Positions 1-64,000 of a stretch of DNA of 64,000 bases are shown one piece after another. Below the pieces are notes generated by a model. It saw nothing but the letters and a program-made list of their open reading frames with translations, did not search any database and was not told the DNA's origin. Numbering within the stretch: the stretch's first letter is position 1; every line of letters starts with the position of its first letter. Position numbers and translations under genes: made by a program. The DNA is from Halostella limicola (GTDB lineage: Archaea > Halobacteriota > Halobacteria > Halobacteriales > Natronoarchaeaceae): assembly GCF_003675875.1 (NCBI RefSeq), contig NZ_RCDI01000003.1, forward strand, positions 310,001-374,000. The letters are read 5' to 3'.

Positions 1-1644
1 CGCCGCCTCCGACGGGTCCGTCGCCTTGAGGACCGTGACCGGACCGCCGTGGGCCTGCGCGTGGAAGAACAGGTCGCCGGGTTCGAGGTACTTCTTGACG
101 AGTTCCTCGTTCTGGTCGGCGTCGCGCCCGCCGATCACGAGGAAGTCGTCGCTCGTGTAGAACCAGCGGAACCGCTCGAACCACTGTTCGGACCGGCGGA
201 CCGGGATCGACGGACGGGAGAGCCAGTCGACGTCTTCCGTCTCCCCGTCCTCGTCATCGTCGTTCCCGCTTTCGGGACCGTCCTCTTCCCACTGGCGCTT
301 GCGCTCTTTCACCTCCTCCAGTTCCTCGCGGGTGTCCTCGATGGCCGCCAGCGCGCCCTCCTTTTTCTCCTCGACGCGCTTGGCCTCGGTGTAGAGGCGG
401 TCGGCGTTGTGCTCGACGCCCTCGCTCGCGTCGAGTTCGACGTCCGTGCCGTCGAGCCGAACCGTCACGGTCCCCTCGTCGCCGTTCACGCCGACGACGG
501 CCTCCGCAGCCTCGATGCCGCGCTCGGCGCCCTCCTCGAAGCGCTCCTCGATCTCGTCCCACGGCGTGTCCCGCTCGCGGGCGTCCTGGATCGTCGAGAG
601 CACGTCGTCGACCAGCTCGTAGCGCTCGTACAGCAGTTCCGCGCGCTCGCGCTCCTGCTCGGCCTGCCGCTCGAACCCCTCGATGGCCTGCTCCTGCTGC
701 TCGATGATGCGCTCTTTCTTCTCGATCTCGCCCGCGAAGTCCGGCGAGTCGTCGGTGACCGCGTCGTCCTCGTCGTCGGAGCGGTCGAGCTCGTGGAAGT
801 ACTCGTCCAGCGCGGCGTTGAACGTGTCGTAGGACTCGCTCTCCAGGTCCTCGTGCTCCGAAAGCGGGAACGGCGTCACGTCGACGTACCGGTCGCCCTC
901 GACGTAGATCCGGGGGTCGAGTTCGGCGTTCTCCATCTCGTCGCGGAGGCGCTCTAGCGCGTCGAACACGACCTCGTACTGCTCCTCGGTGGCGTCGGCG
1001 ATGTCGGTCGCCTTCTCGACGCCGGCGCGGGTGCAGACCTCCTCCGCGTAGAGGCCGCCGAGGTTCAGCTGGGTCGCCAGCGTCCGCACGATGTCGGTGT
1101 CGGAGTCGTCCATCAGCGCCGCGAACCCCTCGTAGTCGACGTCGAGGGGGTTCACGCGCGTGTCCGGGAACTCGTACTGCGACCCCGGCGCCACGGTGCG
1201 GGACTTCAGCCGGACGGTGTCCAGCGAGTCAACCACCTCGTCGTTGCCGTCGAGGACGGCGATGTTGCCCGGGCCGAACAGCTCCGCGATGATCGTCGTG
1301 TCCTCGTCCTCGCGTTCGAAGTGGAACTGGAGGATCCGGTCGAACTCGAACTGCTCCACGCCCGCGAAGTCGGCCCCCGACAGGCGGTTCCGGAGCATCA
1401 TCGCGAAGTTCGGCGGCCGCCCCGGCGCGTCCGGGACGTTCTCGGGGGCCGCCACGTGCGCGCGTTTCACGTCGCCGACTTCCACCAACAGCTCCACCCG
1501 CCCGCGGTCGAAGTCGCGCATCTTGAGCCGCAGGAAATCGTCGCCGTAGAGGTAGGCCTTGTCGAGTTTGGCCCCCTCGTAACTGCCGAGTTCGCCGACG
1601 AGCGCCGCGAGGTCGACGCTCGTCAGTTCCCGCTTCTGGTCCAT
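1..1644 (-). CDS. rqcH: Rqc2/NEMF-family ribosome rescue factor (RqcH-like), C-terminus cut by window edge
   Basis: The protein matches the NFACT/NEMF family (FbpA-like N-terminal domain, long central coiled coil, then NFACT-R/DUF814 domain). The family binds stalled large ribosomal subunits and peptidyl-tRNA and, in bacteria and archaea, recruits tRNA-Ala for tailing. Visible marks are RPPNFAMMLRNRLSGA about residues 80-95, the conserved Asp-Arg in FDRILQF shortly after, an Asp/Glu-rich coiled coil, and the NFACT-R signature DDFLVIGGRDADQNE followed by LEPGDLFFHAQAHGGP close to the window edge. The start MDQKRELTSVDLAAL is typical of the family. The last residues lie beyond base 1. Identification is firm; the tailing function is inferred from homologues. 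Confidence 0.9.
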   Translation of the reverse strand, partial: MDQKRELTSVDLAALVGELGSYEGAKLDKAYLYGDDFLRLKMRDFDRGRVELLVEVGDVKRAHVAAPENVPDAPGRPPNFAMMLRNRLSGADFAGVEQFEFDRILQFHFEREDEDTTIIAELFGPGNIAVLDGNDEVVDSLDTVRLKSRTVAPGSQYEFPDTRVNPLDVDYEGFAALMDDSDTDIVRTLATQLNLGGLYAEEVCTRAGVEKATDIADATEEQYEVVFDALERLRDEMENAELDPRIYVEGDRYVDVTPFPLSEHEDLESESYDTFNAALDEYFHELDRSDDEDDAVTDDSPDFAGEIEKKERIIEQQEQAIEGFERQAEQERERAELLYERYELVDDVLSTIQDARERDTPWDEIEERFEEGAERGIEAAEAVVGVNGDEGTVTVRLDGTDVELDASEGVEHNADRLYTEAKRVEEKKEGALAAIEDTREELEEVKERKRQWEEDGPESGNDDDEDGETEDVDWLSRPSIPVRRSEQWFERFRWFYTSDDFLVIGGRDADQNEELVKKYLEPGDLFFHAQAHGGPVTVLKATDPSEAA

Positions 1645-1712
1645 ACGGGATCGGTCTGCTCGCCGGCAGAAAGGCGTGTCGCTACGCCTCGCTGGCGGTC
1701 GCCGGCGCGGAT

Positions 1713-3023
1713 CTACAGTTCGTCGAGCGAGTTCGCAGCGTTGATCCTGCCCGCGCCGAGGTCCGGGTCGCTCTGGCCGTCCACCAGTTCCGCCCCATCC
1801 TTGATCGCCTGCTCCACCTGATTCGCGTTCAGGCCCGAGTCCGCGGCGCGGATCAGACCCGCGAGGCCTGTCACCTGCGGCGCGGCCATCGACGTGCCGG
1901 CGAAGTAGGCGTAGTAGTCGCCATCGTACAGTTCGGGCGGCACCGACGACAGCACGAGATTCGTGGGGAACGGCCACTCGGTATCGTCCGCGAGCGTCTT
2001 CTCCAGCGTCTCGTACCCGCCGCCCGGCGCGCCGACGTCTATCTCGTTGGTGCCGTAGTTCGAGTAGAACACCCGCTCGTCGTTCGGGCCGGTCGCGCTG
2101 ACGCTCATCGCCCCGGCGACGCTGTTCGGGACGGTGAAGTACCCGCCCTGCTGCAGGTTCGCGTCGGAGTTGCCGGCGCTGACGACCACGAGCGTCCCCC
2201 GGCGGACGGCGTCCTGTGCCACGCGCTGGTAGGCGACCTTGATGCCGGTGGCGTTGGTCTCCGGCGGCAGCGGCGGCGTCCCGATGCTGAGGTTCGCGGC
2301 GTCGGCGTCGAGCGACGCCGCGTGGTCGATGGCCGTGAGGATGTCGGCGGTAGTGGTGGTGAGTTCCTGATCGCCGTCACCGTCTACGTCGTCGTAGTAG
2401 AACACGCGAAGCGACACCAGCTCCGCGTCCGGTGCGGTGCCGACGATGCCCGTAGTTCCCTCGTCCGAGGCCGCTGCGATACCGGCGACGTGAGTGCCGT
2501 GCCCGTGGACGTCTTCCGCGTCACTCGTTACTTCACCGTATCTGAACAGTCGACTCACTTCTGCGTTGACATTATCTTTGAGATCGGGGTGATCGAAGTC
2601 GATCCCGGTGTCGATGATAGCCAGACGTGTTCCTTCGCCCGCTGTCGTTTCGTGCGCTTCCGCCACATCGGTGACTTGCTTGTCCCACTGCAGCGGATAG
2701 CGATCTTCGTCAGTGGTGGTATCAGCTTGTTCCACGCGTTCAGGGCCCTCGAACTCGAACCGAACGTCGCGGGCCACTTCGCTCACGCCCTCGACCGCGT
2801 CGAGGTCGTCTCGGTCGTCTTCTGACCCGACCACGACGTACACCGATCCGTCTGCGAGTTCCTGCCGTACCGCGAAGCCGGCGTCTTCGATCCCCCGACG
2901 TACGTCTCCGTCCGCGACGACGAGGAACGTCGCGTCGTCTTGCGCGCCGACGAGGCCGGTGAACGCGAGCGATAGGCCGCTGGCGGCGATTCCCTTGATG
3001 AAGTCTCGTCTTTGAATTGTCAT
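1713..3023 (-). CDS. Tat-exported subtilisin-family serine protease (S8, halolysin-like)
   Basis: Extracellular subtilase of 436 residues. The N-terminus QRRDFIKGIAASGLSLAF is a twin-arginine signal peptide, so the enzyme is exported folded, as usual for haloarchaeal proteases. A propeptide-like I9 region spans about residues 30-95. The catalytic triad is D138 (IIDTGID), H175 (HGHGTHVAG) and S378 (AGTSMAAP), with oxyanion Asn N285 (SAGNSD). The protein ends soon after the catalytic domain, with no C-terminal PKD or prepeptidase extension. The upstream region has an AT-rich TATA-like stretch near 3070-3090, roughly 55 bases before the start, implying a short 5' UTR. Substrates are not predictable. 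Confidence 0.92.
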   Translation of the reverse strand: MTIQRRDFIKGIAASGLSLAFTGLVGAQDDATFLVVADGDVRRGIEDAGFAVRQELADGSVYVVVGSEDDRDDLDAVEGVSEVARDVRFEFEGPERVEQADTTTDEDRYPLQWDKQVTDVAEAHETTAGEGTRLAIIDTGIDFDHPDLKDNVNAEVSRLFRYGEVTSDAEDVHGHGTHVAGIAAASDEGTTGIVGTAPDAELVSLRVFYYDDVDGDGDQELTTTTADILTAIDHAASLDADAANLSIGTPPLPPETNATGIKVAYQRVAQDAVRRGTLVVVSAGNSDANLQQGGYFTVPNSVAGAMSVSATGPNDERVFYSNYGTNEIDVGAPGGGYETLEKTLADDTEWPFPTNLVLSSVPPELYDGDYYAYFAGTSMAAPQVTGLAGLIRAADSGLNANQVEQAIKDGAELVDGQSDPDLGAGRINAANSLDEL

Positions 3024-3180
3024 GGTAGTCAGCCTCTCCCGCGAGAGACAGGCGGGGGTGCCACGTCACGAATAAAAATATTAATTATTAGAGTTAGTCA
3101 TCTAACATTCTCTCCCTGTGAGTCGAAATTGGTTCGGCCTGTAGAGCGGCGGAGAGGACTCCAAACGCCGTGCCGTTGCC

Positions 3181-3190
3181 CTTTTTATCT
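3181..3190 (+). promoter_or_regulatory. TATA-like box A of the ZIP transporter gene
   Basis: The sequence CTTTTTATCT lies 22-31 bases before the ATG at 3212. This is the box A to start-site distance expected in haloarchaea, so the transcript is probably leaderless. It argues against the more upstream in-frame ATG at 3170, which lies before the box. Confidence 0.55.
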
Positions 3191-3211
3191 GTGGCTATCG
3201 TTGCCGCACTC

Positions 3212-4033
3212 ATGTCGACGCTCGGCGAAGTGGTCGTGGTCGCGGTTCTGGCCGGGAGCGCGACCGGTATCGGCGCGTTGCCCGTCCTCGTCACGTCCCG
3301 GATCAGCCACAAAATGTACGACTCGGCGCTCGGGTTCGCGGCGGGGATCATGTTCGGCGCGGCGGTGTTCACGCTCGTCATCCCCGGCCTCGAGATCGGG
3401 TCGATGTCGGAGGTGCTCGCCGGGCTGGGCATCGGGGGGCTGTTCCTGCTCGCCGCGAACCGCCTCGTGCCCCACATCCACCTGCTGTTCGACCGGGAGC
3501 GTGGGGAGGGCCGGGGGACGGACGCGACGCCGATGGACGCGGAGGCGGTCGTCGACGTCCCGAAAGACCCCGACGTGGACGACAAGATACGGAAGGCGAT
3601 CCTCGTCGGGAGCGCGATCACCATCCACAACATCCCGGAGGGGCTGGCGGTCGGCATCGCGTTCGCGAGCGGACAGGAGGGCATCGGCTTCGCCATCGCA
3701 AGCGCCATCGCCGTCCAGAACGTCCCCGACGGCTTCGCGATGGCGGTGCCGGCCAACCAAGCCGGGGTCTCGAAGCTCAAGACGGTGTTCTACACGACGC
3801 TGTCGGGCGGGATCCCGGAACCGATCGCGGCGATCGTCGGCTTCCTGCTCGTCGAGTTCGTCGTGGACGCCTTCCCGCTCGCGGCGGGCGTCGCCGCGGG
3901 CGCGATGATGGCCGTGATCTTCCGCGAGATGATCCCCGAGAGCCACGCCCACGGCTACGCCGACGCGGCGACGCTCACCTTCATCGCCGGGTTCGCCGTG
4001 ATGACGTTCATCGACACGACGTTCACGGTGTGA
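3212..4033 (+). CDS. ZIP-family divalent metal transporter
   Basis: A 273-residue membrane protein of the ZIP (ZRT/IRT-like) family, importing zinc or another divalent cation into the cytoplasm. About eight hydrophobic segments are visible. The family signature in the fourth and fifth helices is present: HNIPEGLAVGIAFASG, followed by VQNVPDGFAMAVP, with His/Asn/Glu metal ligands. A further conserved stretch, SGGIPEPIAAIVG, follows, and FREMIPESHAHG lies near the end. A variable acidic loop (GRGTDATPMDAEAVVDV) replaces the His-rich loop of some homologues. The start at MSTLGEV is chosen because box A lies just upstream. Confidence 0.88.
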   Translation: MSTLGEVVVVAVLAGSATGIGALPVLVTSRISHKMYDSALGFAAGIMFGAAVFTLVIPGLEIGSMSEVLAGLGIGGLFLLAANRLVPHIHLLFDRERGEGRGTDATPMDAEAVVDVPKDPDVDDKIRKAILVGSAITIHNIPEGLAVGIAFASGQEGIGFAIASAIAVQNVPDGFAMAVPANQAGVSKLKTVFYTTLSGGIPEPIAAIVGFLLVEFVVDAFPLAAGVAAGAMMAVIFREMIPESHAHGYADAATLTFIAGFAVMTFIDTTFTV

Positions 4034-4164
4034 TCGCTCTGCCGACCGACCTATCATTTTCACACGTTAACATTTGCCATAATTCTTAACTGTTTTCGCA
4101 GCCGACTAGACGACGGGGCCGGCGGACAGGGGATCGCGGATCCGTAAGGAAACTACTCCGACAC

Positions 4165-4473
4165 ATGACAGACGCCAATGCCGAAGACACGCTCACCGGG
4201 CAGAACGTCCACATCGTCCGTCACGACTGGGGAGAGGACGACTCTCTCAGCGCGACGGTGGTCACCGCGGTCGCCGCGGTTCGCGACCTGGAACCGACGT
4301 CGGTCGACGCGCTCAACGAGACCGTCGATCCCGACGCGCTCAACGCGCTCTTCGCCGATTCGTACGGCGGAAACAGCAGGGACGGGGCGACGCTCTCGTT
4401 CCGACTGAACGGCTGCGACGTGACCGTCCACGGCGACGGCCGCGTCGTCGTTCGGGCGCCCGACGAGGAGTAG
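4165..4473 (+). CDS. HalOD1 output-domain protein
   Basis: A 102-residue acidic protein consisting of one halobacterial output domain 1 (HalOD1). The family pattern is recognisable: LSATVVTAVAAVRDLEPTSVDALNETVDPDALNALF, here split around DLEP, then LSFRLNGCDVTVHGDGRVVV. HalOD1 domains occur alone or fused to receiver and sensor domains in haloarchaea and are thought to be signal-output modules; the biochemical role is unknown. A TATA-like AT-rich stretch (near 4077-4092) lies upstream. The gene stands alone between the ZIP gene and convergent elp3. Confidence 0.8.
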   Translation: MTDANAEDTLTGQNVHIVRHDWGEDDSLSATVVTAVAAVRDLEPTSVDALNETVDPDALNALFADSYGGNSRDGATLSFRLNGCDVTVHGDGRVVVRAPDEE

Positions 4474-4522
4474 GCTCTCGTCGCCGGCGGTCTCGGCCCG
4501 CACCTCCGGCCGCTCACGTGGG

Positions 4523-6175
4523 CTACAGCCGCTTGCTCACGTACGGGCCGTCCTGGTAGTAGCCGAGCTTCTCCCGGTAGTACTCCCGGGCGCCGATGCC
4601 GCTGATTACGCTCACCTTCCCGTAGCCGGCGTCGGCGGCGAGTTCCTCGGCCTTCCGGAGGAGCTTCCGCCCGTACCCCTTGTGCTGCCAGTCGTAGCTC
4701 TCGTCGCCGACCTCTACCATCGGGCCGTACACGTGGAGTTCTCGGACGAGCGCGGCGTCTCGCAGTTCCGCGCGCTGGGGGTCGCCCGGGAACCGCAGGC
4801 GACAGAAGCCGATCAGCAGGTCCTTCTCCGGGTCCTCGTAGCTGATGAAGTGCTCCGTGCCGCCCGCGGCCTCGTAGGTCGTGACGTCGAGTTCCACGTC
4901 GCCGGGCGCCTCGTCGTTCATGCCGACCTCGCGACAGCGGATGCAGTCGCAGGTCCATCCGTGCTCGTCCATCTTCTGTCTGGCGAGCTGGCGGAGGTTG
5001 GACTTCCAGACCCCGGCGTCGATGAAGTCCGCGGGGATGTCCCGCTGGACGCGCTGGAGGCGCGTGTACTTCGGGATCATCGACTTGATCTCGGCGACGA
5101 GTTCGGCTGCCTCCTCGTTTGTGAGCGGGTCGTAGTCGCCCTCGTGCCACATGTCGTAGGTCTGCGTGCCGCGGACGACGAGGGTGGGGTAGATCTTCAG
5201 GTAGTCGGGCTTCCACTTCTCGTCCTCGAAGAGGCGGCGGAAGTCCTCCAGGCACATCTCCTTGGTCATGCCCGGCTGACCCGGCATCATGTGGAACCCG
5301 ACCTTGAACGCGGCGTCGCGGAGGCGTCGGTTCGCGTCGATGGAGGCCTGCGCGCCGTGACCGCGGTGCATCTCGCGGTTGATCCGCTCGAAGGTCGTCT
5401 GAACGCCCACCTCGACTTTCGTCCCGCCGAGGCGGAGCATCCGGTCTATCTGCTCCTGGTCGCACCAGTCCGGCTTCGTCTCGAACGTCGTCCCGATGTT
5501 GCGGACGTCCGCGGTCTCGTTGCGGGCGATGACGTCCTCGACGTACTCGAAGTCGTACTCCTCGGGCGCTTGCGCGAAGCTCTCGCCCTCCGCGGGTTCG
5601 GGCTGCTTGTCGACGTCGTACTCGTTCATCGCCTGCAGGGCGCGCTTCACGAACCACTCCTGGTAGTCGTGGCTCCGGGCGGTCATCGTCCCGCCCATCA
5701 GGATGAGCTCGACCTTGTCGACGGGATGGCCGATCTCCCGGAGCTGCTCCAGGCGGAGGCGGACCTGCCCGTACGGGTCGTAGTCGTTCTGCACGCCGCG
5801 GGCGGCGGCGGGCTCGTTGCCCGTGTAGCTCTGGGAACTGGAGAACTCCGAGTCGGGACCGCCCGGGCAGTACAGGCACTTCCCGTGCGGGCAGTTGTGC
5901 GGGCTGGTCATGATGGCGACCGGCGAGACGCCCGACGCCGTCCGCACCGGCTTTCGCTGCAGCACCGATTCGAGCTCCTCGCGGCGCTCCTGCGGCGCGT
6001 AGTCGAGGATCTCGGAGTTCTTCGGCACCTTCGGGGAGGAGTACTCCGAGCAGACCTCCAGCTTCGCCGACTCCACGTCGTCGCGCTCCAGATCGCCCGC
6101 GAGGATGCGGTCGACGAGCTCCTCGCAGACCCGCTTGAACGCCTCGGACTCCGTGGCGTCCGACTCGATACTCAT
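4523..6175 (-). CDS. elp3: tRNA uridine-34 acetyltransferase/radical SAM enzyme Elp3
   Basis: Archaeal Elp3, 550 residues. It combines a radical SAM domain with a C-terminal GNAT acetyltransferase domain and makes cm5U-type modifications at wobble uridine 34 of tRNA. The cluster cysteines are C95, C100 and C103 (CPHGKCLYC, a CX4CX2C spacing). MGGTMTARSHDYQEWF and VEVGVQTTFERINREMHRGH are Elp3 signatures. A second Cys pair (TCDCIRC) follows the radical SAM domain. The GNAT part spans about residues 400-550 and includes WQHKGYGRKLLRKAEELA, the acetyl-CoA loop. Length and domain order match stand-alone archaeal Elp3 (no Elongator partners needed). Confidence 0.95.
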   Translation of the reverse strand: MSIESDATESEAFKRVCEELVDRILAGDLERDDVESAKLEVCSEYSSPKVPKNSEILDYAPQERREELESVLQRKPVRTASGVSPVAIMTSPHNCPHGKCLYCPGGPDSEFSSSQSYTGNEPAAARGVQNDYDPYGQVRLRLEQLREIGHPVDKVELILMGGTMTARSHDYQEWFVKRALQAMNEYDVDKQPEPAEGESFAQAPEEYDFEYVEDVIARNETADVRNIGTTFETKPDWCDQEQIDRMLRLGGTKVEVGVQTTFERINREMHRGHGAQASIDANRRLRDAAFKVGFHMMPGQPGMTKEMCLEDFRRLFEDEKWKPDYLKIYPTLVVRGTQTYDMWHEGDYDPLTNEEAAELVAEIKSMIPKYTRLQRVQRDIPADFIDAGVWKSNLRQLARQKMDEHGWTCDCIRCREVGMNDEAPGDVELDVTTYEAAGGTEHFISYEDPEKDLLIGFCRLRFPGDPQRAELRDAALVRELHVYGPMVEVGDESYDWQHKGYGRKLLRKAEELAADAGYGKVSVISGIGAREYYREKLGYYQDGPYVSKRL

Positions 6176-6271
6176 TACTGAGTTTTCGCGGCGTCTCGGG
6201 GTTAAGCGTGTCGCTCGGCGGAGGACGGTGCTACCGCTGTCTGGCGTTGCGCGCGAGAGAAGCGATGCGGG

Positions 6272-8365
6272 TTACTCGCCCAGTTCCTCGGCGACGGCGG
6301 CGACCACGCCGTCGACGACGGCGTCGCGCTCGCCCGTGAGGAATTCGAGGTGACCGTCGCGACCGCCAACGACGGTGATGCCGGCCTCGTCGGCGTGTTC
6401 GCGGGCGGTCTCGCCGACCGCGCGGACGTCGACGGGCGCGGTGCTGCGGACGTGCAGTTCGTCGTCGCCGATGCCGAGCGTGACGAACGGCTCGTCGGCG
6501 TCTTCCCGGCGGCGACGGTGGAGTTCGTCGAGCAGCAGCGTCGTCGGCGGGAAGTCGAAGCGGTGGGTGAACGAGTCGGTGTCGAGCACCGCGAAGGTGA
6601 CGCCGTTCTCGCCGCGCAGCGAGAGGTTCCGGTCGGCGGTCTCGACCTCGGTGTCGAGCTTCTCGCGGAACTGTTCGCTGACGTGAGCGGCCAGCGACTC
6701 GGCGTCGCCGGGCGCGTCGGCGCCGTCGCCGAACAACAGGTCGGCGACGAGTTCGCGCTTGTCGTCGTAGGACTGGTAGTACGCCTCCAGCGCGATGGCC
6801 TCGCGGCGCTCGCGGACGGCCGTCTCGTCGTAGCCCGCCGCCTCGGCGAGGTCGACGTACTGCCCGGGGGCGTCCGCCCAGTAGCTCACGGCCGGCAGGT
6901 GCCGGAGGTCGTCGCGGACGTCGCCGTAGACGTTCGCGGCGACGTTCGCGGCGAGCGCCGTGGTGGTGATGCCGTCGCCCTCGCCGTCGCCGGCGAGCGC
7001 GGGGTTGACGATGCTGTCGACCTCGTCGACGATCTCCTCGTCGGGGTGGCTCGCGTCGATGGCGACGCGGCCCGCGCCGTAGATGTCCAGCAGGCGGTAG
7101 CCGTCGCGGGACTCCAGCGTGCTCCCCGCGTCGACGAGGACGACCAGCGGCAGCTGCTCGCCGTGGCGCTCGCGCGCCTCCAGCATCTGCGTGACGTCGT
7201 TCGTCGCGGCGTCCATGTCGTACACCTCGCCGTCGAGCGGGCGGCGCTCGACGTAGTGGTACTCGGCGTCGGCCTGCACGTGCTCCTCGCGGACCAGCGG
7301 CAGGACGGCGTGCTCGATGGCCGCGCCGGCGGCGTACCCGTCGGCCGTGGCGCTGTGGCGGATCACGACGGGACGGGCCTCGAAGACGGCCCGGCGGATC
7401 GCCTCTGCGGCGTCGCGGACCTCGCTCTCGATGACCGCGACGGGGTCGTCGTCGGCGAGCGGCGCGACCTCGTCGGGACGCGCCTTGTCGGTCATCGCGG
7501 CCGTCAGGCGGCCCTCGACCGCGGCGGCGTCCTCGCCCTCGAGGACGACCAGCGTCTCGGTCTCGACCTGCAGGTCGTCGCGGCGGAGTTCGACCTCGCC
7601 CTCCAAGCGGACGTAGTCGTCCACGTCGACCTCGGGGTAGGCGCGGACGCCGGCCTCCTCGAAGGCGGCGCACTCGATGGTGCTCGTCTCGTCGCGGAGC
7701 TCGAAGACGGTGGGACCGCTGGTCTGTCGGACGCCGGTGACCTCGCCCTCGATGCGGACGACGTCGCCGACGCGGTCGGAGAGCGACCCGATGGCGACCC
7801 GCGAGGGGTCGGCCTCCTCGAGCGCTTCCTCGGTCTCCTCCTCGGTTTCCGGCTCGTCGACCGGCTCCGGTTCCTCCTCGACGGCCTCGGGATCGTCGAC
7901 CGTTTCGGCCGTCACCGCGCTCGCCGACGCTGCGGCCGCACCGCCCCCCGAGGGCTCTGCGGCCGCGTCTTCATTTCCCGCCGCGCTCGCCTCCGGCGCG
8001 TCGCCGTTCGGGTCGTCGACCAGGGAGCCGCGGAACTCGTCCTCGGACTGGCGGATGGACCAGCCGAGGTCGACGTTGCCGTTGTCACGGACGTCCGTCA
8101 CCTGCACGTAGACGGTGTCGCCCGAGTCCCAGTCGAGGCTCTCGAGGCGCTGGTCGAGCTCGCTCTTGTGGAGCAGGCCGGTGACGCTGTCGCCGATGTC
8201 GACGAAGACGCCGAAGTCGGCGAAGCCGTCGACGGTGCCGCGGTAGTAGCGGCCGGTGGTCAGTTCGTTCGCGTCGTCGCCTCTGAACTCGAAAGCGACG
8301 TCTTCTTCGTGGCTACTGCAGATCCGCCCGTCCGCGGGCGTACCGCAGATGATACAGGTACCCAT
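6272..8365 (-). CDS. Zn-finger/S1/OB-fold/DHH-domain protein (RecJ/Cdc45-like)
   Basis: A 697-residue multidomain nucleic-acid protein. It starts with a small zinc knuckle (C4, C7, C16, H19), then an S1 RNA-binding domain (YRGTVDGFADFGVFVDIGD), an acidic Ala/Glu linker, an OB-fold (VRIEGEVTGVRQTSGPTVFELRDE), and a DHH phosphoesterase-like domain with DHHA1-like tail. The DHH motifs are altered: HSATADGYAAG stands where active enzymes have a DADG-type motif, and AIDASHP stands where DHH-P is expected. This suggests a structural role, as in Cdc45, rather than nuclease activity, though haloarchaeal RecJ-like paralogues are diverse. A possible role is in replication or repair with GINS/MCM; this is inference. 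Confidence 0.8.
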   Translation of the reverse strand: MGTCIICGTPADGRICSSHEEDVAFEFRGDDANELTTGRYYRGTVDGFADFGVFVDIGDSVTGLLHKSELDQRLESLDWDSGDTVYVQVTDVRDNGNVDLGWSIRQSEDEFRGSLVDDPNGDAPEASAAGNEDAAAEPSGGGAAAASASAVTAETVDDPEAVEEEPEPVDEPETEEETEEALEEADPSRVAIGSLSDRVGDVVRIEGEVTGVRQTSGPTVFELRDETSTIECAAFEEAGVRAYPEVDVDDYVRLEGEVELRRDDLQVETETLVVLEGEDAAAVEGRLTAAMTDKARPDEVAPLADDDPVAVIESEVRDAAEAIRRAVFEARPVVIRHSATADGYAAGAAIEHAVLPLVREEHVQADAEYHYVERRPLDGEVYDMDAATNDVTQMLEARERHGEQLPLVVLVDAGSTLESRDGYRLLDIYGAGRVAIDASHPDEEIVDEVDSIVNPALAGDGEGDGITTTALAANVAANVYGDVRDDLRHLPAVSYWADAPGQYVDLAEAAGYDETAVRERREAIALEAYYQSYDDKRELVADLLFGDGADAPGDAESLAAHVSEQFREKLDTEVETADRNLSLRGENGVTFAVLDTDSFTHRFDFPPTTLLLDELHRRRREDADEPFVTLGIGDDELHVRSTAPVDVRAVGETAREHADEAGITVVGGRDGHLEFLTGERDAVVDGVVAAVAEELGE

Positions 8366-8425
8366 TTGCCGGAGATAAATACCCCCGGCCTAAAACGGTT
8401 GTCGAAACGCGTTCGCCGCCGCGCC

Positions 8426-8689
8426 TCACTCGAACACCGGGCTGTCGTCCTCCATGGCCTCCACGTCTGCGACTATCGAGCGGACGTCCTCCGGGAACAG
8501 CGCCACCTGCACCTCGTTGCCGTCCTCGTCCTCGAAGACGAGCTTGACCCGCTTGTCGCCGAACTCCCGCGCACGAGCGTCGGTCACGTCGAACAGCTTC
8601 GCGGACGCCGACTTGTTCGCCGGGCCGACGTTCTTGATAGCGCCGTCTTTCAGTTCCACCATGAAGTCGTCCAGCTGGAGCGTGAGCAT
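8426..8689 (-). CDS. Conserved small haloarchaeal protein, function unknown
   Basis: An 87-residue acidic protein starting MLTLQLDDFMVELKDG. It has a mixed alpha/beta look, with VKLVFEDEDGNEVQVALFPEDV in its C-terminal half and no membrane segment or known catalytic motif. The ATG at 8689 is preceded by a TATA-like AACGATGGG/CGTATAACG region, and longer upstream reading is only an antisense shadow of the next gene. It is divergent from the UlaG-like gene and 60 bases from the DHH gene on the same strand. I do not recognise a named family. Confidence 0.7.
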   Translation of the reverse strand: MLTLQLDDFMVELKDGAIKNVGPANKSASAKLFDVTDARAREFGDKRVKLVFEDEDGNEVQVALFPEDVRSIVADVEAMEDDSPVFE

Positions 8690-8803
8690 ACCGGGTCTTC
8701 GGCGGGGGCCCGTATAACGATGGGCGGGGCCGAGCGGACGCGGCAAACCGTTCCGGCCACCGTCCGGCTTTAAGTGTCGATCGACCGTACCTCGAAACGA
8801 ACC

Positions 8804-9535
8804 ATGCAACTCACCTGGTACGGACACTCGACCTGGCACGTCGAGGTCGGCGACACGTCGCTGCTGATCGACCCGTTCTTCGACAACCCCAAGACGGACA
8901 CCGATCCGGAGGAACTGGACCCGGACTACGTCCTGCTCACGCACGGGCACGCGGACCACATCGGCGACGTGGACCGTTACGAGGGCAACACCCTGATCGC
9001 CTCGCCGGAGGTCGTCGAGTACTGCCGCGACGAGTACGGCGACTTCGACGCGGTCGGCGGGATGGGGATGAACCTCGGCGGCACTGTCGAGGTCGGCGAC
9101 GCCTTCGTCACGATGCACCGGGCCGACCACACCAACGGCATGGACACGAGCTACGGCACCTCGGGCGGCATGCCCGCGGGCTTCGTCATCAGCGACACGA
9201 AGCCGACGCAGGTCGCCGACGAGGAGAGCACGACCTTCTACCACGCCGGCGACACCGGCCTGATGACCGAGATGCGCGACGTGATCGGCCCGTTCCTCGA
9301 ACCCGACGCCGCGGCCGTCCCCGTCGGCGACCACTTCACGATGGGGCCGATGCAGGCCGCTATCGCGGTCGACTGGCTCGACGTCGACCACGCGTTCCCG
9401 ATGCACTACGACACCTTCCCGCCGATCGAGATCGACACGCAGGACTTCGTGAACGAGGTCAAAGGCACCGGCAGCGACGCCGAAGTCCACGTGCTCGACG
9501 GCGACGAGACGTTCGATCTGGGCGAGGGGTACTGA
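8804..9535 (+). CDS. UPF0173/UlaG-like metal-dependent hydrolase (MBL fold)
   Basis: A 243-residue metallo-beta-lactamase-fold hydrolase of the UPF0173 type. The metal motif HGHADH is at about residues 47-52, with further ligands in ADHTNGMD and the C-terminal [10 protein letters not shown]. The family is widespread; substrates are mostly unknown, although UlaG acts on a lactone. The start [12 protein letters not shown] is standard for the family, and a TATA-like GCTTTAAGTG (8766-8775) about 30 bases upstream indicates a leaderless transcript. It is followed on the same strand by osmC. Confidence 0.88.
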
Positions 9536-9605
9536 GGCCGCGAACCTGCCGGTACCGCCGGTGGAACAACGCTTACGACGGCCGCCGTTGACAACTCGAA
9601 CTGCC

Positions 9606-9989
9606 ATGGCGAAGGAAGTCCACAGCGTCTCCGAAGAGGGGTACAGCACGACGAGCCAGATCCGAGACTTCGAGTCGACCATCGACGCGCAGGGGGAGGA
9701 CGGGCCGGACACGCTCGAGGCGCTCCTCTCCGCGTACGCCGCCTGTTACGTGCCCGCGCTCCGCGTCGGCGCGCAGCAGCGCGACGCCGGCGACCTCGGC
9801 CGGATCGACATCGACGCGACGGGCGAACTGAACGACGACGACAAGCTGGAGTCGATCAGCTTCGACGTCAGCACGGACGGGGACCTCGACGGCGACAAGA
9901 AGGAGGCCGTGATCGAGCGCGCCCACGAGCTCTGCAAGGTCGGGGACGCGCTCAAGGAGAGCCTCGAAGCCGACGTGACGATCCAGTGA
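9606..9989 (+). CDS. OsmC-family protein
   Basis: A 127-residue OsmC/Ohr-like protein. Such proteins are dimeric thiol-dependent peroxidases reducing organic hydroperoxides in the cytoplasm. Two cysteines occur at family positions, in LLSAYAACYVPALR on the central helix and in AHELCKVGDAL near the C-terminus. The region between carries the beta-strand pattern IDIDATGEL / ESISFDVSTDG. Which OsmC subfamily it belongs to is not clear, so the exact substrate is unknown. Confidence 0.82.
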   Translation: MAKEVHSVSEEGYSTTSQIRDFESTIDAQGEDGPDTLEALLSAYAACYVPALRVGAQQRDAGDLGRIDIDATGELNDDDKLESISFDVSTDGDLDGDKKEAVIERAHELCKVGDALKESLEADVTIQ

Positions 9990-10101
9990 CCGACCTGCCG
10001 ACCGGATAGCCGAACGGCCGACCGCGGCGAGCAAGTCCGCGGTCAGCGGTCGGCGGTCGCCGGGGGAAACCCTGATACTGCTTCTCTCCCAACCGACGGG
10101 T

Positions 10102-10560
10102 ATGGCAGACAGCGAGTGGACCGACCGCATCGTCGGCGATCGGATGACGGTCGATCAGGAGTTCTCCCAGCACGTCCGCAACTCTCAGTTCTCCAACCAG
10201 GAGTGGGGGATGATCATGACCGCCGTCGAACTGGAGATCGAGAACCCGGACGACCCCGAGGCCGCCCGCATCGTCGCCGACACGAGCAAAATCGGGCAGG
10301 TGCTGCCGGCCATCGAGGAGTCGCGCTCAAAGATGGGCCAGATGGGCGGCGCCGGCGGCGGGGGGGCCGGCGGGGCCTCCTCCGGCGGCGGCTTCCTCGA
10401 CGGGATCAAGAACGCGCTCGGCCTCGGAGGCGGCAGCGGCGGGAACGACGAGCGCGAGCGGGCCGCCGTGTCGCTCGCACAGGACTACGCGGACGAGTTA
10501 CAGTCCCATCTCGAACAGCGGGGGAAGTGGGAGGAGATCCGGACGGTCGCCCAGCGCTAG
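10102..10560 (+). CDS. DUF5799-like haloarchaeal protein with Gly-rich linker
   Basis: A 152-residue soluble protein. Residues 1-75 form a conserved block (MADSEWTDRIVGDRMTVDQ and EWGMIMTAVELEIENPDDPE). A Gly/Ser-rich linker (about 82-100) and a helical tail ending in QSHLEQRGKWEEIRTVAQR follow. I believe it belongs to the haloarchaeal DUF5799 group; no function is known. Its stop codon shares four bases (CTAG) with the stop of the convergent small gene downstream, so the two genes are packed tail to tail. Confidence 0.75.
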   Translation: MADSEWTDRIVGDRMTVDQEFSQHVRNSQFSNQEWGMIMTAVELEIENPDDPEAARIVADTSKIGQVLPAIEESRSKMGQMGGAGGGGAGGASSGGGFLDGIKNALGLGGGSGGNDERERAAVSLAQDYADELQSHLEQRGKWEEIRTVAQR

Positions 10561-10703
10561 CCGTCGCCCGAGTGAAACAGGGTCAGCTCCTCGGCCTGAT
10601 AGATGTTGATCAGTTCGTTGACGAGGTCGTCGTAGGTCTCGTCGTCGACGCGCAGGCCGTCCAGACGCTCGACGGTCTCCTCGTCCAGATGCACCTTGGG
10701 CAT
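10557..10703 (-). CDS. Small conserved haloarchaeal protein, CopG/RHH-like (DUF7557-like)
   Basis: A 48-residue ORF starting MPKVHLDEETVERLDGLRV and ending ELTLFHSGDG. The opening beta strand followed by two helices (ETYDDLVNELINIYQ) resembles a ribbon-helix-helix or antitoxin-type fold. A TATA-like box (GCTTAAGG, minus strand, near 10728-10736) sits about 28 bases upstream, so the transcript is probably leaderless. It shares four bases with the convergent gene before it. Haloarchaeal genomes often carry this small protein; function is unknown. Confidence 0.7.
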   Translation of the reverse strand: MPKVHLDEETVERLDGLRVDDETYDDLVNELINIYQAEELTLFHSGDG

Positions 10704-10823
10704 GGTTGAGTTAACGCGGGGGACCGCCTTAAGCGTGGCCCGCGTTAGCGGGCGACGGGAGAGGGGATCGACGAGGAGCGGCGTCGCTGCCGGGGCGTTC
10801 CGGCGTCGAAAACGGCGGCGGCG

Positions 10824-11006
10824 TCACTCCTCCTCGCGGAGCTCCTCCAGCTCCTGACGGGTCTTCTCGCGACCCTTCTTGAACTCGCCTATCGCCTCCC
10901 CGCTGGAGCGGGCGAGCTTCGGGATCTTCTGCGCACCGAACAGGAGCGCCGCGAGCAGCAGTATCGCGACGAGTTCGACGCCGCCGGGCGCCGCAAACAG
11001 TGGCAT
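10824..11006 (-). CDS. tatA: Twin-arginine translocase subunit TatA/TatE
   Basis: A 60-residue TatA-family protein. It has a short N-tail, a single membrane helix (VELVAILLLAALLFGAQK), the conserved hinge IPKLARSSGEAIGEFKKG, and a charged amphipathic C-tail ending REEE. TatA oligomers form the conduit for folded Tat substrates such as the subtilase in this window. The ATG at 11006 (MPLFAAPGG) fits the family; a GTG at 11021 would add five residues and cannot be excluded. Confidence 0.88.
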   Translation of the reverse strand: MPLFAAPGGVELVAILLLAALLFGAQKIPKLARSSGEAIGEFKKGREKTRQELEELREEE

Positions 11007-11103
11007 TGCTGTCTCTATCACTGTCGTACACCCACGACGTACTACGTCCTGAGGAAAGTAGTATTTTCTCGTCTCCGCGAGCGGTCCGCGGGTGCCGGCG
11101 CGC

Positions 11104-12084
11104 TCAGAGTTCGTCGACGATAGCGTTCGTCACGTCCTCGGTCGTCCCGTCCCCGCCCAGATCCGGGGTGCGCGGCCCCTCGTCGAGGACGGTCTCGGTC
11201 GCGTCGCGGACGCGTTCGGCCGCGTCCCCGTGGCCGAGGTGGTCCAGCAGCATCGCGGCCGAGAGGATCATCGCAGTGGGGTTGGCGACGCCCTGACCGG
11301 CGATGTCCGGCGCGGAACCGTGGACCGGTTCGAACAGGGCGTTGTCCGACCCGACGTTGGCAGACGGGAGCAGGCCGAGGCCGCCGACGAGCCCCGCGGC
11401 GAGGTCGGAGAGCACGTCCCCCGCGAGGTTCGGGCAGATGACGACGCCGTAGTCTTCGGGGTGCATGACGAGGTGCATCGCCAGCGCGTCCATCAGTGCC
11501 GTGTCGTAGTCCGCGCCGCGCTCCTCGGCGACTTCCTCCACCGTTTCGAGGAACAGGCCGTCGGTGGTGCGCATCACGTTCGCCTTGTGCGCGATGGTGA
11601 CGTCGTCGTAGCCGTTCTCCTCGGCGTAGTCGAAGCCGAACTCGGCGATGTCGCGGGACGCCTCCTCAGTGATGACGCGCGTGAGCGTCGTGACGCCCTC
11701 GGTTATCTCCGACTCGATGCCCGAGTACACGCCCTCCGTGTTCTCCCGTATGAACACGAGGTCGGTGTCCGCCTGCACGGCGTCGAGGCCGGGGTAGGTC
11801 ACCGCCGGGCGGACGTTCGCGAACGACCCGACGACGTCGCGCAGCGGGAGGATCACGTCGGCAGCCGTCTCGCCGGCCGCGCCGAACAGCGTCGCGTCGG
11901 CGTTCGCGGCGAGGTCCCGCGTCTCCTGCGGCAGGGCCTCGCCCGTCTCCTCCTTCACCGCGTCACCGGCCTCGCCCTCGACGAACTCGAAGTCGACGTC
12001 GAGCGCTTCGAGCACCGCGACCGCCGCGGGCGTCACTTCCTGGCCGATCCCGTCACCGGGGATGACGGCAATTTCGTGGGTCAT
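11104..12084 (-). CDS. leuB: 3-isopropylmalate dehydrogenase
   Basis: A 326-residue NAD-dependent beta-decarboxylating dehydrogenase converting 3-isopropylmalate to 2-oxoisocaproate precursor in leucine synthesis. The start [17 protein letters not shown] is characteristic. [12 protein letters not shown], the Tyr/Lys region [15 protein letters not shown], and [20 protein letters not shown] (Asp metal ligands) are all present, as is the NAD-binding [13 protein letters not shown]. Homoisocitrate or isocitrate dehydrogenases are alternatives, but the adjacent leu/ilv genes settle it. It is cut off from leuD by two plus-strand genes, so it likely has its own promoter in the 12085-12300 region. Confidence 0.93.
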
Positions 12085-12489
12085 TGCTCTCTCCGACGCA
12101 TTCGGGGTTGGAAAGGGGTTCGGTATCGGCAGGTGTTCTGCCCGCGACGGGGCGGGTCGCCGGCGGTGGTTCGGTTGGCCACCGCAGCGCTCGCCCGTCC
12201 GCGACGGTCGAAACGGGTATCTCACCCCAAGCTATTTATCCCCGGGTGCCGAATTATTACACAGAGAGTGCAGTCGGAATGAAACCGGTGTTTTCTTGTA
12301 GGAGTTCCCTGTAGCTACTGCTCCGGCGCTCGAAACCCGACCCGTCACGGCCTCGATCGGCCGTCGAGCAGCGTTCAGTGACCGCGCTGTCCACCGCGGA
12401 GTGGCGACGCTGGACCGGACCGGGACGGCTACTGCGCCGGTCGGCCGCCGAGGCGTATCGCTCCCCGAACGACCCGCGACTCACAACCC
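12085..12489. other. 405-bp intergenic region with a promoter and possible small transcript
   Basis: No ordinary gene is visible here. On the plus strand a TATA-like box GCTATTTATC (12231-12240) would start a transcript near 12262. This runs through a short ORF MKPVFSCRSSL (ATG 12278) and GC-rich sequence with a small inverted repeat CGGCC/GGCCG near 12350. It could be the long 5' leader of the NUDIX gene (about 230 bases), a small RNA, or an uncoding remnant. The leuB promoter must also lie at its left end. Nothing else is evident. Confidence 0.35.
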
Positions 12490-13053
12490 ATGGAACGACA
12501 CACATCCGCGTCCGACGGCCCCGCTGACGATACCGCCTTCCTCGACGAGATCACGGACCCCGCCGAACTCGCCGACCTCCCCGCCGTCGAGCACAGCGAG
12601 GAGACGTTCGTCCACGAGAGCGAGGACTACTGCGAGGCCGGCTACGCGGGCCGGGCGATCGTCGGCGTCGTGACCGACGACGGGGTCCTCGCCCTCGTCG
12701 ACGCCGAGGAACCCGCCGCGGTGCTCCCGAACGGGAAGGTCGAACCCGGCGAGGACTACGTCGCCGCCGGCGAGCGAGCCGTCGAGGAGGCGACGGGCGT
12801 CCCCGTCCGTATCGAGGCGCCGGTGTACGTCCGCACGGTGCGCCACAGGATCGAGGACGAGGACGCCCTCGACGAGACGACGCGACACGTCGTCTTCCGG
12901 GCGACGCCGGCGACAGATAACCCCAAACCGGCCGCTTCGGCGGCGGCCGACCTCGACGCGGACGTGACCGCGACCTGGCTCTCGGAGCTACCGGAAGACC
13001 TCGCGAACGCCGGGATGCAGTCGGCGAACGACGTCGCCCGGTTCCTCGACTGA
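12490..13053 (+). CDS. NUDIX-domain protein with degenerate Nudix box
   Basis: A 187-residue NUDIX-fold protein. The expected box (GX5EX7REUXEEXGU) is represented by GKVEPGEDYVAAGERAVEE followed by ATGV. The first Gly and Glu, the Arg, one Glu of the EE pair and the last Gly are kept, but the Glu after Arg and the second Glu are Ala. Activity on nucleoside diphosphate derivatives is therefore uncertain. The N-terminal 35 residues are haloarchaeal-type and acidic. The C-terminal half (TWLSELPEDLANAGMQ) follows the usual NUDIX helix. It lies on the opposite strand from the flanking leu genes. Confidence 0.75.
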   Translation: MERHTSASDGPADDTAFLDEITDPAELADLPAVEHSEETFVHESEDYCEAGYAGRAIVGVVTDDGVLALVDAEEPAAVLPNGKVEPGEDYVAAGERAVEEATGVPVRIEAPVYVRTVRHRIEDEDALDETTRHVVFRATPATDNPKPAASAAADLDADVTATWLSELPEDLANAGMQSANDVARFLD

Positions 13054-13101
13054 GGGCCGTTTCGGCACTGCGCGACGACCAGCGACTCCACCCCCGTTTT
13101 C

Positions 13102-13814
13102 ATGACTGACGACACCCACGACGACACGATCGACTGGAACCAGTTCTGGCGCGAGGCGGACGACGACGCTCGCGAGAGCGCCGTCCCGAGCGCGCACCAC
13201 GTGCGCGGGATGCTCGCCGACTTCTTCGCCGAGAAGGGCGCCCCCGACTCGTTCGCGTCGGTCGGGTGCGGCCCGGGCGTCGTCGCCTTCGACGTGGCCG
13301 AACGCCACCCCGCGACGACCGTGGTCGGGTACGACGCCGCCGAACCGATCCTGGCGGAGAACCGCGAGCGGGCACGCGAAGACTGAGTCGAAAACGTGCG
13401 GTTCGAGCGCGCCGTCCTCCCCGAGTTCGACCCCGGCCGGGCGTTCGACTGCGTGCTCTGTTACGGCACGCTCTGTTACGTCTCCGAGTCCGAGCGCGCG
13501 CTCCGGAACCTGTACGACGCCGTCGCGCCCGGCGGCTATCTGGTTCTCGGGTACATGAACCGACTCGCCGCGCGCACCACCGGCGCGTCCTCCGAAAAGC
13601 CGAGGCCGAAGCCGACGGGAACGAGGCCGACGAAGCGGCGCTGGAACGCCGTCGAGAGCGGTTCGAACTCGTCCGCGAGGGGGAGAGCACGCTCTCGTAC
13701 CGGCGGATACGCGACGCGCTCGGCACGTGGCCGAGGAGCTTCTGGGAAGTGACCGACAAGCCCGAGAAGCGGTGGGCGTGGCGGCACGCGCCGACGGTGT
13801 GGGTACCGAAGTAG
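13102..13814 (+). pseudogene. Class I SAM methyltransferase, disrupted by a nonsense codon and a frameshift
   Basis: The first 94 residues carry motif I (FASVGCGPGVVAFDVAERHP), then an in-frame TGA (13384-13386) interrupts. It is probably a GGA glycine codon changed at its first base, since the same frame resumes with VENVRFERAVLPEFDP and continues to GGYLVLGYMNRLAART. Near 13575-13590 the reading moves to another frame (one base missing), which gives RRVLRKAEAEADGNEADEA and ends with WAWRHAPTVWVPK at 13814. Two independent lesions suggest real decay. The intact ancestor would be about 237 residues. The substrate is unknown. It is convergent with leuD, seven bases apart. Confidence 0.8.
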
Positions 13815-13821
13815 TACGGCG

Positions 13822-14457
13822 CTACTCCGCCTCGGGGATGGCCGAGTCCTCGACGTACGGCAGTTCCTCGGCCTTCTCGCGCACCGCGCCGGCGTTCGAT
13901 TTCATCAGCGCGGTGGTGTCCCAGACGCCGTCGACCAGCGCCTTCCGCTGGGCGTCGTCGACGGTGACGTCGACGGTCTCGTCGCCGTAGGTGACCGTCT
14001 CCGCCTCGACGTCGACCGCGATCTCGCCGTCCGGGTTCTCGTCGACCCAGTCCTGCAGGTCCTCGATAGTCTCGCTGTCGGCGGTGACGGTCGGAATGCC
14101 GAGGGCGAGACAGTTGCCCGCGAAGATCTCCGCGAACGACTCGCCGATGATGGCGTCGATGCCCCAGCGCATCAGCGCCTGCGGGGCGTGCTCGCGGGAG
14201 GAGCCGCAGCCGAAGTTCGCGTTGACCACCATCACCGAGGAGTCCTGGAACCGCTCCTCGTTGAACGGGTGGTCCTTCTGGTTGTCCTCCTCGTCGAACC
14301 GCAGGTCGAAGAAGGCGAATTCGCCCAGGCCGTCGAAGGTGACGACCTTCATGAACCGCGCGGGGATGATCTGGTCCGTGTCGATGTCGTTCCCGCGGAT
14401 CGGGATGCCCGACCCGGAGACGTAGTCGACCTCGGGGATCTCGACCTCGTCGCTCAT
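13822..14457 (-). CDS. leuD: 3-isopropylmalate dehydratase small subunit
   Basis: A 211-residue swivel-domain subunit that pairs with LeuC to isomerise 2- to 3-isopropylmalate. The family signatures [16 protein letters not shown] and [14 protein letters not shown] are present, and [12 protein letters not shown] follows. The length is normal. The ATG overlaps the leuC stop by four bases (ATGA), giving a fixed one-to-one subunit ratio by coupled translation. Family members can be citraconate or homoaconitate subunits; the location inside the leu/ilv operon supports LeuD. Confidence 0.95.
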
Positions 14458-15875
14458 GCCGTCGTCACCTCCTTCAGGTCGCGCACGTCGGAGACCTCGC
14501 CGGTGATCGCCGCGGCGGCGACCATCCGGGGGTTCATCAGAACGGTGCGGCCGTCCTTGCTCCCCTGCCGGCCGACGAAGTTCCGGTTCGACGAGGACGC
14601 ACAGGCCTCGTCGCCCTCCAGCTGGTCCTCGTTCATGCCGAGACACATCGAGCAGCCGGCGTTGCGCCACTCGAAGCCGGCCTCCTCGAAGACGTCCTTC
14701 AGACCCTCCTCCTCGGCGGCCTTCTGGACGCGCTGGCTGCCGGGGACGACCATCGCGCGGACGTCGTCGTGGACCTCGCGGCCCTCGACGATGCGGGCCG
14801 CGCGGCGCAGGTCTGGCAGGCGGGCGTTGGTACAGGACCCGAGGAAGGCCACGTCGATGTCGTAGCCCTCCATCCGTTCGCCGGGCTCGACGCGCATGTG
14901 CTCCTGCGCGCGCCGGGCGGTGTCCCGCTTCTCCTCGGGCAGTTCCTCGGGCGACGGGATCGGGTCCGTGATGCCGATGCCCTGTCCGGGCGTGGTGCCC
15001 CACGTGACGACCGGTTCGAGCTCGTTCGCGTCGATCGTGACGACGTCGTCGTACTCGGCGTCCTCGTCCGAACGGATCGACTCCCAGTACGGCTTGAGCT
15101 CGTCGAACTTCTCGGGGTTCTCCCGGAAGTAGTCCGTCTCCTTCAGCCACTCGTAGGTGGTCTCGTCCGGGTTGACGTAGCCCGCGCGGGCGCCGCCCTC
15201 GATGGACATGTTGCAGATCGACATCCGCCCCTCCATGCCGAGGTTCTCGATGGCCTCGCCGGCGTACTCGTACACGTAGCCGACGCCGCCCTCGGTGCCG
15301 AGGCGGCGGATGATCTCCAGGATGACGTCCTTCGCCTCGACGCCCTCGCCGAGCTCGCCGTCGACCTGGATCTTGCGGACCTTCTGTTTCTCCATCGCGA
15401 CGGTGCCGGTCGCGAGGACGTCGCGGATCTGGCTGGTGCCGATCCCGAACGCCAGCGCGCCGAACGCGCCGTGGGTGGAGGTGTGACTGTCGCCGCAGAC
15501 GATCGTCTTGCCGGGCTGGGTGATCCCCTGTTCCGGGCCGATGACGTGGACGATGCCCTGGTCGCCCGTCGTCGGGTCGGAGAAGTCGATGCCCGCGTCG
15601 CGGACGTTCTCCTCCAGTTCGGCCATCATCTCCTCGGCCGCGTCCTCCTCGTAGGGGCGGGACTGGTCCGCGGTCGGAACGATGTGGTCGACCGTCGCGT
15701 GGGTGAGTTCGGGGTAGGCGACCTCCAGGTCCCGCTCGCGGAGCATGCCGAACGCCTGCGGGCTGGTCACCTCGTGGATGAGGTGGAGGCCGACGAACAG
15801 CTGGTCCTGTCCGGTCGGCAGTTCGGTCACCTTGTGTCGCTCCCAGACCTTATCGTACAGCGTGCCGTCACTCAT
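14454..15875 (-). CDS. leuC: 3-isopropylmalate dehydratase large subunit
   Basis: A 473-residue aconitase-family subunit with a [4Fe-4S] cluster. It carries [20 protein letters not shown], the cluster cysteines in GSCTNARL and CSMCLGMN, and the C-terminal [12 protein letters not shown] substrate-binding motif. The length corresponds to the long, bacterial-type LeuC. It overlaps both neighbours by four bases (ATGA), so translation of the small protein upstream, leuC and leuD is likely coupled. Confidence 0.95.
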
Positions 15876-16126
15876 TCTTCGGCTACGTCTCCTGTGCCGT
15901 CGTCGTGTTCCCGACCCCGCTCGAAGACGCGGTTCGCGCCCTCGCCGTGGGGGTCGTCGTGGCTCACGTCGCGCATCTCGTCTTCGGGCTGTGCGTCCTC
16001 CTCCGGCGTTGGTTCTGCTTCCGCTTCACCGCCGTCGGCGACGACGGTCGGTCCGCGCCGGAACACGGTGCTGGCGGATCGGTCGTTGTACGGGTGCGTG
16101 TGGTCGACGTTTTTCATATCAGTCAT
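15872..16126 (-). CDS. Small acidic protein embedded in the ilvC-leuC junction, function unknown
   Basis: An 84-residue hydrophilic protein between ilvC and leuC. The N-terminal part [19 protein letters not shown] has a His/Tyr/Asp-rich look; the rest is Glu/Pro-rich and probably disordered ([20 protein letters not shown]), then GANRVFERG repeats the VFRRG-like element near residue 20-25. It overlaps the end of ilvC by eight bases and the start of leuC by four, so it is translated with both. A second ATG at 16117 is possible. Haloarchaeal ilv/leu operons seem to keep a small ORF here; no function is known. Confidence 0.7.
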
Positions 16127-17168
16127 CGGCTCTCACTTGTTCTTTCTCGGTGTCTGATTCGCTCTCTTCCTCGGCCCACGCGAACAGGTCACGCAGGCGC
16201 GCGCCGACGTCCTCGATCTCGTGGTCCTTCTCGGCCTGCCGGAGCTGGGTGTAGCTCGGGCGGCCGGCCTGGTTCTCCGCGATCCACTCGCGGGCGAACT
16301 CGCCCGTCTGCACTTCCTCGAGCGTCTCCTCCATCTTCTCGCGTGCGTGGTCGTCGACGATCTCGTCGCCCTTGACGAGGCCGCCGTACTCGGCGGTGTC
16401 GGAGACGGAGTCCCACATCCCGCCGAGCCCGCCCTCGTACATCAGGTCGACGATGAGCTTCAGCTCGTTCAGGCACTCGAAGTACGCCATCTCGGGGCTG
16501 TAGCCAGCGTCGACGAGCGTCTCGTAGCCGTGCTTGACGAGGCTGGTGACGCCGCCGCAGAGGACGGCCTGCTCTCCGAAGAGGTCGGTCTCGACCTCCT
16601 CCTGGAACGTCGTCTCGATGACGCCCGCGCGGGTGCAGCCGATGCCCTCGGCGTACGCCAGCGCCTCCTCCTTGGCCTCGCCGGTGACGTCCTGGTAGAC
16701 GGCGATGAGGCCGGGCGTCCCCTGGTTCTGCTCGTAGTTGCGCCGCACGAGGTGGCCCGGTGACTTCGGCGCGACCATCGTCACGTCGACGTGCTCCGGC
16801 GGCTCGATCTGGTTGTAGTGGATGTTGAACCCGTGGGCGAACTGCAGGGTGTCGCCCTCGTCCAGTTCGTCCTCGATGGCCTCGAAGACGGCGGACTGGA
16901 CGGTGTCGGGCACGAGGACGGAGACGACGTCCGCCGCCGCCGCCGCGTCGTCCGGGGTCGCGACGTTCAGTCCCGCGTCCTCGGCGGCCTCGCGCGAGGA
17001 GGAGTCCTCGCGCAGGCCGACGACCACGTCCACGCCGCTCTCGTGCAGGTTGAGCGCGTGGGCGTGGCCCTGGCTGCCGTAGCCAAGGACGGCCACGGTC
17101 TTGTCCTCGATCGCCGCACTGTTCGCGTCCTCGTCGTAGTATACCGTCGTGGTGAATTCTTCCGTCAT
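16119..17168 (-). CDS. ilvC: Ketol-acid reductoisomerase (class I)
   Basis: A 349-residue NADPH-dependent enzyme that isomerises and reduces acetolactate or acetohydroxybutyrate in valine, leucine and isoleucine synthesis. Rossmann motif [17 protein letters not shown] at about residues 29-45, [20 protein letters not shown], the metal-binding [14 protein letters not shown] and C-terminal [20 protein letters not shown] are all clear. The knotted C-terminal domain is the short class I form. The acidic tail ([15 protein letters not shown]) is a halophilic extension. It lies 28 bases after ilvN. Confidence 0.96.
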
Positions 17169-17196
17169 TGGTGTCGATAGGGGGTGAACGCGTTCG

Positions 17197-17787
17197 TCAT
17201 TTCGTCTCCTCCGCGCCGCGTTCGAGCGCTGCGGTGCCGGTGCGGACGACCTCCAGGATCTCGAACCGCCGGAAGGTCTCGACCGCTGCCTCTACCTTCT
17301 GCCTGCTCCCCGTGATCTCGACGGTGACCGTCTCCTGGCTGACGTCGACGGCCTCGCCGCCGTACATCTCCGCGACGGACTGGACCTGGTCGGGTTTGTC
17401 GCCCTCGACCTTGATCAGCGCGAGCTCGCGCTGGGTCGCGTCGGTCTCCAGTTCCGTCACCGAGACGACGGGGATGAGCTTCTCCAGTTGCTTCTTCGCC
17501 TGTTCGATGCCCGGTTCGGGCTCCTCGATGACGAGGGTGATCCGGGCGCGGTTCTCCTCCTCGGTCGGTCCGACGGTGAGGCTCTCGATGTTGAACTGCC
17601 GCCGGGAGAACAGCCCCGAGACGGCGGCCAGCACGCCGGGCTCGTGTTTGACCGTCGCCGACAGCACCGCTCGCCGGGGCTCCGGCTCCGCCTCGACTGC
17701 GGGGTCGATGCGGACGCCTTGGGAGTTGCGGCGGCCGTCGGGGTGTGGTCGCTCGTCTGGCGACGGGCCGGGTAGTCCTCCTGTCAT
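17197..17787 (-). CDS. ilvN: Acetolactate synthase regulatory (small) subunit
   Basis: A 196-residue ACT-domain protein that binds the catalytic IlvB subunit and gives feedback inhibition by valine or other branched-chain amino acids. The first ACT domain follows a 35-residue halophilic N-terminal extension and reads [19 protein letters not shown] then [15 protein letters not shown]. The second domain ([14 protein letters not shown] to [10 protein letters not shown]) completes the long IlvN/IlvH type. The ATG is two bases after the ilvB stop, consistent with translational coupling. Confidence 0.93.
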
Positions 17788-17789
17788 GG

Positions 17790-19583
17790 TTAGAGCTGGT
17801 CCAGGTGTTCGGTCTGCAGCGCGAACTTCCCGTTTTTCCCGCCGCTGGGAACCATCGGGAAGACGTTCTCCTCGGGGTCGATGTGGAAGTCGATGACCGA
17901 CGGGCCGTCGTAGTCGACGGCCTCCTGCACGGCCTCCTCGACGCCGTCGTAGTCCGCGACGGTGAACCCGCGCGCGCCGAACGCCTCGGCGAGTTTTGCG
18001 AAGTCCGGGCACCAGGAGTACTCCGAGGCCATCCGGCGGCCCTCGAAGAAGCCGTCCTGCCACTGCCGGACCATGCCGACGTACTCGTTGTTGAGCACGG
18101 CGACGGTGATGTCCATGTTCTCGCGGACCGCGACGGAGAGCTCCTGGATCGTCATCAGGAACGAGCCGTCGCCCTCGAAGCAGACGACCGACTGGTCGTC
18201 GTCCGCGGCGAGGCGCGCGCCGATGGCGGCCGGCAGGCCGTAGCCCATCGTGCCCAGGCCGTGAGAGGAGACCCACGTCCGGGGCTCGGTGTAGTTCCAG
18301 AACTGGAACGCCCACATCTGGTGCTGGCCGACACCGGTCGTGACGACGGTGTCGTCGCCGGTCGCCTCGTCTAACACCTCGACGACGAACTGCGGCTTCA
18401 GCGGCTCGTCGTCGGGCGTGGCGTAGTCCATCGGGTACTCCGCCTTCCACGCCTGCACCTGCTCGCGCCACTGGGCGTAGCGGTCGGACGGGTCCGGCCG
18501 CCGGTCGAGCTCGTCGTCCAGCTGGTCGATGACGCGGCCGGCGTCGCCGATGAGCGGGTAGTCCGCGTGGACGTTCTTCGACACCTCCGCGGGGTCGATG
18601 TCGACGTGGACGACCTCGGCCTCGGGCGCGAACGAGTCGACGCCGCCGGTGAGGCGGTCGTCGAAGCGCGTGCCGATACCGACCAGGACGTCGCAGTGGG
18701 TGATCGCCATGTTGGCGTAGCCGGTGCCGTGCATGCCGGCGACCTCCAGCGACAGGTCGTCGTCCTCGGGGAACGCGCCGATGCCCGGCATCGTCGTGAT
18801 GACCGGGATCTCGTACTCGCGGGCGAACGCCCGCAGTTCGTCGGTCGCCTCGCCCTTGATGACGCCGCCGCCCGCCAGGACGACGGGCTTCTCGGCGGCC
18901 GCGATGGCGTCCGCGGCGGCCTCGACGGCCTCGGCGTCGGCCTCCTCGGGCGGGTTGTACGTGTCCGGCGTCTTCGCCTCGCCGGGCTCCCGTTCGGTAT
19001 CGGCCTGCGTGACGTCCTTCGGCAGGTCGACCAGCGTCGGTCCCTGTCGGCCCTCGTCGGCCACGGCGAACGCCTCGCCGACCACGTCGCCGACGGTGTC
19101 CTCGTCGCTGGCGAAGTAGTTCGTCTTCGTGATCGGGTCGGTGACGCCCGTGGTGTCGGTCTCCTGGAAGGCGTCGTTGCCGACGAAGTCCGTCGGGACC
19201 TGCCCGGTCAGCGCGATCATGGGGTCGGAGTCCATGCTCGCGTCCGCGATGCCCGTCACGAGGTTCGTCGCACCGGGACCGGACGTCGCCAGGCAGACGC
19301 CGGGGTCGCCCGAGACGATGCCGTACGCGTCGGCCGCGTGGGCGGCCCCCTGCTCGTGCGCCATCGTCACGTGGCTCAGTTCGGAGTCGTACAGGGCGTC
19401 GTAGACGGGCATGATCGCCCCGCCCTGAACGCCGAAGAGGTACTCGACGCCGGCGTTTTCGAGCGCGGTGACGACCGACGCCGCGCCGGTGCCGGCCGAG
19501 CTGTCGGCGACCTCCTCGGCGTCGGCGTCCTCGGCGGCCGCTTCGGCTTCGGTCTGGGTCGTCGGGGGAACTTGCTCGGTCAT
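17790..19583 (-). CDS. ilvB: Acetolactate synthase catalytic (large) subunit
   Basis: A 597-residue ThDP-dependent enzyme condensing pyruvate with pyruvate or 2-oxobutyrate. The N-terminal domain has YLFGVQGGAIMPVYDAL and EQGAAHAADAYG (catalytic Glu). The FAD/linker domain follows. The ThDP motif starts CFEGDGSFLMTIQELSVA and ends LNNEYVGMVRQWQ. An extra 35-residue Ala/Glu-rich N-terminus is a halophilic addition. It is the first long gene of the ilvBNC-leuCD operon and is preceded by the leader peptide and hairpin described separately. Confidence 0.96.
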   Translation of the reverse strand: MTEQVPPTTQTEAEAAAEDADAEEVADSSAGTGAASVVTALENAGVEYLFGVQGGAIMPVYDALYDSELSHVTMAHEQGAAHAADAYGIVSGDPGVCLATSGPGATNLVTGIADASMDSDPMIALTGQVPTDFVGNDAFQETDTTGVTDPITKTNYFASDEDTVGDVVGEAFAVADEGRQGPTLVDLPKDVTQADTEREPGEAKTPDTYNPPEEADAEAVEAAADAIAAAEKPVVLAGGGVIKGEATDELRAFAREYEIPVITTMPGIGAFPEDDDLSLEVAGMHGTGYANMAITHCDVLVGIGTRFDDRLTGGVDSFAPEAEVVHVDIDPAEVSKNVHADYPLIGDAGRVIDQLDDELDRRPDPSDRYAQWREQVQAWKAEYPMDYATPDDEPLKPQFVVEVLDEATGDDTVVTTGVGQHQMWAFQFWNYTEPRTWVSSHGLGTMGYGLPAAIGARLAADDDQSVVCFEGDGSFLMTIQELSVAVRENMDITVAVLNNEYVGMVRQWQDGFFEGRRMASEYSWCPDFAKLAEAFGARGFTVADYDGVEEAVQEAVDYDGPSVIDFHIDPEENVFPMVPSGGKNGKFALQTEHLDQL

Positions 19584-19716
19584 CGTGGTTCTCCGGCCGC
19601 TGTTGCCGGGTGGCTGCTCGTCGGTCGATACTGCCGGGTTAGTGGATGTGTGCTGGACATTGCTGGAGCGCGTGCTGGGTCGGAAATCGATACGAACGCG
19701 GGTCGGAGAGGAGGTG

Positions 19717-19742
19717 TTGCAGGGGCTAGTGAGCCCCTACAA
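19717..19742 (-). promoter_or_regulatory. 11-bp hairpin overlapping the end of the ilvB leader ORF
   Basis: In the minus-strand RNA, bases 19742-19732 (UUGUAGGGGCU) pair with 19727-19717 (AGCCCCUGCAA) across a four-base loop (CACU). All 11 pairs form, one as a G-U wobble. The stem contains the last sense codons and the TAG stop of the leader ORF. No U-run follows, so a classic intrinsic terminator is not obvious. Ribosome position on the leader ORF would decide whether the stem forms. Confidence 0.6.
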
Positions 19743-19818
19743 TGATCGCGAGAAGGATCGGAAGGACGGCCCCGCCGCTCGCCGACTGCGTGCGAACGGT
19801 GGTCGGTTGCCGCCTCAT
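19726..19818 (-). CDS. ilvB leader peptide rich in Ile/Leu/Val (putative)
   Basis: A 30-residue ORF opening MRRQPTTVRTQSASGGA and ending VLPILLAIIVGAH. Eight of the last 13 codons specify Leu, Ile or Val. Several (CTT, CTT, ATT, GTA) are codons rarely used in this GC-rich genome. A TATA-like box about 25-30 bases before the ATG means the leader is probably translated from a leaderless transcript. It lies about 140 bases before ilvB, the first gene for branched-chain amino acid synthesis. The layout mirrors bacterial ilv leader peptides. It could alternatively be a tiny membrane peptide. Confidence 0.55.
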   Translation of the reverse strand: MRRQPTTVRTQSASGGAVLPILLAIIVGAH

Positions 19819-19842
19819 TGTTAGTCCTCTCATGTTTGCCGG

Positions 19843-19851
19843 CGATATAAC
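19843..19851 (-). promoter_or_regulatory. TATA-like box of the ilvB operon
   Basis: On the minus strand this reads GTTATATCG, an excellent haloarchaeal box A. The expected start site about 27 bases downstream falls near 19820, two bases before the ATG of the leader ORF. The ilvB mRNA would therefore carry a leader of about 235 bases. Confidence 0.6.
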
Positions 19852-19959
19852 TCTTGTGCGAGGTGCAACGATTGCGCGGGCCCGATCCGCGCGCTTCCCC
19901 GTCGACTGCGGTGCGGTCTACCTGCCGCTGCGGGGCGAGGGCGAACCGGGCTGGCGTCA

Positions 19960-21199
19960 TTAGGCGCGGACCTCCTCTTGGTCCCGCTCGACGCCCTCCT
20001 CGCGAGCGAACTCCTTCAGGTCGCTCATGGTGACGCGCTGTTTCTCCGCGCCGTAGTCCTTGACGCGGCGGGTCACGGCGCGTACCTCGTCGTCGGTCGG
20101 GGCGAAGCCCGCGTCCTGCAGGCGCTCCCGTACCGAGTGGTTGCCGGTGTGCTTGCCCAGCACCAGCTCGCGCTTCGCTCCGACCATCTCCGGGGTCATG
20201 ACGCCCGGTTCGAACGTGTCGGAGTTCTCGATGACGCCCGCGGCGTGGATGCCGCTCTCGTGGGCGAAGGCGTTGTCGCCGACGACGGGCTTGTTGCCCG
20301 GCACGTCGACGCCCGACTTCTCCTCGACCAGTCGCGAGAGCGCGGTGATGCCGGTCGTGTCGATGCCGGTGTCGACCTGGTAGACGCTCTCGATCGCCAT
20401 CACGAACTCCTCGTAGGCGGCGTTGCCCGCGCGTTCCCCGATGGAGTTGACGCTGACCTGCGCCTGGTCGGCCCCGGCCTCGATGCCGGAGATGGCGTTC
20501 GCGGTCGCCATCCCGAAGTCGTCGTGCGTGTGGACGTCGACGCGGGCGGTCGTGTGGTCACAGACCATCTCGATCAGGTCGTGGAACCGCCGCGGCGTCG
20601 CCACGCCGCAGGTGTCCGGGATGTTGATCCAGTCGGTGCCCGCCTCCGTGACGGCCTCGATGACCTCGATCAGGAAGTCCTCGTCCGTCCGCGTGGCGTC
20701 CATCGGCGAGTACATCACTTCGACGCCGGCGTCGGCCAGCCGCTCGACGGCGTCGATCGAGCGAGTGACGACCTGCTCGCGGGTCGCGTGCATCGAGTCC
20801 TCGATCTGGACGTCGCTGGTGGACGCGAACACGTGCACCATCTCGACGCCCGCGTCGAGGGCGGCCTCGATGTCCTTGTCGACGACGCGGGCCAGCCCGC
20901 ACACCGTCGTGTCTGTGCTGTTAGCGATGTCGCTCACGGCCTCGAACTCGGCGTCGGAGTTGACGGGGAACCCGGCTTCGATCACGTGGGTTCCCATCCG
21001 GTCTAAGGCCGCGGCTATCTCGCGTTTGTCCTCGTAGGAGAATGACGTGCGCGGCGACTGCTCCCCGTCGCGGAGCGTCGTGTCGAAAACTCGTGCGCTG
21101 TCGATCTCGCTAGTGGAATCTAACGTGCCCTGGAAGAACTCGATCCCCCCGGCTTGTACCGGAGGACGAACCCATGGACTGCGTGTTGCGCTTAGGCAT
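19960..21199 (-). CDS. leuA: 2-isopropylmalate synthase, with apparent +1 frameshift near the N-terminus
   Basis: Condenses acetyl-CoA with 2-oxoisovalerate, the first step of leucine synthesis. The catalytic start VFDTTLRDGEQSPRTSFSYED is in frame with MGTHVIEAGFPVNSDAEFE and with the LeuA body, including THDDFGMATANAISGIEAGA and NSIGERAGN. Upstream of this block the frame has no usable start, while the ATG at 21199 (well placed 27 bases after a TATA box) reads MPKRNTQSMGSSSGTSR in another frame. Removing one base from the six-C run at 21145-21150 joins them as SRGIEFFQGTLDS, as in haloarchaeal LeuA (about 412 residues). Either a sequencing indel or a real mutation. Confidence 0.85.
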
Positions 21200-21225
21200 G
21201 GTATCTGGACTGGGGGCCTTTCCGG

Positions 21226-21232
21226 TATATAA
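21226..21232 (-). promoter_or_regulatory. TATA box of leuA
   Basis: The minus strand reads TTATATA, 27-33 bases before the ATG at 21199. This supports that ATG as the natural start of a leaderless leuA transcript. Confidence 0.6.
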
Positions 21233-21556
21233 GCCTGTCCCTGCGACAGGAAATGTATGTTAATATATATTATCGCAAGGAACCGCGATATCGGCTAATC
21301 GCAAGACGTAGTCGCCCTTGTGTTCTGCATATCCCCTTATACACTACCGGGGGATAAGTGGTCGATGAACAGAGTTGTCGATGATGATATTGAATATTTT
21401 CCACTGAGTGAACCAGAATAATCCGTTCGTGGTCTCGCGCGCGCTCTGGCCGGCGGGGAGTGATCAGTTGAAACGTGCTGGGAGGGTTCGCCGTGAGAGA
21501 CGGCATCCGACGGAGAGACCAGAACTACTTTTTCCGCCCTATCGGGAAGTCCTCCG
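21233..21556. other. AT-rich divergent intergenic region between leuA and the MFS gene
   Basis: About 320 bases that are clearly AT-richer than the surroundings, with TTAATATATATTAT (21259-21272) and several TATA-like stretches. It also holds the MFS promoter (CTACTTTTTCC, about 25 bases before the GTG start). Minus-strand open frames here have non-haloarchaeal composition and no recognisable domain, so I annotate no gene. No repeats or RNA gene are evident. Confidence 0.4.
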
Positions 21557-22800
21557 GTGACAACAGAGAAGCGACAGTTGCATGCGCTCTATCTCGCGCG
21601 GTTCGCGAGCGGCTTCGGTCTGGTGACGCTGTTGACGCTCCTCCCGAAGTACATCAACCTCTTCGATCCCTCCGGATTCGTCATCGGGCTGTTCACCACC
21701 GGTCTCACCCTCGCCCAGACGGTCGCTGTCGTGCCATACACTTGGGCCGGGGACCGGCACGACAAGCGCCTCGTGCTGCTTTCGAGTCTCGCCCTCAGCG
21801 CCGCGGCCTACGCGGCATTCGCGTTCGTCGGGTCGAGCGCCGGGTTCGTCCTGACCCGCGGACTGCAGGGCGTCGCCGTCACCGGCGCGGGCCTGATGAG
21901 CCTCGCGCTGGTCGGCCAATTCGCGCCGTCGGGTCAACGCGCGAACTACATCGGGACGGCGAACGCCTGGCGGTTCGCCGCCGCCATCGCCGGGACCTTG
22001 AGCGCCGGGTACCTCTACGACAACTTCCGGTTCGACGCCGTGTTCAGCGTCCTCGTCGCGCTCGTCGTCGTAGCGTTCGCCGCGGTGCTGCTGTTCGTCG
22101 AGGACGACGAGACGCGGGTGCACGGGTTCCTCTTCACGGATCTTGCACTCAACCGGCGCATCCTGACCATTACCAGCTTCCGCGCGCAGTACGCGCTCGC
22201 GGTGACGCTCGTTGGACGTGGGTACCGATCTATGCTGGCGTCGAGGCCGCTCGCGGCGGGCTCGCGTACAGCGCCCTCGCCGTCAGCGTCGTGATCACGG
22301 CGGAGAAGTTCACGAACATGCTGTGCCAGCCGTACACCGGCCGGCTCTCTGACCGGATCGGTCGGTCGTGGTTCGTGTTCGTCGGCGGCGGCCTCTACGG
22401 TCTCGTCGCGCTCGCCGTGCCGTTCTCGCCCGCCGTCGGCGCGCTCCTGCCGGTACCTACGGCGATACCGTTCCTCGGCGAACTCGGCCCCGCGTTCCTG
22501 CCGCTGGTCGCGCTCAACGGGCTGCTCGGGGCGGCCGACAGCCTGCGCGAGCCCGCGAGTATGGCGCTGTTCGCGGACGAGGGCAGCGACAACGGGGGCA
22601 TCGCGAGCAGCTTCGGCGTCCGCGAGCTCGTCTGGCGTCCGGGGAGCATCGTCGCGCCGATGATCGGCGGGTTGCTGATGACCGGGGCCGGCATGGCGTG
22701 GGTATTCTACGTCGGCGCGGCCGCGGCGTTCGGCGGGATCGCCGCCTTCGTCGGCATCCTCACCTACGACCACGGGAAGCAGGCGCTCTCGAAGTGGTGA
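21557..22800 (+). pseudogene. MFS transporter interrupted by a single-base deletion
   Basis: The first 219 residues from a GTG start (MTTEKRQLHALYLARFASG) show six membrane helices and the MFS loop motif GDRHDKRLVLL. After YALAVTLV (about 22210) the frame is lost. The other frame picks up at TWVPIYAGVEAARGGLAYS and gives the six C-terminal helices up to GKQALSKW. A single missing base near 22211-22214 explains this; the restored protein would have about 414 residues. It is a drug/sugar-type exporter of unknown substrate. There is only one lesion, so a sequencing error is possible. Confidence 0.82.
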
Positions 22801-22820
22801 TCGGGAGATCGAAGAGGTGG

Positions 22821-22900
22821 AAAAGCTCGGAGCGGTGGTGACGAGTTCGGAGTGGTGATGACGAGTTCGGAGTGGTGATGACGAGTTCGGAGCGGTGACG
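22821..22900 (+). repeat. 20-bp tandem repeat, four copies
   Basis: Units start at 22821, 22841, 22861 and 22881. The middle two are identical (ACGAGTTCGGAGTGGTGATG); the first and last differ at a few positions. The block lies directly after the MFS stop codon, in otherwise plain sequence. The unit has no inverted symmetry and no coding frame, so a role is unknown. Confidence 0.85.
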
Positions 22901-23005
22901 TCGCCGCTTCGATCGATCGGCTGCGACCGGTGACGGGTTCGTTTTGTTCGAGCGACGGGAGGTCGGGCCGGCAAATAAGCCGCTGGACGTGCTACTCGCG
23001 GAGGC

Positions 23006-23458
23006 ATGACGAACGAAGAGGTCACCCGACTGCTCAAGAAGGCGTACGGGGACGAGATCGAGACGGTGATGAACTACCTGACCAACTCCATCGTGCTCGA
23101 CGGGGTCAGCGCCGAGGAGGTCAAGGAGAGCCTGGAGACAGACATCCAGGAGGAACTCGACCACGCCCGGATCATCGGTCGTCGCCTGAAGCAACTCGAC
23201 GAACGGCCGCCCGCGTCGATGGACTTTCAGGCGAACCAGCAGAGCCTTCAGCCGCCCGAGGACTCGACGGACGTCCTCTCGGTCATCGACGGCGTTCTGG
23301 AGGCGGAGGAGGACGCAATCGAGACGTACCGGTCGCTCATCGACGCCGCCGAGGAGGACGACCCCGTGACGGAGGACCTGGCCGTGACGATACTGGCAGA
23401 CGAGGAGGCCCACCGCACCGAGTTCCGCGGCTTCCGGAAGGAGTACCGCAACGGCTGA
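23006..23458 (+). CDS. Ferritin-like domain protein
   Basis: A 150-residue four-helix protein of the ferritin/rubrerythrin-like superfamily. Metal ligands are visible in the expected pattern: GDEIETVMNYL on helix 1, EELDHARIIGRRL on helix 2 (ExxH), EEDAIETYRSLID on helix 3 and DEEAHRTEFRGF on helix 4 (ExxH). Such proteins bind a di-iron centre and act in iron storage or oxidant defence; which one cannot be said. A TATA-like CAAATAAGCC lies about 30 bases before the ATG. Confidence 0.82.
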   Translation: MTNEEVTRLLKKAYGDEIETVMNYLTNSIVLDGVSAEEVKESLETDIQEELDHARIIGRRLKQLDERPPASMDFQANQQSLQPPEDSTDVLSVIDGVLEAEEDAIETYRSLIDAAEEDDPVTEDLAVTILADEEAHRTEFRGFRKEYRNG

Positions 23459-23558
23459 CGCCGCGGACAGCGGGTTCGTCGTTCGGCGGCGACGCGCCCC
23501 GCACCGCAACGTTCCACGGAGGCGAGGGTTTTTCTCGGATGGGGTGCACCCGTGGTGT

Positions 23559-23858
23559 ATGAGCGACTTCAGTCTCGACCTTCGGTCGGTCGAGGACCAC
23601 ATCGAGGAGGAGGAAGAGGGGGAGGGCCCGAACCGGATCGAACTCGGCGTCCTCGACGGAACGACGCCTGACCGGGAGTGGATCGACACCGTCGAGGAAG
23701 GTGCGGTGCTCGTGCTGAACGTGGACGGCGACGTGAACGAGCTGGCGGCGGGATTCGCGCGCGACGTGAAGGACGGTGGGGGCGAACTCGTTCACTTCCG
23801 CGGGTTCTTGCTCGTCGCGCCGCCGGGCGTCAGCATCGACACGGACCGGTTGGGATAG
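23559..23858 (+). CDS. Small haloarchaeal protein (DUF5779-like)
   Basis: A 99-residue acidic protein, MSDFSLDLRSVEDHIEEEE at the start and GGGELVHFRGFLLVAPPGV near the end. The ATG at 23559 is preferred over a GTG/ATG a few codons upstream because it begins the conserved MSDF block. The alternation of strands (AVLVLNVDGDVNELAAGF) suggests a compact alpha/beta fold. I believe it belongs to DUF5779, a haloarchaeal family without known function. Confidence 0.7.
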   Translation: MSDFSLDLRSVEDHIEEEEEGEGPNRIELGVLDGTTPDREWIDTVEEGAVLVLNVDGDVNELAAGFARDVKDGGGELVHFRGFLLVAPPGVSIDTDRLG

Positions 23859-23888
23859 CCGCGACCCGGGTACCGATATCCGCGTCCG

Positions 23889-23975
23889 GAACTCGCGTTC
23901 CGGTATCCTCATCCGAGGCTCGCGTTCCAGTATCCGAGGCTCTCGTTCCGAAACTCGCGTCCTACCCCGATCCTA
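23889..23975 (+). repeat. Degenerate short repeats (CTCGCGTTCC)
   Basis: The element GGAACTCGCGTTCCGGTATCC recurs in altered form about every 20-26 bases (CTCGCGTTCCGGTATCC, CTCGCGTTCCAGTATCC, CTCTCGTTCCGAAACTC). It fills the gap between the DUF5779-like gene and the nucleotidyltransferase. The copies are uneven, so this looks like slippage-derived filler rather than an operator array. Confidence 0.6.
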
Positions 23976-24003
23976 TTTCTCCCGCGAGGACCGTCTGTCG
24001 TTC

Positions 24004-24720
24004 ATGGACGCCGTCGTGCTCGCCGCCGGCGAGGGAACGAGGCTTCGGCCGCAGACCGAAACGCGCCCGAAGGGACTCGTGGAGGTCGCCGGGAAGCCGC
24101 TGTTGACCCACTGCTTCGACGCGCTGCACGGACTGGGGATCGACGAACTCGTGGTCGTCGTCGGGTATCGGAAATCGGATATCGTGGACCGTTACGGCGA
24201 CGCGTACGGGGACGTGCCGATAACGTACGTCCACCAGCGAGAGCAGCGCGGGCTCGCTCACGCCCTCCTGCGGGCCGAACCCCACGTCGACGACGACTTC
24301 GCGCTGATGCTCGGCGACAACGTCTTCCGTGCGGATCTGACGGCCGCGGTGGACCGCCACCGCGACACCGGCGCGGACGCGACGCTGCTCGTCGAAGAGG
24401 TGTCAGAAGCGGAGGCCGGAACGACCGGTGTCGTCGAGACTGCGCCGGACGGAGAGGTCGTCTCGCTGGTGGAGAAACCCGACGACCCGCCTTCGACGCT
24501 CGTCCAGACCGGCTTTTTCGTCTTCTCGCCCGCGGTCTTTCACGCCTGTCACCTCGTCCGGCCGAGCGACCGCGGCGAATACGAGCTCACCGACGCGATC
24601 GACCTGCTGTTGCGAAGCGGCCGCCGCGTCGAGACGGTCGAACTGGACGGTTGGCGGGTGAACGTCAACGCCGAAGCGGATATCGAGGACGCCGAGCGCC
24701 GAATCCGAGCGGATAGTTGA
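24004..24720 (+). CDS. Sugar-1-phosphate nucleotidyltransferase (AglF-like)
   Basis: A 238-residue GT-A-fold nucleotidyltransferase that joins a sugar-1-phosphate to an NTP. The N-terminal MDAVVLAAGEGTRLRPQTETRPKGL is the signature loop, shown here split after RPQ. LMLGDNVFRADL carries the metal-binding Asp and VSLVEKPDDPP is the sugar-binding stretch. It is close to AglF at the other end of the window; both share FHACHLVRPSDRGEYEL-type tails. The likely product is UDP- or dTDP-glucose. No partner genes lie nearby. Confidence 0.85.
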   Translation: MDAVVLAAGEGTRLRPQTETRPKGLVEVAGKPLLTHCFDALHGLGIDELVVVVGYRKSDIVDRYGDAYGDVPITYVHQREQRGLAHALLRAEPHVDDDFALMLGDNVFRADLTAAVDRHRDTGADATLLVEEVSEAEAGTTGVVETAPDGEVVSLVEKPDDPPSTLVQTGFFVFSPAVFHACHLVRPSDRGEYELTDAIDLLLRSGRRVETVELDGWRVNVNAEADIEDAERRIRADS

Positions 24721-24803
24721 GGTCGTTTGCGGCCCCTGATCCCGTAGTTCGCAGTGGTCGACGCTGTGACCGTCGCTCTAACTGTTCCTGATTACCGCCG
24801 ACT

Positions 24804-24827
24804 CCCCCACCCGAGGTTTCCGATGCT
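24804..24827 (-). promoter_or_regulatory. Origin recognition box, inverted left copy
   Basis: The minus strand reads AGCATCGGAAACCTCGGGTG followed by GGGG. The core and G-string match the right-hand copies. It is the only full copy left of the AT-rich element; a partial second one (ATCGGAAAC on the minus strand) lies near 24889-24897. Confidence 0.8.
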
Positions 24828-24891
24828 TTGCTCGATAGCAGGGGAGGGGGTAGAGAGCCGCGTAGTCGTATGGGTCGGCAGTACCGCCGGT

Positions 24892-25050
24892 TTCCGATAA
24901 TAACTCGATAATCCGTATATTATTTAGAAAACTTTTACTACCCCAGTCAGGAAACAGTCCACTAGCTTAATTGAGATATTCTAGAGAATGTGGGAGTATC
25001 GGAACAGACGTCTAGTTGATCGGCTCTATTTGATCGTTATCAGATCGCAA
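24892..25050. other. AT-rich duplex unwinding element
   Basis: Dominated by A/T in a genome otherwise near two-thirds GC, with stretches such as CGTATATTATTTAGAAAAC and TTAATTGAGATATTC. Position between oppositely oriented ORBs fits the site of initial melting. Confidence 0.65.
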
Positions 25051-25310
25051 TTCGTCCGTGACCCAGCCACGAGATCGAGGTGGAAGAGTGATCCGCGAGA
25101 TGAGGTTCGATCGCATCACTGAGATCATTTCACTTACTCCGCAGCTCGAGCGCGTGCTGACGGAGCACGCGTTCGATGAAACAGTTCGACGAAATTCGGC
25201 CCCAGTCGGCGAATTATTACCGCTCGTCTGATAAGTGCTGCTCCGAATCCGTATTTAACCAATATCAAAGCGTACGGTAAAGCCACGGACACCCGCCTAT
25301 TCACCCGGAA

Positions 25311-25334
25311 AGCATCGGAAACGTGGGGTGGGTG
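25311..25334 (+). promoter_or_regulatory. Origin recognition box 1 (right side)
   Basis: Reads AGCATCGGAAACGTGGGGTG then GGTG, the full consensus of this origin. Confidence 0.8.
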
Positions 25335-25390
25335 AGGGGATACCACTAACGAGAGGGTCCGAACGGAAGCGTCCCTCCTTTGCGCCGAAT

Positions 25391-25414
25391 AGCATCGGAA
25401 ACGTGGGGTGGGTG
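25391..25414 (+). promoter_or_regulatory. Origin recognition box 2 (right side)
   Basis: Identical over all 24 bases to box 1, and 80 bases from it. Confidence 0.8.
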
Positions 25415-25451
25415 TAACCCGTTACCGCACGCGCCGGCAACGCTCGCCGGT

Positions 25452-25475
25452 AGCATCGGAAACGCGGGGTGGGTG
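25452..25475 (+). promoter_or_regulatory. Origin recognition box 3 (right side)
   Basis: Differs from box 1 by a single base (GCG instead of GTG before the G-string); 61 bases after box 2. Confidence 0.8.
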
Positions 25476-25509
25476 CAACCGGTTCTCACGCGGCCTGCGG
25501 GCCGTCGGC

Positions 25510-25533
25510 AGCATTGGAAACCCAGGGTGGATT
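25510..25533 (+). promoter_or_regulatory. Origin recognition box 4 (right side, divergent)
   Basis: Reads AGCATTGGAAACCCAGGGTG then GATT. The core GGAAAC is kept, the G-string is shortened; probably a weaker site. Confidence 0.65.
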
Positions 25534-25615
25534 CGGAGTCGTCCCGACCGAACTGTGTGGCGCAATGTGCCGTCGCGAAGGGACAGGGAGCCTCAGCGAG
25601 TGGTTTCGTGCCCGA

Positions 25616-25639
25616 AGCATCGGAAACGCGGGGTGGGAG
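25616..25639 (+). promoter_or_regulatory. Origin recognition box 5, next to the orc1 promoter
   Basis: Reads AGCATCGGAAACGCGGGGTG then GGAG. A TATA-like ACTTATGT follows about 10 bases later and the orc1 ATG at 25682. Binding here could let Orc1 repress its own gene, in addition to its origin role. Confidence 0.75.
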
Positions 25640-25681
25640 AAACCACGCAACTTATGTCCGGGGGTCCAAACGAGGGATACG

Positions 25682-26920
25682 ATGGGAAGTCGAGAGTCAG
25701 CCGATATCGCGAAGGAAGTGTTCGAGCAGGAGGATCAGATCTTCGCGAACAAGCAACTCCTGAGCATCGGACACGTCCCCGAGCCCGACAGGATCGTCGG
25801 CCGCGACGACGAGATCCGCGACCTCGCAGAACAGCTGCGGGGGGCCATCGAGGGCTACTCCCCGGACAACGTCATCGTCTACGGGAAGACCGGGACCGGA
25901 AAGTCCCTCGTCTCGAAGTACGTCATGGGTCGCGCGCAGGACCTCTCGGAGTCCGACATCGCCGTCGGCACCGCCTACCTCGACTGCTCCGAGGACAACA
26001 CCGAGACGCAGGCCGTCTCCTCGCTCGCGAAGACGCTCAACGACGAGGCCGAGACCGACATCTCCGTGCCCCAGACGGGCCTCAGCACGTCGAAGTACTA
26101 CAAGCGCCTCTGGCAGATCCTCGACCGGCGCTACGACGTGATGATGGTGATCTTGGACGAAGTGGACCTGATGGCCGACGACGACCTCCTCATGAAGCTC
26201 TCCCGCGCGGAGGAGGCGAACAAGGTCGACTGCCACATCGGCGTCATCGCGATCAGCAACAAGATCCAGTACGCCGAGAACCTGAACGAGCGCGTCAAGT
26301 CCAGCCTCCAGCACAAGGAGCTGTTCTTCCAGCCCTACGATGCCACGCAGCTCCGTGAAATCATGCGCAACCGCGCGGACGCCTTTCAGGAGGGCGTGCT
26401 CACCGACGACGTGATCCCGCTCTGTGCCGCGTTCGCCGCGCAGGAACATGGCGACGCGCGCAAGGCCATCGACATCCTCCGCCACGCCGGGAAGATCGCC
26501 TACAAGAACGGCTCCGACGTGGTCACCGAAGAGCACGTCCGCGACGCCCAGCAACTCGCCGAGAAGGACCGCTTCCGCGAACTCATCGACGGCGCGCCGA
26601 CGCAGGCGAAGACGGCCCTGCTCGCGCTGGCCGAGCTGTCCCTAAACAACGACACGGAGGCGTTTCCCACTCGCGAAGTATTCAAGCAGTACCGCGTCAT
26701 CTGCGAGGCCATCGACATGGACACCCTCTCCGAGCGGCGTTTCCGGGACATCCTCAAGGAGCAGGCGTTCCTCGGCATCGTCGACGTCGAGAAACTGAAC
26801 CAGGGCCTCGCCGGCGGTGTCACGCTGAAGAACCGCCTCATCGAGGACCCCGACATCGTCCGCGAGATCCTCCTCGAGGACACCCGGATGTCGCAGTGGG
26901 CCGACGACGAAGGTGAGTGA
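25682..26920 (+). CDS. orc1: Orc1/Cdc6 replication initiator
   Basis: A 412-residue AAA+ initiator that binds ORBs and loads MCM. Walker A is GKTGTGKS at residues 68-75, Walker B VILDEVD with D159-E160, sensor 1 VIAISNKIQY around 190, and a C-terminal winged helix from about residue 320 (LALAELSLNNDTEAF onward). The ATG at 25682 (MGSRESADIAKEVFEQED) is chosen because longer upstream reading runs through the ORB repeats. It is next to the origin, the standard haloarchaeal arrangement. Halophilic genomes carry several paralogues; I cannot tell which numbered one this is. Confidence 0.95.
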   Translation: MGSRESADIAKEVFEQEDQIFANKQLLSIGHVPEPDRIVGRDDEIRDLAEQLRGAIEGYSPDNVIVYGKTGTGKSLVSKYVMGRAQDLSESDIAVGTAYLDCSEDNTETQAVSSLAKTLNDEAETDISVPQTGLSTSKYYKRLWQILDRRYDVMMVILDEVDLMADDDLLMKLSRAEEANKVDCHIGVIAISNKIQYAENLNERVKSSLQHKELFFQPYDATQLREIMRNRADAFQEGVLTDDVIPLCAAFAAQEHGDARKAIDILRHAGKIAYKNGSDVVTEEHVRDAQQLAEKDRFRELIDGAPTQAKTALLALAELSLNNDTEAFPTREVFKQYRVICEAIDMDTLSERRFRDILKEQAFLGIVDVEKLNQGLAGGVTLKNRLIEDPDIVREILLEDTRMSQWADDEGE

Positions 26921-27063
26921 TCGCCGCCTCGTACGCCCGTCAGACCGCCTTCGCTATCCGACTTCCCCAGAGTTCCTTGCCCCAACGACTCCAGCTTTCC
27001 TTCTCTCAACGTCTCTAGTTTCCCTTCCTCCGACTACCCGGGAGACTTTCTCTCCGACGCCTC

Positions 27064-27870
27064 TCACACCTCGAACGTCTCGAGGTCGTTCGCGATCATC
27101 ACTTCGCCGTCGAACCGCCCCTCGACGGTAGCCGTCATCGCGCCTTCCATCCCGTGCGTGTCGGGATAGAGATGCGTCAGGTAGACCCGTCCGACGTCCC
27201 GACCTGCGAGTACCCCGCCCAGCCCCGACGGCGTGGCGTGGTTCTCGACGTCCCCTCCGTCCGGATGCGCGCAGTCGTGAACCAGCACCGCCGACCCGTC
27301 CGCCGCCTCCGCGACGGTCTCCGAGGGCGTCGTGTCGCCGCTGAACGTGACTCCGCCCTTCGTTCCTCCACCGCTCGTGCCCCCGCCGTCTCTCCCGTCA
27401 GCGGCGTCTCCGTCGTTCGTCCCGTCGCCGTCGAACCGGTAGCCGAGCGTCGGCTTCGAGTGGTCGGCCTCGAACGCCGTCACGTCGAACCCGGCCACGT
27501 CGACCGGTCCGGCGTCGATCTCCTGCACGGTCAGGTCCGCCCGCTCGCGAACGTCGTCGACCGCGAGCAGGTTGTCGAGCGCGGCGTCGATCCCGGGCGG
27601 TCCCACGACCAGAAACTCGGCCGTTCCCGCGAGCACTCGCGCCTTGACGAGCGAAGCGAGGTCGGCGACGTGGTCGAGGTGGGTGTGTGTGATGAGGGCC
27701 GCGTCGACGTCTTCGACGCCCGTGTCCGCCTGCGGTAGCCGGTGGAGGACGCCGCTGCCGCAGTCGACGAGCACCCGTCGCGACCGATCGTCGGACTCGA
27801 CGAGCGCGCCGCTTTGCACTCGACGGCTCGTCGGCAACGCGGTACCGGTCCCCAAGAGAGTCACGCGCAT
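27064..27870 (-). CDS. RNase Z/BN-like MBL-fold metallohydrolase
   Basis: A 268-residue MBL-fold enzyme. The opening MRVTLLGTGTALPTSRRVQS and the metal motif THTHLDH (about residues 61-67) place it near the RNase Z/arylsulfatase-type branch. Further ligands are in VLVHDCAHPDGG and YLTHLYPDTHG. Residues 147-172 are a Gly/Asp/Thr-rich insert between two conserved strands, presumably a flexible loop. The tRNase Z exosite and length are not complete enough to claim tRNA processing. Confidence 0.82.
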   Translation of the reverse strand: MRVTLLGTGTALPTSRRVQSGALVESDDRSRRVLVDCGSGVLHRLPQADTGVEDVDAALITHTHLDHVADLASLVKARVLAGTAEFLVVGPPGIDAALDNLLAVDDVRERADLTVQEIDAGPVDVAGFDVTAFEADHSKPTLGYRFDGDGTNDGDAADGRDGGGTSGGGTKGGVTFSGDTTPSETVAEAADGSAVLVHDCAHPDGGDVENHATPSGLGGVLAGRDVGRVYLTHLYPDTHGMEGAMTATVEGRFDGEVMIANDLETFEV

Positions 27871-27942
27871 GTGTCCGCCCCTTCTACGGAAGTTGGCAAA
27901 AGCCTGGGGTCGACCGGGCCGATTCGCCGTCGCGTCGTCGGC

Positions 27943-27988
27943 GTCTACGTGTTACTGTATCAACAGTCTACGTGTTGCTGTGTCAACA
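27943..27988 (+). repeat. 23-bp tandem duplication overlapping the VOC gene stop
   Basis: GTCTACGTGTTACTGTATCA-ACA (27943-27965) is repeated at 27966-27988 with two changes. The second copy contains the TGA stop and last codon of the convergent VOC gene on the minus strand. The first copy would supply a further in-line stop region. It looks like a local slippage duplication. Confidence 0.8.
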
Positions 27989-28663
27989 GAACGTGAGAAC
28001 GTGGTCGTCCGGATCGGTTATCCGGACGTTCTCGCCTATCATGGTCACCTTCGAGGCGCGGTCGAGCACCGCGTCGACGGCGACGCCGGGGTTGTCGTCG
28101 GTGTCGAATCCGAGGTCCACGTGGACGCCGCCGCGGCCGTCGGCGATCCCCAGTTGCGGTTCCCAGAGTTCGAGGTCGACGGGACCGCTGAGTCGGACCC
28201 GCCGCCTGTCGTCGCCGCGGTCGACCACCTCGAACCCGAGGGACGTGTAGAACGCCTCCGAACGGTCGAGCTCGGCCACTTCGAGCACGACCTCGAAGAC
28301 GCCGCGGATCCCCTCGCCGTCGACCCGCCGCTGGCCCAGTTCGACGCAGTTCCCGTCGGGGTCGTACAGGTAGAGCGATTTCGCCGAACCGAACTGGTGC
28401 TCCTCGAGGTCGTGGTCCCGCGAGAGTCGGTCCCACCAGCGGTCGTACTCGTCTTCGGGGATCGAGAACGCGAAGTGGGTGTGTATCCCGCCGCGCGGGA
28501 CCGCTCGCGGCCGGCGGAGTATCAGCTCGGTTTCCCCCGCTCGGAGCACCACCTCGCGGTCGCCCTCCCGTTTGACCGTCAGGTCCAGCGCGTCCGCGTA
28601 AAACCGACGAGCGCGGTCCAGAGACTTCACTTCCAGGGCGAGCCACCGCAGTCCGCTGAGCAT
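27983..28663 (-). CDS. VOC-family protein with two glyoxalase-like domains
   Basis: A 226-residue protein with two vicinal-oxygen-chelate modules: residues 1-115 (LRWLALEVKSLDRARRFYAD, then SLYLYDPDGNCVELGQ) and 125-226 (VFEVVLEVAELDRSEAFYTS, ending ITDPDDHVLTFC). This layout occurs in extradiol dioxygenases and glyoxalase-like enzymes. Metal ligands H60-H62 region (GGIHTHFAF), E (NCVELG) and H (GGVHVDLGF) are plausible. The substrate is unknown. Confidence 0.82.
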   Translation of the reverse strand: MLSGLRWLALEVKSLDRARRFYADALDLTVKREGDREVVLRAGETELILRRPRAVPRGGIHTHFAFSIPEDEYDRWWDRLSRDHDLEEHQFGSAKSLYLYDPDGNCVELGQRRVDGEGIRGVFEVVLEVAELDRSEAFYTSLGFEVVDRGDDRRRVRLSGPVDLELWEPQLGIADGRGGVHVDLGFDTDDNPGVAVDAVLDRASKVTMIGENVRITDPDDHVLTFC

Positions 28664-28790
28664 ACCTCGACTACTATCGGGAGGAACTTAGTTTCGAGCG
28701 TGATCGTGCCACGGGGAAAGTTGAACGGCGAAGAGCGGGCCGCTCGATCCCTCACGCACGCTTTCGCCCCGTTTCCCACGAGACTGACGT

Positions 28791-28797
28791 TTATAGT
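28791..28797 (+). promoter_or_regulatory. TATA-like box of the gene at 28820
   Basis: TTTATAG lies 23-29 bases before the ATG, so the transcript is probably leaderless. Confidence 0.5.
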
Positions 28798-28819
28798 TGT
28801 CGAGCCCCTCGACAACAGT

Positions 28820-29503
28820 ATGCCGTTCAAATCTACGACGGAGGGGGACGAAATTATGGAGATCGATCGCTGGGACGGCGGCGTCGGCTGGATCGCTCAT
28901 CCCGACGAGCAGATGCAGCGCGCGAGCCACGCCCTCGCGGGTGACGACGGCGTCTGGCTCGTCGATCCGGTCGACTGCGACGGGCTGGACGATCTCGTGT
29001 CGCCGTTCGGCGAGGTGGCGGGCGTCGTCATCCTCCTCGACCGCCACAAGCGCGACGCCGCGACGATCGCGCGCCGACACGACACCTCCGTCTACCTCCC
29101 GCGGCGGCTCCGCGACGTCGCCGGCGACGTCGACGCGCGGACGCGAACGTTCCGGGACACGCTCGGCGAGACGGGCTACCGAACGATCCCCGTCGTCGAC
29201 AACAGGCTCTGGACGGAAGTCGCCCTGTACGACGCCGACTCGGCCACCCTCGTCGTTCCCGAGGCTGTGGGGACAGTGGAGTACTTCACCGCGGGCGCCG
29301 CGACGCTCGGCGTCCATCCCGCGCTTCGGGCGTTCCCGCCGCGCGCCGCGCTGGGCGGGCTGGCAGCGGACCGCATTCTCGTCGGTCACGGCGAGGGCGT
29401 CTTCACAGATGCGAGTGCCCGGCTCGACGCCGCGCTCCGCAACGCGCGCCGGACCGCACCGGAGCTCTACGCGAAAACCGTCCGCGACCTGCTACCGGTG
29501 TAG
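28820..29503 (+). CDS. MBL-like haloarchaeal protein lacking the metal motif
   Basis: A 227-residue soluble protein, MPFKSTTEGDEIMEIDRWD at the start. The order GDDGVWLVDPVDCDGLDDL, then GVVILLDRHKRDA, then ALYDADSATLVVPEAVG, follows the metallo-beta-lactamase fold. However, the HxHxDH motif is replaced by LDRHKRDA and no late His cluster is seen, so metal-dependent catalysis is unlikely. Its last 12 bases overlap the end of the convergent AglB-like gene. Confidence 0.72.
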   Translation: MPFKSTTEGDEIMEIDRWDGGVGWIAHPDEQMQRASHALAGDDGVWLVDPVDCDGLDDLVSPFGEVAGVVILLDRHKRDAATIARRHDTSVYLPRRLRDVAGDVDARTRTFRDTLGETGYRTIPVVDNRLWTEVALYDADSATLVVPEAVGTVEYFTAGAATLGVHPALRAFPPRAALGGLAADRILVGHGEGVFTDASARLDAALRNARRTAPELYAKTVRDLLPV

Positions 29504-31942
29504 TTCGACGGTCGTACCGTTCCGCACGTCTTCTTCGGACACCCGAACGGTGTCGTTCCCGACGGAGTACTCCCCGGGCTGGGCGACGGTCACCGCGTAC
29601 GTCCCGTTCTCGACCGACGCCGTCCGTTCGTAGGTGACGGTCGTGCCGCCGATGTCGACTTCGGTCGTCGCGGTCACGGTCTCGTTCGATCCCGCCTCGC
29701 CGGTGATCGTCGCGCCCGGCACGAGCGTGAACACCTTCCGGGAGCCGTCGTCGGTGGCGTACACCGCGCGGAAGTGCGCGGCGTCCGCGCCGTAGTTATC
29801 GTGCAGCCGGTTGTACAGCGACGCGTCGCGGAGCGCGCCGTCGGTCTCCCTGTCTCCGGTGACGACGTACTCCCCGCGCCTGTCGAGGCGCTGGTACCAG
29901 GCGGTCTCGTTCGTCCCGGCGAGGAACCCGTCGTAGCTCGACCGGGCGTACCCGTAGGAGAGCGAGTTTCCGCTCGCGAAGGCGTTGTACATACGGTTGC
30001 GGTCCCAGCGGCTGAACACGTAGCGTCGGTCCTCGGCCAGCCCGCGGTCGTCGACGTCGTCCTGGATCCACGACGCCGCCCGGTAGGACTCCTCCTCGAC
30101 GGTGAGGTCGTCGGTGAGCGGCGGGGTGAGCACCGCCCCGAGACCGGCGACGAGGACGGCGAGCGCGACGAGCAGGCCCAGGGAGCGGTTGTCGGGAAGA
30201 TCGAGCCGGAACGACCGCTCGGTCGACTCTCGGGGCGACCCCGTCGACTTCCGAGATGACCCCGACGACCCCCGGGACGACGATCCGGACGTCGTCTCTT
30301 CACTCTCCCCGAACACCGCAGGGCGCCGCGCGAGGTCGACGACGCTCGCGAGGTGGACGAACCCGAGACCGGCGAAGACGGCGACGACGACGGCGAGCGC
30401 GCCCGCGAAGCGGACCTGCATCCCGCCCAGGACGACGAGTACCGCGGCGTACGAGCAGGCCGCCAGCCAGTCGAACCGGTCCCGCGACGCGGCCGCCCAC
30501 AGGCCCCAGGCGACGTACGGGAGCGCGAGGAACAGCGCGAACCCGAAGTAGAAAATCGGTGCGAGCGGGCCGCCCAGATCCGGGTCGAACAGAGACGCAG
30601 TCTCCGTGATGTCGCTCTGTCCCGGCTTTGTCGCGAGGCGTTCGACCTCCTGCCGGAACTCGGCCCGGAAGTCCGGGAACTGCGTCCACGCGACGGCGAA
30701 GACCGCGCCCGCGGCCGCGAGGAGACCGCCACCGCCGATCTTCCAGGAGATCCCGGCGCGATGAGCGCCCTCCGCGACCAGCGCCGCCGCGACGACGCCG
30801 GCGAGAAGCAGCGCGGGCGTGAGCGCGACGTAGTCGGCCTGCCACCCCCACGACTCGTGAGCGGCCGCGACGAGCGCGGCGGCGAGGCCGACGCCGACGA
30901 CCGTCGGCGCGAGTCCGCGGAGCGGCGACCGACCGGCGCGAACGTCGGCAAGGGCGCGGCCGACCGCGTACAGGCCGACCGGCAGGACGAGCAGCGGTCC
31001 GGCGTTCCAGGCGAGCACCTGCGCCGCCACGCTCGCGCCGAGCAGGAGCGCCCACGGACCGGCGGCGGTCGCGAGTTCCCGCCCCGACAGCTCCCTGTCC
31101 ACTGCGGCGGCACCGACGAGCGCGTACAGCGCGACGCCGACGAGCAGGTAGTCGAACGCGTGGTGGTCGCCGAACCCGACGGCCGACCGGTAGGCGTGCA
31201 CCGGCGTGACGGCGAGGATACCGACTGCCGCGATGCCGACGCGTGCGTCGGACGTGAGACGCTTCGCGGTGCCGTACACCGCCAGCCCCGTCCCGAGCGC
31301 GGCGGCGACGGGGTACCACGCGAGCACCAGGTCGACGGCGCGCGCGTCGGCACCGACGGTTCGGGCGGCCGTCCACAGGACGGCCACGAGGAGGGGCTCC
31401 CCCTCCCGGATGCCGTCAGGAACGGCGAACGCGTCGGCGCTGCGCTCCGCGAGCACGAGGAGCCAGTGTCGGTAGAAGTAGGGGTCGTTCGCGAGGAGCA
31501 CCACGTCGCCGTTCCGGAACACGCTCGCGTAGGCGATCAGCCGGAAGAGCGCGACGAGCGCCAGCGCGGCGACGAGGCCGACCGCAGCGTCGCGGCTGAC
31601 GGTCGGGAGCGCGCGCCCGAATGACGACCCGGCGAGCCCCGTTCTGTCGCCGAGTCCCGCGGCGAACCCGGCGCCGTCGTCCGCACCACCTCCGGAGGGA
31701 TCGCGGGCGTCACCGTCGAGCGCCGCCCGGACGGCGTCGGGGTCCGCCAGCCGGTACTCGTCGCCCGCGCTCTCGACGACGCCGCGGGAGACGAGCTCGC
31801 CGAACGTGCCGGAGTCCACGTCCACGTCGTCGAACGTCCAGGTCTCGCGCCGCTCGTTCGCGGCGAGGATCGCTCGGAGGGCGGGTTCGAACTCGGGGCG
31901 GTCGGTGAGGAGGGCTGCTATCTCCTCACGCGATCGACTCAT
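29492..31942 (-). CDS. AglB/STT3-like multispanning membrane protein without WWDYG motif
   Basis: An 816-residue protein. The first 85 residues form a winged-helix-like domain (REEIAALLTDRPEFEPALRA). About 12 membrane helices follow, with STT3-type loops NDPYFYRHWL (acidic/metal motif) and VGFGDHHAFDYL. A soluble domain ends the protein. Where AglB has WWDYG, this protein has FSRWDRNRMYNAFASGN, so the sequon-binding motif is not conserved. A disordered Ser/Arg/Gly linker (GSSSRGSSGSSRKSTGS) precedes the last helix. The ATG at 31942 (MSRSREE) is preferred to a GTG two codons upstream. Glycosyltransferase with a different acceptor is the likeliest role. Confidence 0.75.
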   Translation of the reverse strand: MSRSREEIAALLTDRPEFEPALRAILAANERRETWTFDDVDVDSGTFGELVSRGVVESAGDEYRLADPDAVRAALDGDARDPSGGGADDGAGFAAGLGDRTGLAGSSFGRALPTVSRDAAVGLVAALALVALFRLIAYASVFRNGDVVLLANDPYFYRHWLLVLAERSADAFAVPDGIREGEPLLVAVLWTAARTVGADARAVDLVLAWYPVAAALGTGLAVYGTAKRLTSDARVGIAAVGILAVTPVHAYRSAVGFGDHHAFDYLLVGVALYALVGAAAVDRELSGRELATAAGPWALLLGASVAAQVLAWNAGPLLVLPVGLYAVGRALADVRAGRSPLRGLAPTVVGVGLAAALVAAAHESWGWQADYVALTPALLLAGVVAAALVAEGAHRAGISWKIGGGGLLAAAGAVFAVAWTQFPDFRAEFRQEVERLATKPGQSDITETASLFDPDLGGPLAPIFYFGFALFLALPYVAWGLWAAASRDRFDWLAACSYAAVLVVLGGMQVRFAGALAVVVAVFAGLGFVHLASVVDLARRPAVFGESEETTSGSSSRGSSGSSRKSTGSPRESTERSFRLDLPDNRSLGLLVALAVLVAGLGAVLTPPLTDDLTVEEESYRAASWIQDDVDDRGLAEDRRYVFSRWDRNRMYNAFASGNSLSYGYARSSYDGFLAGTNETAWYQRLDRRGEYVVTGDRETDGALRDASLYNRLHDNYGADAAHFRAVYATDDGSRKVFTLVPGATITGEAGSNETVTATTEVDIGGTTVTYERTASVENGTYAVTVAQPGEYSVGNDTVRVSEEDVRNGTTVELHR

Positions 31943-32032
31943 GTTCACGGCGAGTCCTCACACTCGCTTAAATCCAACTACTCCGCACGCGGCCGCCGGC
32001 GCGGACCCGGACTACCGGCCGTCGCCGACGTT

Positions 32033-32533
32033 TCACAGGTCGAGTGCGAGCCGGTCGAGCGCGAGCCGGTCCAGCACGAAGACGAGCGCAGCGACGACGA
32101 TCGCCGCGCCCAGAACGCGCGGATCCGAGGAGACGTAGAGGCTCGGCGTCGGCGGCCGCCACGTGACCGGGTACAGCCAGAAGCCCGCTCTGCCGCCGGC
32201 GTAGGCTCGCAGCCCGTCGAAGAACAGCCCCGTGAAGCCCCCGGCGACGAGACACGCGTACGCGCGACGGCGGTGGCTGCCGAAACAGAGCGCGATGACG
32301 CCGGCGACCAGGAGGACCCCGCCTAGCGTTCCGATCGCCCCGAAGTCGAACGGGACGCCGAGCAGGGATCCGACCGTTCCGGACCCGATCACCATCTCGA
32401 CCTTGACCAGGTCCGGGATCGCCGCGCCGGCGGCGCCGACCGCGACCCACTCGTCGGTCAGCGGGTCGACGACCCAGCTCGCCGCCGTCATACCGGCGTA
32501 CGCGAGGAGGACGTGCGAGAGCAGGTCAGGCAT
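32033..32533 (-). CDS. YdjM/DUF457-like membrane-bound metal-dependent hydrolase
   Basis: A 166-residue protein with four hydrophobic segments. MPDLLSHVLLAYAG with an early His and GAAIPDLVKVEMVIG are typical of the YdjM/DUF457 group, whose members are small integral membrane hydrolases of poorly known substrate. The C-terminal part repeats LDRLALDRLALDL, a short in-frame duplication. The ATG lies within the last eight bases of the upstream gene, so both are co-translated. Confidence 0.7.
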   Translation of the reverse strand: MPDLLSHVLLAYAGMTAASWVVDPLTDEWVAVGAAGAAIPDLVKVEMVIGSGTVGSLLGVPFDFGAIGTLGGVLLVAGVIALCFGSHRRRAYACLVAGGFTGLFFDGLRAYAGGRAGFWLYPVTWRPPTPSLYVSSDPRVLGAAIVVAALVFVLDRLALDRLALDL

Positions 32534-33008
32534 CGTCTCTCACCTCGAATCCGGGGGAGTCGAGATCGATCCGCCAGTGTCTGAAGAACAGCACCAGAAC
32601 GAGCGCTGCGCCGAGGATCGAGACGACGAACTTGTACAGCTCCGCCCCGCCGCTCTCGTTGACGACCACCGTCTCGCGGACGGACATCCGTCGGTCGGGT
32701 TCGAGGGTGCCGTACGCCTGAACGACGCCGCCGGGCGCCGCGTCGGCGTCGAAGCCGACCAGCACCATCGCGAACTCGCCGTCGTCGTGCTCGACGCGGA
32801 TCGTCGCGGTCCCCGCGTCCCGGTCGACCGACTCGACGGTCCCGAACAGGAGTGCGGTTTCGCCGACCTGACCCTCGTAGTCCGCCGCGACCTGTTCGGC
32901 AGTAGGCGACGCCCAGCGCCGCTCTTCCGTCGCGTCGTAGTGGACGCACAGGCCGAAGACGGCACCGAGGAGGACGAGCGCGAGGACGCCGCGTTCGGCC
33001 GGAGTCAT
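32526..33008 (-). CDS. Membrane-anchored OB-fold-like protein, function unknown
   Basis: A 160-residue protein with an N-terminal helix (VLALVLLGAVFGLCV), a beta-rich middle from about residue 45 (TALLFGTVESVDRDAGTATI, VVQAYGTLEPDRRMSV) like an OB fold of the CcmE/NfeD type, and a second helix (YKFVVSILGAALVLVLFF). The beta domain probably faces outside. The ATG at 33008 is chosen; a TTG five codons earlier is less likely. It overlaps the YdjM-like gene by eight bases, suggesting a joint job. Confidence 0.65.
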   Translation of the reverse strand: MTPAERGVLALVLLGAVFGLCVHYDATEERRWASPTAEQVAADYEGQVGETALLFGTVESVDRDAGTATIRVEHDDGEFAMVLVGFDADAAPGGVVQAYGTLEPDRRMSVRETVVVNESGGAELYKFVVSILGAALVLVLFFRHWRIDLDSPGFEVRDDA

Positions 33009-33048
33009 ACCGCCGAGTCTCAACGGATCGATGATATGTCTTCCGGGT

Positions 33049-33867
33049 TCAGACGACCAGCAGCGCGCCGCCGAGGACGGCGAGCGCGCCGATGCCGACG
33101 CAGACGGCCCAGAAGTCGACGCGCTCGACGACCCGCATCAGGGCGTCGATGGTCAGATAGCCGACGACCGCGGCGGTCGCCAGCGCGACGAGCGCGGGGC
33201 CGAGGTCGACGCTCGGCACGCCGCCCTCGTCGAGGACGGTCACGGCGCCGGCGCCAAGCGCCGCGGGGACGCTGAGAAGGAACGAGAGTCGGAACGCGTC
33301 CGGTCCGTCGTGGCCCCGGAGGAGGAGCGCCCCGGCGGTCGTCCCCGAGCGGGAGACGCCGGGCAGCACCGCGAGGCCCTGGAGCGCGCCCACCAGCAGG
33401 GCGTCGACGAGATCCGGCGACCGTCGGCCGGCGAGCGACCGGTCGTCGGCGAGTCGCTGGAACGCGCCGGTGGCGATCAGCAGGATTCCGACGATGACGA
33501 CGAACGCGCCGCCGCCGAGTTCGCTCACGAAGCGATCGATCAGGAGATAGGCGACCAGTCCGACCGCGAACGAGGCGGCGGTCGCGATGCCGAGAAAGGA
33601 CAGGTCAGCGGTTTCGTCGTCGAACGCGGCGCTCGGTCGCCACGACGGGATCCCGGCGAGGGCGTCCTGCAACGGGGTGCGGTAGTAGACGGCGGCGGAG
33701 AACGCCGTCCCGACGTGCAGGAACAGGGAGAACCGGACGGCCGCGTCGGGTGAGGCCCCGACTGCGGTGAGAAAGACCGCGACGTTGCCCTCGCTGGAGA
33801 TCGGCAGCCACTCGAAGACGCCCTGGAGTGCGCCGGCGACGACGGCGACGAGCGTTGCGCGGTCCAT
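33049..33867 (-). CDS. uppP: UppP/BacA-type polyprenyl-diphosphate phosphatase
   Basis: A 272-residue integral membrane phosphatase. The two family motifs are present: QGVFEWLPISSEGN at residues 15-28 (catalytic Glu and Ser) and LPGVSRSGTTAGALLLRG at about 174-191 (catalytic Arg/Ser). In bacteria the enzyme dephosphorylates undecaprenyl diphosphate. In haloarchaea the matching substrate would be dolichyl diphosphate freed during glycan transfer, making this a lipid-carrier recycling enzyme for the agl pathway. This link is inference. The gene stands alone, 41 bases before the OB-fold gene start. Confidence 0.9.
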   Translation of the reverse strand: MDRATLVAVVAGALQGVFEWLPISSEGNVAVFLTAVGASPDAAVRFSLFLHVGTAFSAAVYYRTPLQDALAGIPSWRPSAAFDDETADLSFLGIATAASFAVGLVAYLLIDRFVSELGGGAFVVIVGILLIATGAFQRLADDRSLAGRRSPDLVDALLVGALQGLAVLPGVSRSGTTAGALLLRGHDGPDAFRLSFLLSVPAALGAGAVTVLDEGGVPSVDLGPALVALATAAVVGYLTIDALMRVVERVDFWAVCVGIGALAVLGGALLVV

Positions 33868-33960
33868 GCGCTACTCCCGTCACCAGTCGGACATAGGTTT
33901 TCGGATTCGTTCCGCCGAGGTCGTGCGGTTGGACGGCCGTGGACGCCGCCGTTAGCGGAC
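33868..33960. other. Short gap upstream of uppP
   Basis: Together with 34051-34196 and the tiny ORF between, this is part of a 329-base gap. I see only possible uppP promoter sequence (minus strand, near 33890-33900) and nothing else. Confidence 0.3.
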
Positions 33961-34050
33961 TCAGCGATGGCGGTTCCCGGCGGTCACGATCACCCACACC
34001 GTTCCCGCGAGGAGCGCCCAGACCAGTACCTCGGCGACGATCGTCGTCAT
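33961..34050 (-). CDS. Putative 29-residue single-span membrane peptide
   Basis: The ORF reads MTTIVAEVLVWALLAGTVWV then IVTAGNRHR. The single helix with a basic C-tail looks like a real membrane miniprotein rather than random reading. It lies upstream of uppP on the same strand with a 93-base gap. Tiny genes of this kind are commonly missed. No homologue is known to me. Confidence 0.4.
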   Translation of the reverse strand: MTTIVAEVLVWALLAGTVWVIVTAGNRHR

Positions 34051-34196
34051 CACGGATCCAATGCCGACGGTGAGACACGTAGTTATCCGTCGTAAAACGT
34101 TCCCGCCCGCGACGGAGGTCGGGGTAATCCCCGCCTATCCGCCGCGTTCGTTCGCGGAGCCGGTGCACCTTTGTCGTCGCCCGTCCAACTCTGATC

Positions 34197-34610
34197 GTGG
34201 TATACGCTACGCGCGGACTCGTGACGGTCCTCCTGGAACTGGCCGTGGACGCCGAACCGTCGTCGCTCACCGCCGGGATCGCGGTCACGCCGGCGGGCGA
34301 ACTCGACGGCGCGGAGGACCTCCCGGCGGACGCGCCCGTGTTCACGGACTTCTACCTCCCCGACAGCGGGGAGTCGGTCACCGCCGTCTTCGGCGTCGAC
34401 CTCTCGACGCCGTCGCGCCAGACGCAGGGGCGGTTCGTCTCTCACCCGCAGGGGAACCTCGAAGTCTCCCGGACCGACGACCTCCACGAGGCGGTGTTCG
34501 TGGCCGTGCCGCCGTGGGAGGAGTCGAACCTCGCGGCGTTCGACCGCCGGGGCCGCCGCCGTGACCTGACGGTGATCGACGCCGAACCGCCGCAGGAGTC
34601 GCTCGCCTGA
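34197..34610 (+). CDS. Hypothetical haloarchaeal protein
   Basis: A 137-residue protein starting at GTG (VVYATRGLVTVLLELAVDAEP). The pattern AGIAVTPAGELDG, FTDFYLPDSGESVTAVFGVD and EAVFVAVPPWEESNLAAFDR is conserved-looking and beta-rich with no membrane helix. No catalytic motif is visible. It is followed by a short GC-rich degenerate repeat and the convergent RHH gene. Confidence 0.7.
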   Translation: MVYATRGLVTVLLELAVDAEPSSLTAGIAVTPAGELDGAEDLPADAPVFTDFYLPDSGESVTAVFGVDLSTPSRQTQGRFVSHPQGNLEVSRTDDLHEAVFVAVPPWEESNLAAFDRRGRRRDLTVIDAEPPQESLA

Positions 34611-34619
34611 CCGCAGGCG

Positions 34620-34690
34620 AGGGTTCGTTCACTGCGGGCGGTCATTCACCGCGGACGGGCGATCATTCCCGCGGGCGAGCGTTCGCCGGT
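34620..34690 (+). repeat. Imperfect TTCACTGCGGGCG repeats
   Basis: Three or four uneven copies of GTTCGTTCACTGCGGGCGG (with ATTCACCGCGGACGG and ATTCCCGCGGGCG) occur every 18-22 bases between two convergent genes. The copies are GC-rich and could pair, so they may work as a bidirectional terminator-like structure. Confidence 0.5.
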
Positions 34691-34712
34691 CACCGGTCGC
34701 GGCGGCGCTTCC

Positions 34713-34922
34713 TCACTCCAGATAGCCCAGGTCCCTGAGCTGGGCGGTGATGTTCTCGAACTCCGCCTCCGTGAGCTCGCCTTCCTGCTGGTGCTGGATG
34801 ACGATGCTCCGGAGGAGAAAGCGAACGAGGTCGCTCGTGCTCTGGAAGCTCGTCCCCTCGATCGTCTCGTCGACGCGGTCGGCGAGGTCCTTCGGGATCG
34901 AGACCGTCGTGTACTCGGTCAT
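34713..34922 (-). CDS. Ribbon-helix-helix (CopG-type) DNA-binding protein
   Basis: A 69-residue regulator. TEYTTVSIPKDLADRVDETI gives the beta strand and first helix, and QSTSDLVRFLLRSIVIQ the second helix typical of MetJ/Arc dimers. It has an extra helix ending AQLRDLGYLE. The family binds DNA as dimers; targets are unknown. The gene is divergent from the DUF5789-like gene, so mutual or self-control is possible. Confidence 0.82.
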   Translation of the reverse strand: MTEYTTVSIPKDLADRVDETIEGTSFQSTSDLVRFLLRSIVIQHQQEGELTEAEFENITAQLRDLGYLE

Positions 34923-35045
34923 ACCCGTGTTGGGGGACGGCCGGCCGAAAGACTTTGCGACACGGTCACCGGTGACGATCCCCGCCGGGGAGAGGCGATC
35001 GCCGTCTGAACAGGTTTTTTGGACCACCTGCCCGTACCGGCGGGT

Positions 35046-35366
35046 ATGGGAGTACGGCCCCCGGCGGACGGCGGGGACGACCCGGAGGCGATCGAGTTCG
35101 GTATCGCAGCTGTGGACGCCCGACTCGACGAGGCGGACGTCTCGTTCCCGGCGACTCGGGCGGATCTGGTCGAGGAACTCGACGGCGGCGTGCCGTACGA
35201 CGGTCGCGGCAGGACGATGCAGTTCGACGACGCGATCGAGCGGACCGGTCGGCGGGAGTTCGACTCCGAGAGCGACCTCCTCGACGCCTTGCACCCGGTG
35301 TTCGAGGAGCGCCGCTCGTCGCCGATGGGGCTGATCGACCGCGTGAAGGCGCTGCTGTCGCGCTGA
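35046..35366 (+). CDS. DUF5789-like haloarchaeal protein
   Basis: A 106-residue protein with an Asp-rich N-terminus and the stretch VSFPATRADLVEELDGGVPYDGRGR, shown here split after VEEL, resembling the haloarchaeal DUF5789 group. The C-terminal LIDRVKALLSR is an amphipathic helix. No function is known. A T-run GGTTTTTTGG (35011-35020) lies about 30 bases upstream as promoter. Confidence 0.65.
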   Translation: MGVRPPADGGDDPEAIEFGIAAVDARLDEADVSFPATRADLVEELDGGVPYDGRGRTMQFDDAIERTGRREFDSESDLLDALHPVFEERRSSPMGLIDRVKALLSR

Positions 35367-35367
35367 G

Positions 35368-36351
35368 TCAGTCGCCGGAGCCGTCGGCTTCCGCCTCCGC
35401 CGTCTCTCGACGGCCGGCCTCGACGCGTTCTCGCCGCTCCGCTTCGATGCGCTCCATGCGGTGCATCTGCTCGCGGTGCAGCGACACGATCATGTCCGAG
35501 AGGACGCCGAAGATGAGCAACTGGACGCCGAACAGCAGGAAGAACGCGGAGACGACGGCGATCACCTCGTGGCTCACGCTCCGCGTGAACCACTCGACGC
35601 CGACGTAGGCGGCGAGGACGCCGCCGACGAGGAGGCCGGTCGCCCCGACGCTGCCGAAGTAAAACAGCGGGTTGTTCGTCTTCGCGAGGCGGTACAGCGT
35701 CAGGATGATCGTCCCGCCGTCCCAGAGTGGGTGGAGGTTCGTCTCGGACGACTCCGGCCGGGCCAGATAGGTGATCGGCACCTCAGTCATCTCGATACCG
35801 TTTTTCACGCACTCGACGGCGAGTTCCGTCTCGATGCCGAACCCTTCCGACTCCAGCCGGAGTCGGCTCACCGAGTCGCGGGTGAACGCACGGTAGCCGC
35901 TCAGGATGTCGTAGCGCTCCTCGCCGTGGATGTAGTGGAACGCGCGGTCGATGATCCCGTTGCCGAACTGGTTGAGGCGGGTCATCGCCCCCTCCTCCAT
36001 GTCGGCGAACCGGTTGCCGATGACGTGTTCGGCCTCGCCCGAGAGCAGCGGTTCGAGCATCGTCGGCGCGTCTTCCGGGCGGTACGTGCCGTCCCCGTCG
36101 AGCATCAGCACGTACTCGCTGTCGACGTAGCCCATCGCCTCCTGGATCGCCTGTCCCTTCCCGGACCCCGACTGGACGACGACGCGAGCGCCGCGCTCCT
36201 CGGCGATCTCGCGCGTGCCGTCGGTTGAGTTGCCGTCGACGACGAGAATGTCGTCGAGCCCCTGCTCGCGGAACCCGTCGATCACCTCACCGATGGTCGC
36301 CGCCTCGTTCAGCGTCGGGATCAGGACGCAGACGTCCCGGTAGTCCGCCAT
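35368..36351 (-). CDS. aglJ: Dolichyl-phosphate hexosyltransferase AglJ (GT2)
   Basis: A 327-residue GT2 enzyme that puts the first sugar on dolichyl phosphate in haloarchaeal N-glycosylation. VCVLIPTLNEAATIGEV opens the GT-A domain. LVVDGNSTDGT, then MLDGDGTYRPEDAP (DxD motif), then NRFADMEEGAMTRLNQFGN are DPM/AglJ-like. Two membrane helices (about 235-260 and 268-295) anchor it, followed by a charged Arg/Glu tail. The ATG at 36351 (MADYRDV) is preferred over a GTG five codons up. It is 12 kb from aglB, as in Haloferax-like genomes where aglJ lies at the far end of the cluster. Confidence 0.88.
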   Translation of the reverse strand: MADYRDVCVLIPTLNEAATIGEVIDGFREQGLDDILVVDGNSTDGTREIAEERGARVVVQSGSGKGQAIQEAMGYVDSEYVLMLDGDGTYRPEDAPTMLEPLLSGEAEHVIGNRFADMEEGAMTRLNQFGNGIIDRAFHYIHGEERYDILSGYRAFTRDSVSRLRLESEGFGIETELAVECVKNGIEMTEVPITYLARPESSETNLHPLWDGGTIILTLYRLAKTNNPLFYFGSVGATGLLVGGVLAAYVGVEWFTRSVSHEVIAVVSAFFLLFGVQLLIFGVLSDMIVSLHREQMHRMERIEAERRERVEAGRRETAEAEADGSGD

Positions 36352-36452
36352 TGCCGTGAACTCCACGGCAGAGGCGCAAAAGGTTTGCTTTCACGGCCGC
36401 CGCGAACGCTCCGCTCGCCCGGACTGTGCCGTCGCAGATGACCGCGACGGCG

Positions 36453-36902
36453 TCAGTCCACGGTGTACTCGCCGACCGTCGCGGACGAGTCGCCGTCGTT
36501 CGATGTCCACGTGATACGGATCTCGTCGTCCGACTGCAGGTTCTGGACGCTTCCGTCGTCGTACCCGTGCACGACGACGCTGTCTCCCGCCCCGACTTCG
36601 CCGCCCCCGTCCCAGACGGGAGCGCCCGCGTCGTCGACCGCGTCGTACCCGTTCACCGTCACGTTCACCTGGTCTTCCTCGACGTTGTCGCCGCTCTCGT
36701 AGAGTATTTCGACGTGCGTTCCGCCCGATTCGTTCTGCGAGAAGTCGAACGTCATCTGCGGCGACGCTCGCAACTTGTCGGCGATGTCGAAGACGAACAG
36801 TCCGACGAGCGATCCGAGGACGATCGCGACGGCGATCATGAGAACGACGGCCAGCACCGAAGAGACGGCACCGTCGTCCGTGAAGAGTCGTTTCAGTTGC
36901 AT
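36453..36902 (-). CDS. Type IV pilin-like protein (PilA-type)
   Basis: A 149-residue secreted pilin. The class III signal peptide has the charged MQLKRLFTDDGAVSS with cleavage expected before or after the DDGA position, then the hydrophobic helix VLAVVLMIAVAIVLGSLVG. The mature domain is beta-rich and acidic. It contains several possible N-glycosylation sequons (QNESGG, VNVTVNG), which suits its closeness to agl genes. Such pilins mediate adhesion. The promoter GTTATAAG (minus strand, near 36975-36982) gives a leader of about 50 bases. Confidence 0.85.
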   Translation of the reverse strand: MQLKRLFTDDGAVSSVLAVVLMIAVAIVLGSLVGLFVFDIADKLRASPQMTFDFSQNESGGTHVEILYESGDNVEEDQVNVTVNGYDAVDDAGAPVWDGGGEVGAGDSVVVHGYDDGSVQNLQSDDEIRITWTSNDGDSSATVGEYTVD

Positions 36903-37144
36903 GTGTTCGGTGACGCCCCGCGCCGGGCGCCGGGCCCGGCCGGACGGTTACCGTTACATTACGCTGACATCTTATAACGTGTGTGGTTCCAGTGAGATAG
37001 AACTGATACGTGAAATTCGGCGCTCCATGAAGACGTCTTCCCCGCAAAGTCGATAGCCGTATTGCCGACATGATCGTCTGGGCCGATCAGTCGTCGACCA
37101 CTACAAGCCGCCGACCGCGGTCTCGGGATGAACCCCTCGACCGC

Positions 37145-37279
37145 TCAGTCGTCGGCTTGCTCCCGCTGCTCGCTCAGATGCTCCCAAATCTCGGTACACC
37201 CGCAACCGTCAGCGACGTCGCTGACGTGGTCGTCGACCCTGCACGCTTCCGATTCGTCTTCGGGTGTACCGTCGGACAT
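37145..37279 (-). CDS. 44-residue Cys-containing acidic protein under a TrmB-type palindrome
   Basis: The protein reads MSDGTPEDESEACRVDDHVS then DVADGCGCTEIWEHLSEQRE and QADD. Cysteines at 13, 26 and 28 (C-X12-C-X-C) and His18 could hold a metal ion or a disulfide. It is divergent from trmB. Its ATG is separated by one base from the GTTACTCA-N5-TGAGTAAC palindrome, and a TATA-like GCCTTATTTC (minus strand, 37316-37326) lies upstream. The same arrangement heads the sugar operon, so expression probably follows the same signal. No function is known. Confidence 0.65.
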   Translation of the reverse strand: MSDGTPEDESEACRVDDHVSDVADGCGCTEIWEHLSEQREQADD

Positions 37280-37280
37280 A

Positions 37281-37301
37281 GTTACTCAGTTCGTGAGTAA
37301 C
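37281..37301. promoter_or_regulatory. TrmB-type operator, copy 1
   Basis: Perfect palindrome GTTACTCA-GTTCG-TGAGTAAC. It contains TACT-N8-GAGTA, the pattern reported for haloarchaeal TrmB. It sits between the TATA-like box and the ATG of the 44-residue gene, and 76 bases before trmB, so TrmB may also control its own gene. Confidence 0.8.
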
Positions 37302-37376
37302 CGATCGGACCCGCTCGAAATAAGGCTTTGGGTGGAGGCGCGTGTTTTACGGTATCGGGGCCGAAACCCGCCAGCA

Positions 37377-38225
37377 ATGAGCGCGCGCGACCCGTCAGAG
37401 CTCCTCGAACGGCTCGACCTGAAGGAGTACGAGGCGACGGCACTGACCCACCTGCTGTCGGCCGGCCGGACGACGGCGCCGGACATCTCGGAGGCGACGG
37501 GGATCCCCAAGGCGCGGATCTACGGCGTGCTGGACTCGCTCGCCGACCTCGGTTACATCAAGGTGTACCCGGGCCGGCCGAAGGAGTACCAGCCGAAGTC
37601 GCCCGCGGCGATCCTGGAGCGAGTCAAGGAGAACCGGCGACAGGAGTACGAGCAGTTCCGAAAGGAGATCGAGGACATGCGCGAGGAGTTCCTCTCGGAG
37701 TTCCAGCCGCGCTACGAGCAGGCCGGGGAGGACCTCTCGCCGACGGCGGAGCTGTTCTACGTCGTCGACGTCGGCGAGCCGAGCGAGTCCGAGACCCGCC
37801 AGCTGTACGCCTCCGCCGAGGAGCACGTCCACGTCATCACGAACAGCTTCGAGTACTTCGACGGGGTCGAACCGGCGTTCAGCGACGCCGTCGACCGGGT
37901 CGACGTGGACGTGCTCTTCCTCCACCCGCGACACCTCCCGGAGGAGAAACGGGAGAAGCAGGCGGCGATCGTCGACCGCCTGATCGACGAGTACCCGTCG
38001 GTCGGCGTCCGCTTCTCGGAGGAGCGGCTCCCCTGGCGCGGGACGTTTGTCGACCCGAGCATGGAGTACGACTCCGGCAAGGCCATCTTCCTCGTCGAAG
38101 AGCGCGACGTGCCGAACCACAAGCGACAGGCCGCCATCACGGAGAACGGCTCGTTCGTCGCCGGCATGAAGCGCTACTTCGACCTCGTCTGGGAGTACGA
38201 GAGCGCGGACGAGTACCCGCGGTGA
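37377..38225 (+). CDS. TrmB-family transcriptional regulator
   Basis: A 282-residue regulator. Residues 1-75 form the TrmB winged helix (LLERLDLKEYEATALTHLLS, DISEATGIPKARIYGVLDSL). A coiled linker (ERVKENRRQEYEQFRKEIED) and a C-terminal ligand-type domain (HVHVITNSFEYFDGVE, ERDVPNHKRQAAITENGSF) follow. TrmB proteins sense sugars and act as repressor or activator. The gene lies between two identical-arm palindromes and just before a sugar-nucleotide operon. The ATG at 37377 has a TATA-like GTTTTACG about 30 bases upstream. Direct orthology to the glycolysis regulator is not shown. Confidence 0.9.
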   Translation: MSARDPSELLERLDLKEYEATALTHLLSAGRTTAPDISEATGIPKARIYGVLDSLADLGYIKVYPGRPKEYQPKSPAAILERVKENRRQEYEQFRKEIEDMREEFLSEFQPRYEQAGEDLSPTAELFYVVDVGEPSESETRQLYASAEEHVHVITNSFEYFDGVEPAFSDAVDRVDVDVLFLHPRHLPEEKREKQAAIVDRLIDEYPSVGVRFSEERLPWRGTFVDPSMEYDSGKAIFLVEERDVPNHKRQAAITENGSFVAGMKRYFDLVWEYESADEYPR

Positions 38226-38362
38226 GCGGGACCGGGTCGGGCGACGCGCGCTGAGCCGCTATTTCCGGGTCGAACGCGTTCCGACGGCCACCTCATCCCG
38301 TAGCGTCGACTACCGCCGTCTTCCCGGCCTATCAGCGCGGCGACGAAAGGCTTATGCCGGTA

Positions 38363-38383
38363 GTTACTCACCTTCTGAGTAAC
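38363..38383. promoter_or_regulatory. TrmB-type operator, copy 2
   Basis: Palindrome GTTACTCA-CCTTC-TGAGTAAC, with the same arms, the same spacer length and the same one-base distance to an ATG (38385) as copy 1. It follows a TATA-like GGCTTATGCC (38349-38358) by a few bases, so a bound regulator would block initiation of the operon. Confidence 0.82.
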
Positions 38384-38384
38384 T

Positions 38385-39524
38385 ATGACGGTACTCGTCA
38401 CCGGTGCCGACGGCTACGTCGGCTGGCCGACCGCTCTCAGACTGGCGCGACGACTCGATGAGCGGGTCGTCGGCGTGGACAACCTCGCGCGGCGCGACTG
38501 GGTGGAGGACGCGGGGAGCGTCTCCGCCGTCCCCGTCCACGACCCCGAGCGGCGCTTCGACGCGGAGCCGAACCTGAGCTTCGTCTACGCGAACCTCGCC
38601 GACCGCGACGAGGTGACGCGACTGCTCGACGTCCACGAACCCCACACGGTCGTCCACGCGGCGGCCCAGCCGAGCGCCCCCTACTCCCAGATCAACGGGG
38701 AGCGCGCGCTGTACACCCAGCGCAACAACGTGTCGATGAACGTCAACCTGCTCCACGGCCTGAAGGAGGCCGGTCTGGAGGACGCGCACTTCATCGAGAC
38801 GACGACGACCGGCGTCTACGGCGCGCCCCAGTTCCCCATCCCTGAAGGCGGGTCGACGATGGAGAACCAGGGCGAGTCTGACGACGTGCCGTTCCCCGCG
38901 ATGGGCGGCTCCTGGTACCACGTCACCAAGTCCTTCGACAACGCGAACGCGCGGCTGGCCGCCAAGCAGTGGGGCCAGCCCGTCAGCGACGTCCGCACCG
39001 CCATCGTCTACGGTACGGAGACAGAGGAGACCGAGGAGACGGAGCTACCGACGCGGTTCGACTTCGACTACTACTTCGGCACCGTCGTCAACCGCTTCTG
39101 CGCGCAGGCGGTCGCGGGCTACCCGCTGACCGTCTACGGGAAGGGCGAGCAGCGCAAGCCGATGGTCGGCCTCCGCGACACCGTCGAGAGCCTCGCCACG
39201 CTGGTCGAGCGCGGCCGGGACGACGCTGGCGTCGAGGTGTACAACCAGGTCACCCGCCCCGTCGCCATCGTCGAACTCGCCGAGACCATCCAGGAGGTCG
39301 GCGAGGAGTTCGACCTCGACGTCGAGATCACCCACGTCGAGAACCCGCGCGAGGAGGACGAGGAACACAAGATGGAGATGGAGAACGAGAAGTACGAGGA
39401 CCTGGTCGGCGAGCCGCAGTCCCTCGAGGCGGGCATCCGGGACGTGCTGACGACGCTGACCCGCCACAGCGACCGCATCACCGCCCACGAGGACCGGTTC
39501 CTGCCGGAGGTGTTGCTCGATTAA
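38385..39524 (+). CDS. SQD1-like UDP-sulfoquinovose synthase family protein
   Basis: A 379-residue short-chain dehydrogenase of the SQD1 type, which makes UDP-sulfoquinovose from UDP-glucose and sulfite. GADGYVGWPTALRLARRLDE is the NAD loop. VHAAAQPSAPYSQING and ALYTQRNNVSMNVNLLHGLK match SQD1, as do TTTTGVYGAP, the catalytic WYHVTKSFDN (YxxxK), VYGTETEETEETELPTRFDF and FGTVVNRFCAQAVAGYPLTV. It is the first gene of an operon ending in glmS. SQD1-like enzymes in archaea (Agl3) act in N-glycan synthesis. The substrate here is inferred. Confidence 0.88.
   Translation: MTVLVTGADGYVGWPTALRLARRLDERVVGVDNLARRDWVEDAGSVSAVPVHDPERRFDAEPNLSFVYANLADRDEVTRLLDVHEPHTVVHAAAQPSAPYSQINGERALYTQRNNVSMNVNLLHGLKEAGLEDAHFIETTTTGVYGAPQFPIPEGGSTMENQGESDDVPFPAMGGSWYHVTKSFDNANARLAAKQWGQPVSDVRTAIVYGTETEETEETELPTRFDFDYYFGTVVNRFCAQAVAGYPLTVYGKGEQRKPMVGLRDTVESLATLVERGRDDAGVEVYNQVTRPVAIVELAETIQEVGEEFDLDVEITHVENPREEDEEHKMEMENEKYEDLVGEPQSLEAGIRDVLTTLTRHSDRITAHEDRFLPEVLLD
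39506..39512 (+). promoter_or_regulatory. Shine-Dalgarno site for the ATT-start epimerase
   Basis: GGAGGTG, seven bases before the ATT at 39520, inside the end of the SQD1-like gene. It is a strong ribosome site for internal initiation and supports the unusual start codon. Confidence 0.7.
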
Positions 39525-40413
39525 CGTTCTGGTCACCGGGGGCGCGGGCTACGTCGGGAGCGCCCTGATCCCGGTGCTCCGCGAGGAGGGCCACGCGGTC
39601 ACCCTCCTCGACGACTTCTCGCTGTCCTCGCCGCGGAACCTGATCGACGCGCCGGCCGTGGAGTTCGTCCGGGGCGACGTCCGCGACGAGGAGCCGGTCC
39701 GGGAGGCGATGGCCGGCGTCGACGCCGTGATCCACCTCGCGGCGGTCACCGGCGCGGCACAGACCCACGACATCCCGGAGCGGACGTTCGACATCAACCT
39801 CGGCGGGACGGCGACCGTCCTCGCGGCCGCGGAGGACGCGGGCGTCGAGCGCGTGGTGCTCGCCAGCTCGTGCAACGTGTACGGCGAGACCTACGAGACG
39901 GACCTGACGGAGTCGTCCCCGACGGACCCGGGCAACCCGTACGCCGAGTCCAAACTCGCCGCCGAGGAGGCCTGCTTCGACGCGGACGTGGAGACGGTCG
40001 CGCTCCGGCTGGCGACCAACTACGGCTGGAGCCCCGGCGTCCGGTTCAACCTCGTCGTCAACTCGTTCGTGTTCCGGGCGGTCATGGACGAGCCCCTGAC
40101 CGTCTACGGCGACGGGTCGAACTGGCGGCCGTTCCTGCACGTCCAGGACACCGCCCGCGCGTTCGCCGCCGCGCTCGACTGGCCCGAGGGCGTGTACAAC
40201 GTCGGCGAGGGGAACTACCGCATCGAGGAGATCGCCGCGGCCGTCTCCGACGTGGTCGGCACGCCCGTCGAGACGGACTACCTCGAAGAGGAGAACCCCG
40301 GGCCGTCCTACAGCGTGACGTTCGACCGGATGGCGAACCGCGAGTTCGCACCCGAGTACGGCCTCCACGACGGCATCCGCGACCTGAAACGACGATTCGA
40401 TCACGATGGATGA
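39520..40413 (+). CDS. NAD-dependent epimerase/dehydratase with ATT start
   Basis: A 297-residue extended SDR enzyme acting on nucleotide sugars. The start region reads INVLVTGGAGYVGSALIPVL, where the first codon is ATT (39520-39522). It overlaps the TAA stop of the preceding gene exactly as an ATGA overlap would, and a GGAGGTG site lies seven bases upstream. No ATG, GTG or TTG exists before codon 19 in this frame, and that later GTG would cut off the Rossmann loop. Catalytic NPYAESK and RLATNYGWSPGVRFN are present. The reaction (4-epimerase versus 4,6-dehydratase) is undefined. Confidence 0.82.
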   Translation: MNVLVTGGAGYVGSALIPVLREEGHAVTLLDDFSLSSPRNLIDAPAVEFVRGDVRDEEPVREAMAGVDAVIHLAAVTGAAQTHDIPERTFDINLGGTATVLAAAEDAGVERVVLASSCNVYGETYETDLTESSPTDPGNPYAESKLAAEEACFDADVETVALRLATNYGWSPGVRFNLVVNSFVFRAVMDEPLTVYGDGSNWRPFLHVQDTARAFAAALDWPEGVYNVGEGNYRIEEIAAAVSDVVGTPVETDYLEEENPGPSYSVTFDRMANREFAPEYGLHDGIRDLKRRFDHDG

Positions 40414-40479
40414 CACGTTCGCAGATCACAGAATGACGGCGACCGAACGCCTTTCCGATCTCACATTGAGGGACAAGAT

Positions 40480-41424
40480 ATGACAGAAACGTACACCGTA
40501 GGCGTGACCGGAGCGGCCGGCTACATCGGCTCCCGCGTCGCCAAGATCCTCCAGGGCGACGGCCACGAGGTGGTCCCCGTCGACGACTTCTCCGAGGGGT
40601 CCGTCGAGGAGATCGACGGCCGCGCGGTCGAGGCGGTCGACGTCCGCGACCGCGACGCCCTCCGGGAGGCCCTCTCCGGCGTCGACGCCGTGATGCACCT
40701 GGCCGCGATAAGCGGCGTGCCGGACTGCGAGGACGATCCCGAGCACGCGTTCGACGTGAACGTCGGCGGCACGGAGAACGCCGCCTGGCTCTGTCGGGAG
40801 TGGGGCGTCCCGCTCGTGTTCCCCTGTAGCATGGCGACCGTCGGCGACCCCGTCGAGTTCCCTATCTCGGCCGACCACCCGCGACAGCCGCTCAACTTCT
40901 ACGGCCGTAGCAAGGCGCTCTCGGAGGACGACGTGCACCAGCTCGCGGCGGGTGAGTTCCCCGCGCACGTGTACATCAAGTCCAACCTCTACGGCCACCA
41001 CGAGCTGGGCGGGCAGACGATCGGCAAGAACACCGTGATCAACATCTTCGTCGACAAGGCGCTGAACGAGGAGCCGCTGACCGTCCACGAGCCCGGGACG
41101 CAGGCGCGGGACTTCATCCACGTGAAGGACGTCGCCCGCGCGTACGCGCTCTCGCTCGACGAACTCGTCGGGAGCGACCCCGGCGCGACGACGTTCACCC
41201 TGGCGAGCGGCGACGACCGGAGCGTGCTCGACATCGCGGAGGTCGTTCAGGAGACCGTCGCCGATGAGCGCGGCTACGAAGTGCCGATCGAGATGGTCGA
41301 GAACCCGCGCGAGAGCGAGACGGAGGTGAGCGACTTCACCGTCGACACGTCGGAGGCCGCCGAGGAGATCGGCTTCGAGCCGGAGTACGACATCGAGCGC
41401 GCGGTCAGGGAGATGGTACGATGA
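40480..41424 (+). CDS. NAD-dependent nucleotide-sugar epimerase/dehydratase
   Basis: A 314-residue extended SDR protein, TVGVTGAAGYIGSRVAKILQ at the start, with YGRSKALSEDD (YxxxK) and KSNLYGHHELGGQTIGKNT. The FIHVKDVARAYALSLDEL stretch is the sugar-binding side. It lies 66 bases after the previous epimerase and overlaps the next gene by four bases. Paired SDR genes often run dehydration and reduction steps in turn; the actual sugar is unknown. Confidence 0.87.
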   Translation: MTETYTVGVTGAAGYIGSRVAKILQGDGHEVVPVDDFSEGSVEEIDGRAVEAVDVRDRDALREALSGVDAVMHLAAISGVPDCEDDPEHAFDVNVGGTENAAWLCREWGVPLVFPCSMATVGDPVEFPISADHPRQPLNFYGRSKALSEDDVHQLAAGEFPAHVYIKSNLYGHHELGGQTIGKNTVINIFVDKALNEEPLTVHEPGTQARDFIHVKDVARAYALSLDELVGSDPGATTFTLASGDDRSVLDIAEVVQETVADERGYEVPIEMVENPRESETEVSDFTVDTSEAAEEIGFEPEYDIERAVREMVR

Positions 41425-42638
41425 AGGCCGTCGTCGTCGCCGCCGGCGAGGGGACGCGGATGCGCCCGCTGACCGCCGAGCGGCCCAAGCCGATGCTCCC
41501 GGTCGCCGGGACGCCGATGCTCGAACGCGTGATGAGCGCCTGTGAGGGGGTCGTCGACGGCTACGTGCTCGTCGTCGGCTACCGCGCCGACGCCATCCGC
41601 GAGCACGTCGGCGAGTCGTTTCGCGGGCTCCCCGTCGACTACGTCGAGCAGGAGGAGCAACTGGGCACGGCCCACGCCATCGGGCGCGCCGAGGCGCACG
41701 TCGACGAGCGCTTCCTCGCGCTGAACGGCGACGTGGTCTTCGACCCCGAGCTCGTCGAACAGCTCGCCGAGACGGGGACGACCGCCATCGCGACGATGCG
41801 GGTCGACGACCCCACGTCGTACGGCGTGGTCGGAACGGACGACGCCGGCGACGGCCGCCCGAGCGCGACGAGCATCGTCGAGAAGCCGGACGACCCGCCG
41901 TCGAACCTCGCCAACCTCGGCCTCTACGCGTTCGATCCGGTGATCTTCGACTACATCGAGCGCACCGGGATGAGCCAGCGCGGCGAGTACGAGATAACGG
42001 AGTCGCTGGAGATGCTGCTCGACGACGACCACCCGGTCGCCGTCGTCGAACACGACGGCCGCTGGCTGGACGTCGGTCGCCCGTGGGAACTGTTAGACGC
42101 CACGGAGGCCGAACTGGAGGGGCTGGAGCCCCGAATCGAGGGCGAGGTCGAGGAGCGGGCGACGCTGAAAGGGTCCGTCGTGGTCGAGGCGGGCGCGCGC
42201 GTCCGCAACGGCGCGTACGTCGAGGGCCCGGCGGTCATCCAGTCCGGCGCGGACGTAGGCCCGAACGCCTACGTGCGCGGCGCGTCGGTGATCGGTCCGG
42301 ACGTCCGGATCGGCAACGCCGTCGAGGTGAAGAACTCGATCATGATGGAGGGGGCCTCCGCGGGCCACCTCTCGTACGTCGGCGACTCCGTGATCGGCCG
42401 CGACGCGAACCTCGGTGCCGGCACCACGGTGGCGAACCTCCGTCACGACGACGCGAACGTGGCGATGGACGTGAAAGGCGAGCGCGTCGACACCGGCCGC
42501 CGGAAGCTCGGCGTCGTCCTCGCCGACGGCGTGAAGACGGGCATCAACACCAGCCTCAACGCCGGCACGAAGCTCGGCGCCGGGGCCATGACGCGTCCCG
42601 GGGAGAGCGTGATGGAAGACAGGGGTGAGTCGCTATGA
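41421..42638 (+). CDS. Bifunctional sugar-1-phosphate nucleotidyltransferase with left-handed beta-helix (GlmU-like)
   Basis: A 405-residue protein. The N-terminal GT-A domain has AAGEGTRMRPLTAERPKPML (signature) and LALNGDVVFDPELV. The C-terminal hexapeptide repeats (VVEAGARVRNGAYVEGPAVI, ADVGPNAYVRGASVIGPDVR) form an acetyltransferase-like helix. By analogy with archaeal proteins it could make UDP-GlcNAc or UDP-glucose from sugar phosphates. Translation is coupled by ATGA overlaps on both sides. Confidence 0.88.
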   Translation: MKAVVVAAGEGTRMRPLTAERPKPMLPVAGTPMLERVMSACEGVVDGYVLVVGYRADAIREHVGESFRGLPVDYVEQEEQLGTAHAIGRAEAHVDERFLALNGDVVFDPELVEQLAETGTTAIATMRVDDPTSYGVVGTDDAGDGRPSATSIVEKPDDPPSNLANLGLYAFDPVIFDYIERTGMSQRGEYEITESLEMLLDDDHPVAVVEHDGRWLDVGRPWELLDATEAELEGLEPRIEGEVEERATLKGSVVVEAGARVRNGAYVEGPAVIQSGADVGPNAYVRGASVIGPDVRIGNAVEVKNSIMMEGASAGHLSYVGDSVIGRDANLGAGTTVANLRHDDANVAMDVKGERVDTGRRKLGVVLADGVKTGINTSLNAGTKLGAGAMTRPGESVMEDRGESL

Positions 42639-43801
42639 AGGCCGTCATCCTGGCGGCCGGCGAGGGCCAGCGGCTCGAACCGCTGACGAACCGCCGCCCC
42701 AAGCCGATGGTGCCGATCGCGAACCAGCCGCTGCTGGAGTACGTCATCGACTCCGTCTCCGACGCCGGGATCGACGAGATCGTCCTCGTCGTCGGCTACA
42801 AGCGCGAGCGGATCCAGACGTACTTCGGCGACGGCCACCGCTGGGGCGTCGACATCGAGTACGCGGTCCAGGAGAAACAGCTCGGCACCGGTCACGCCGT
42901 CCTGCAGGCCGAGGACTACGTCGACGACGAGTTCCTCGTGCTCAACGGCGACCGGATCATCACCGCGGACCTGGTCGAGCAACTGGTCGAGACCCGCTCG
43001 GAGACGAGCGAGACGGTGATGGCAGTCACCCGCGCCGACGACCCGACGGAGTACGGCGTCGTCACGCTCGACGGCGACCGCGTCACCGGGATCACTGAGA
43101 AGCCGCGGGCGCCGGCCGCGCCGTCGGACATCGTCAACGCCGGCGTGTACGCCTTCGACCAGTCCGTGTTCGACGCCATCCGCGAGATCGAACCCAATCC
43201 CGCGGGCGAGCTCGCGCTGACCGCGGCCATCGAGCGCCATCTGGACGACGAACCCGTCCGGGCAGCGCGGTACCGCGGCCTCTGGGTCGACGTCTCCTAC
43301 CTCTGGGACGTCACTGCGGTCACCGCCCAGGTACTCGACGAGCTCGACGACCCGATCCAGAACGGCGTCGTCGACGAGGGGGCGCGGGTCGCCGACGACG
43401 TCCGGATCGGCTCCGACACGCGCGTCGGCGCGAACGCGACGATCCGCCGCGGGACCGCGCTCGGGAACAACGTCACCGTCGGCGCGAACGCCGTCCTGTC
43501 GAACGTCGTCGCCTTCGACGACGCGACGATCGGCGACGGCGCCGTCCTGCGTGACTGCATCGTCGCCGAGAACGCGACGGTCGGGCCGAACACCACGGTG
43601 CCCGGCGGGCCGGCGGACGTGGTCGTCGACGACACCTACTGCGAGTCGGTCGATCTAGGCGCGGTCGTCGGCGACAACGCGTCGGTCGGCGGCGGGTCCG
43701 TCCTCGTGGGCGGCACCATCATCGGCGACGGCGCGACGGTACAGGACGGGGTGACCGTCTCGGGACGCGTCCCGACGGACGCGGAGGTGCGGAGGGGATA
43801 A
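42635..43801 (+). CDS. Second GlmU-like sugar nucleotidyltransferase
   Basis: A 388-residue paralogue of the previous gene. AAGEGQRLEPLTNRRPKPMV opens the catalytic domain and GDRIITADLVEQLVETRSE follows. The beta-helix part (DDVRIGSDTRVGANATIRRG) is longer in turns and ends TVSGRVPTDAEVRRG. Two adjacent enzymes may use different sugar-1-phosphates, for example glucose and glucosamine/N-acetylglucosamine. A ribosome site is near (GGGGTGAG). Confidence 0.88.
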   Translation: MKAVILAAGEGQRLEPLTNRRPKPMVPIANQPLLEYVIDSVSDAGIDEIVLVVGYKRERIQTYFGDGHRWGVDIEYAVQEKQLGTGHAVLQAEDYVDDEFLVLNGDRIITADLVEQLVETRSETSETVMAVTRADDPTEYGVVTLDGDRVTGITEKPRAPAAPSDIVNAGVYAFDQSVFDAIREIEPNPAGELALTAAIERHLDDEPVRAARYRGLWVDVSYLWDVTAVTAQVLDELDDPIQNGVVDEGARVADDVRIGSDTRVGANATIRRGTALGNNVTVGANAVLSNVVAFDDATIGDGAVLRDCIVAENATVGPNTTVPGGPADVVVDDTYCESVDLGAVVGDNASVGGGSVLVGGTIIGDGATVQDGVTVSGRVPTDAEVRRG

Positions 43802-43803
43802 CC

Positions 43804-45600
43804 ATGTGTGGAATCATCGGCTACATCGGCACGAAATCGCCGCTCTCGGTTGTCGCGACGGGGCTGAAGAACCTGGAGTACCGCGGCTACGACTCCGCGG
43901 GCATCGCGCTGAACAACGGCGGCATCGAGGTGTACAAACAGGAGGGCGAGATCGACGACCTCGAACTCCCCGAATCGTCGGACGCGACCTGCGGGATCGG
44001 CCACACCCGCTGGTCGACCCACGGCAAGCCGACCGACGCGAACGCGCACCCGCACACCGACTGCTCGGGCCGGATCGCCGTCGTCCACAACGGGATCATC
44101 GAGAACTACGACGCCCTCAAGGACGAGCTCTCCGACCACGAGTTTACCAGCGAGACGGACACGGAGGTCATCCCACACCTCCTCGAAGAGGCGTACGACG
44201 GCGACGACCTCGTCGGGGCGGTGCAGGCCATCCTCCCACGGCTGGAGGGGAGTTACGCCTTCGCGGTGACCGCCGCCGGCCACGACGGCATGGTCGCCGC
44301 GCGGATGGACAGCCCGCTGGTCGTCGGCCGCGGCGAGGACGGCAACTTCGTCGCCAGCGACGTGACGGCGTTTCTCGAACACACCCGCGAGGTGTCGTAC
44401 CTGGAGGACGGCGACGTCGTCTCCGTCACCGCAGACGGCGTCACCGTCTACGACGCCGAGGGGGTCGTCGACCGGGCGGTCCAGACCGTCGACTGGGAGG
44501 CCGACGCCGCCGAGAAGGGCGGCTACGACCACTACATGCTCAAGGAGATCCACGAGCAGCCCCGGTCGCTCCGCCAGACCCTGTCCGGGCGCGTCGACGC
44601 GGTCGAGGGCGACGTCGACCTGGACCTCGACATGCCCGAGCAGTACCTCCAGTCAGTCACGGAGATACAGATCGTCGCCTGCGGCACGTCCTACCACGCC
44701 GGCCTCTACGCGCAGCAGCTGATCGAGGAGCTCGCGAACGTCCGCGTCTCCGTCCACGTCGCCAGCGAGTACGAGTTCAACGGGGGCCGCGACCCGTGGC
44801 GAACGCTCGTGATGGCCGTCACGCAGAGCGGCGAGACGGCGGACACGCTCTCGGCGATGCGCGAGGCGGCCCGCGCCGGCGCGCGGACGCTCGCGGTCAC
44901 GAACACCGTCGGGAGCACGGCCGCCCGCGAGGCCGACGACGTGGTCTACATCCGCGCCGGCCCGGAGATCGGCGTCGCCGCGACGAAGACGTTCGCGGCG
45001 CAGGTGACGACGCTCTCGCTGCTGTCCGTCTACCTCGGCCGCGAGCGGGGCAAGCTGTCGGCCGACGAGGCGAGCGAACTGCTCGAGAACGCCCGGGGCC
45101 TCCCGGGGGCGATCCAACAGATACTGGACGTCGAGGACGAGATCAAGGCGGTCGCCGAGGAGTACGTCGACGGCGACGCCTTCTTCTTCATCGGCCGGAA
45201 GCTCGGCTGCCCGGTCGCGCTGGAGGGGGCGCTCAAGCTGAAGGAAATCTCCTACGCCCATGCCGAGGGGTTCGCCGCCGGCGAACTGAAACACGGCACC
45301 CTCGCGCTGGTGACGCCCGAGACGCCGGTGCTCGCCGTCCTCACCGAGGGCGCGAACCCGCAGGCGACGCTCAACAACGTGAAGGAGGTCGAGTCCCGCG
45401 GCGCGCCGGTGATCGGCGTCACCTCGCACGACCCCGCGGAGAAGTTCCTCGACGCCAGCTTCGAGGTTCCCGACCTGGGCCGCCTCGAACCGCTGCTGGC
45501 GAACATCTACCTGCAGCTGTTCGCCTACCACGTCGCGAAGCTGAAGGGCCGCTCCATCGACAAGCCGCGGAACCTTGCGAAGAGCGTTACCGTCGAGTAG
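43804..45600 (+). CDS. glmS: Glutamine-fructose-6-phosphate aminotransferase
   Basis: A 598-residue enzyme making glucosamine-6-phosphate, the entry to amino sugars. The glutaminase domain begins with nucleophile C2 (MCGIIGYIGTKSPL) and has RGYDSAGIAL, GHTRWSTHGKPTDANAHPHT. Two SIS domains follow (VACGTSYHAGLYAQQLIEEL; LGCPVALEGALKLKEISYAH). The C-terminus LKGRSIDKPRNLAKSVTVE is diagnostic. It closes the TrmB-controlled operon, two bases after the second nucleotidyltransferase, with a GGAGGGG-type ribosome site. Confidence 0.97.
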   Translation: MCGIIGYIGTKSPLSVVATGLKNLEYRGYDSAGIALNNGGIEVYKQEGEIDDLELPESSDATCGIGHTRWSTHGKPTDANAHPHTDCSGRIAVVHNGIIENYDALKDELSDHEFTSETDTEVIPHLLEEAYDGDDLVGAVQAILPRLEGSYAFAVTAAGHDGMVAARMDSPLVVGRGEDGNFVASDVTAFLEHTREVSYLEDGDVVSVTADGVTVYDAEGVVDRAVQTVDWEADAAEKGGYDHYMLKEIHEQPRSLRQTLSGRVDAVEGDVDLDLDMPEQYLQSVTEIQIVACGTSYHAGLYAQQLIEELANVRVSVHVASEYEFNGGRDPWRTLVMAVTQSGETADTLSAMREAARAGARTLAVTNTVGSTAAREADDVVYIRAGPEIGVAATKTFAAQVTTLSLLSVYLGRERGKLSADEASELLENARGLPGAIQQILDVEDEIKAVAEEYVDGDAFFFIGRKLGCPVALEGALKLKEISYAHAEGFAAGELKHGTLALVTPETPVLAVLTEGANPQATLNNVKEVESRGAPVIGVTSHDPAEKFLDASFEVPDLGRLEPLLANIYLQLFAYHVAKLKGRSIDKPRNLAKSVTVE

Positions 45601-45654
45601 CGCGCCTCACTGCTGCGATCCCCGCCGGTTTCTCGATTTCTCGTTTCCCGCTCG

Positions 45655-46938
45655 CTACCAGGTCAGCCCCTCGTACGCGTCGAGCGCGTCCGTATCCACG
45701 TCGATCCGGCGGCCGTCGATCAGCACCTTCCGGGCCATCCCCGAGAAGTCGAGGTCAGCGAACTCCGGCCACTCGGTCGCGACCATCGCGGCGTCGGCCC
45801 CGTCGAGCGCCGCCTCGGCGGACGCGGCGTAGCGCACGTCGGGGTACTTCTCGCGGGCGTTCTCCGTGGCGACGGGGTCGTACGCGACGACGTCCGCGCC
45901 GCGTTCTTGCAGGTGGCCGATGAGGTCCATCGCCCGGGACCCGCGGACGTCGTCGGTGCCGGGTTTGAACGCGACGCCGAGGACCGCGACGCGGGCGCCC
46001 TCGGGATCGACGTGTCCCGCCAGCAGGTCCACCATCCGTCGGGGCTGGAGGTCGTTGACCGAGACGACGGCGTTCAGCAGTTCGGGTTCGTACCCCTGTT
46101 TCCGCGCGAGCGCGCGGACGGCGTCGACGTCTTTCGGGAAGCAGGAGCCACCCCAGCCGAGGCCGGACCGGAGGAACTTCGCCGAGATGCGGTCGTCGAG
46201 GCCGACGGCGTCGAACACCTCGTAGGCGTCCACGTCGAGATCCTTGCAGACGTTGCCGAGTTCGTTCACCAGCGACACCTTCGACGCGAGCATCGTGTTG
46301 TTGGCGTACTTGATCATCTCGGCCTCGCGCAGGCCGGTGTCGACCACCGTCGTCCGCTCGCGCAGGTCGGCGTAGAGGTCCCGCAGCAGGTCTCGAACCC
46401 ACTCCTGTTCGGACCCGACGACGATCTTGTCCGGATGGAGGAAGTCCTCGACCGCGGTGCTCATCCGGAGGAACTCGGGGTTCATTCCGAGACCGAGGTC
46501 CTCCCCGACGGTCTTGCCGGACGCCCGCTCGACGGCGGGGCCGATCACTTCGTCAGTCGTCCCCGGCACGACTGTGCTCTTGGTGACGACGGCGTGGCGC
46601 CCGGCTTTGTCGCCCAGCGCGTCGCCCAGCGCCTCCGCGCCGGCCTCCATCACCGCGAGGTCGATGCTGCCGTCCTCCTGGGAGGGCGTCGGCAGGCACA
46701 GCAGCGTGAGGTCGCTGTCGACCACCGCGCCGTAGTCGGTCGTCGCGCGCAGTCGATCGCCGGCGTTGCGCTCGATCCGCTCCTGCAGCCCTTCCTCGTG
46801 GATCGGCGCTTCTCCGTCGTTGATCGTCCCCACGACCTCCTCGTCGATGTCGACGTTCACCACCTCGTGACCGAGGTCGGCGAGGCAGGCGGCCACGGTC
46901 GTCCCGACGTAGCCGCTGCCGACGATCGAGACGTTCAC
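45655..46938 (-). CDS. aglM: UDP-glucose 6-dehydrogenase (AglM)
   Basis: A 427-residue dehydrogenase oxidising UDP-glucose to UDP-glucuronate, supplying hexuronic acid for the haloarchaeal N-glycan. The NAD loop is VSIVGSGYVGTTVAACLADL. KSTVVPGTTDEVIG and NPEFLRMSTAVEDFLHPDKI are family motifs, and GWGGSCFPKDVDAVRALA holds the catalytic Cys. The GTG at 46938 overlaps the upstream epimerase stop (GTGA). This is better than a GTG nine codons further up. Confidence 0.92.
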   Translation of the reverse strand: MNVSIVGSGYVGTTVAACLADLGHEVVNVDIDEEVVGTINDGEAPIHEEGLQERIERNAGDRLRATTDYGAVVDSDLTLLCLPTPSQEDGSIDLAVMEAGAEALGDALGDKAGRHAVVTKSTVVPGTTDEVIGPAVERASGKTVGEDLGLGMNPEFLRMSTAVEDFLHPDKIVVGSEQEWVRDLLRDLYADLRERTTVVDTGLREAEMIKYANNTMLASKVSLVNELGNVCKDLDVDAYEVFDAVGLDDRISAKFLRSGLGWGGSCFPKDVDAVRALARKQGYEPELLNAVVSVNDLQPRRMVDLLAGHVDPEGARVAVLGVAFKPGTDDVRGSRAMDLIGHLQERGADVVAYDPVATENAREKYPDVRYAASAEAALDGADAAMVATEWPEFADLDFSGMARKVLIDGRRIDVDTDALDAYEGLTW

Positions 46939-47918
46939 GACTCGATCACCAGCGGTTCGTACCACTCGCGGTTCTCGACGTACCAGTCGACGAAGCGGGA
47001 GACGCCGTCCCGGATACTCACGCTCGGTTCGTAATCGAGGAGTTCGCTGGCTTTCGTCACGTCGGCGTGTGTGTGTCGCGCGTCGGCCTCGTTCGGCTCC
47101 GTGTACTCGATGTCGACGTCGGCCCCCGTCTCGGCGACGATGTGCTCCGCGAGTTCCTGGATAGTGATGTTCCCGCTGGACCCGACGTTTATCGCCTCGC
47201 CGTCGGCCGCGTCGGTATCGAGCAGCGCGAGGTTCGCGTCGACGATGTCGTCGACGTACGTGAAGTCCCGCGTCTGCTGACCGTCGCCGTAGATGATCGG
47301 TGGCTCCCCGTTGAGACAGCGCGACGTGAAGTTCGTGATCGCCATGTTGGGCCGCATCCGGGGCCCGTAAACGGTGAAGTGGCGCAGGCTTACCGTCGCG
47401 ACGTCGTGGAGATTGTCCCAGACGCGACAGTAGTGTTCGGAGGCGAGCTTCGTGATCGCGTAGGGGCTCTGCGGATAGTTCGCATGGTCCTCGTCGTACG
47501 GCAGGTAGTCGTCTTTCCCGTACACCGACGACGAGGAGGCGTTCACGACTCGACGGACGCCGTGGTCGGCCGACGCTTCGAGGACGTTCAGCAGGCCGCC
47601 GACGTTGTTCTTGTTGTACGCGTGCGGGTTCTCGACGCTCGTGCGGACGCCCGCCTTCGCCGCCTCGTGGTAGACGAACTCAACGTCGTCGTCCGCCACG
47701 ATGCTACGGACCAGTTCCTCGTCCGTGATCGATCCCTCGACGAACCGGAACCGGTCGCCGCCGGTGTCGCGACACCGCTCGAGGTTGCGCTCCTTAATCC
47801 GGACGTCGTAGTACGGATCGAGGTTGTCGAGTACCGTTACTCGGTGACCGTCCGACAGCAGTCGCTCGGCGATGTGTGAGCCGATGAAACCCGCACCGCC
47901 TGTCACGAGAACGTTCAT
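46935..47918 (-). CDS. NAD-dependent UDP-sugar 4-epimerase
   Basis: A 327-residue extended SDR enzyme of the GalE/UDP-glucuronate 4-epimerase type. VLVTGGAGFIGSHIAERLLS, then SSSVYGKDDYLPYDED and SPYAITKLASEHYCR (catalytic YxxxK), then TVYGPRMRPNMAITNFTSR. The sequence DYEPSVSIRDGVSRFVDWYV is the usual tail. Being translated together with aglM suggests it converts UDP-GlcA to UDP-GalA or works on UDP-glucose/galactose. It lies 54 bases after aglF. Confidence 0.9.
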   Translation of the reverse strand: MNVLVTGGAGFIGSHIAERLLSDGHRVTVLDNLDPYYDVRIKERNLERCRDTGGDRFRFVEGSITDEELVRSIVADDDVEFVYHEAAKAGVRTSVENPHAYNKNNVGGLLNVLEASADHGVRRVVNASSSSVYGKDDYLPYDEDHANYPQSPYAITKLASEHYCRVWDNLHDVATVSLRHFTVYGPRMRPNMAITNFTSRCLNGEPPIIYGDGQQTRDFTYVDDIVDANLALLDTDAADGEAINVGSSGNITIQELAEHIVAETGADVDIEYTEPNEADARHTHADVTKASELLDYEPSVSIRDGVSRFVDWYVENREWYEPLVIES

Positions 47919-47972
47919 GTCTGGACCCTCGGCGGGGACCGGTTTGTGATTTCCGGTTCGATCGGTCGTGGC

Positions 47973-48701
47973 CTACTGCTCCGGCGTTTCGCCTTCGCTG
48001 ATCCGCCGTTCCGCCTCGTCCTTGTCGTCGGGATAGCCCACGTCGATCCGCCAGCCGTCCATCCGGATCGCGTCGATGGTGCGGCCGGACTGGATCAGCA
48101 GGTCCACGGCGTCGGGCAGTTCGTACTCGCCGCGGTCGCTGGGCTGGACGAGGTGACAGGCGTGGAAGATCGCGGGAGTGAACGAGTAGAAACCGGTCAT
48201 CACGAGGTTCGACGGCGGGTCGTCCGGCTTCTCCATCAGTTCGATTATCTCGCCGTACTCGTTCGTGTCGCAGACGCCGTACCGCGATGCTTCCTCCATC
48301 GGCACCTCCTCGACGAGAAACGCCGCGTCGGCGCGTTCCTCCTGCTGGCGGCGGACCACGTCGCCGAGGTTCGCCCGGAAGACGTTGTCGCCGAGCATGA
48401 GGACGAAGTCGTCGTCGACGTAAGGTTCGGCCTGCAGGAGCGCGTGCGCGAGGCCGAGCTGCTCGCGCTGGTGGGCGTAGGTGATCGGCACGCCGCGGTA
48501 CTCGTCGTCGTACCGCTCGATGATCTGCTCTTTCTTGTAGCCGACGACCACGATGAACTCGTCGATGCCGATGTCGACGAGGTTGTCGAAGACGTCTTCG
48601 ATCAGCGGCTTCCCGTCGACTTCGACGAGGACCTTCGGCTTGTCGTCGGTGAGCGGGCGCAGCCGGGTGCCCTTGCCCGCGGCGAGGATGACGGCTTGCA
48701 T
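47973..48701 (-). CDS. aglF: UTP-glucose-1-phosphate uridylyltransferase (AglF)
   Basis: A 242-residue nucleotidyltransferase that makes UDP-glucose for AglM and AglJ. AVILAAGKGTRLRPLTDDKP, LMLGDNVFRANLGDVV and IELMEKPDDPPSNLVMTGFY are clear. The tail CHLVQPSDRGEYELPDAVD is shared with the paralogue at 24004. It is the first gene of the aglF-epimerase-aglM operon; a TATA-like element (minus strand, near 48727-48738) stands about 30 bases before the ATG. Confidence 0.9.
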   Translation of the reverse strand: MQAVILAAGKGTRLRPLTDDKPKVLVEVDGKPLIEDVFDNLVDIGIDEFIVVVGYKKEQIIERYDDEYRGVPITYAHQREQLGLAHALLQAEPYVDDDFVLMLGDNVFRANLGDVVRRQQEERADAAFLVEEVPMEEASRYGVCDTNEYGEIIELMEKPDDPPSNLVMTGFYSFTPAIFHACHLVQPSDRGEYELPDAVDLLIQSGRTIDAIRMDGWRIDVGYPDDKDEAERRISEGETPEQ

Positions 48702-48788
48702 ACGTATGTCCTCGCGAACGTGACTCTTACAAATTTCGGCTGCCGTCTTTCCCAGAGGTTTATCGGTCGACCCAGAAATATACCATCA

Positions 48789-49562
48789 ATGGCAGTGCCC
48801 ACTGAGATCGACGTTGCAATACCGACGTACAACTCGGGGGACGTTCTCAAGGGAACGCTCGATTCGCTGGCGTGCGCTGAACGGAACTGCGACAGTCGAA
48901 TCGTCCGAATAATCGTCATCGACAACCAGAGCGAGGACGACACCGAAGCGATCGTGAGCGAACGGACCAACACGTACGACTGGGACCTCGACTTCGTCTC
49001 GGAGTCCAGCAACCTCCCCCAAGCGCGTGAGATGGCTATCGATCGAGTGACGAGCGACTGGTTCCTGTTTCTCGACGACGACACGCGAGTCCGAGAGACG
49101 TACCTTCGGACGCTCACGACGACGGCCGCACCGACGATCGGAGCGGTACAGGGCCGGAAGTCCTCCCGAACGGAGCGCAACACCGACTGGGTCCGGCGCC
49201 GGTCGAGACGCGGGGGAACGCACGCGACGCTCGTGCGCCGAGAGGCGGTTGACGGACTCTCGTATCCGGACGACCTCGCTGTCCTCGAAGACGAGTACAC
49301 GCGACGGTACGTGGAAGACCGTGGCTACTTGTGGGTGTTCAACCACCAAGCGCGGTTCGACCACGCGAACCAGGACCGTCATCCGATCGGGTGGTGCGAA
49401 GGGTACCTCGGCGGGAAGTACGACCTCTCGCAGTTCCACACCGTCGCCCTCAACGTCCCGTACGCTCTCCTCACTCGTCGTGATCCCGGCGCTCATCTCC
49501 GACGGACAGCGGGATGGGTCGTCGGCAGGGCCGTTCGGGAGCTATCGTCGATCGGCCAGTGA
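48789..49562 (+). CDS. GT2 glycosyltransferase
   Basis: A 257-residue soluble GT-A enzyme. TEIDVAIPTYNSGDVLKGTL opens it, VIDNQSEDDTEAIV follows and WFLFLDDDTRVRETYL is the DxD motif. The C-terminal half (CEGYLGGKYDLSQFHTVALN) is not of the AglG type. No membrane helix is present. It begins a run of more AT-rich genes in the cluster. The TATA-like GGTTTATCG (48755-48763) is about 28 bases before the ATG. Donor and acceptor are unknown. Confidence 0.82.
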   Translation: MAVPTEIDVAIPTYNSGDVLKGTLDSLACAERNCDSRIVRIIVIDNQSEDDTEAIVSERTNTYDWDLDFVSESSNLPQAREMAIDRVTSDWFLFLDDDTRVRETYLRTLTTTAAPTIGAVQGRKSSRTERNTDWVRRRSRRGGTHATLVRREAVDGLSYPDDLAVLEDEYTRRYVEDRGYLWVFNHQARFDHANQDRHPIGWCEGYLGGKYDLSQFHTVALNVPYALLTRRDPGAHLRRTAGWVVGRAVRELSSIGQ

Positions 49563-49677
49563 CCGTAACGGGGGCGAACGACCGGCCGCTTACTCGTTTC
49601 CGACTTCGTTCTCCTGCAGAGGGTGGGAGTCAACAGTCATAATTAGGAGCGTATCGTTCGCTACGTCAAGGGAGACT

Positions 49678-50151
49678 ATGTCTAAGGCCCATTCGCGAAA
49701 AATACTCGATATCGGCTGTGGGAAGAACAAACGGGAGCCGAAAGCGGTCGGACTCGACATTCGTGACTACGACCCTGTCGACGTGGTCGCAGACATCGAC
49801 CGGGAGGAACTGCCGTTCGAGAGCGATCGCTTCGAGCGGATTCTAACGTATTCGGTGCTCGAACACATGGAAAACTTGCCGAGCGTGATGGAGAAGATCC
49901 ACCGAATCGCCGAGGACGGCGCCGTGGTCGAGGGGAAAGTTCCCCACTGGAAGGATCGAAACGCGTACATCGACCCCACTCACAAGCGGTTCTTCGACGA
50001 GCGGACCTTCGACTACTGGGATCCGACGACTGAATACGGCGACCTCGAGTACTTCGACGTCGAGTTCCGCGTCCGTCGGTCGCAGCGCGTCCGTCGCCTC
50101 CAGTTCTGGAAGTCGCGACCGATCGAGTTCAAGCTGGAGGTCGTCAAATGA
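49678..50151 (+). CDS. Class I SAM-dependent methyltransferase
   Basis: A 157-residue small methyltransferase. RKILDIGCGKNKREPKAVGL is motif I and LTYSVLEHMENLPSVMEKIH motif IV with the following helix. In haloarchaea, AglP methylates a hexuronic acid of the N-glycan; this short enzyme could have a like job but sequence similarity to AglP is not certain. It overlaps the next gene by four bases (ATGA), and a weak SD (AAGGGAGAC) precedes the ATG. Confidence 0.8.
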   Translation: MSKAHSRKILDIGCGKNKREPKAVGLDIRDYDPVDVVADIDREELPFESDRFERILTYSVLEHMENLPSVMEKIHRIAEDGAVVEGKVPHWKDRNAYIDPTHKRFFDERTFDYWDPTTEYGDLEYFDVEFRVRRSQRVRRLQFWKSRPIEFKLEVVK

Positions 50152-51179
50152 GCAGCGACTCCGGACTGACGGTCGTCCTCGGTTGGGACGGGATCGACAA
50201 CGAACTCGCCACGGAGTGGGAGGTAGCCAGCGCGTTCGGGGAACACACTCGCGAACTGGAAACGTTCGACAACGACCTCCTCGGAAAACCCCATACCCAC
50301 GAGATATGGCCGTCGATCATCACCGGCCGTCCGCCCGAAGACCACGGCATCTACGCGAAGACGGAGGACGAAGGTGCGGCCTGGAACAGCCGTACTGTCG
50401 CTCTCGCCGCGCGGTTGACCAACGGTGTCGTCCCAGAGCGTATCCGGACCTCGATAGGGAAGGCCATCCGAAACGCCGGAGCCGAACTCGACTACAAGAC
50501 GCCGGCCTACTACCGAGACCGGGGGATCGAAACGGTGTTCGACGGGCGTCAGTCGCTGTCGCTCGCCGTTCCGAACTACCGAACGACCGCGGACGACGCG
50601 TTGGATATGCACTTCGACCGCGGCGCGCAGCTCGGCGAGTACCTCAACATCACGACCGACGAGCAGGGGCGGACACGTCACGAGCCGTCCGTCCCGATCC
50701 ACCGCTTGGAGCAGCGGCTGGTCAGCGAGGCGATGCGGAAACTCGGCGTGGTTCGATCGGCGATCCAGCGGGAGTACGACCTCGTGTTCGTGTGGCTCGG
50801 CTACCTCGACACGGTCGGCCATCTCGCTCCGACTGTCGACGAAGACGGATGGCAGCGTCGGGCGTACGAACAGGCGGCGAAGTGGACTCGAGAGGTCCGA
50901 TCCGATCTCACCGACGCGGACACGTTGCTCTGCGTGTCCGACCACGGACTTCAGGACGGCACCCACAGCCACAGCGCGTTCTTCGGCGCCGACGACGAGG
51001 GCGTGACCCGGGAGACGGAGACCGTCCTTGATGTCGCGGCCGCCATCGACGAGGTTACTCGATCTCGGACCGATGCCGGCGTTCCGGAGGTCAGGGACCC
51101 CTATCGCCGCGAGACATCGTCGACGACGGGCGAAGCGGAGGCCGTGCGCGATCAACTCTCCGACCTGGGCTACCTATGA
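50148..51179 (+). CDS. Alkaline-phosphatase-fold hydrolase/transferase
   Basis: A 343-residue member of the alkaline phosphatase superfamily (nucleotide pyrophosphatase/phosphodiesterase-like). D14 (LGWDGID), Thr50 in PHTHEIWPSIITGRPPEDHG as candidate nucleophile, LVFVWLGYLDTVGH and CVSDHGLQDGTHSHSAFF supply two metal sites. It has no signal peptide or membrane helix, so it acts in the cytoplasm, perhaps on nucleotide sugars or lipid-linked intermediates. The C-terminus ends in LSDLGYL like the next gene (LQDLGYME). Confidence 0.78.
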   Translation: MSSDSGLTVVLGWDGIDNELATEWEVASAFGEHTRELETFDNDLLGKPHTHEIWPSIITGRPPEDHGIYAKTEDEGAAWNSRTVALAARLTNGVVPERIRTSIGKAIRNAGAELDYKTPAYYRDRGIETVFDGRQSLSLAVPNYRTTADDALDMHFDRGAQLGEYLNITTDEQGRTRHEPSVPIHRLEQRLVSEAMRKLGVVRSAIQREYDLVFVWLGYLDTVGHLAPTVDEDGWQRRAYEQAAKWTREVRSDLTDADTLLCVSDHGLQDGTHSHSAFFGADDEGVTRETETVLDVAAAIDEVTRSRTDAGVPEVRDPYRRETSSTTGEAEAVRDQLSDLGYL

Positions 51180-51231
51180 TCTGGATGATCCCGAAGGAAA
51201 AGACGGAAATGACGGCCCGGTGCAGTAGACA

Positions 51232-52626
51232 ATGATGCAGCCCCGCCCTAACGTCCTTTGGATAACCCTCGATAGCGTCCGCGCGGACCACACCACCGTC
51301 GGTGGGTACGATCGAGACACGACGCCGAACCTCCAGCGGATCGCCGATTCGGAGGGTGGGGAGTACTTTTCGAACTGCTTCGCTGCGGGAAACGCGACAG
51401 CGCTATCCGCCGCCTCGATTTTGACCGGGACGTATCCCTCGCACCACGGGTTAAAGATCTCCAACGAGGCGATCCCCGAGGTGCTCGAAACGGTTCCGGA
51501 ACGGTTTCGGGACGCCGGTTACGCGACAGCCGGTCTCTCCCGTAACTCCTACGTCAGTTCCGGCACCGGCCTCAACAGGGGTTTCGACAGGTTCGAATGG
51601 CTCGCCGCATCGACGCTTCTCGACGTCCTAGATCCGATGACGATAGCGAAGTACCTCCTAAACATCCGTCGTCACTCCGCCGGGGTTACGACCGATACGG
51701 CGAAACACGCGACGCCCTACTTGCTCAACGAAGTTACGAAGAACTGGCTCGCCGACTTCGAAGGCGAAGAACCCTTCTTCTTCTACCTTCACTACAACGA
51801 GCCACATCGCCCATACTATCCGCCTCTGCCGTATCTCAGCAGGTATACTGACGACCTGGCGATCTCTGCCAAGGAGGCAGCTAATATCGCGATGCGTGTC
51901 CACTACCGGATGGATGAGATCGTTGCGAACGACTACGATCTCACAGAGATGGAACAGCGTGCGATCGAAGCGATGTACGACGCCGAAATCGCCTATACCG
52001 ACGAGATGGTCGGTCAACTGTTCGACCATGTTCAGTCACTCGATCTCGACAACACTGTCGTCGTCATTACCTCTGACCACGGTGAGTTGTTCGGTGAACG
52101 CGGTCTACTCGCACATCGCATCGCTATCAACGACGCGGTGACGCACGTACCGCTCGTGGTACACGGTCTCGCCGATGTCGACTACCCGTTCGACGGACTG
52201 ATTCAACACCTTGATCTCGTACGGACGCTCGCCGAGTTCGCAGAGGTGTCAACCGACGGACTGCAAGGGATCGACATGCGACAAACAACCCGCGAGTACG
52301 TCCTCTCACAACGCCAAGAAGCGAACTTCGATCCCTATCTGGAACACAACCCCGACTTCGACACGTCCGGATACCACACCGGCATGCTCACGAGCCTACG
52401 GACTCGCGAGTTCAGATATGAAAAGAGCAACGGAAGTTCGCAGTTATTCGAACTCCCCGACGAGACGACCGACACTACCGATCAGTACCCCGACGTGGCT
52501 GCCGACTTCGACAACAAGCTCTCCGAGTGGCTCGCTACCGACGGTCAGCCGATAACGACCGGAGAAGAATCCCGTCTCACCGACGAAATGCAGAAACAAC
52601 TCCAGGATCTCGGCTACATGGAATAA
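51232..52626 (+). CDS. Sulfatase-like protein with Thr at the nucleophile position
   Basis: A 464-residue protein of the sulfatase/phosphoglycerol-transferase family. NVLWITLDSVRADHTTVGGY holds D14 and D19, and FFFYLHYNEPHRPYYPP and ITSDHGELFGERGLLAHR carry further ligands. The sulfatase motif C-X-P-S-R is absent; the site reads NATALSAASILTGTYPSHHG, with Thr56 where Cys would be. It is therefore more likely a phosphatase or phospho/alkyl transferase than a formylglycine sulfatase. No signal peptide is seen. It is separated by 52 bases from its relative upstream and ends one base before the flippase ATG. Confidence 0.82.
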   Translation: MMQPRPNVLWITLDSVRADHTTVGGYDRDTTPNLQRIADSEGGEYFSNCFAAGNATALSAASILTGTYPSHHGLKISNEAIPEVLETVPERFRDAGYATAGLSRNSYVSSGTGLNRGFDRFEWLAASTLLDVLDPMTIAKYLLNIRRHSAGVTTDTAKHATPYLLNEVTKNWLADFEGEEPFFFYLHYNEPHRPYYPPLPYLSRYTDDLAISAKEAANIAMRVHYRMDEIVANDYDLTEMEQRAIEAMYDAEIAYTDEMVGQLFDHVQSLDLDNTVVVITSDHGELFGERGLLAHRIAINDAVTHVPLVVHGLADVDYPFDGLIQHLDLVRTLAEFAEVSTDGLQGIDMRQTTREYVLSQRQEANFDPYLEHNPDFDTSGYHTGMLTSLRTREFRYEKSNGSSQLFELPDETTDTTDQYPDVAADFDNKLSEWLATDGQPITTGEESRLTDEMQKQLQDLGYME

Positions 52627-54044
52627 TGCGCCTCGGTAGAACTACGCTGATCCACTTCGCGTCGCAGGTCGGGGTTTCACTCGCGGGATTTATTGCTACC
52701 TTCGCGATCGCTCGCCTTCTCGGTGCTTCGAGCCTCGGAACGTACGCCATCGCCGTCGCTCTCCTGTTTTGGCTCAACGTGCCGGCGAGCGCCGTCGGCA
52801 ACGCGATCAACAAGCGCGTCAGCGAGGGGATCGACCGCGGCTCGTATCTCACGGCCGGCTTCGTGCTGAACGCCGCGATTGCGGCCGTAGTCGCGGTCGC
52901 TATCGTCATCTTCGCGGGTCAGGTGGATGCTTACGTCGGCGCGTCAGTCAGTGATCTCGTCGCCGCGCTCGTCATCGGCAACGTCGCGCTGATAACCGTC
53001 GTCGGTGCTCTCAACGGTCAGAAGAAGGTCGCCCAAACCGGCGTCCTCCGCGCCATCGAGCGCGTCGGTCGGACGGGATTCCAGGTGGCGCTCATCCTAC
53101 TCAGTTACGGCCTGACCGGCCTCCTCGTTGGCCACGCCGCGTCGCTCGCGGTGGCGGCACTCCTTGGTGTCGTGCTATTCGAGGTGCGGCCCTCGATGCC
53201 CGCTCGCGAGCACCTACGCAGTCTGCTCAAGTACGCGCGGTATTCCTGGCTCGGTACGCTCAAGACCCGCGCGTTCGGATGGATGGACACGATCGTGCTC
53301 GCGTTCTTCGTACCGTCTGCCCTCATCGGCATCTATGAAGTAACGTGGACGCTCGCGTCGACGCTGGCGCTCGTGAGCAACTCGATCCAAAAGACGCTCT
53401 TTCCGGAACTGAGCGAACTCTCCGTCGAAGAAAACTACGACCGCGTTCACCACTTTCTCAACGAGGGGCTGGTGTTCACCGGGATATTCGCGATTCCCGG
53501 ACTATTCGGCGCCGCCGTTATCGGCCCACGAATCCTGAAGATCTACCGGCCGGAGTTCACCCGCGGTGCGTCAATCCTACTTGTGCTCATCGTCGCCCGC
53601 ACGCTCGCGGCGTTCGGAACGCAGTTCCTCAGCGCTATCAATGCCATCGACCGGCCCGATGTCGCCTTTCGGATCAACCTCGTCTTCGTCGTCTCGAACG
53701 TCGTCCTCAACGTCGTCCTCATCTCGCAGTTCGGGTGGTATGGCGCCGCCGCCGCGACAGCACTCTCTGCGACGATAACGCTGACTCTCGGCTATCTTGC
53801 GCTCGTCTCCCTCATCGGTCGACCGGAGATACCATACCGAGAGATCGCTCGCGAATTCAGTGCGAGTCTCGTGATGGCGGGTACGGTGTACGCGATGGCC
53901 GGAATGCTTCCGGGATCGCACTACACAACCCTCGCGCTCGTCCTCGTCGGCGGGGCCGTATACGCGGGCGTTCTCGTAGGGCTCTCGAATAGGGTCCGAC
54001 AGAAGGCCGTCGCGCTACTCCCGGAAGATGTCACTGCGCGATAG
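52626..54044 (+). CDS. Polysaccharide/lipid-linked oligosaccharide flippase (Wzx/AglR-like)
   Basis: A 472-residue membrane protein of the MATE/MOP-type polysaccharide exporters. About 14 helices are visible, from LIHFASQVGVSLAGFIATFA to LALVLVGGAVYAGVLVGL. ARLLGASSLGTYAIAVALLF and LKTRAFGWMDTIVLAFF are typical. In Haloferax, AglR moves dolichyl-phosphate-mannose; this gene could flip the lipid-linked glycan. The ATG shares one base with the previous stop (TAATG). Its end overlaps the convergent GT4 gene by 14 bases. Confidence 0.88.
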   Translation: MRLGRTTLIHFASQVGVSLAGFIATFAIARLLGASSLGTYAIAVALLFWLNVPASAVGNAINKRVSEGIDRGSYLTAGFVLNAAIAAVVAVAIVIFAGQVDAYVGASVSDLVAALVIGNVALITVVGALNGQKKVAQTGVLRAIERVGRTGFQVALILLSYGLTGLLVGHAASLAVAALLGVVLFEVRPSMPAREHLRSLLKYARYSWLGTLKTRAFGWMDTIVLAFFVPSALIGIYEVTWTLASTLALVSNSIQKTLFPELSELSVEENYDRVHHFLNEGLVFTGIFAIPGLFGAAVIGPRILKIYRPEFTRGASILLVLIVARTLAAFGTQFLSAINAIDRPDVAFRINLVFVVSNVVLNVVLISQFGWYGAAAATALSATITLTLGYLALVSLIGRPEIPYREIAREFSASLVMAGTVYAMAGMLPGSHYTTLALVLVGGAVYAGVLVGLSNRVRQKAVALLPEDVTAR

Positions 54045-55191
54045 CGTCGAGGATCGCCTTGTACCGCTCGACTGCGGCCTCGAACGAGTACTCGTCCTCT
54101 ATCAGCTCCCGCCCGTTCTCGCTCATCTCGGCGATGTCCTCCTCGTTTAATACCTGGGTTATCTCCGCCGCCATTTCCTGCGGCGACTGCTCAGTCATCA
54201 GGACGCCGGTCTCGCCATCCCGAACGACGTCCGGGATGCCGGACACCGGCGTCGCGTACACGGGCGTACTGCAGGCGAGCGACTCGAGGATCGTCGTCGG
54301 CAGCCCCTCCGTCGGTTGCGACGGCATGACGAGCAGGCGGAGGTCGTTCAGCTCCGACGGCACGTCGTCGTGGTCGACCCATCCGGCAAGTTCGACGGTC
54401 CCGCTCTCGATCTCCGTCGCGAGCTCCCGCTCCAGCCAATCGGAGAGGTCGCCGTCGCCGATGAACCGGAACGTCACGTCGTCCGGAAGGCGGCGGGCGA
54501 CGTCGGCGAGTTCCCGAACCCCTTTCTCCTCGTCGATTCGACCCAGGAAGCCGACAGTTCGATCGCGCTCCTCGTAAGGGACGGTCACGTCGAACGCGTC
54601 CGTGTCGACGTACCGGGCCCCGTTCGGGTAGAGCTTGTGGCGATACGCGTCGAGGTCGAACTGTTCGGCCATCGACGGCGTGTAGGCGATGATGGCGTCC
54701 GCGAGGCGGTAGTTCAAGCGCTCAAGCGCCCGAACGCCCCCTGCGAGCGTTCGGGCGACTGGCGACGGCACCAACTCCTCCCAGTTGAGACGGAGCGTCA
54801 GCGGCACGTCGCCGCGCGGTTCGACGACCACGGTCTTCCCGAGCAGCCTGGCGGCGAGAACGGGCAGAACGTAGGATGTGGCCCCGAAGAAGAGCACGAT
54901 CTCCTCCTCGCGGGAGGAGATCGTGCGGCACATCCGCAACTGGTTCAACAGAAACCGCCCGGCGGCGACGGCGATGTTGTCGCCGGCGCCCTTGCGAGTG
55001 ATCTCGACGACTTCGTGGCGGTCGCGGATGACCGAGTCCGCCGGGAGATCGGCGGTCACCAGCGAGACGCTCGTCACGGCGGCGAGGATCTCCAGAAGCG
55101 TCCGGGTTGCGTTCTCTCCGGCAGCCGAGAGTGGATGGGTGACGACGCAGACGCCCGGGTCGTCTTCCGCCCCGCGTGCGTTCCTCACCAT
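54031..55191 (-). CDS. GT4-family glycosyltransferase
   Basis: A 386-residue GT-B enzyme. The N-terminal domain has VCVVTHPLSAAGENATRTLL and ATSYVLPVLAARLLGKTVVV. The C-terminal GT4 signatures are VGFLGRIDEEKGVRELADVA, FRFIGDGDLSDWLERELATE, and LLVMPSQPTEGLPTTILESL (E-X7-E). The ATG at 55191 overlaps the stop of the AglG-like gene by seven bases, so they are translated together. It probably adds a later sugar to the lipid-linked glycan. Confidence 0.88.
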   Translation of the reverse strand: MVRNARGAEDDPGVCVVTHPLSAAGENATRTLLEILAAVTSVSLVTADLPADSVIRDRHEVVEITRKGAGDNIAVAAGRFLLNQLRMCRTISSREEEIVLFFGATSYVLPVLAARLLGKTVVVEPRGDVPLTLRLNWEELVPSPVARTLAGGVRALERLNYRLADAIIAYTPSMAEQFDLDAYRHKLYPNGARYVDTDAFDVTVPYEERDRTVGFLGRIDEEKGVRELADVARRLPDDVTFRFIGDGDLSDWLERELATEIESGTVELAGWVDHDDVPSELNDLRLLVMPSQPTEGLPTTILESLACSTPVYATPVSGIPDVVRDGETGVLMTEQSPQEMAAEITQVLNEEDIAEMSENGRELIEDEYSFEAAVERYKAILDAIAQ

Positions 55192-56102
55192 TTGAGCACT
55201 CCGTAGAGGTACCCGAGGCCGACGACGCCGGTGAAGACACCGAGCATCACCAACTGGAGCACCGCCGTCCCCGACCGCGTCGTCACTGTCCGCTTCGCCC
55301 GATCCGGGACGAACCGGAACAAGAGGTCGCCGAGGAACTCGCTCTCCTCGCCGGTCGAGTCGGGCACGAGCGTCTCCATCGCGCGCTTCGAGTAGCCCTG
55401 CCAGAACGCCCGTTCGAGGAGCCAGACGGGGTCGGTGCGGTATTCGAACACCTTGTGTGCGACCTCTGCGTCGGGGTTGTACCAGACGCCTTCGCCGTAC
55501 TCGCGCTCCAGTCGGGCGCACAGTTCCGTTTCGCCGCCCTGCAGGTTCTTGTCGCCCTTCCGGCCACCGATGTCGGGGTCAAAGCCGTCGAGTTCGAGGA
55601 AGGCGTCGCGACGGAAGGAGATGTTCGACCCGAACGTGTTGCGCACCTCGGTTTCGCCGTCAGCAAATCCGCGGTGGGTGACGCCGACCAGCCAGTAGAA
55701 CTCCGCGGGGAGAAAGGCGGGCTTCCCGGCGACCCAGGCGGGGGTCATCTTCCCGCCAGCGGCGACGGCGTCGCGGCGCTCGTACGTGTCCACGAGTTCC
55801 GCGGCCCACTCGTCGTCGGGCACGGCGTCGTCGTCGATGAACGCGACGACGTCGCCCGAGGCCATCTCGGCGCCCCGATTGCGGCACTTCAGGAGCCCGA
55901 GGTTCTCGTCGTTGCAGTGGAGGACGACGCCGTCGCGGTCGCCGTAGTCCTCCCGCACACGCTCGTACACCTCCTCGGTGCCGTCGACGACCACGACCAG
56001 TTCCACGTCGTCGTGCGTCTGGTCGAGGACGGCGTCGGCGGCCTCCCGGAAGTGGTCGTACATCTCCAGGGAGTACGTGCACAGAACGACTGAAACCCTC
56101 AT
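55185..56102 (-). CDS. aglG: AglG-like glucuronosyltransferase (GT2)
   Basis: A 305-residue GT2 enzyme with a C-terminal membrane helix (VLQLVMLGVFTGVVGLGYLY). VSVVLCTYSLEMYDHFREAA, AFIDDDAVPDDEWAAELVDT (DxD), then LPAEFYWLVGVTHRGFADGE and VRNTFGSNISFRRDAFLELD match haloarchaeal AglG/AglE-type transferases that add hexuronic acid to dolichyl-phosphate-glucose. It lies next to aglB and has UDP-glucuronate supplied by aglM. AglG is my best name; AglE/AglI are close relatives. Confidence 0.82.
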   Translation of the reverse strand: MRVSVVLCTYSLEMYDHFREAADAVLDQTHDDVELVVVVDGTEEVYERVREDYGDRDGVVLHCNDENLGLLKCRNRGAEMASGDVVAFIDDDAVPDDEWAAELVDTYERRDAVAAGGKMTPAWVAGKPAFLPAEFYWLVGVTHRGFADGETEVRNTFGSNISFRRDAFLELDGFDPDIGGRKGDKNLQGGETELCARLEREYGEGVWYNPDAEVAHKVFEYRTDPVWLLERAFWQGYSKRAMETLVPDSTGEESEFLGDLLFRFVPDRAKRTVTTRSGTAVLQLVMLGVFTGVVGLGYLYGVLKW

Positions 56103-56210
56103 TACGACTCGGTTCGACCCCGCGACAGTAGTCGTTTTCCCTCCGAGACGACCGCGTCCGACCCCGCTGCAGTACCAGATAAAGTACAGGAATTCTGGTC
56201 CGTATCACAA

Positions 56211-56220
56211 GGCCTATAGG
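56211..56220 (+). promoter_or_regulatory. TATA-like box of aglB
   Basis: GGCCTATAGGCG-type element about 24-33 bases before the ATG at 56244; the transcript is probably leaderless or nearly so. Confidence 0.45.
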
Positions 56221-56243
56221 CGCCTTAGCAGTTGCTCAAGCTA

Positions 56244-59183
56244 ATGAGTAGCGAGACCGAAACCGTCGAGGACGAGTCCACGAGCGAGAGCTCGGTCCTC
56301 GACATCTGGGAGGACTGGTACCACGTGCCGGTGCTCTCCGTGCTTATCGCGTTCATGTTCTGGGTCCGCATCCAGGCGCGCGATAACTTCACGCGAACCG
56401 GCGAAGTCCTTTTCAGAGGTAACGACGCGTACTACCACCTCCGCGAGGTTCAGTACACGGTCGCGAACTGGCCCTGGACGATGAGCTTCGACCCGTGGAC
56501 GTACTTCCCTTACGGGAACAGTTCCGGCGGTCAGTTCGGGTCGCTGTTCGACCAGATCGTGGCGACCGCCGCGCTGGTGGTCGGCCTCGGCGACCCCTCC
56601 GCCGAGACGGTCCGACTGACTCTCCTGTACGCGCCGGCGGTCTTCGGGACGCTGATGGCGATTCCGATCTACTATCTCGGCAAGCATTACGCCGGGCGCA
56701 TCGGCGGCGTCTTCGGCGTGTTCGTGCTCGCACTGCTCCCGGGGACCGTCCTCTCCCGCTCGACCGTCGGGTTCGGCGACCACCACATCGCCGAGGCCTT
56801 CTTCGTCTCTATCGCCATTCTCGCGGTGGTCAAGGCGCTCCGCGTCGCCCAGCGCGAGAAGCCGGTGTACGAACTCGTCGAGGACCGCGACTGGGCGGCG
56901 CTCCGCGAGCCCGGTCTCTACAGCGTCCTGGCCGGCGTCGCCATCGCGCTGTACCTCTGGACCTGGCCGCCGGGGATCATCTTCGTAGGCATCCTCGGCG
57001 TCTTCTTCACCGTCGCGCTCACTCTCGACTACGTCCGCGGCCGGAGCCCGGACCACGCGGCGTTCGTCGGCGTCGTCAGCCTCCTGACGACCCTCCCGCT
57101 GCTGGTCTTCAAGACCGGCTCCCTCGGGTTCGAGACGACGACCATCTCGCTGATCCAGTACTTCATCGTGTTCGCGGTCGCCGCGGGCACGGCGTTCATG
57201 GCGTGGCTGGCCCGCGAGTGGGACGACCGAGAGATCGACCGCCTGCTCTACCCGGTCGCGATCGGCGGCATCCTGGTCGTCGGGACCGGCCTGTTCGCGG
57301 TGGTCCTCCCGGACGCCTTCTCGCTCATCCAGCGAAACGTCACTCGCGTCCTCGCGTTCGGCCAGAGCGACACCGCCCGAACCGTCGGCGAGGTCCAGTC
57401 CGTGCCGCTCGACAGCGTCGGTAACTTCATGACCGGCCAGTACGGCCTGACGTATCTCACCGCGGTGTTCGCGCTGTTCTGGCTGGCCTCACAGGTGGCC
57501 TTCTCCGGCCGCAGCTACCGGTCCGAGAACCTGTTCCTCGTCGTCCTCACCGTCTTCTTCACGCTGATGGCGCTGACCCAGCGGCGCTTCAACTACTACC
57601 TCGCCATCTCCGTCGTCGTGCTGAACGCGTGGCTGTTCGGGCAGGCGATCCGCCTCATCGACTTCCCGACGACCGTCGACCGCCTCTCGGACGTCGAGGG
57701 CTATCAGGTGCTGACGCTGTTCGCCATCCTGCTGCTGGTGACCGTCCCGCTGGCCCCGCCGCTGGCCCCGACGACGGCCGTCGCCGCCGGGAACAGCACC
57801 GGTCCCGGCGACTCTGTCTACTGGTCGCAGAGCGGTGACTGGATGCAGAACAACACGCCCGCGCCGGGGACCTACGCGAACCCGGACGGCGAACCGATGG
57901 AGTACAACGACGGCTTCGAGCAGACCGAGGATTACGACTATCCCGAGGGCGCCTACGGCGTCATGTCGTGGTGGGACTACGGGCACTGGATCACCGTCGA
58001 GGGCGAGCGTATCCCGAACGCTAACCCGTTCCAGCAGGGCCCGCGGCCCGCCTCCGAGTTCCTCCAGACGAACTCCGAACAGCGCGCCGAACTGGTCCTC
58101 GAAGCGCTCCCCTCGCTCGACGAGCGCGACGAGCACATCAGCAACCTCTCCAACGACGAGCTCCGGCAGATAATCGAGAATCAGAACGAGGTCGAACAGC
58201 GAGAGGACACCCGCTACGTGATGATCGACGACCAGATGGCGAGTGACAAGTTCGGACCGATCACCCGATGGGCCGGCCCGGACCGCTCCGAGTACTACAG
58301 CACACAGGAGCAGACCGTCACCTACCCCAACCAGGGCGTCCAACAGCAGGCCAACGTGCTCTCGATGAACGAGCGGTTCGAGAACACGATGCTCGCGCGA
58401 CTGTACTACCACGACGCGCAGGGGCTCTCGCACTACCGCCTCGTCCACGAGACCCGCGACAACTCGGTCATCCTCAGCATCGCCCAGCGGGGCCAGTCGA
58501 CGACGCAGGCGACGGGGATCATCAACCGGCGGTACACCACCCGCCTCGCGAACCTGCTCCAGCGCGCCGACCTGGGCTACTACGACGTCCGGCAGGAGTC
58601 GCGCGTCAAGACCTTCGAGCGCGTCGAGGGTGCCACCATCGAGGGGAGCGTCGACGCCGACAACGCGACCAACGTGACGGCGTTCGTCCACCTCAACGGC
58701 ACTCACGACCAGCGCCAGTTCACCTACTACCAGACCGTTCAGACGGACGAGAACGGCGACTTCAACGTGACCGTGCCGTACGCCACGGAGGAGCAGCTCG
58801 GCCCCGACGACGGGTACACGAACTCCAGCGTCCGCGCGACGACTAACTACACCGTGTTCACCGGCAGCGTCGACCAGAACGTCCAGACGCTCAGCGCCCG
58901 GCAGGTCTTCCAGAACCTCGAACAGCCGGGCCAGACCGGCCGCGTCGACGTGCCCGAGTCCGCCATCCACGAGGGCGACACCGTCACGGTCGAGATGGAG
59001 TCGATCAGCGAGGACATGGTCCCGAACGCCTCCGAGAACGGCACTGACGGGAACGCGACCGACAGTAACACCACGGACGGCGACACCAGCGACGGTAACA
59101 CCTCGGACGGCAACGACACCGACGGTAACGCCTCGGACGACGGGACGAACGCGGCGCTCGGCGCCCGGACGCTCATCGCCTGA
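56244..59183 (+). CDS. aglB: Oligosaccharyltransferase AglB
   Basis: A 979-residue membrane enzyme moving the lipid-linked glycan to Asn of Asn-X-Ser/Thr on the outer face of the membrane. GNDAYYHLREVQYTVANWPW carries the first acidic metal motif. VGFGDHHIAEAFFV gives the GDHH motif (about residue 177). The sequon-binding WWDYG is at about residues 576-580. About 13 helices precede the soluble domain. The last 40 residues are Asn/Thr/Ser/Gly/Asp repeats with seven sequons. MSSETETV at 56244 is used as the start; an earlier MLKL reading lies before a reasonable leader. Confidence 0.95.
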   Translation: MSSETETVEDESTSESSVLDIWEDWYHVPVLSVLIAFMFWVRIQARDNFTRTGEVLFRGNDAYYHLREVQYTVANWPWTMSFDPWTYFPYGNSSGGQFGSLFDQIVATAALVVGLGDPSAETVRLTLLYAPAVFGTLMAIPIYYLGKHYAGRIGGVFGVFVLALLPGTVLSRSTVGFGDHHIAEAFFVSIAILAVVKALRVAQREKPVYELVEDRDWAALREPGLYSVLAGVAIALYLWTWPPGIIFVGILGVFFTVALTLDYVRGRSPDHAAFVGVVSLLTTLPLLVFKTGSLGFETTTISLIQYFIVFAVAAGTAFMAWLAREWDDREIDRLLYPVAIGGILVVGTGLFAVVLPDAFSLIQRNVTRVLAFGQSDTARTVGEVQSVPLDSVGNFMTGQYGLTYLTAVFALFWLASQVAFSGRSYRSENLFLVVLTVFFTLMALTQRRFNYYLAISVVVLNAWLFGQAIRLIDFPTTVDRLSDVEGYQVLTLFAILLLVTVPLAPPLAPTTAVAAGNSTGPGDSVYWSQSGDWMQNNTPAPGTYANPDGEPMEYNDGFEQTEDYDYPEGAYGVMSWWDYGHWITVEGERIPNANPFQQGPRPASEFLQTNSEQRAELVLEALPSLDERDEHISNLSNDELRQIIENQNEVEQREDTRYVMIDDQMASDKFGPITRWAGPDRSEYYSTQEQTVTYPNQGVQQQANVLSMNERFENTMLARLYYHDAQGLSHYRLVHETRDNSVILSIAQRGQSTTQATGIINRRYTTRLANLLQRADLGYYDVRQESRVKTFERVEGATIEGSVDADNATNVTAFVHLNGTHDQRQFTYYQTVQTDENGDFNVTVPYATEEQLGPDDGYTNSSVRATTNYTVFTGSVDQNVQTLSARQVFQNLEQPGQTGRVDVPESAIHEGDTVTVEMESISEDMVPNASENGTDGNATDSNTTDGDTSDGNTSDGNDTDGNASDDGTNAALGARTLIA
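59030..59150 (+). repeat. Coding repeat: Asp/Gly/Asn-Thr tail of AglB
   Basis: The DNA repeats GACGGNAACNCC-type units that encode GNATD, SNTTD, GNTSD, GNDTD and GNASD blocks. Seven Asn-X-Ser/Thr sites fall here. The repeat is likely to vary in copy number between strains. Confidence 0.75.
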
Positions 59184-60184
59184 TGGTCCGGGGCCCCGAG
59201 GACTCCGAGCGGAGCGTTCGCGGCTCCGTCGACGCCGAGAGCACCGTCTCGGGTACCGTCGGCTCGCTCCGGGAGTGGGCGTCGATATACCTGAAGGGGT
59301 TCTTCATGGGGAGCGCCGACACCGTCCCCGGCGTCTCCGGCGGCACCATCGCCCTGATAACGGGGATCTACGAGCGCCTCATCGCGGCGCTGACGGCGAT
59401 CGACCCGCGGATACTCCGCGACGTTGTCCGCCCCCACGACGCCGACGCGCGGGAGAGAGTCCGAGTCCAGCTCGTGCGGATGGACGTGGTCTTCCTGCTC
59501 ACGCTCGGTCTCGGGATGATCACCGCGTTCGTCAGCCTCGCGCACGCGCTCGAGCGCGCCGTCCACCAGTATCCCGCACCGACGTACGCCTTCTTCTTCG
59601 GCCTCATCGGCGCGTCGGCGGTGGTCCTCTACGAGCAGGTCGACGTGAGCACGCCGCGGCGACTCGGCGTCGCCGTCTTCGGGGTCGCGTTCGCGGCCGC
59701 GGTGACGGGGCAGGCGTCGGCGGGCGTCTCCCACGCGCTCCCGATGATCCTCTTCTCGGGCGCGCTCGCCGTCTGCGCGATGATCCTGCCGGGCGTCTCC
59801 GGTTCCTTCCTGCTCATCCTGGTCGGCCAGTACGAGTACATGCTCGGCGCGCTCAACCGGTTCACCGGGTCCATCGTGGGCCTCGCAAGCGGCGGGACGC
59901 CGGCGGACGTGCTCGGGGCCGCCCCGCCCGTCGTCACGTTCGTGGTCGGCGCGCTCGCGGGGCTGCTCACGCTCGCGCACGTCGTCGACTGGGCGCTCGA
60001 TAACCACCGGGCGGCGACGCTGACCTTCCTCGTGAGCCTGATGGTCGGCGGGCTTCGCCTGCCCGCCGAGCGGGTACTCGCCGCGGAGTCCGCGAGCGCG
60101 ACGCTCGTCGCCGTCGGTCTCGTCGCCGGCGCGGCGCTGGTGTTCGCGGTCGATCACCTCACTGACGATCTGGAGTACGCGTAG
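59183..60184 (+). CDS. DUF368 membrane protein (candidate polyprenyl-phosphate translocase)
   Basis: A 333-residue protein with about nine hydrophobic segments. KGFFMGSADTVPGVSGGTIA and MILPGVSGSFLLILVGQYEY are the two re-entrant-type PGVSGG/PGVSGS motifs of DUF368. Bacterial DUF368 (PopT) proteins are implicated in returning undecaprenyl phosphate across the membrane. Its ATG overlaps the aglB stop (TGATG), so it is made together with AglB. It is therefore a good candidate for recycling dolichyl phosphate freed by glycan transfer; this is inference. Confidence 0.88.
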   Translation: MVRGPEDSERSVRGSVDAESTVSGTVGSLREWASIYLKGFFMGSADTVPGVSGGTIALITGIYERLIAALTAIDPRILRDVVRPHDADARERVRVQLVRMDVVFLLTLGLGMITAFVSLAHALERAVHQYPAPTYAFFFGLIGASAVVLYEQVDVSTPRRLGVAVFGVAFAAAVTGQASAGVSHALPMILFSGALAVCAMILPGVSGSFLLILVGQYEYMLGALNRFTGSIVGLASGGTPADVLGAAPPVVTFVVGALAGLLTLAHVVDWALDNHRAATLTFLVSLMVGGLRLPAERVLAAESASATLVAVGLVAGAALVFAVDHLTDDLEYA

Positions 60185-60231
60185 AAACCGCCCGATCGCC
60201 TTTCTCGAACCGCGACCACACCGCACTCACC

Positions 60232-61371
60232 CTACCCGACGCGGCGGAAGACGAGCGTCGGGAACCGCGGTTCGACGCGGCTGGGTCGCCGGCCGCTCCC
60301 GTCGGCGTCGCCCGCACGGACGCGTTCGAGGATCCCGCTCTCTGCGAGTTCGTAGAGGAACCGCTCGACGGTGCCCTCGGTGAGTTCGGACCCGTCGGCG
60401 ACCGCGGCGGCGGCCTCGCGGAGCGTCGGCGTGCCGTCGAGCCGCAGCAGTTCCGAGAGCACGCGCCGGCGGTTCTCGGGAAGTGTGAGCACGCGCCCGA
60501 CGTGGACGCAGTTCTCGGGGACGGCGTCGATGCCGGCGTCCACGTCGCTCGCGCGGATACGCTCGGCGGCGTCGCCGTGGGCGACGGCGGCGGCGCCGAA
60601 CGCGGCCGCCAGCGCGTCGTGGGCGTCGCCCTCGGCCCACTCCGCGATCCGCCGGGCCTGTCCGTGCCTGAGCGCGCCGCTGGTCAGCGCCTGCGAGGCG
60701 CGGGTCGTCAGGATATCGACGAGGGCGTGCTGTCGGTACTCGGGGACGTGGACGGTCTCGCCCGTCCAGTCCTCCGGGACGTCGCGGCCGATGGCGAGCA
60801 GGGCGACCGCGTCGTCGACGGGGGCGAGCCACTCCCGGACGTCGTTCACGGACACGTCCTCGGTCTCACCGACGTGGTCGACCGCGATGACGGCCCGCCG
60901 CGTCGGCGAGCGGAACTGCCCGCGCAGGCGCTCGCGGAGCGTATCGGTGCCGACGCCGCGTTCTGGCACCGACTCCTCGACGACGGCGTTGAGCAGCGTG
61001 TGGTAGAAGCGGAACTCGCTGGTCGCGCCGTAGGCGTCGACGCGGACGAACTGGACGGTCCGCTCCGCGCTCCCGGCGCGGGTTGTGGTCCCGATCTGCT
61101 CGCGCTGTCTGCCGACCTGGTCGTTCAGGCCGGCGAACAGCGCCGAGACCAGCCCGGACTTCCCGGACCCCTTCGGACCGTAGACCGCAACGTCGTCGGG
61201 GAGCCCCTGGTGGAACACGGGGTCGAGCACGTCGAGCAGGCGTTCGAGGACGGGCCCGCGGCCGACGGGTTCGGCCATGTGGACGGCGGGGTTCAACGGG
61301 CTCCAGTCGACGACGAGGCCGCCCTCTCGCGTCCTCGTCTGCCGCCTGGCGATGCGGTCTGTGAGGTCCAT
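60232..61371 (-). CDS. Cdc6/Orc1-like AAA+ ATPase
   Basis: A 379-residue ATPase. Walker A is VYGPKGSGKSGLVSALFAGL (P-loop at 65-72). The Walker B stretch RRAVIAVDHVGETED has His in place of the usual Glu. The lid and a C-terminal winged helix (LLRLDGTPTLREAAAAVADG) are Cdc6-like. No ORB array is near it, so it may be a divergent paralogue with a non-origin role. The ATG at 61371 (MDLTDRIARRQTRTREG) fits; it is 14 bases after the glpC stop on the same strand. Confidence 0.82.
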   Translation of the reverse strand: MDLTDRIARRQTRTREGGLVVDWSPLNPAVHMAEPVGRGPVLERLLDVLDPVFHQGLPDDVAVYGPKGSGKSGLVSALFAGLNDQVGRQREQIGTTTRAGSAERTVQFVRVDAYGATSEFRFYHTLLNAVVEESVPERGVGTDTLRERLRGQFRSPTRRAVIAVDHVGETEDVSVNDVREWLAPVDDAVALLAIGRDVPEDWTGETVHVPEYRQHALVDILTTRASQALTSGALRHGQARRIAEWAEGDAHDALAAAFGAAAVAHGDAAERIRASDVDAGIDAVPENCVHVGRVLTLPENRRRVLSELLRLDGTPTLREAAAAVADGSELTEGTVERFLYELAESGILERVRAGDADGSGRRPSRVEPRFPTLVFRRVG

Positions 61372-61385
61372 GGATCGCTCCGCGG

Positions 61386-62672
61386 TCACTCCTCGACGAT
61401 GGCGGCGTCCAGCAGTTCGAGGGTGTGACGGACGTCGTACCCCGTCCCGTGTTCCATCTGCATCGCGCAGGTCGGACACTCCGTCAACCCCGTCTCGGCG
61501 TCGGCGGCTTCCATGTGCTCGAACATCTCCTCCCCGATCTTCATAGACGTGTCGTAATTCTCCTCTTTCCAGCCGTACGTGCCGCTGATGCCCGAGCAGG
61601 AGTCGCCGACGTCGGTCGCCTCGACGCCGTCGATCCGGTCCGCGACCTCGACCGCCTGCCCCTCCAGCCCCTGGTTGCGGGCGTGACAGGGGGCGTGGTA
61701 GGCGAGGTCGGGGAAGTCGGCGTCGGCGTCCTCCAGTGCGCCGTCCAGGTCCTCGTGGATGCGGAGGTACTCGACGGCCTCGTAGGTGTGCGCCGCCAGG
61801 TCCTCGATCCCGTGGATGTCGAACAGTTCGGGGTACTCCTGGCGCAGCGACATCGAGCAGGAGGTGCAGGAGGCGACCACGTCCGCGCCCTCGCCGATGG
61901 CCGCGACGAGCTCCTCGACGTTGGTCTCGGCGGCGCGGCGCGCGTCGTCGAGCATCCCGTTCGCGAACATCGGCGTCCCCGAGCAGCGCTGGGGCGGCAC
62001 CATGACCTCGTAGCCGAAGTGTTCGAAGACGCGGACCATCGACTTGCCGACCTCCGGCGTGTTGTAGTTCGAGTAACAGCCGTGGAAGTAGGCGACGCGC
62101 TTGTCCGGGTTCGACACCTGCGCGCCGCCGCGGTCCTCCCACCACTCGCGGAACGTCTGGGTGGCGAACTCCGGCATCTCGCGCTCGCCGGAGATGCCCA
62201 TCACCTTCTCGCCGAGCCACGTCGTGACGCCGAGCCCGGCGACGAAGTTCGCGACGCGGGGCATCTTGCTCGCGATGCTCGCGAAGAAACGGTAGTTCGA
62301 GAGGATCCGGTTGCGGACGTACTCCCGCGAGAGCTTGTCCATCTGTTCGTCGACGTACTCCCCGCGGGCCGTGTTGTGCATCTGGCTCAGGGGGACGTTC
62401 GACGGGCACGCGCCGTCACAGCGCATGCAGTTCGAGCACTTCATCACGGAGTCGTCGATGTCGCGGTCCTCCTTGCGCTTGAGCCGCCACTGCTCCGGGC
62501 CCTGAAACTTCGGCCCGGGGAAGTCGTCGTCGACCTCCGCGACGGGGCAGTTCGTATCGCAGGTCGAGCACTTGTAGCAGTCGTCGGAGCCGGGGCGGAG
62601 GTCCATCTCCGTCTCGTCGCCGAACACCTGTACCGGTTCGAACTCGTCGTCTGGAGATTCTGCGTCGCTCAT
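61386..62672 (-). CDS. glpC: Anaerobic glycerol-3-phosphate dehydrogenase subunit C
   Basis: A 428-residue iron-sulfur protein linking the dehydrogenase to the membrane quinone pool. Two [4Fe-4S] sets occur (CYKCSTCDTNCPV; CSNCMRCDGACPSNVP). Two CCG domains follow with YFHGCYSNYNTPEVG, PPQRCSGTPMFANGML, YHAPCHARNQGLEG and GDSCSGISGTYG. Heterodisulfide-reductase-type subunits look alike; the overlap with glpB decides. It overlaps glpB by four bases (ATGA). Confidence 0.93.
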   Translation of the reverse strand: MSDAESPDDEFEPVQVFGDETEMDLRPGSDDCYKCSTCDTNCPVAEVDDDFPGPKFQGPEQWRLKRKEDRDIDDSVMKCSNCMRCDGACPSNVPLSQMHNTARGEYVDEQMDKLSREYVRNRILSNYRFFASIASKMPRVANFVAGLGVTTWLGEKVMGISGEREMPEFATQTFREWWEDRGGAQVSNPDKRVAYFHGCYSNYNTPEVGKSMVRVFEHFGYEVMVPPQRCSGTPMFANGMLDDARRAAETNVEELVAAIGEGADVVASCTSCSMSLRQEYPELFDIHGIEDLAAHTYEAVEYLRIHEDLDGALEDADADFPDLAYHAPCHARNQGLEGQAVEVADRIDGVEATDVGDSCSGISGTYGWKEENYDTSMKIGEEMFEHMEAADAETGLTECPTCAMQMEHGTGYDVRHTLELLDAAIVEE

Positions 62673-63973
62673 TGTGTATCACCGTGGATCGTCGCTCCGT
62701 CCGTCGCGCCGGCGACGGCCGCGCCCGCCGCGTCCCCCGCGGCGTACCCGGTCGCGAGGGAGACGCCGCCGCCGGACTTCTCGGCCGCGAAGTCGTAGCC
62801 GCCGAGCGCGCTCCCGGCGCCCCGGAGGTTGTCGTAGTCGATGCTCCCGTCCGCAGTCAGGGGGTGCAGGTCGCGGTCGACGTCCACGCCGAAGCGGGCG
62901 AAGGCGTGGTCGTCGAACGCGTCGTCCTCGAACCAGTCGTACCGGTCCGCGGGCTGTGGCACGTAGCAGTCGAAGACGGCTTCGCGCACCCCGTCCCGGT
63001 CCGAGTCGATCCCTTTGCCGACGAGTCCGCCCGTCGCGAGGACGAACTGGTCGGCGTGGTAGGGGACCTTCCGGCGGCCCCGGTCGACGTACACGGCCTC
63101 CACCCGGTCGCCGTCCGTCTCCGCGCCGACCGCCGGGTTTCCGGACTCGACGCGGACGCCCGCCTCCTCCAGCGCTTTGTAGAGTCGGTCCTCAAGGCGG
63201 AGGCCGGGGAGGCTCGGCGGCCCCATCGGTACCTCGAACACGTCCGCGCCGAGTTCGGCTTCGAGGTCCGCACGGACCCCGGCGGGGTCGTCGTCGCCGA
63301 GGACGGCGGGGAAGCCGACGCGCTCCTCGTCGCCGAGGTACCGCTTCACTGTCTCCGCCAGCGCCGTCCGCGCGGGCGTTCCGTCGAGGTTCTCGTCCCG
63401 GTCGAGCGCGTGGGCGTACCGCGTCACCTTCGCGTCGGCGCGGAACTCGCCGGGGAACCGCACCGTGACGCCGCGGGCGTCGAACGGGACGCCCGCCGCG
63501 TCGAGGTGGCTCGCCGCCATCGGCGCGTCGAAGTCCGTCAGCGCCTCGAAGCCGACCAGCAGGGCGTCCCGTCCGTCGCTGGCGAGGCCGGCCGCGGCCG
63601 ATGCCGGGTAGCGCGCCGTCGGCTTCACCGTCCCGCCGTGGGTCGGCACGAGGGCGTTCGTATCGGTGTGGCTCCCCCGATACATATCGCCGACCGTGTC
63701 GTCGAACAGCGAGAACCCCTCGCGGACGGCCGTCTTCCCGACGCGCTCGTAGGGATGGCCTTCGGGGAGGTCGTCTATCGCGTCGAACGGGTCGACGATC
63801 GGGCCGTCGCCGTCGGGCGCGTAGCCGAGCGCGTCGACGAGACCGCTCGCGGACCGGAGCGTGCTCTGCTTGTGAGAGATCAGTCGCACGTCCGCGCGGT
63901 CGCTCGCGGCGAGCGCGGCCGCGACACCCGCGACGCCGCCGCCGACCACGAGCACGTCGTCGCTAATCGCCAT
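62669..63973 (-). CDS. glpB: Anaerobic glycerol-3-phosphate dehydrogenase subunit B
   Basis: A 434-residue FAD-binding subunit. DDVLVVGGGVAGVAAALAAS is the dinucleotide fold and QFVLATGGLVGKGIDSDRDG the second flavin motif. AGSALGGYDFAAEKSGGGVS and ATGYAAGDAAGAAVAG end it. It acts with GlpA and GlpC in oxidising glycerol-3-phosphate, the central route for glycerol in haloarchaea. Its start overlaps the glpA end by 11 bases. Confidence 0.92.
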   Translation of the reverse strand: MAISDDVLVVGGGVAGVAAALAASDRADVRLISHKQSTLRSASGLVDALGYAPDGDGPIVDPFDAIDDLPEGHPYERVGKTAVREGFSLFDDTVGDMYRGSHTDTNALVPTHGGTVKPTARYPASAAAGLASDGRDALLVGFEALTDFDAPMAASHLDAAGVPFDARGVTVRFPGEFRADAKVTRYAHALDRDENLDGTPARTALAETVKRYLGDEERVGFPAVLGDDDPAGVRADLEAELGADVFEVPMGPPSLPGLRLEDRLYKALEEAGVRVESGNPAVGAETDGDRVEAVYVDRGRRKVPYHADQFVLATGGLVGKGIDSDRDGVREAVFDCYVPQPADRYDWFEDDAFDDHAFARFGVDVDRDLHPLTADGSIDYDNLRGAGSALGGYDFAAEKSGGGVSLATGYAAGDAAGAAVAGATDGATIHGDTQ

Positions 63974-64000
63974 GGTCGCCCCCGTCGGTCGCCACGCCGC
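63963..64000 (-). CDS. glpA: 3' end of glpA (partial, cut by window edge)
   Basis: The last 12 codons read GVATDGGDHGD and stop TAG (63963-63965). The frame overlaps the start of glpB, as in typical glpABC operons. Only the tail is visible, so the identity rests on gene order. Confidence 0.5.
   Translation of the reverse strand, partial: GVATDGGDHGD

Follow-up and report, generated by a model that had tools for sequence, protein, structure and literature searches.

Ribosome-mediated attenuation is a textbook bacterial mechanism. The bacterial ilv/leu attenuators (ilvL, ivbL, leuL and the actinobacterial ilvB leader) consist of a short leader ORF with end-product codons, placed before a GC-rich hairpin, and the haloarchaeal locus described here is built likewise: a leader ORF upstream of ilvB, which acts early in isoleucine, valine and leucine biosynthesis, carries codons for the end product of the pathway. 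In a full-text search of the open-access literature, we found no report of conserved ribosome-mediated attenuation in Archaea. For haloarchaeal leuA2 (HVO_1510), a start-codon problem has been flagged, and slippage and leucine dependence were suggested by the authors (PMC8305020). A Haloferax TSS map tabulates the uORFs of long 5'UTRs and lists none before ilvB, in a table that spans only 5'UTRs of 150-250 nt (PMC4983044); the Haloferax volcanii uORFs in its Table 2 include one of 26 aa before HVO_2948 (pheS) and one of 23 aa before HVO_A0127 (tryptophan--tRNA ligase).

The leader region upstream of ilvB

The window, a stretch of 64,000 nucleotides of the Halostella limicola genome, carries leuA2 and ilvB on its minus strand with a leader region between them (Table 1). 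An earlier note, made from the letters of this stretch alone, had described a TATA box, a nearly leaderless 30-codon ORF (uORF1) and an 11-bp hairpin over its stop codon, and had proposed an attenuator. The description was right at all points checked: TATA box and ORF are present on the minus strand, and folding recovered the stem UUGUAGGGGCU/AGCCCCUGCAA, with 11 pairs including one G.U and a loop of 4 nt. Among the window ORFs of the minus strand, uORF1 translates as MRRQPTTVRTQSASGGAVLPILLAIIVGAH* and stops at TAG 19728-19726; besides ATG 19818, it has a second in-frame ATG at 19833. Its final 13 codons specify V L P I L L A I I V G A H, and a recount gave the same eight Leu, Ile or Val codons as before. 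They include CTT, CTT, ATT and GTA, and the rarity ascribed to these codons was borne out by the window's own ilvB, which uses each of the three zero times.

Table 1. Coordinates of the features found at the leuA2-ilvB region of the window
Feature	Position	Strand	Remark
leuA2, gene upstream of ilvB leader	21144-19960	minus	conserved N-terminal frame without in-frame start codon
ORF B, bridge ORF, -1 frame of uORF1	19960-19580	minus	start at leuA stop (TAATG), TGA overlaps ilvB ATG
Palindrome GCAATCGTTGC, candidate operator	19875-19865	minus	57 nt 5' of leader ATG
TATA box TTATAT	19850-19845	minus	internal leader promoter, 32 nt 5' of ATG 19818
uORF1, 30-codon leader ORF, end ...AIIVGAH*	19818-19726	minus	strict or variant form in 143/145 loci
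uORF1 control codons ATT GTA (Ile-Val)	19743-19738	minus	Ile precedes GTA in 133/138
Hairpin, conserved core GGGGC-loop-GCCCC, with uORF1 stop	19742-19717	minus	near-invariant G-C pairs
G-free C/U-rich stretch 3' of hairpin	19719-19705	minus	base composition across 88 loci
ATG2 and 26 codons of ORF B (MSSTHPLTRQYRPTSSHPATAAGEPR*)	19660-19580	minus	stop overlaps ilvB ATG
ilvB, acetolactate synthase large subunit	19583-17790	minus	NCBIfam TIGR00118, 701 bits, cutoff 538

We compared 145 ilvB loci, made up of 80 from named haloarchaea, 48 from Halobacteria genomes picked because the strict motif was absent, 16 from genomes with the motif, and the window; a non-redundant subset comprises 88 loci. 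A leader was scored as strict when GTAGGGG[CT]...CCC was found in frame with a stop nearby. Such a leader, or a variant of it, lies upstream of ilvB in 143 of the 145 loci (140 strict, 3 variant), the variants being GTAGGGGGGTAAGCGCCCCC (L122), GTAGGGCC..GGCCCTAC (L130) and ATTCGCGTACGGGCC..GGCCC (L121). The leader is absent at only two of the 145 ilvB loci, L128, where no leuA was found upstream, and L136. The latter belongs to a divergent Halobacteria genome, in which leuA and ilvB directly overlap by ATGA without a leader, and this is perhaps the ancestral arrangement.

Of 194 Halobacteria genomes, 145 contain the pattern ATTGTAGGGGYN(1-10)CCCC, with roughly one copy per genome and mostly immediately 5' of ilvB, and its reversed version is nearly absent, so that the motif is found far beyond chance. 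In non-Halobacteria of the same phylum it occurs at background level only. Three additional motif matches (L138-L140) were rejected as leaders, as they look like chance. When the ilvB upstream regions are aligned, as the earlier note had proposed, conservation across the class is seen for the ORF, for the Ile-Val codons at its end and for the stem, with covariation at two stem pairs. ATG codons among the relatives are distributed over the frames as 187:12:4, in favour of the uORF1 frame. From this comparison, we regard it as nearly certain that the leader is a real, class-wide regulatory element.

A second, decayed copy of the leader was observed at L137 (G123:C2:396500-399500) and L157, with a TATA box, a uORF ending in LIVGV* and a hairpin. 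A truncated reading frame lies downstream of it, where ilvB could not be recognised.

Codon choice in the leader ORF

In the relatives, the last sense codons of uORF1 specify [IV]-V-G-[AV], usually as IIVGA, RIVGA or GIVGA. GTA follows an Ile codon in 133 of 138 loci, rarely one for Val or Leu, and the Ile codon is ATT in 86 of the 133. A search with unconstrained third codon positions recovered GTA in 80 of 80 named loci, and in the ilvB genes of these 80 relatives GTA makes up 0.4% of Val codons (ATT, 6.9% of Ile; CTT, 2.7% of Leu). The share of Leu, Ile and Val in uORF1, about 10% well upstream of its end, climbs to 26-58% between codons -8 and -2 and to 100% in the two codons that precede GGG. 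The stop follows 9 or 12 nt past the start of GTA in 131 of 138 loci. The run of branched-chain codons on which the attenuator proposal was built is thus of two kinds: the Ile-Val(GTA) end is class-wide, whereas the long PILLAIIV run is limited to the window's close relatives, and since only the Ile-Val end is fixed across the class, we take PILLAIIV for a lineage feature.

The outer stem positions G-U-A are paired in only 57% (G1), 33% (U2) and 58% (A3) of loci. That GUA is largely unpaired and yet invariant points to selection on decoding or on direct recognition, and not on pairing. Neither a third-position substitution excess nor a GC3 coding signal was found in uORF1; given the lack of such an excess, we infer the translation of uORF1, as well as that of ORF B, from frame and codon patterns only. 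These patterns suggest that the leader likely senses Ile and Val via ribosome stalling. The invariant GTAG also creates a +1-frame TAG stop at the base of the hairpin (window 19737-19739, minus strand) in nearly all loci, L121 being without it. This stop could catch ribosomes that slip at a hungry Ile or Val codon, which would offer another explanation for the fixation of GTA.

The hairpin and its pyrimidine-rich tail

The hairpin has the conserved form GGGG(C/U)-loop-(G/A)CCCC, with the uORF1 stop in or near the loop. Its four G-C stem pairs are essentially invariant among the relatives, and the loop, which measures 3-7 nt in nearly all loci, contains or touches the stop. Compensatory changes are seen at pair 8, which is C-G in 110 loci and U-A in 10, and at pair 7, where G-C is replaced by C-G in L130 and L121. 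The 237-nt leader folds with z = -2.75, and 2 of 200 shuffles were as good. The GGGGC hairpin is the only helix consistent among six family alignments, in which neither a competing fold nor an alternative partner for its 3' arm was found (cognate sequences paired no better than swapped ones), and between the hairpin and ilvB no further structure was consistent across families. We also considered sequestration of the SD by the C/U-rich linker and rejected it, as cognate linker-SD pairs were no better than swapped pairs.

About 15 nt past the stem are devoid of G and C/U-rich, and G accounts for 5% of the first 10 nt across the 88 non-redundant loci. TTTT follows the stem in 26 of these loci, against 8.7 expected by shuffling, and TTT is likewise enriched, both weakly; TTTTT occurs in 2 of 88 and is not enriched, which does not fit an intrinsic terminator with a U-run of the bacterial kind, from which archaeal terminators differ. 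The earlier remark that no U-run follows the stem therefore holds for TTTTT, but it passes over the C/U-rich, G-poor stretch and the enrichment of TTTT. In a Haloferax reporter, termination reached 95% with T5C and 59% with one hairpin alone (PMC7237163). Because a Haloferax hairpin alone gave termination at this level, termination at the ilvB hairpin element is plausible.

Promoter and candidate operator

In relatives where a simple pattern matched, the commonest distances from a TTATA-like element to ATG1 are 32, 30 and 29 nt. This nearly fixed distance predicts that the uORF1 transcript is leaderless or nearly so. A palindrome of the form GCAA-n(2-4)-TTGC is present in 24 of the 88 non-redundant loci, against 0.17 expected by shuffling, mostly at -57 from ATG1; in the window it reads GCAATCGTTGC and is a candidate activator or repressor site.

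A bridging reading frame from leuA to ilvB

A second ORF, which we call ORF B, overlaps uORF1 in another frame and spans the promoter, the leader and the hairpin, from the leuA stop to the ilvB start, with which it overlaps by ATGA. Between the leuA stop and the hairpin its frame is open in 135 of 136 loci, against 62 and 16 loci for the two remaining frames. In the non-redundant set, it is open from the leuA stop to ATG1 in 87 of 88 loci, from ATG1 to the hairpin in 88 and from the hairpin to ilvB in 79, where dinucleotide shuffling gives 41, 60 and 47 of 88, respectively. In Haloquadratum, with 48% GC, ORF B runs from the leuA stop to ilvB, and the other frames have many stops. At L137, where the decayed leader lies away from leuA, frame B is interrupted.

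The junctions at both ends are of the kind seen in translational coupling. The first ORF B start codon lies -1 to +7 nt from the leuA stop in 129 of 136 loci. At the other end, the candidate ilvB start is ATGA or GTGA in 139 of 139 loci, such starts having been preferred when picking, and the ORF B stop overlaps this start, is no more than 13 nt away, or overlaps the ATG of another ORF that in its turn reaches the ilvB start. Most exceptions to the ORF B-ilvB overlap keep the chain, by an ATGA at ATG2 or by an end no more than 13 nt from the ilvB start, and a handful do not fit. In 74 of 90 loci the frame opened by ATG2, the first ATG past the hairpin, leads into ilvB; in 7, ATG2 is itself the ilvB start.

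No Pfam or NCBIfam match was found for ORF B, its peptide is not conserved, and a third-position substitution excess is absent; the residues that are conserved coincide with the TATA box and the hairpin. Leu, Ile and Val make up 10.3, 7.7 and 7.4% of its three segments, against 13.7, 13.1 and 10.5% in shuffled sequences, and 2.7% of the part from ATG2 onward, against 7.0%. This low content would suit translation of ORF B under shortage of these amino acids. We read ORF B as a frame kept open to give ribosomes an unbroken path from leuA to ilvB. The comparison supports the attenuator idea. The overlapping frame lay beyond what the earlier note could see, and the bridge over the leader is new with respect to that suggestion.

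The start of leuA2

In 80 of 80 loci, the leaderless ATG upstream of leuA2 belongs to a small ORF that is out of frame with leuA, with a TATA box mostly 33-35 nt before it; ahead of the conserved VEFFQGTL, most loci offer leuA no in-frame start that would serve. In 73 of the 80 loci only one Leu codon occurs in the small ORF, a CTT (2.7% of Leu codons) within the invariant TCGAGTTCTTC. In the window, the small ORF occupies 21199-21110 and the main frame runs from 21144, both on the minus strand, and the one CTT is at the invariant TCGAGTTCTTC. Pfeiffer and Dyall-Smith reportedly drew attention to this difficulty with the start and put forward, as speculation, slippage and a dependence on leucine. 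The arrangement looks like a +1 frameshift at the Leu codon, possibly one that takes place on Leu shortage. This suggests control by Leu at leuA2 and by Ile and Val at ilvB, the two being joined through ORF B.

Proposed mechanism and alternative explanations

The sequence comparison shows conservation, codon choice, the stem, the placement of the stop, the openness of frame B and the overlapping starts. In our view, the ilvB leader is probably a ribosome-mediated attenuator of acetolactate synthase, set in an intergenic ORF by which ilvB is coupled to leuA. To a more specific version we give an even chance, namely a nested attenuator in which one RNA is read in two frames, Ile/Val-sensing ribosomes stop in the hairpin and ribosomes from a Leu-controlled leuA pass it, bringing three amino-acid signals to one gene.

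Translation in both frames, stalling, termination, the effect of the hairpin and the dependence on starvation are what we infer, in the following way. For the Ile/Val input, the internal promoter would give a leaderless transcript that starts with uORF1. With Ile and Val plentiful, the ribosome would read ATY-GTA, terminate at the stop in the hairpin and leave, so that the hairpin forms and ilvB expression is reduced, most simply because the hairpin and the pyrimidine-rich stretch after it promote termination of transcription, or else because re-initiation at ATG2 is limited. With Ile or Val short, the leading edge of the stalled ribosome would cover the 5' arm, no hairpin would form, and the polymerase or re-initiating ribosomes would reach ilvB. 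Judging from the size of the ribosome, one with an Ile or Val codon in the A site should cover the 5' arm and one at the stop should sit on the hairpin. For the Leu input, ribosomes finishing leuA on leuA2 read-through transcripts would re-initiate at the ORF B ATG, which overlaps the leuA stop, cross the leader in the other frame, meet no stop in the hairpin and arrive at the ilvB start that overlaps the ORF B stop. With both inputs, ilvB would be switched on when any one of its end products, Ile, Val or Leu, runs short.

Attenuation is favoured by the conservation in 143 of 145 loci, the presence of about one motif per genome, the fixation of Ile-GTA despite its rarity and the covariation of the stem, as well as by the Leu, Ile and Val content of the last nine codons, the fixed stop distance, the open frame B, and the loci L136 and L137/L157. 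It is weakened by the lack of a competing RNA fold, of a T5 run, of a third-position excess, and of an ilvB uORF among the 150-250-nt 5'UTRs of PMC4983044.

Conservation of GTAGGGG beyond the needs of pairing or of the peptide would also be expected if the hairpin were the site of a regulator, either an RNA-binding protein or a protein at a DNA operator, with uORF1 incidental. We consider this unlikely, because the loop varies between 3 and 7 nt, unlike an operator of fixed spacing, ATT and ATC alternate before GTA, a change silent in uORF1 that gives Cys or Arg in frame B, the uORF1 stop keeps a fixed place, and the enrichment in Leu, Ile and Val extends eight codons upstream. The peptide itself might be the sensor, its C-terminal IVG(A/V) stalling the ribosome on a metabolite and not on uncharged tRNA, and [IV]VG[AV] is indeed the only conserved part of the peptide; such an arrest peptide is quite unlikely, as it has no need of the rare codon GTA, which is kept, and the residues upstream vary freely.

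The overlap of the two frames invites other explanations. A programmed -1 frameshift from uORF1 into ORF B could take ribosomes to ilvB, as frame B is open on either side of the uORF1 stop and leads there, and would extend the frameshift suspected at leuA2, where the out-of-frame leaderless ATG needs a +1 shift (PMC8305020). We find this very doubtful, since no conserved X_XXY_YYZ slippery heptamer is present among the codons read at a usable distance (5-9 nt) before the hairpin, and in 129 of 136 loci frame B begins with a start codon of its own at the leuA stop, and it is open 5' of uORF1, neither of which frameshifting requires. That ORF B is an ordinary, fast-evolving gene whose protein matters would account for an open frame with overlapping start and stop, but this is highly improbable given the widely varying length, the lack of family matches and of a third-position excess, and the location of the conserved residues on the TATA box and hairpin. 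The attenuator set in a coupling ORF is the reading that we retain.

Comparison with known systems

An attenuator nested in an out-of-frame bridge ORF and conserved across an archaeal class would, to our knowledge, be without parallel. The region has no match among all 4227 Rfam models, even at E = 1, which does not fit a T-box or another Rfam leader; Rfam families also include cis-acting 5' leader RNAs, and the ilvB leader matches none of them. If the mechanism is true, a class-wide haloarchaeal attenuator would mean that Archaea make regulatory use of transcription-translation coupling, and, as the hosts are genetically tractable, it would offer a simple system in which to test this. A frame such as that of ORF B, kept for continuity and not for its peptide, would further mean that an open frame may be conserved without encoding a functional protein.

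Unlike the bacterial ilv/leu attenuators, the haloarchaeal leader has only two fixed control codons and a leaderless start, and its stop lies within the hairpin. Neither an antiterminator fold nor a U-run was found in it, a second open frame overlaps it, and it would operate with the transcription and termination apparatus of Archaea. Translational coupling by ATGA or TAATG is shared by the leuA-ORF B and ORF B-ilvB junctions, but ORF B differs from ordinary coupling in being a middle ORF without a conserved product, which crosses a promoter and another leader ORF. The closest haloarchaeal parallel to the two frames is leuA2 (HVO_1510, PMC8305020), which likewise has a leaderless ATG out of frame with an open main frame. 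There, the shift is +1 into a conserved protein, whereas at ilvB the main frame starts at the leuA stop and would reach ilvB by coupling.

Follow-up and report, generated by a model that had tools for sequence, protein, structure and literature searches.

Two copies of one palindrome lie on either side of a gene for a TrmB-family protein, and each copy adjoins a start codon. Which protein acts at these sites, and what does it control? A first-pass annotation of the locus proposed that the TrmB encoded between the palindromes represses both adjoining transcripts, linking the supply of glycan precursors to sugar status. We examined this proposal in the whole 64-kb stretch of DNA (the window), in the genome to which it belongs and across the Halobacteria.

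The observation itself was confirmed as a whole. The pair GTTACTCA-N5-TGAGTAAC occurs in the window as two exact matches (Table 1), each one base from an ATG. One copy faces a 44-aa ORF on the minus strand (p44) and the other faces a six-gene operon, and TATA-like stretches (CTTATTT and CTTATG, respectively) lie upstream of both. The half-site agrees with the published TACT-N7-8-GAGTA motif (PMC4158304).

Table 1. Features of the locus, in window positions
Feature	Position	Strand	Basis and remarks
p44, 44-aa microprotein	37145..37279	-	29-sequence alignment; core HLxDVxDGxGCTEIWExLSExR
Operator 1, GTTACTCAGTTCGTGAGTAAC	37281..37301	none	Exact match; covers predicted start of 44-aa gene
TATA-like box of p44, CTTATTT	about 37318..37324	-	Read from sequence; about 42 nt from p44 ATG
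Short TrmB-family regulator, 282 aa	37377..38225	+	PF01978, structure model; winged helix, long helix, PLD-like C-terminal domain
TATA-like box of operon, CTTATG	38351..38356	+	Read from sequence; about 32 nt from operon ATG
Operator 2, GTTACTCACCTTCTGAGTAAC	38363..38383	none	Exact match; covers predicted start of sulfosugar operon
Gene 1 (sqd), haloarchaeal UDP-sulfoquinovose-synthase-like SDR enzyme	38385..39524	+	NF041015; SQD1 (1qrr) E 3.9e-73
Gene 2, NAD-dependent epimerase/dehydratase (GalE-like)	39523..40413	+	PF01370 182.5 bits; start codon uncertain, ATTAAC over gene 1 stop
Gene 3, NAD-dependent epimerase/dehydratase (GalE-like)	40480..41424	+	PF01370 147.6 bits
Gene 4, archaeal GlmU-type sugar-1-phosphate nucleotidylyltransferase/acetyltransferase	41421..42638	+	TIGR03992 543.8 bits, above cut-off
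Gene 5, second GlmU-like nucleotidylyltransferase	42635..43801	+	TIGR03992 306.1 bits, above cut-off
Gene 6, GlmS, glutamine--fructose-6-phosphate transaminase	43804..45600	+	TIGR01135 769.8 bits, above cut-off

A search of the window at up to three mismatches returned these two matches and no other, compared to 0.02 expected from shuffles, and none of 100 shuffled windows contained two palindromes. A scan of the entire genome (4.12 Mb, 9 contigs), which had been proposed as a check on random occurrence, found the exact palindrome at these two sites only, and a reversed-pattern control found none. There were no further palindromes elsewhere in the 4.12-Mb genome at up to two mismatches. At up to three mismatches, two extra sites appeared compared to five in the reversed control, which is chance level; on this basis, we rejected a large regulon. 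We also rejected chance as the origin of the palindromes, based on the window shuffles and genome scans and on the cross-genome site counts and upstream shuffles described below.

The sequence difference between the two window copies is confined to the 5-bp spacer. Aligned promoters of relatives refined the operator to GTTACTC-N7-GAGTAAC, in which the 7-bp arms are fixed, the spacer is variable and the arm nearer the start codon is kept slightly better. By this phylogenetic footprint, the palindromes are real operators.

The 282-aa protein encoded between the operators contains the TrmB winged-helix DNA-binding domain (PF01978, residues 10-76, 66.1 bits compared to a gathering score of 25.6), and this part of the annotated identity stands. 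The protein is not, however, the haloarchaeal TrmB ortholog. It scored 40.8 bits against NF047392, the haloarchaeal TrmB equivalog (about 349 aa, cut-off 500), over residues 8-85 only, and a Pfam profile search revealed that the TrmB sugar-binding domain (PF11495) is absent. The genome's true TrmB, which scored 621 bits, is a separate gene at C4:242475-243518, some 67 kb before the window begins. From the profile score, the existence of this second gene and the co-occurrence of genes across genomes, we rejected identity with haloarchaeal TrmB. By sequence comparison, the protein appears to be a paralog.

An AlphaFold model of the regulator (mean pLDDT 88.4, pTM 0.56) consists of a winged helix, a long helix and a C-terminal domain, and its best matches in the PDB were, in order, TrmBL2, TrmB and PLD-fold proteins. 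Since TM-scores against TrmBL2 were just 0.39-0.43 (on the query), it is uncertain how the domains are arranged. In the model, the C-terminal part is PLD-like and its fold weakly matches 2f5t, the sugar-binding structure of TrmB (E 9.7e-5). The recognition helix can be aligned with that of TrmB (GIPKARIYGVLDSL compared to GIPYNRVYDTISSL), and a tyrosine within it is invariant in 41 sequences. On our reading of the alignment, this residue would correspond to TrmB Tyr50, which contacts DNA (PMC4158304).

Among characterized proteins, TrmBL2 of Pyrococcus/Thermococcus (5bpd, 5bqt) provided the best PDB matches by both sequence and fold, and is similar in length (264 aa) and layout, with no sugar-binding subdomain. 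As a chromatin protein, TrmBL2 binds both coding and intergenic DNA, whereas the window regulator has one sharp palindromic operator. The TrmB of the same genera resembles it in another way, as it is a local repressor that adjoins its operon and acts through a palindromic promoter operator, TACT-N3-AGTA at malE (PMC4158304). The spacer between TACT and AGTA is 3 there but 9 here, the targets here are sulfosugar genes, and the sugar-contact residues of that TrmB (305-326) lie past the end of the window protein. Haloarchaeal TrmB (VNG1451C of Hbt. salinarum, HAH_1548 of Har. hispanica) shares the winged-helix domain and the TACT/AGTA half-site of the published motif (PMC4158304); it differs in length, in profile score and in having PF11495, and it controls a global regulon, whereas the window regulator has two genomic sites. 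OxsR of Hfx. volcanii, a single-domain family member, likewise has no sugar-binding domain, and the position of its site relative to TATA sets the sign of regulation (PMC9426492). However, OxsR works through a cysteine and its motif is CG-rich, while the window protein contains no cysteine and has a different motif.

To follow the regulator, operator and sqd (gene 1 of the operon) across the class, we surveyed 292 Halobacteria genomes, drawn evenly from it, with thresholds of E<=1e-50 for the regulator, E<=1e-60 for sqd and E<=1e-100 for TrmB. The regulator was present in 100 genomes and sqd in 112. Both occurred together in 99, sqd alone in 13, the regulator alone in one and neither in 179 (Fisher p about 4e-62, which is overstated since the genomes are related and thus are not independent observations). 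When the DNA upstream of every regulator and sqd gene in the survey was taken (165 stretches), the operator, at up to three mismatches, was found at the start of sqd in 99/99 genomes with the regulator, compared to 1/13 without it, a group that spans nine genera by our tally. Its distance to the sqd start codon ranges from -1 to 6 nt; among 100 distinct promoters, 53 have a distance of 1 nt and 33 one of 2 nt. Shuffled upstream sequences contained the operator in 2 of 4080 cases. Sites matching the core motif averaged 2.0 per genome with the regulator and 0.23 without, while the reversed control gave 0.12 and 0.14. Thus, the palindromes track the TrmB-family protein encoded between them, which supports this part of the annotation.

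The association does not depend on proximity. Regulator and sqd lie within 12 kb of each other in 52 of the 99 genomes, farther apart on one contig in 26 and on different contigs in 21. Since the operator is still at sqd in the 47 genomes where the two are separated, it follows the gene, not the neighbourhood. A second exact copy was found 1-2 nt before the distant sqd in eight of eight named genomes (L008, L010-L013, L016, L017 and L020), which include Haloarcula and Halorientalis species. Two genomes (G096 and G278) have two regulators and two sqd genes each, with operators at all of these sqd genes.

Some genomes depart from the usual arrangement. In G253, the regulator is present and sqd was not detected. 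In G087 (locus L234), a near-perfect operator lies at sqd and the regulator was not detected, perhaps because of recent loss or divergence of the regulator. In G240 (locus L133), sqd is apparently broken into two pieces, and the regulator and a weak (3-mismatch) operator remain; we counted this as an operator genome, though the inner sqd piece is without an operator. Loci L092-L143 contain two alternative layouts, one in which sqd, two epimerase genes and the regulator form an operon, in that order, and a second in which p44 and sqd diverge from a shared intergenic region that contains two operators.

Could the sugar-sensing TrmB nonetheless bind both palindromes and tie glycan precursors to glucose? 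The site fits TACT-N7-8-GAGTA (PMC4158304), a link between TrmB and S-layer glycosylation has been reported for Hbt. salinarum (PMC4245038) and the genome has a true TrmB gene, as do 249 of the 292 surveyed. We therefore sorted the 112 sqd genomes by both proteins. The operator was present in 78/78 genomes with regulator and TrmB, in 21/21 with the regulator only, in 1/11 with TrmB only and in 0/2 with neither. What argues most strongly against the glucose-sensor reading is that the operator occurs in all genomes that have the short regulator and lack TrmB, and is absent from 10 of the 11 in the reverse situation. In addition, the 15 ChIP peaks tabulated for Har. hispanica TrmB (PMC10817205, Table 2) include no sulfosugar gene, a comparison that crosses species, as the operator is known here from four other Haloarcula/Halomicroarcula genomes. 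We consider binding by TrmB very unlikely, and the annotated link to glucose or sugar status is not supported. Since the operator tracks the short regulator and not TrmB, the glucose experiment proposed as a test is unlikely to be the informative one.

The position of the operators bears on the sign of regulation. TrmB-family sites repress when downstream of TATA and activate when upstream (PMC4158304, PMC10817205, PMC9426492), with HAH_0188 of Har. hispanica as an exception (PMC10817205). With archaeal TATA boxes located around position -26 (PMC10817205), transcription is predicted to start near 37295 from the TATA-like box at about 37321 (minus strand) and near 38379 from that at about 38353 (plus strand), in both cases inside the operator. 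The 71 aligned p44 promoters contain an AT-rich peak 18-22 nt before the operator (centre about 20), and the 100 aligned sqd promoters contain an A/T-enriched stretch about 9-16 nt before it (centre about 13). Because they lie downstream of a TATA-like box and over the predicted start, the operators are likely to mediate repression of both transcripts; this is the placement expected for the steric repression that the annotation predicted. The converse, that the regulator switches sqd and p44 on from an activator site, is quite improbable. Activation is possible for members of the family (PMC4158304), but their activating sites lie upstream of BRE/TATA, whereas both operators here are downstream.

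We also weighed whether the palindromes, which touch or overlap start codons, could be an RNA hairpin or translation element, or a mobile repeat, rather than protein operators. However, the genome contains just two of them, their occurrence across genomes follows that of one DNA-binding protein and their spacer varies while the arms stay fixed. Moreover, as transcription is predicted to begin within the palindrome, the transcript would retain no more than part of a hairpin. We regard this explanation as extremely unlikely.

The model that we favour, and hold to be likely, is that the 282-aa TrmB-family paralog is dedicated to repressing the sulfosugar operon and p44, with the two palindromes as its whole regulon in this genome. 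The anatomy of the sites, their uniqueness and the coupling of regulator, operator and sqd across genomes argue for this model, and from them we infer binding, repression and a ligand. A dimer of the regulator would bind GTTACTC-N7-GAGTAAC and block RNA polymerase, keeping both transcripts repressed, and it would be released by a ligand, probably an intermediate of the pathway that binds to the PLD-like C-terminal domain. The operators lie beside the regulator's own gene and overlap the promoter of the target operon, as for a TrmB-type local repressor, although the sign is inferred. Operator 1, which precedes the regulator start by 75 nt and the TATA-like box of the regulator gene by about 45 nt, may also tune regulator expression. 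Several observations count against the model. The genome encodes twelve TrmB-type HTH proteins, any of which could in principle bind; G087 has an operator without a regulator and G253 a regulator without a detected sqd; the survey genomes are related; and HAH_0188 breaks the position rule (PMC10817205). Further, while the operator (up to three mismatches) lies upstream of 72 of 102 regulator genes, the remaining 30 are without one, with best scores there of 6-8 mismatches, which weakens direct autoregulation as a general feature.

The cluster is flanked by AglJ (35368-36366) and AglM (45655-46965), marking this as a glycan region. Genes 1-3, the core of the operon, match the gene set of a Haloquadratum walsbyi operon with SqdB and two GalE (PMC1544339), for which the available part of that paper describes no regulator or operator. 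Gene 1 scored 350.6 bits against NF041015 over nearly its full length, below the cut-off of 575. It keeps the SDR catalytic Thr and Tyr-x3-Lys (aligned to SQD1 Thr145, Tyr182 and Lys186), and YxxxK was found in 26 of 28 sqd loci, the other two being unscored for want of an anchor motif. Two residues that Agl3 requires, Arg101 and the Glu before Tyr148, are replaced by Pro and Val/Ile/Leu, respectively, in 26/26 scored haloarchaeal sqd loci. Because of these replacements, gene 1 is a candidate UDP-sulfoquinovose synthase only, with its product unproven, and together with the sub-threshold score they weaken a firm naming. The haloarchaeal enzymes, which form the distant cluster IV (PMC4388408), may have a changed mechanism or product.

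At gene 2, there is no ATG, GTG or TTG at the conserved N-terminus (window 39506-39560); the frame opens with ATTAACGT over the gene 1 stop (GATTAA), and the same opening occurs in three relatives (L004, L100 and L114). Gene 2 possibly uses an ATT start coupled to termination.

The second predicted target, p44, has no matches in Pfam or NCBIfam. A divergent p44 gene is present at 71 of the 72 regulator genes with an upstream operator. Where p44 lies beside sqd instead of the regulator (8/52 close loci), it carries its own operator. The p44 start codon either comes 0-1 nt after the operator or falls within its right arm, where ATGAGTAAC encodes Met-Ser-Asn, and one Cys in the core is invariant across the 29 aligned sequences. 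On this comparative evidence, p44 is a real and probably co-regulated microprotein.

Members of the p44 family (E<=1e-3) were detected in 276 of the 292 genomes, and 88 of the 100 genomes with the regulator contain at least two, compared to 26 of the other 192. The universal copies have no operator, as the best sites within about 350 nt had 6-8 mismatches in 20/20 regions. In 16 of 20 regions, the operator-free copy lies beside a shared nitrite/sulfite-reductase-like cluster (two members were confirmed as NIR_SIR), and the best NCBIfam match of the reductase is ferredoxin-nitrite reductase, below cut-off. A nitrite/sulfite-reductase-like gene also lies within 3 kb of the p44 relative in 34 of 55 further genomes, namely those whose non-operator p44 position stood among the matches listed; the 21 without one include, by our tally, eight of nine g11 genomes checked. 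The context of the p44 paralog thus covers 75 of the 276 genomes, made up of these 55 and the 20 regions (19 further genomes and our own). In many Halobacteria families, the p44 relative is about 0.6-1.3 kb from the reductase-like gene, just upstream of a DUF7119 gene. At L287, the reductase-like gene occupies 1447-3234 on the minus strand, with the p44 relative near 4003 on the plus strand.

Since UDP-sulfoquinovose synthase uses sulfite (PMC4388408), the reductase-adjacent p44 relative and the sulfosugar operon share a sulfite theme, which is suggestive, not proof. As a tentative idea that is rather unlikely to hold in full, p44 could represent an undescribed haloarchaeal microprotein family in sulfite chemistry. 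The near-universal copy would work with a sirohaem nitrite/sulfite reductase, and the operator-controlled copy would deliver or gate sulfite for the UDP-sulfoquinovose-synthase-like enzyme. If so, the short TrmB-family protein would respond to sulfite or a sulfosugar and act as the switch that splits sulfite between glycans and cysteine. In the literature searched, we found nothing relevant on a small protein of sulfite reductase.

Together, our results retain the operators, the family of the regulator, the placement of the sites and the motif from the first interpretation, and replace the haloarchaeal TrmB and its glucose link. We found no earlier description of this regulon in a search of open-access literature by title and opening of the abstract, and a joint search for TrmB and sulfoquinovose gave just a review that treats them separately. 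Probably, a small regulator encoded next to the sites switches the sulfur-sugar pathway on and off together with a very small companion protein. For haloarchaeal sulfosugar synthesis, this provides a candidate regulator, an exact operator of 21 bp and a predicted regulon that is complete with two operators, all open to testing in about 100 sequenced species. As the switch is distinct from TrmB, conclusions from published glucose experiments should not be extended to it. Finally, the reductase-adjacent relative of p44 makes a previously unannotated family of 30-45-aa proteins testable.
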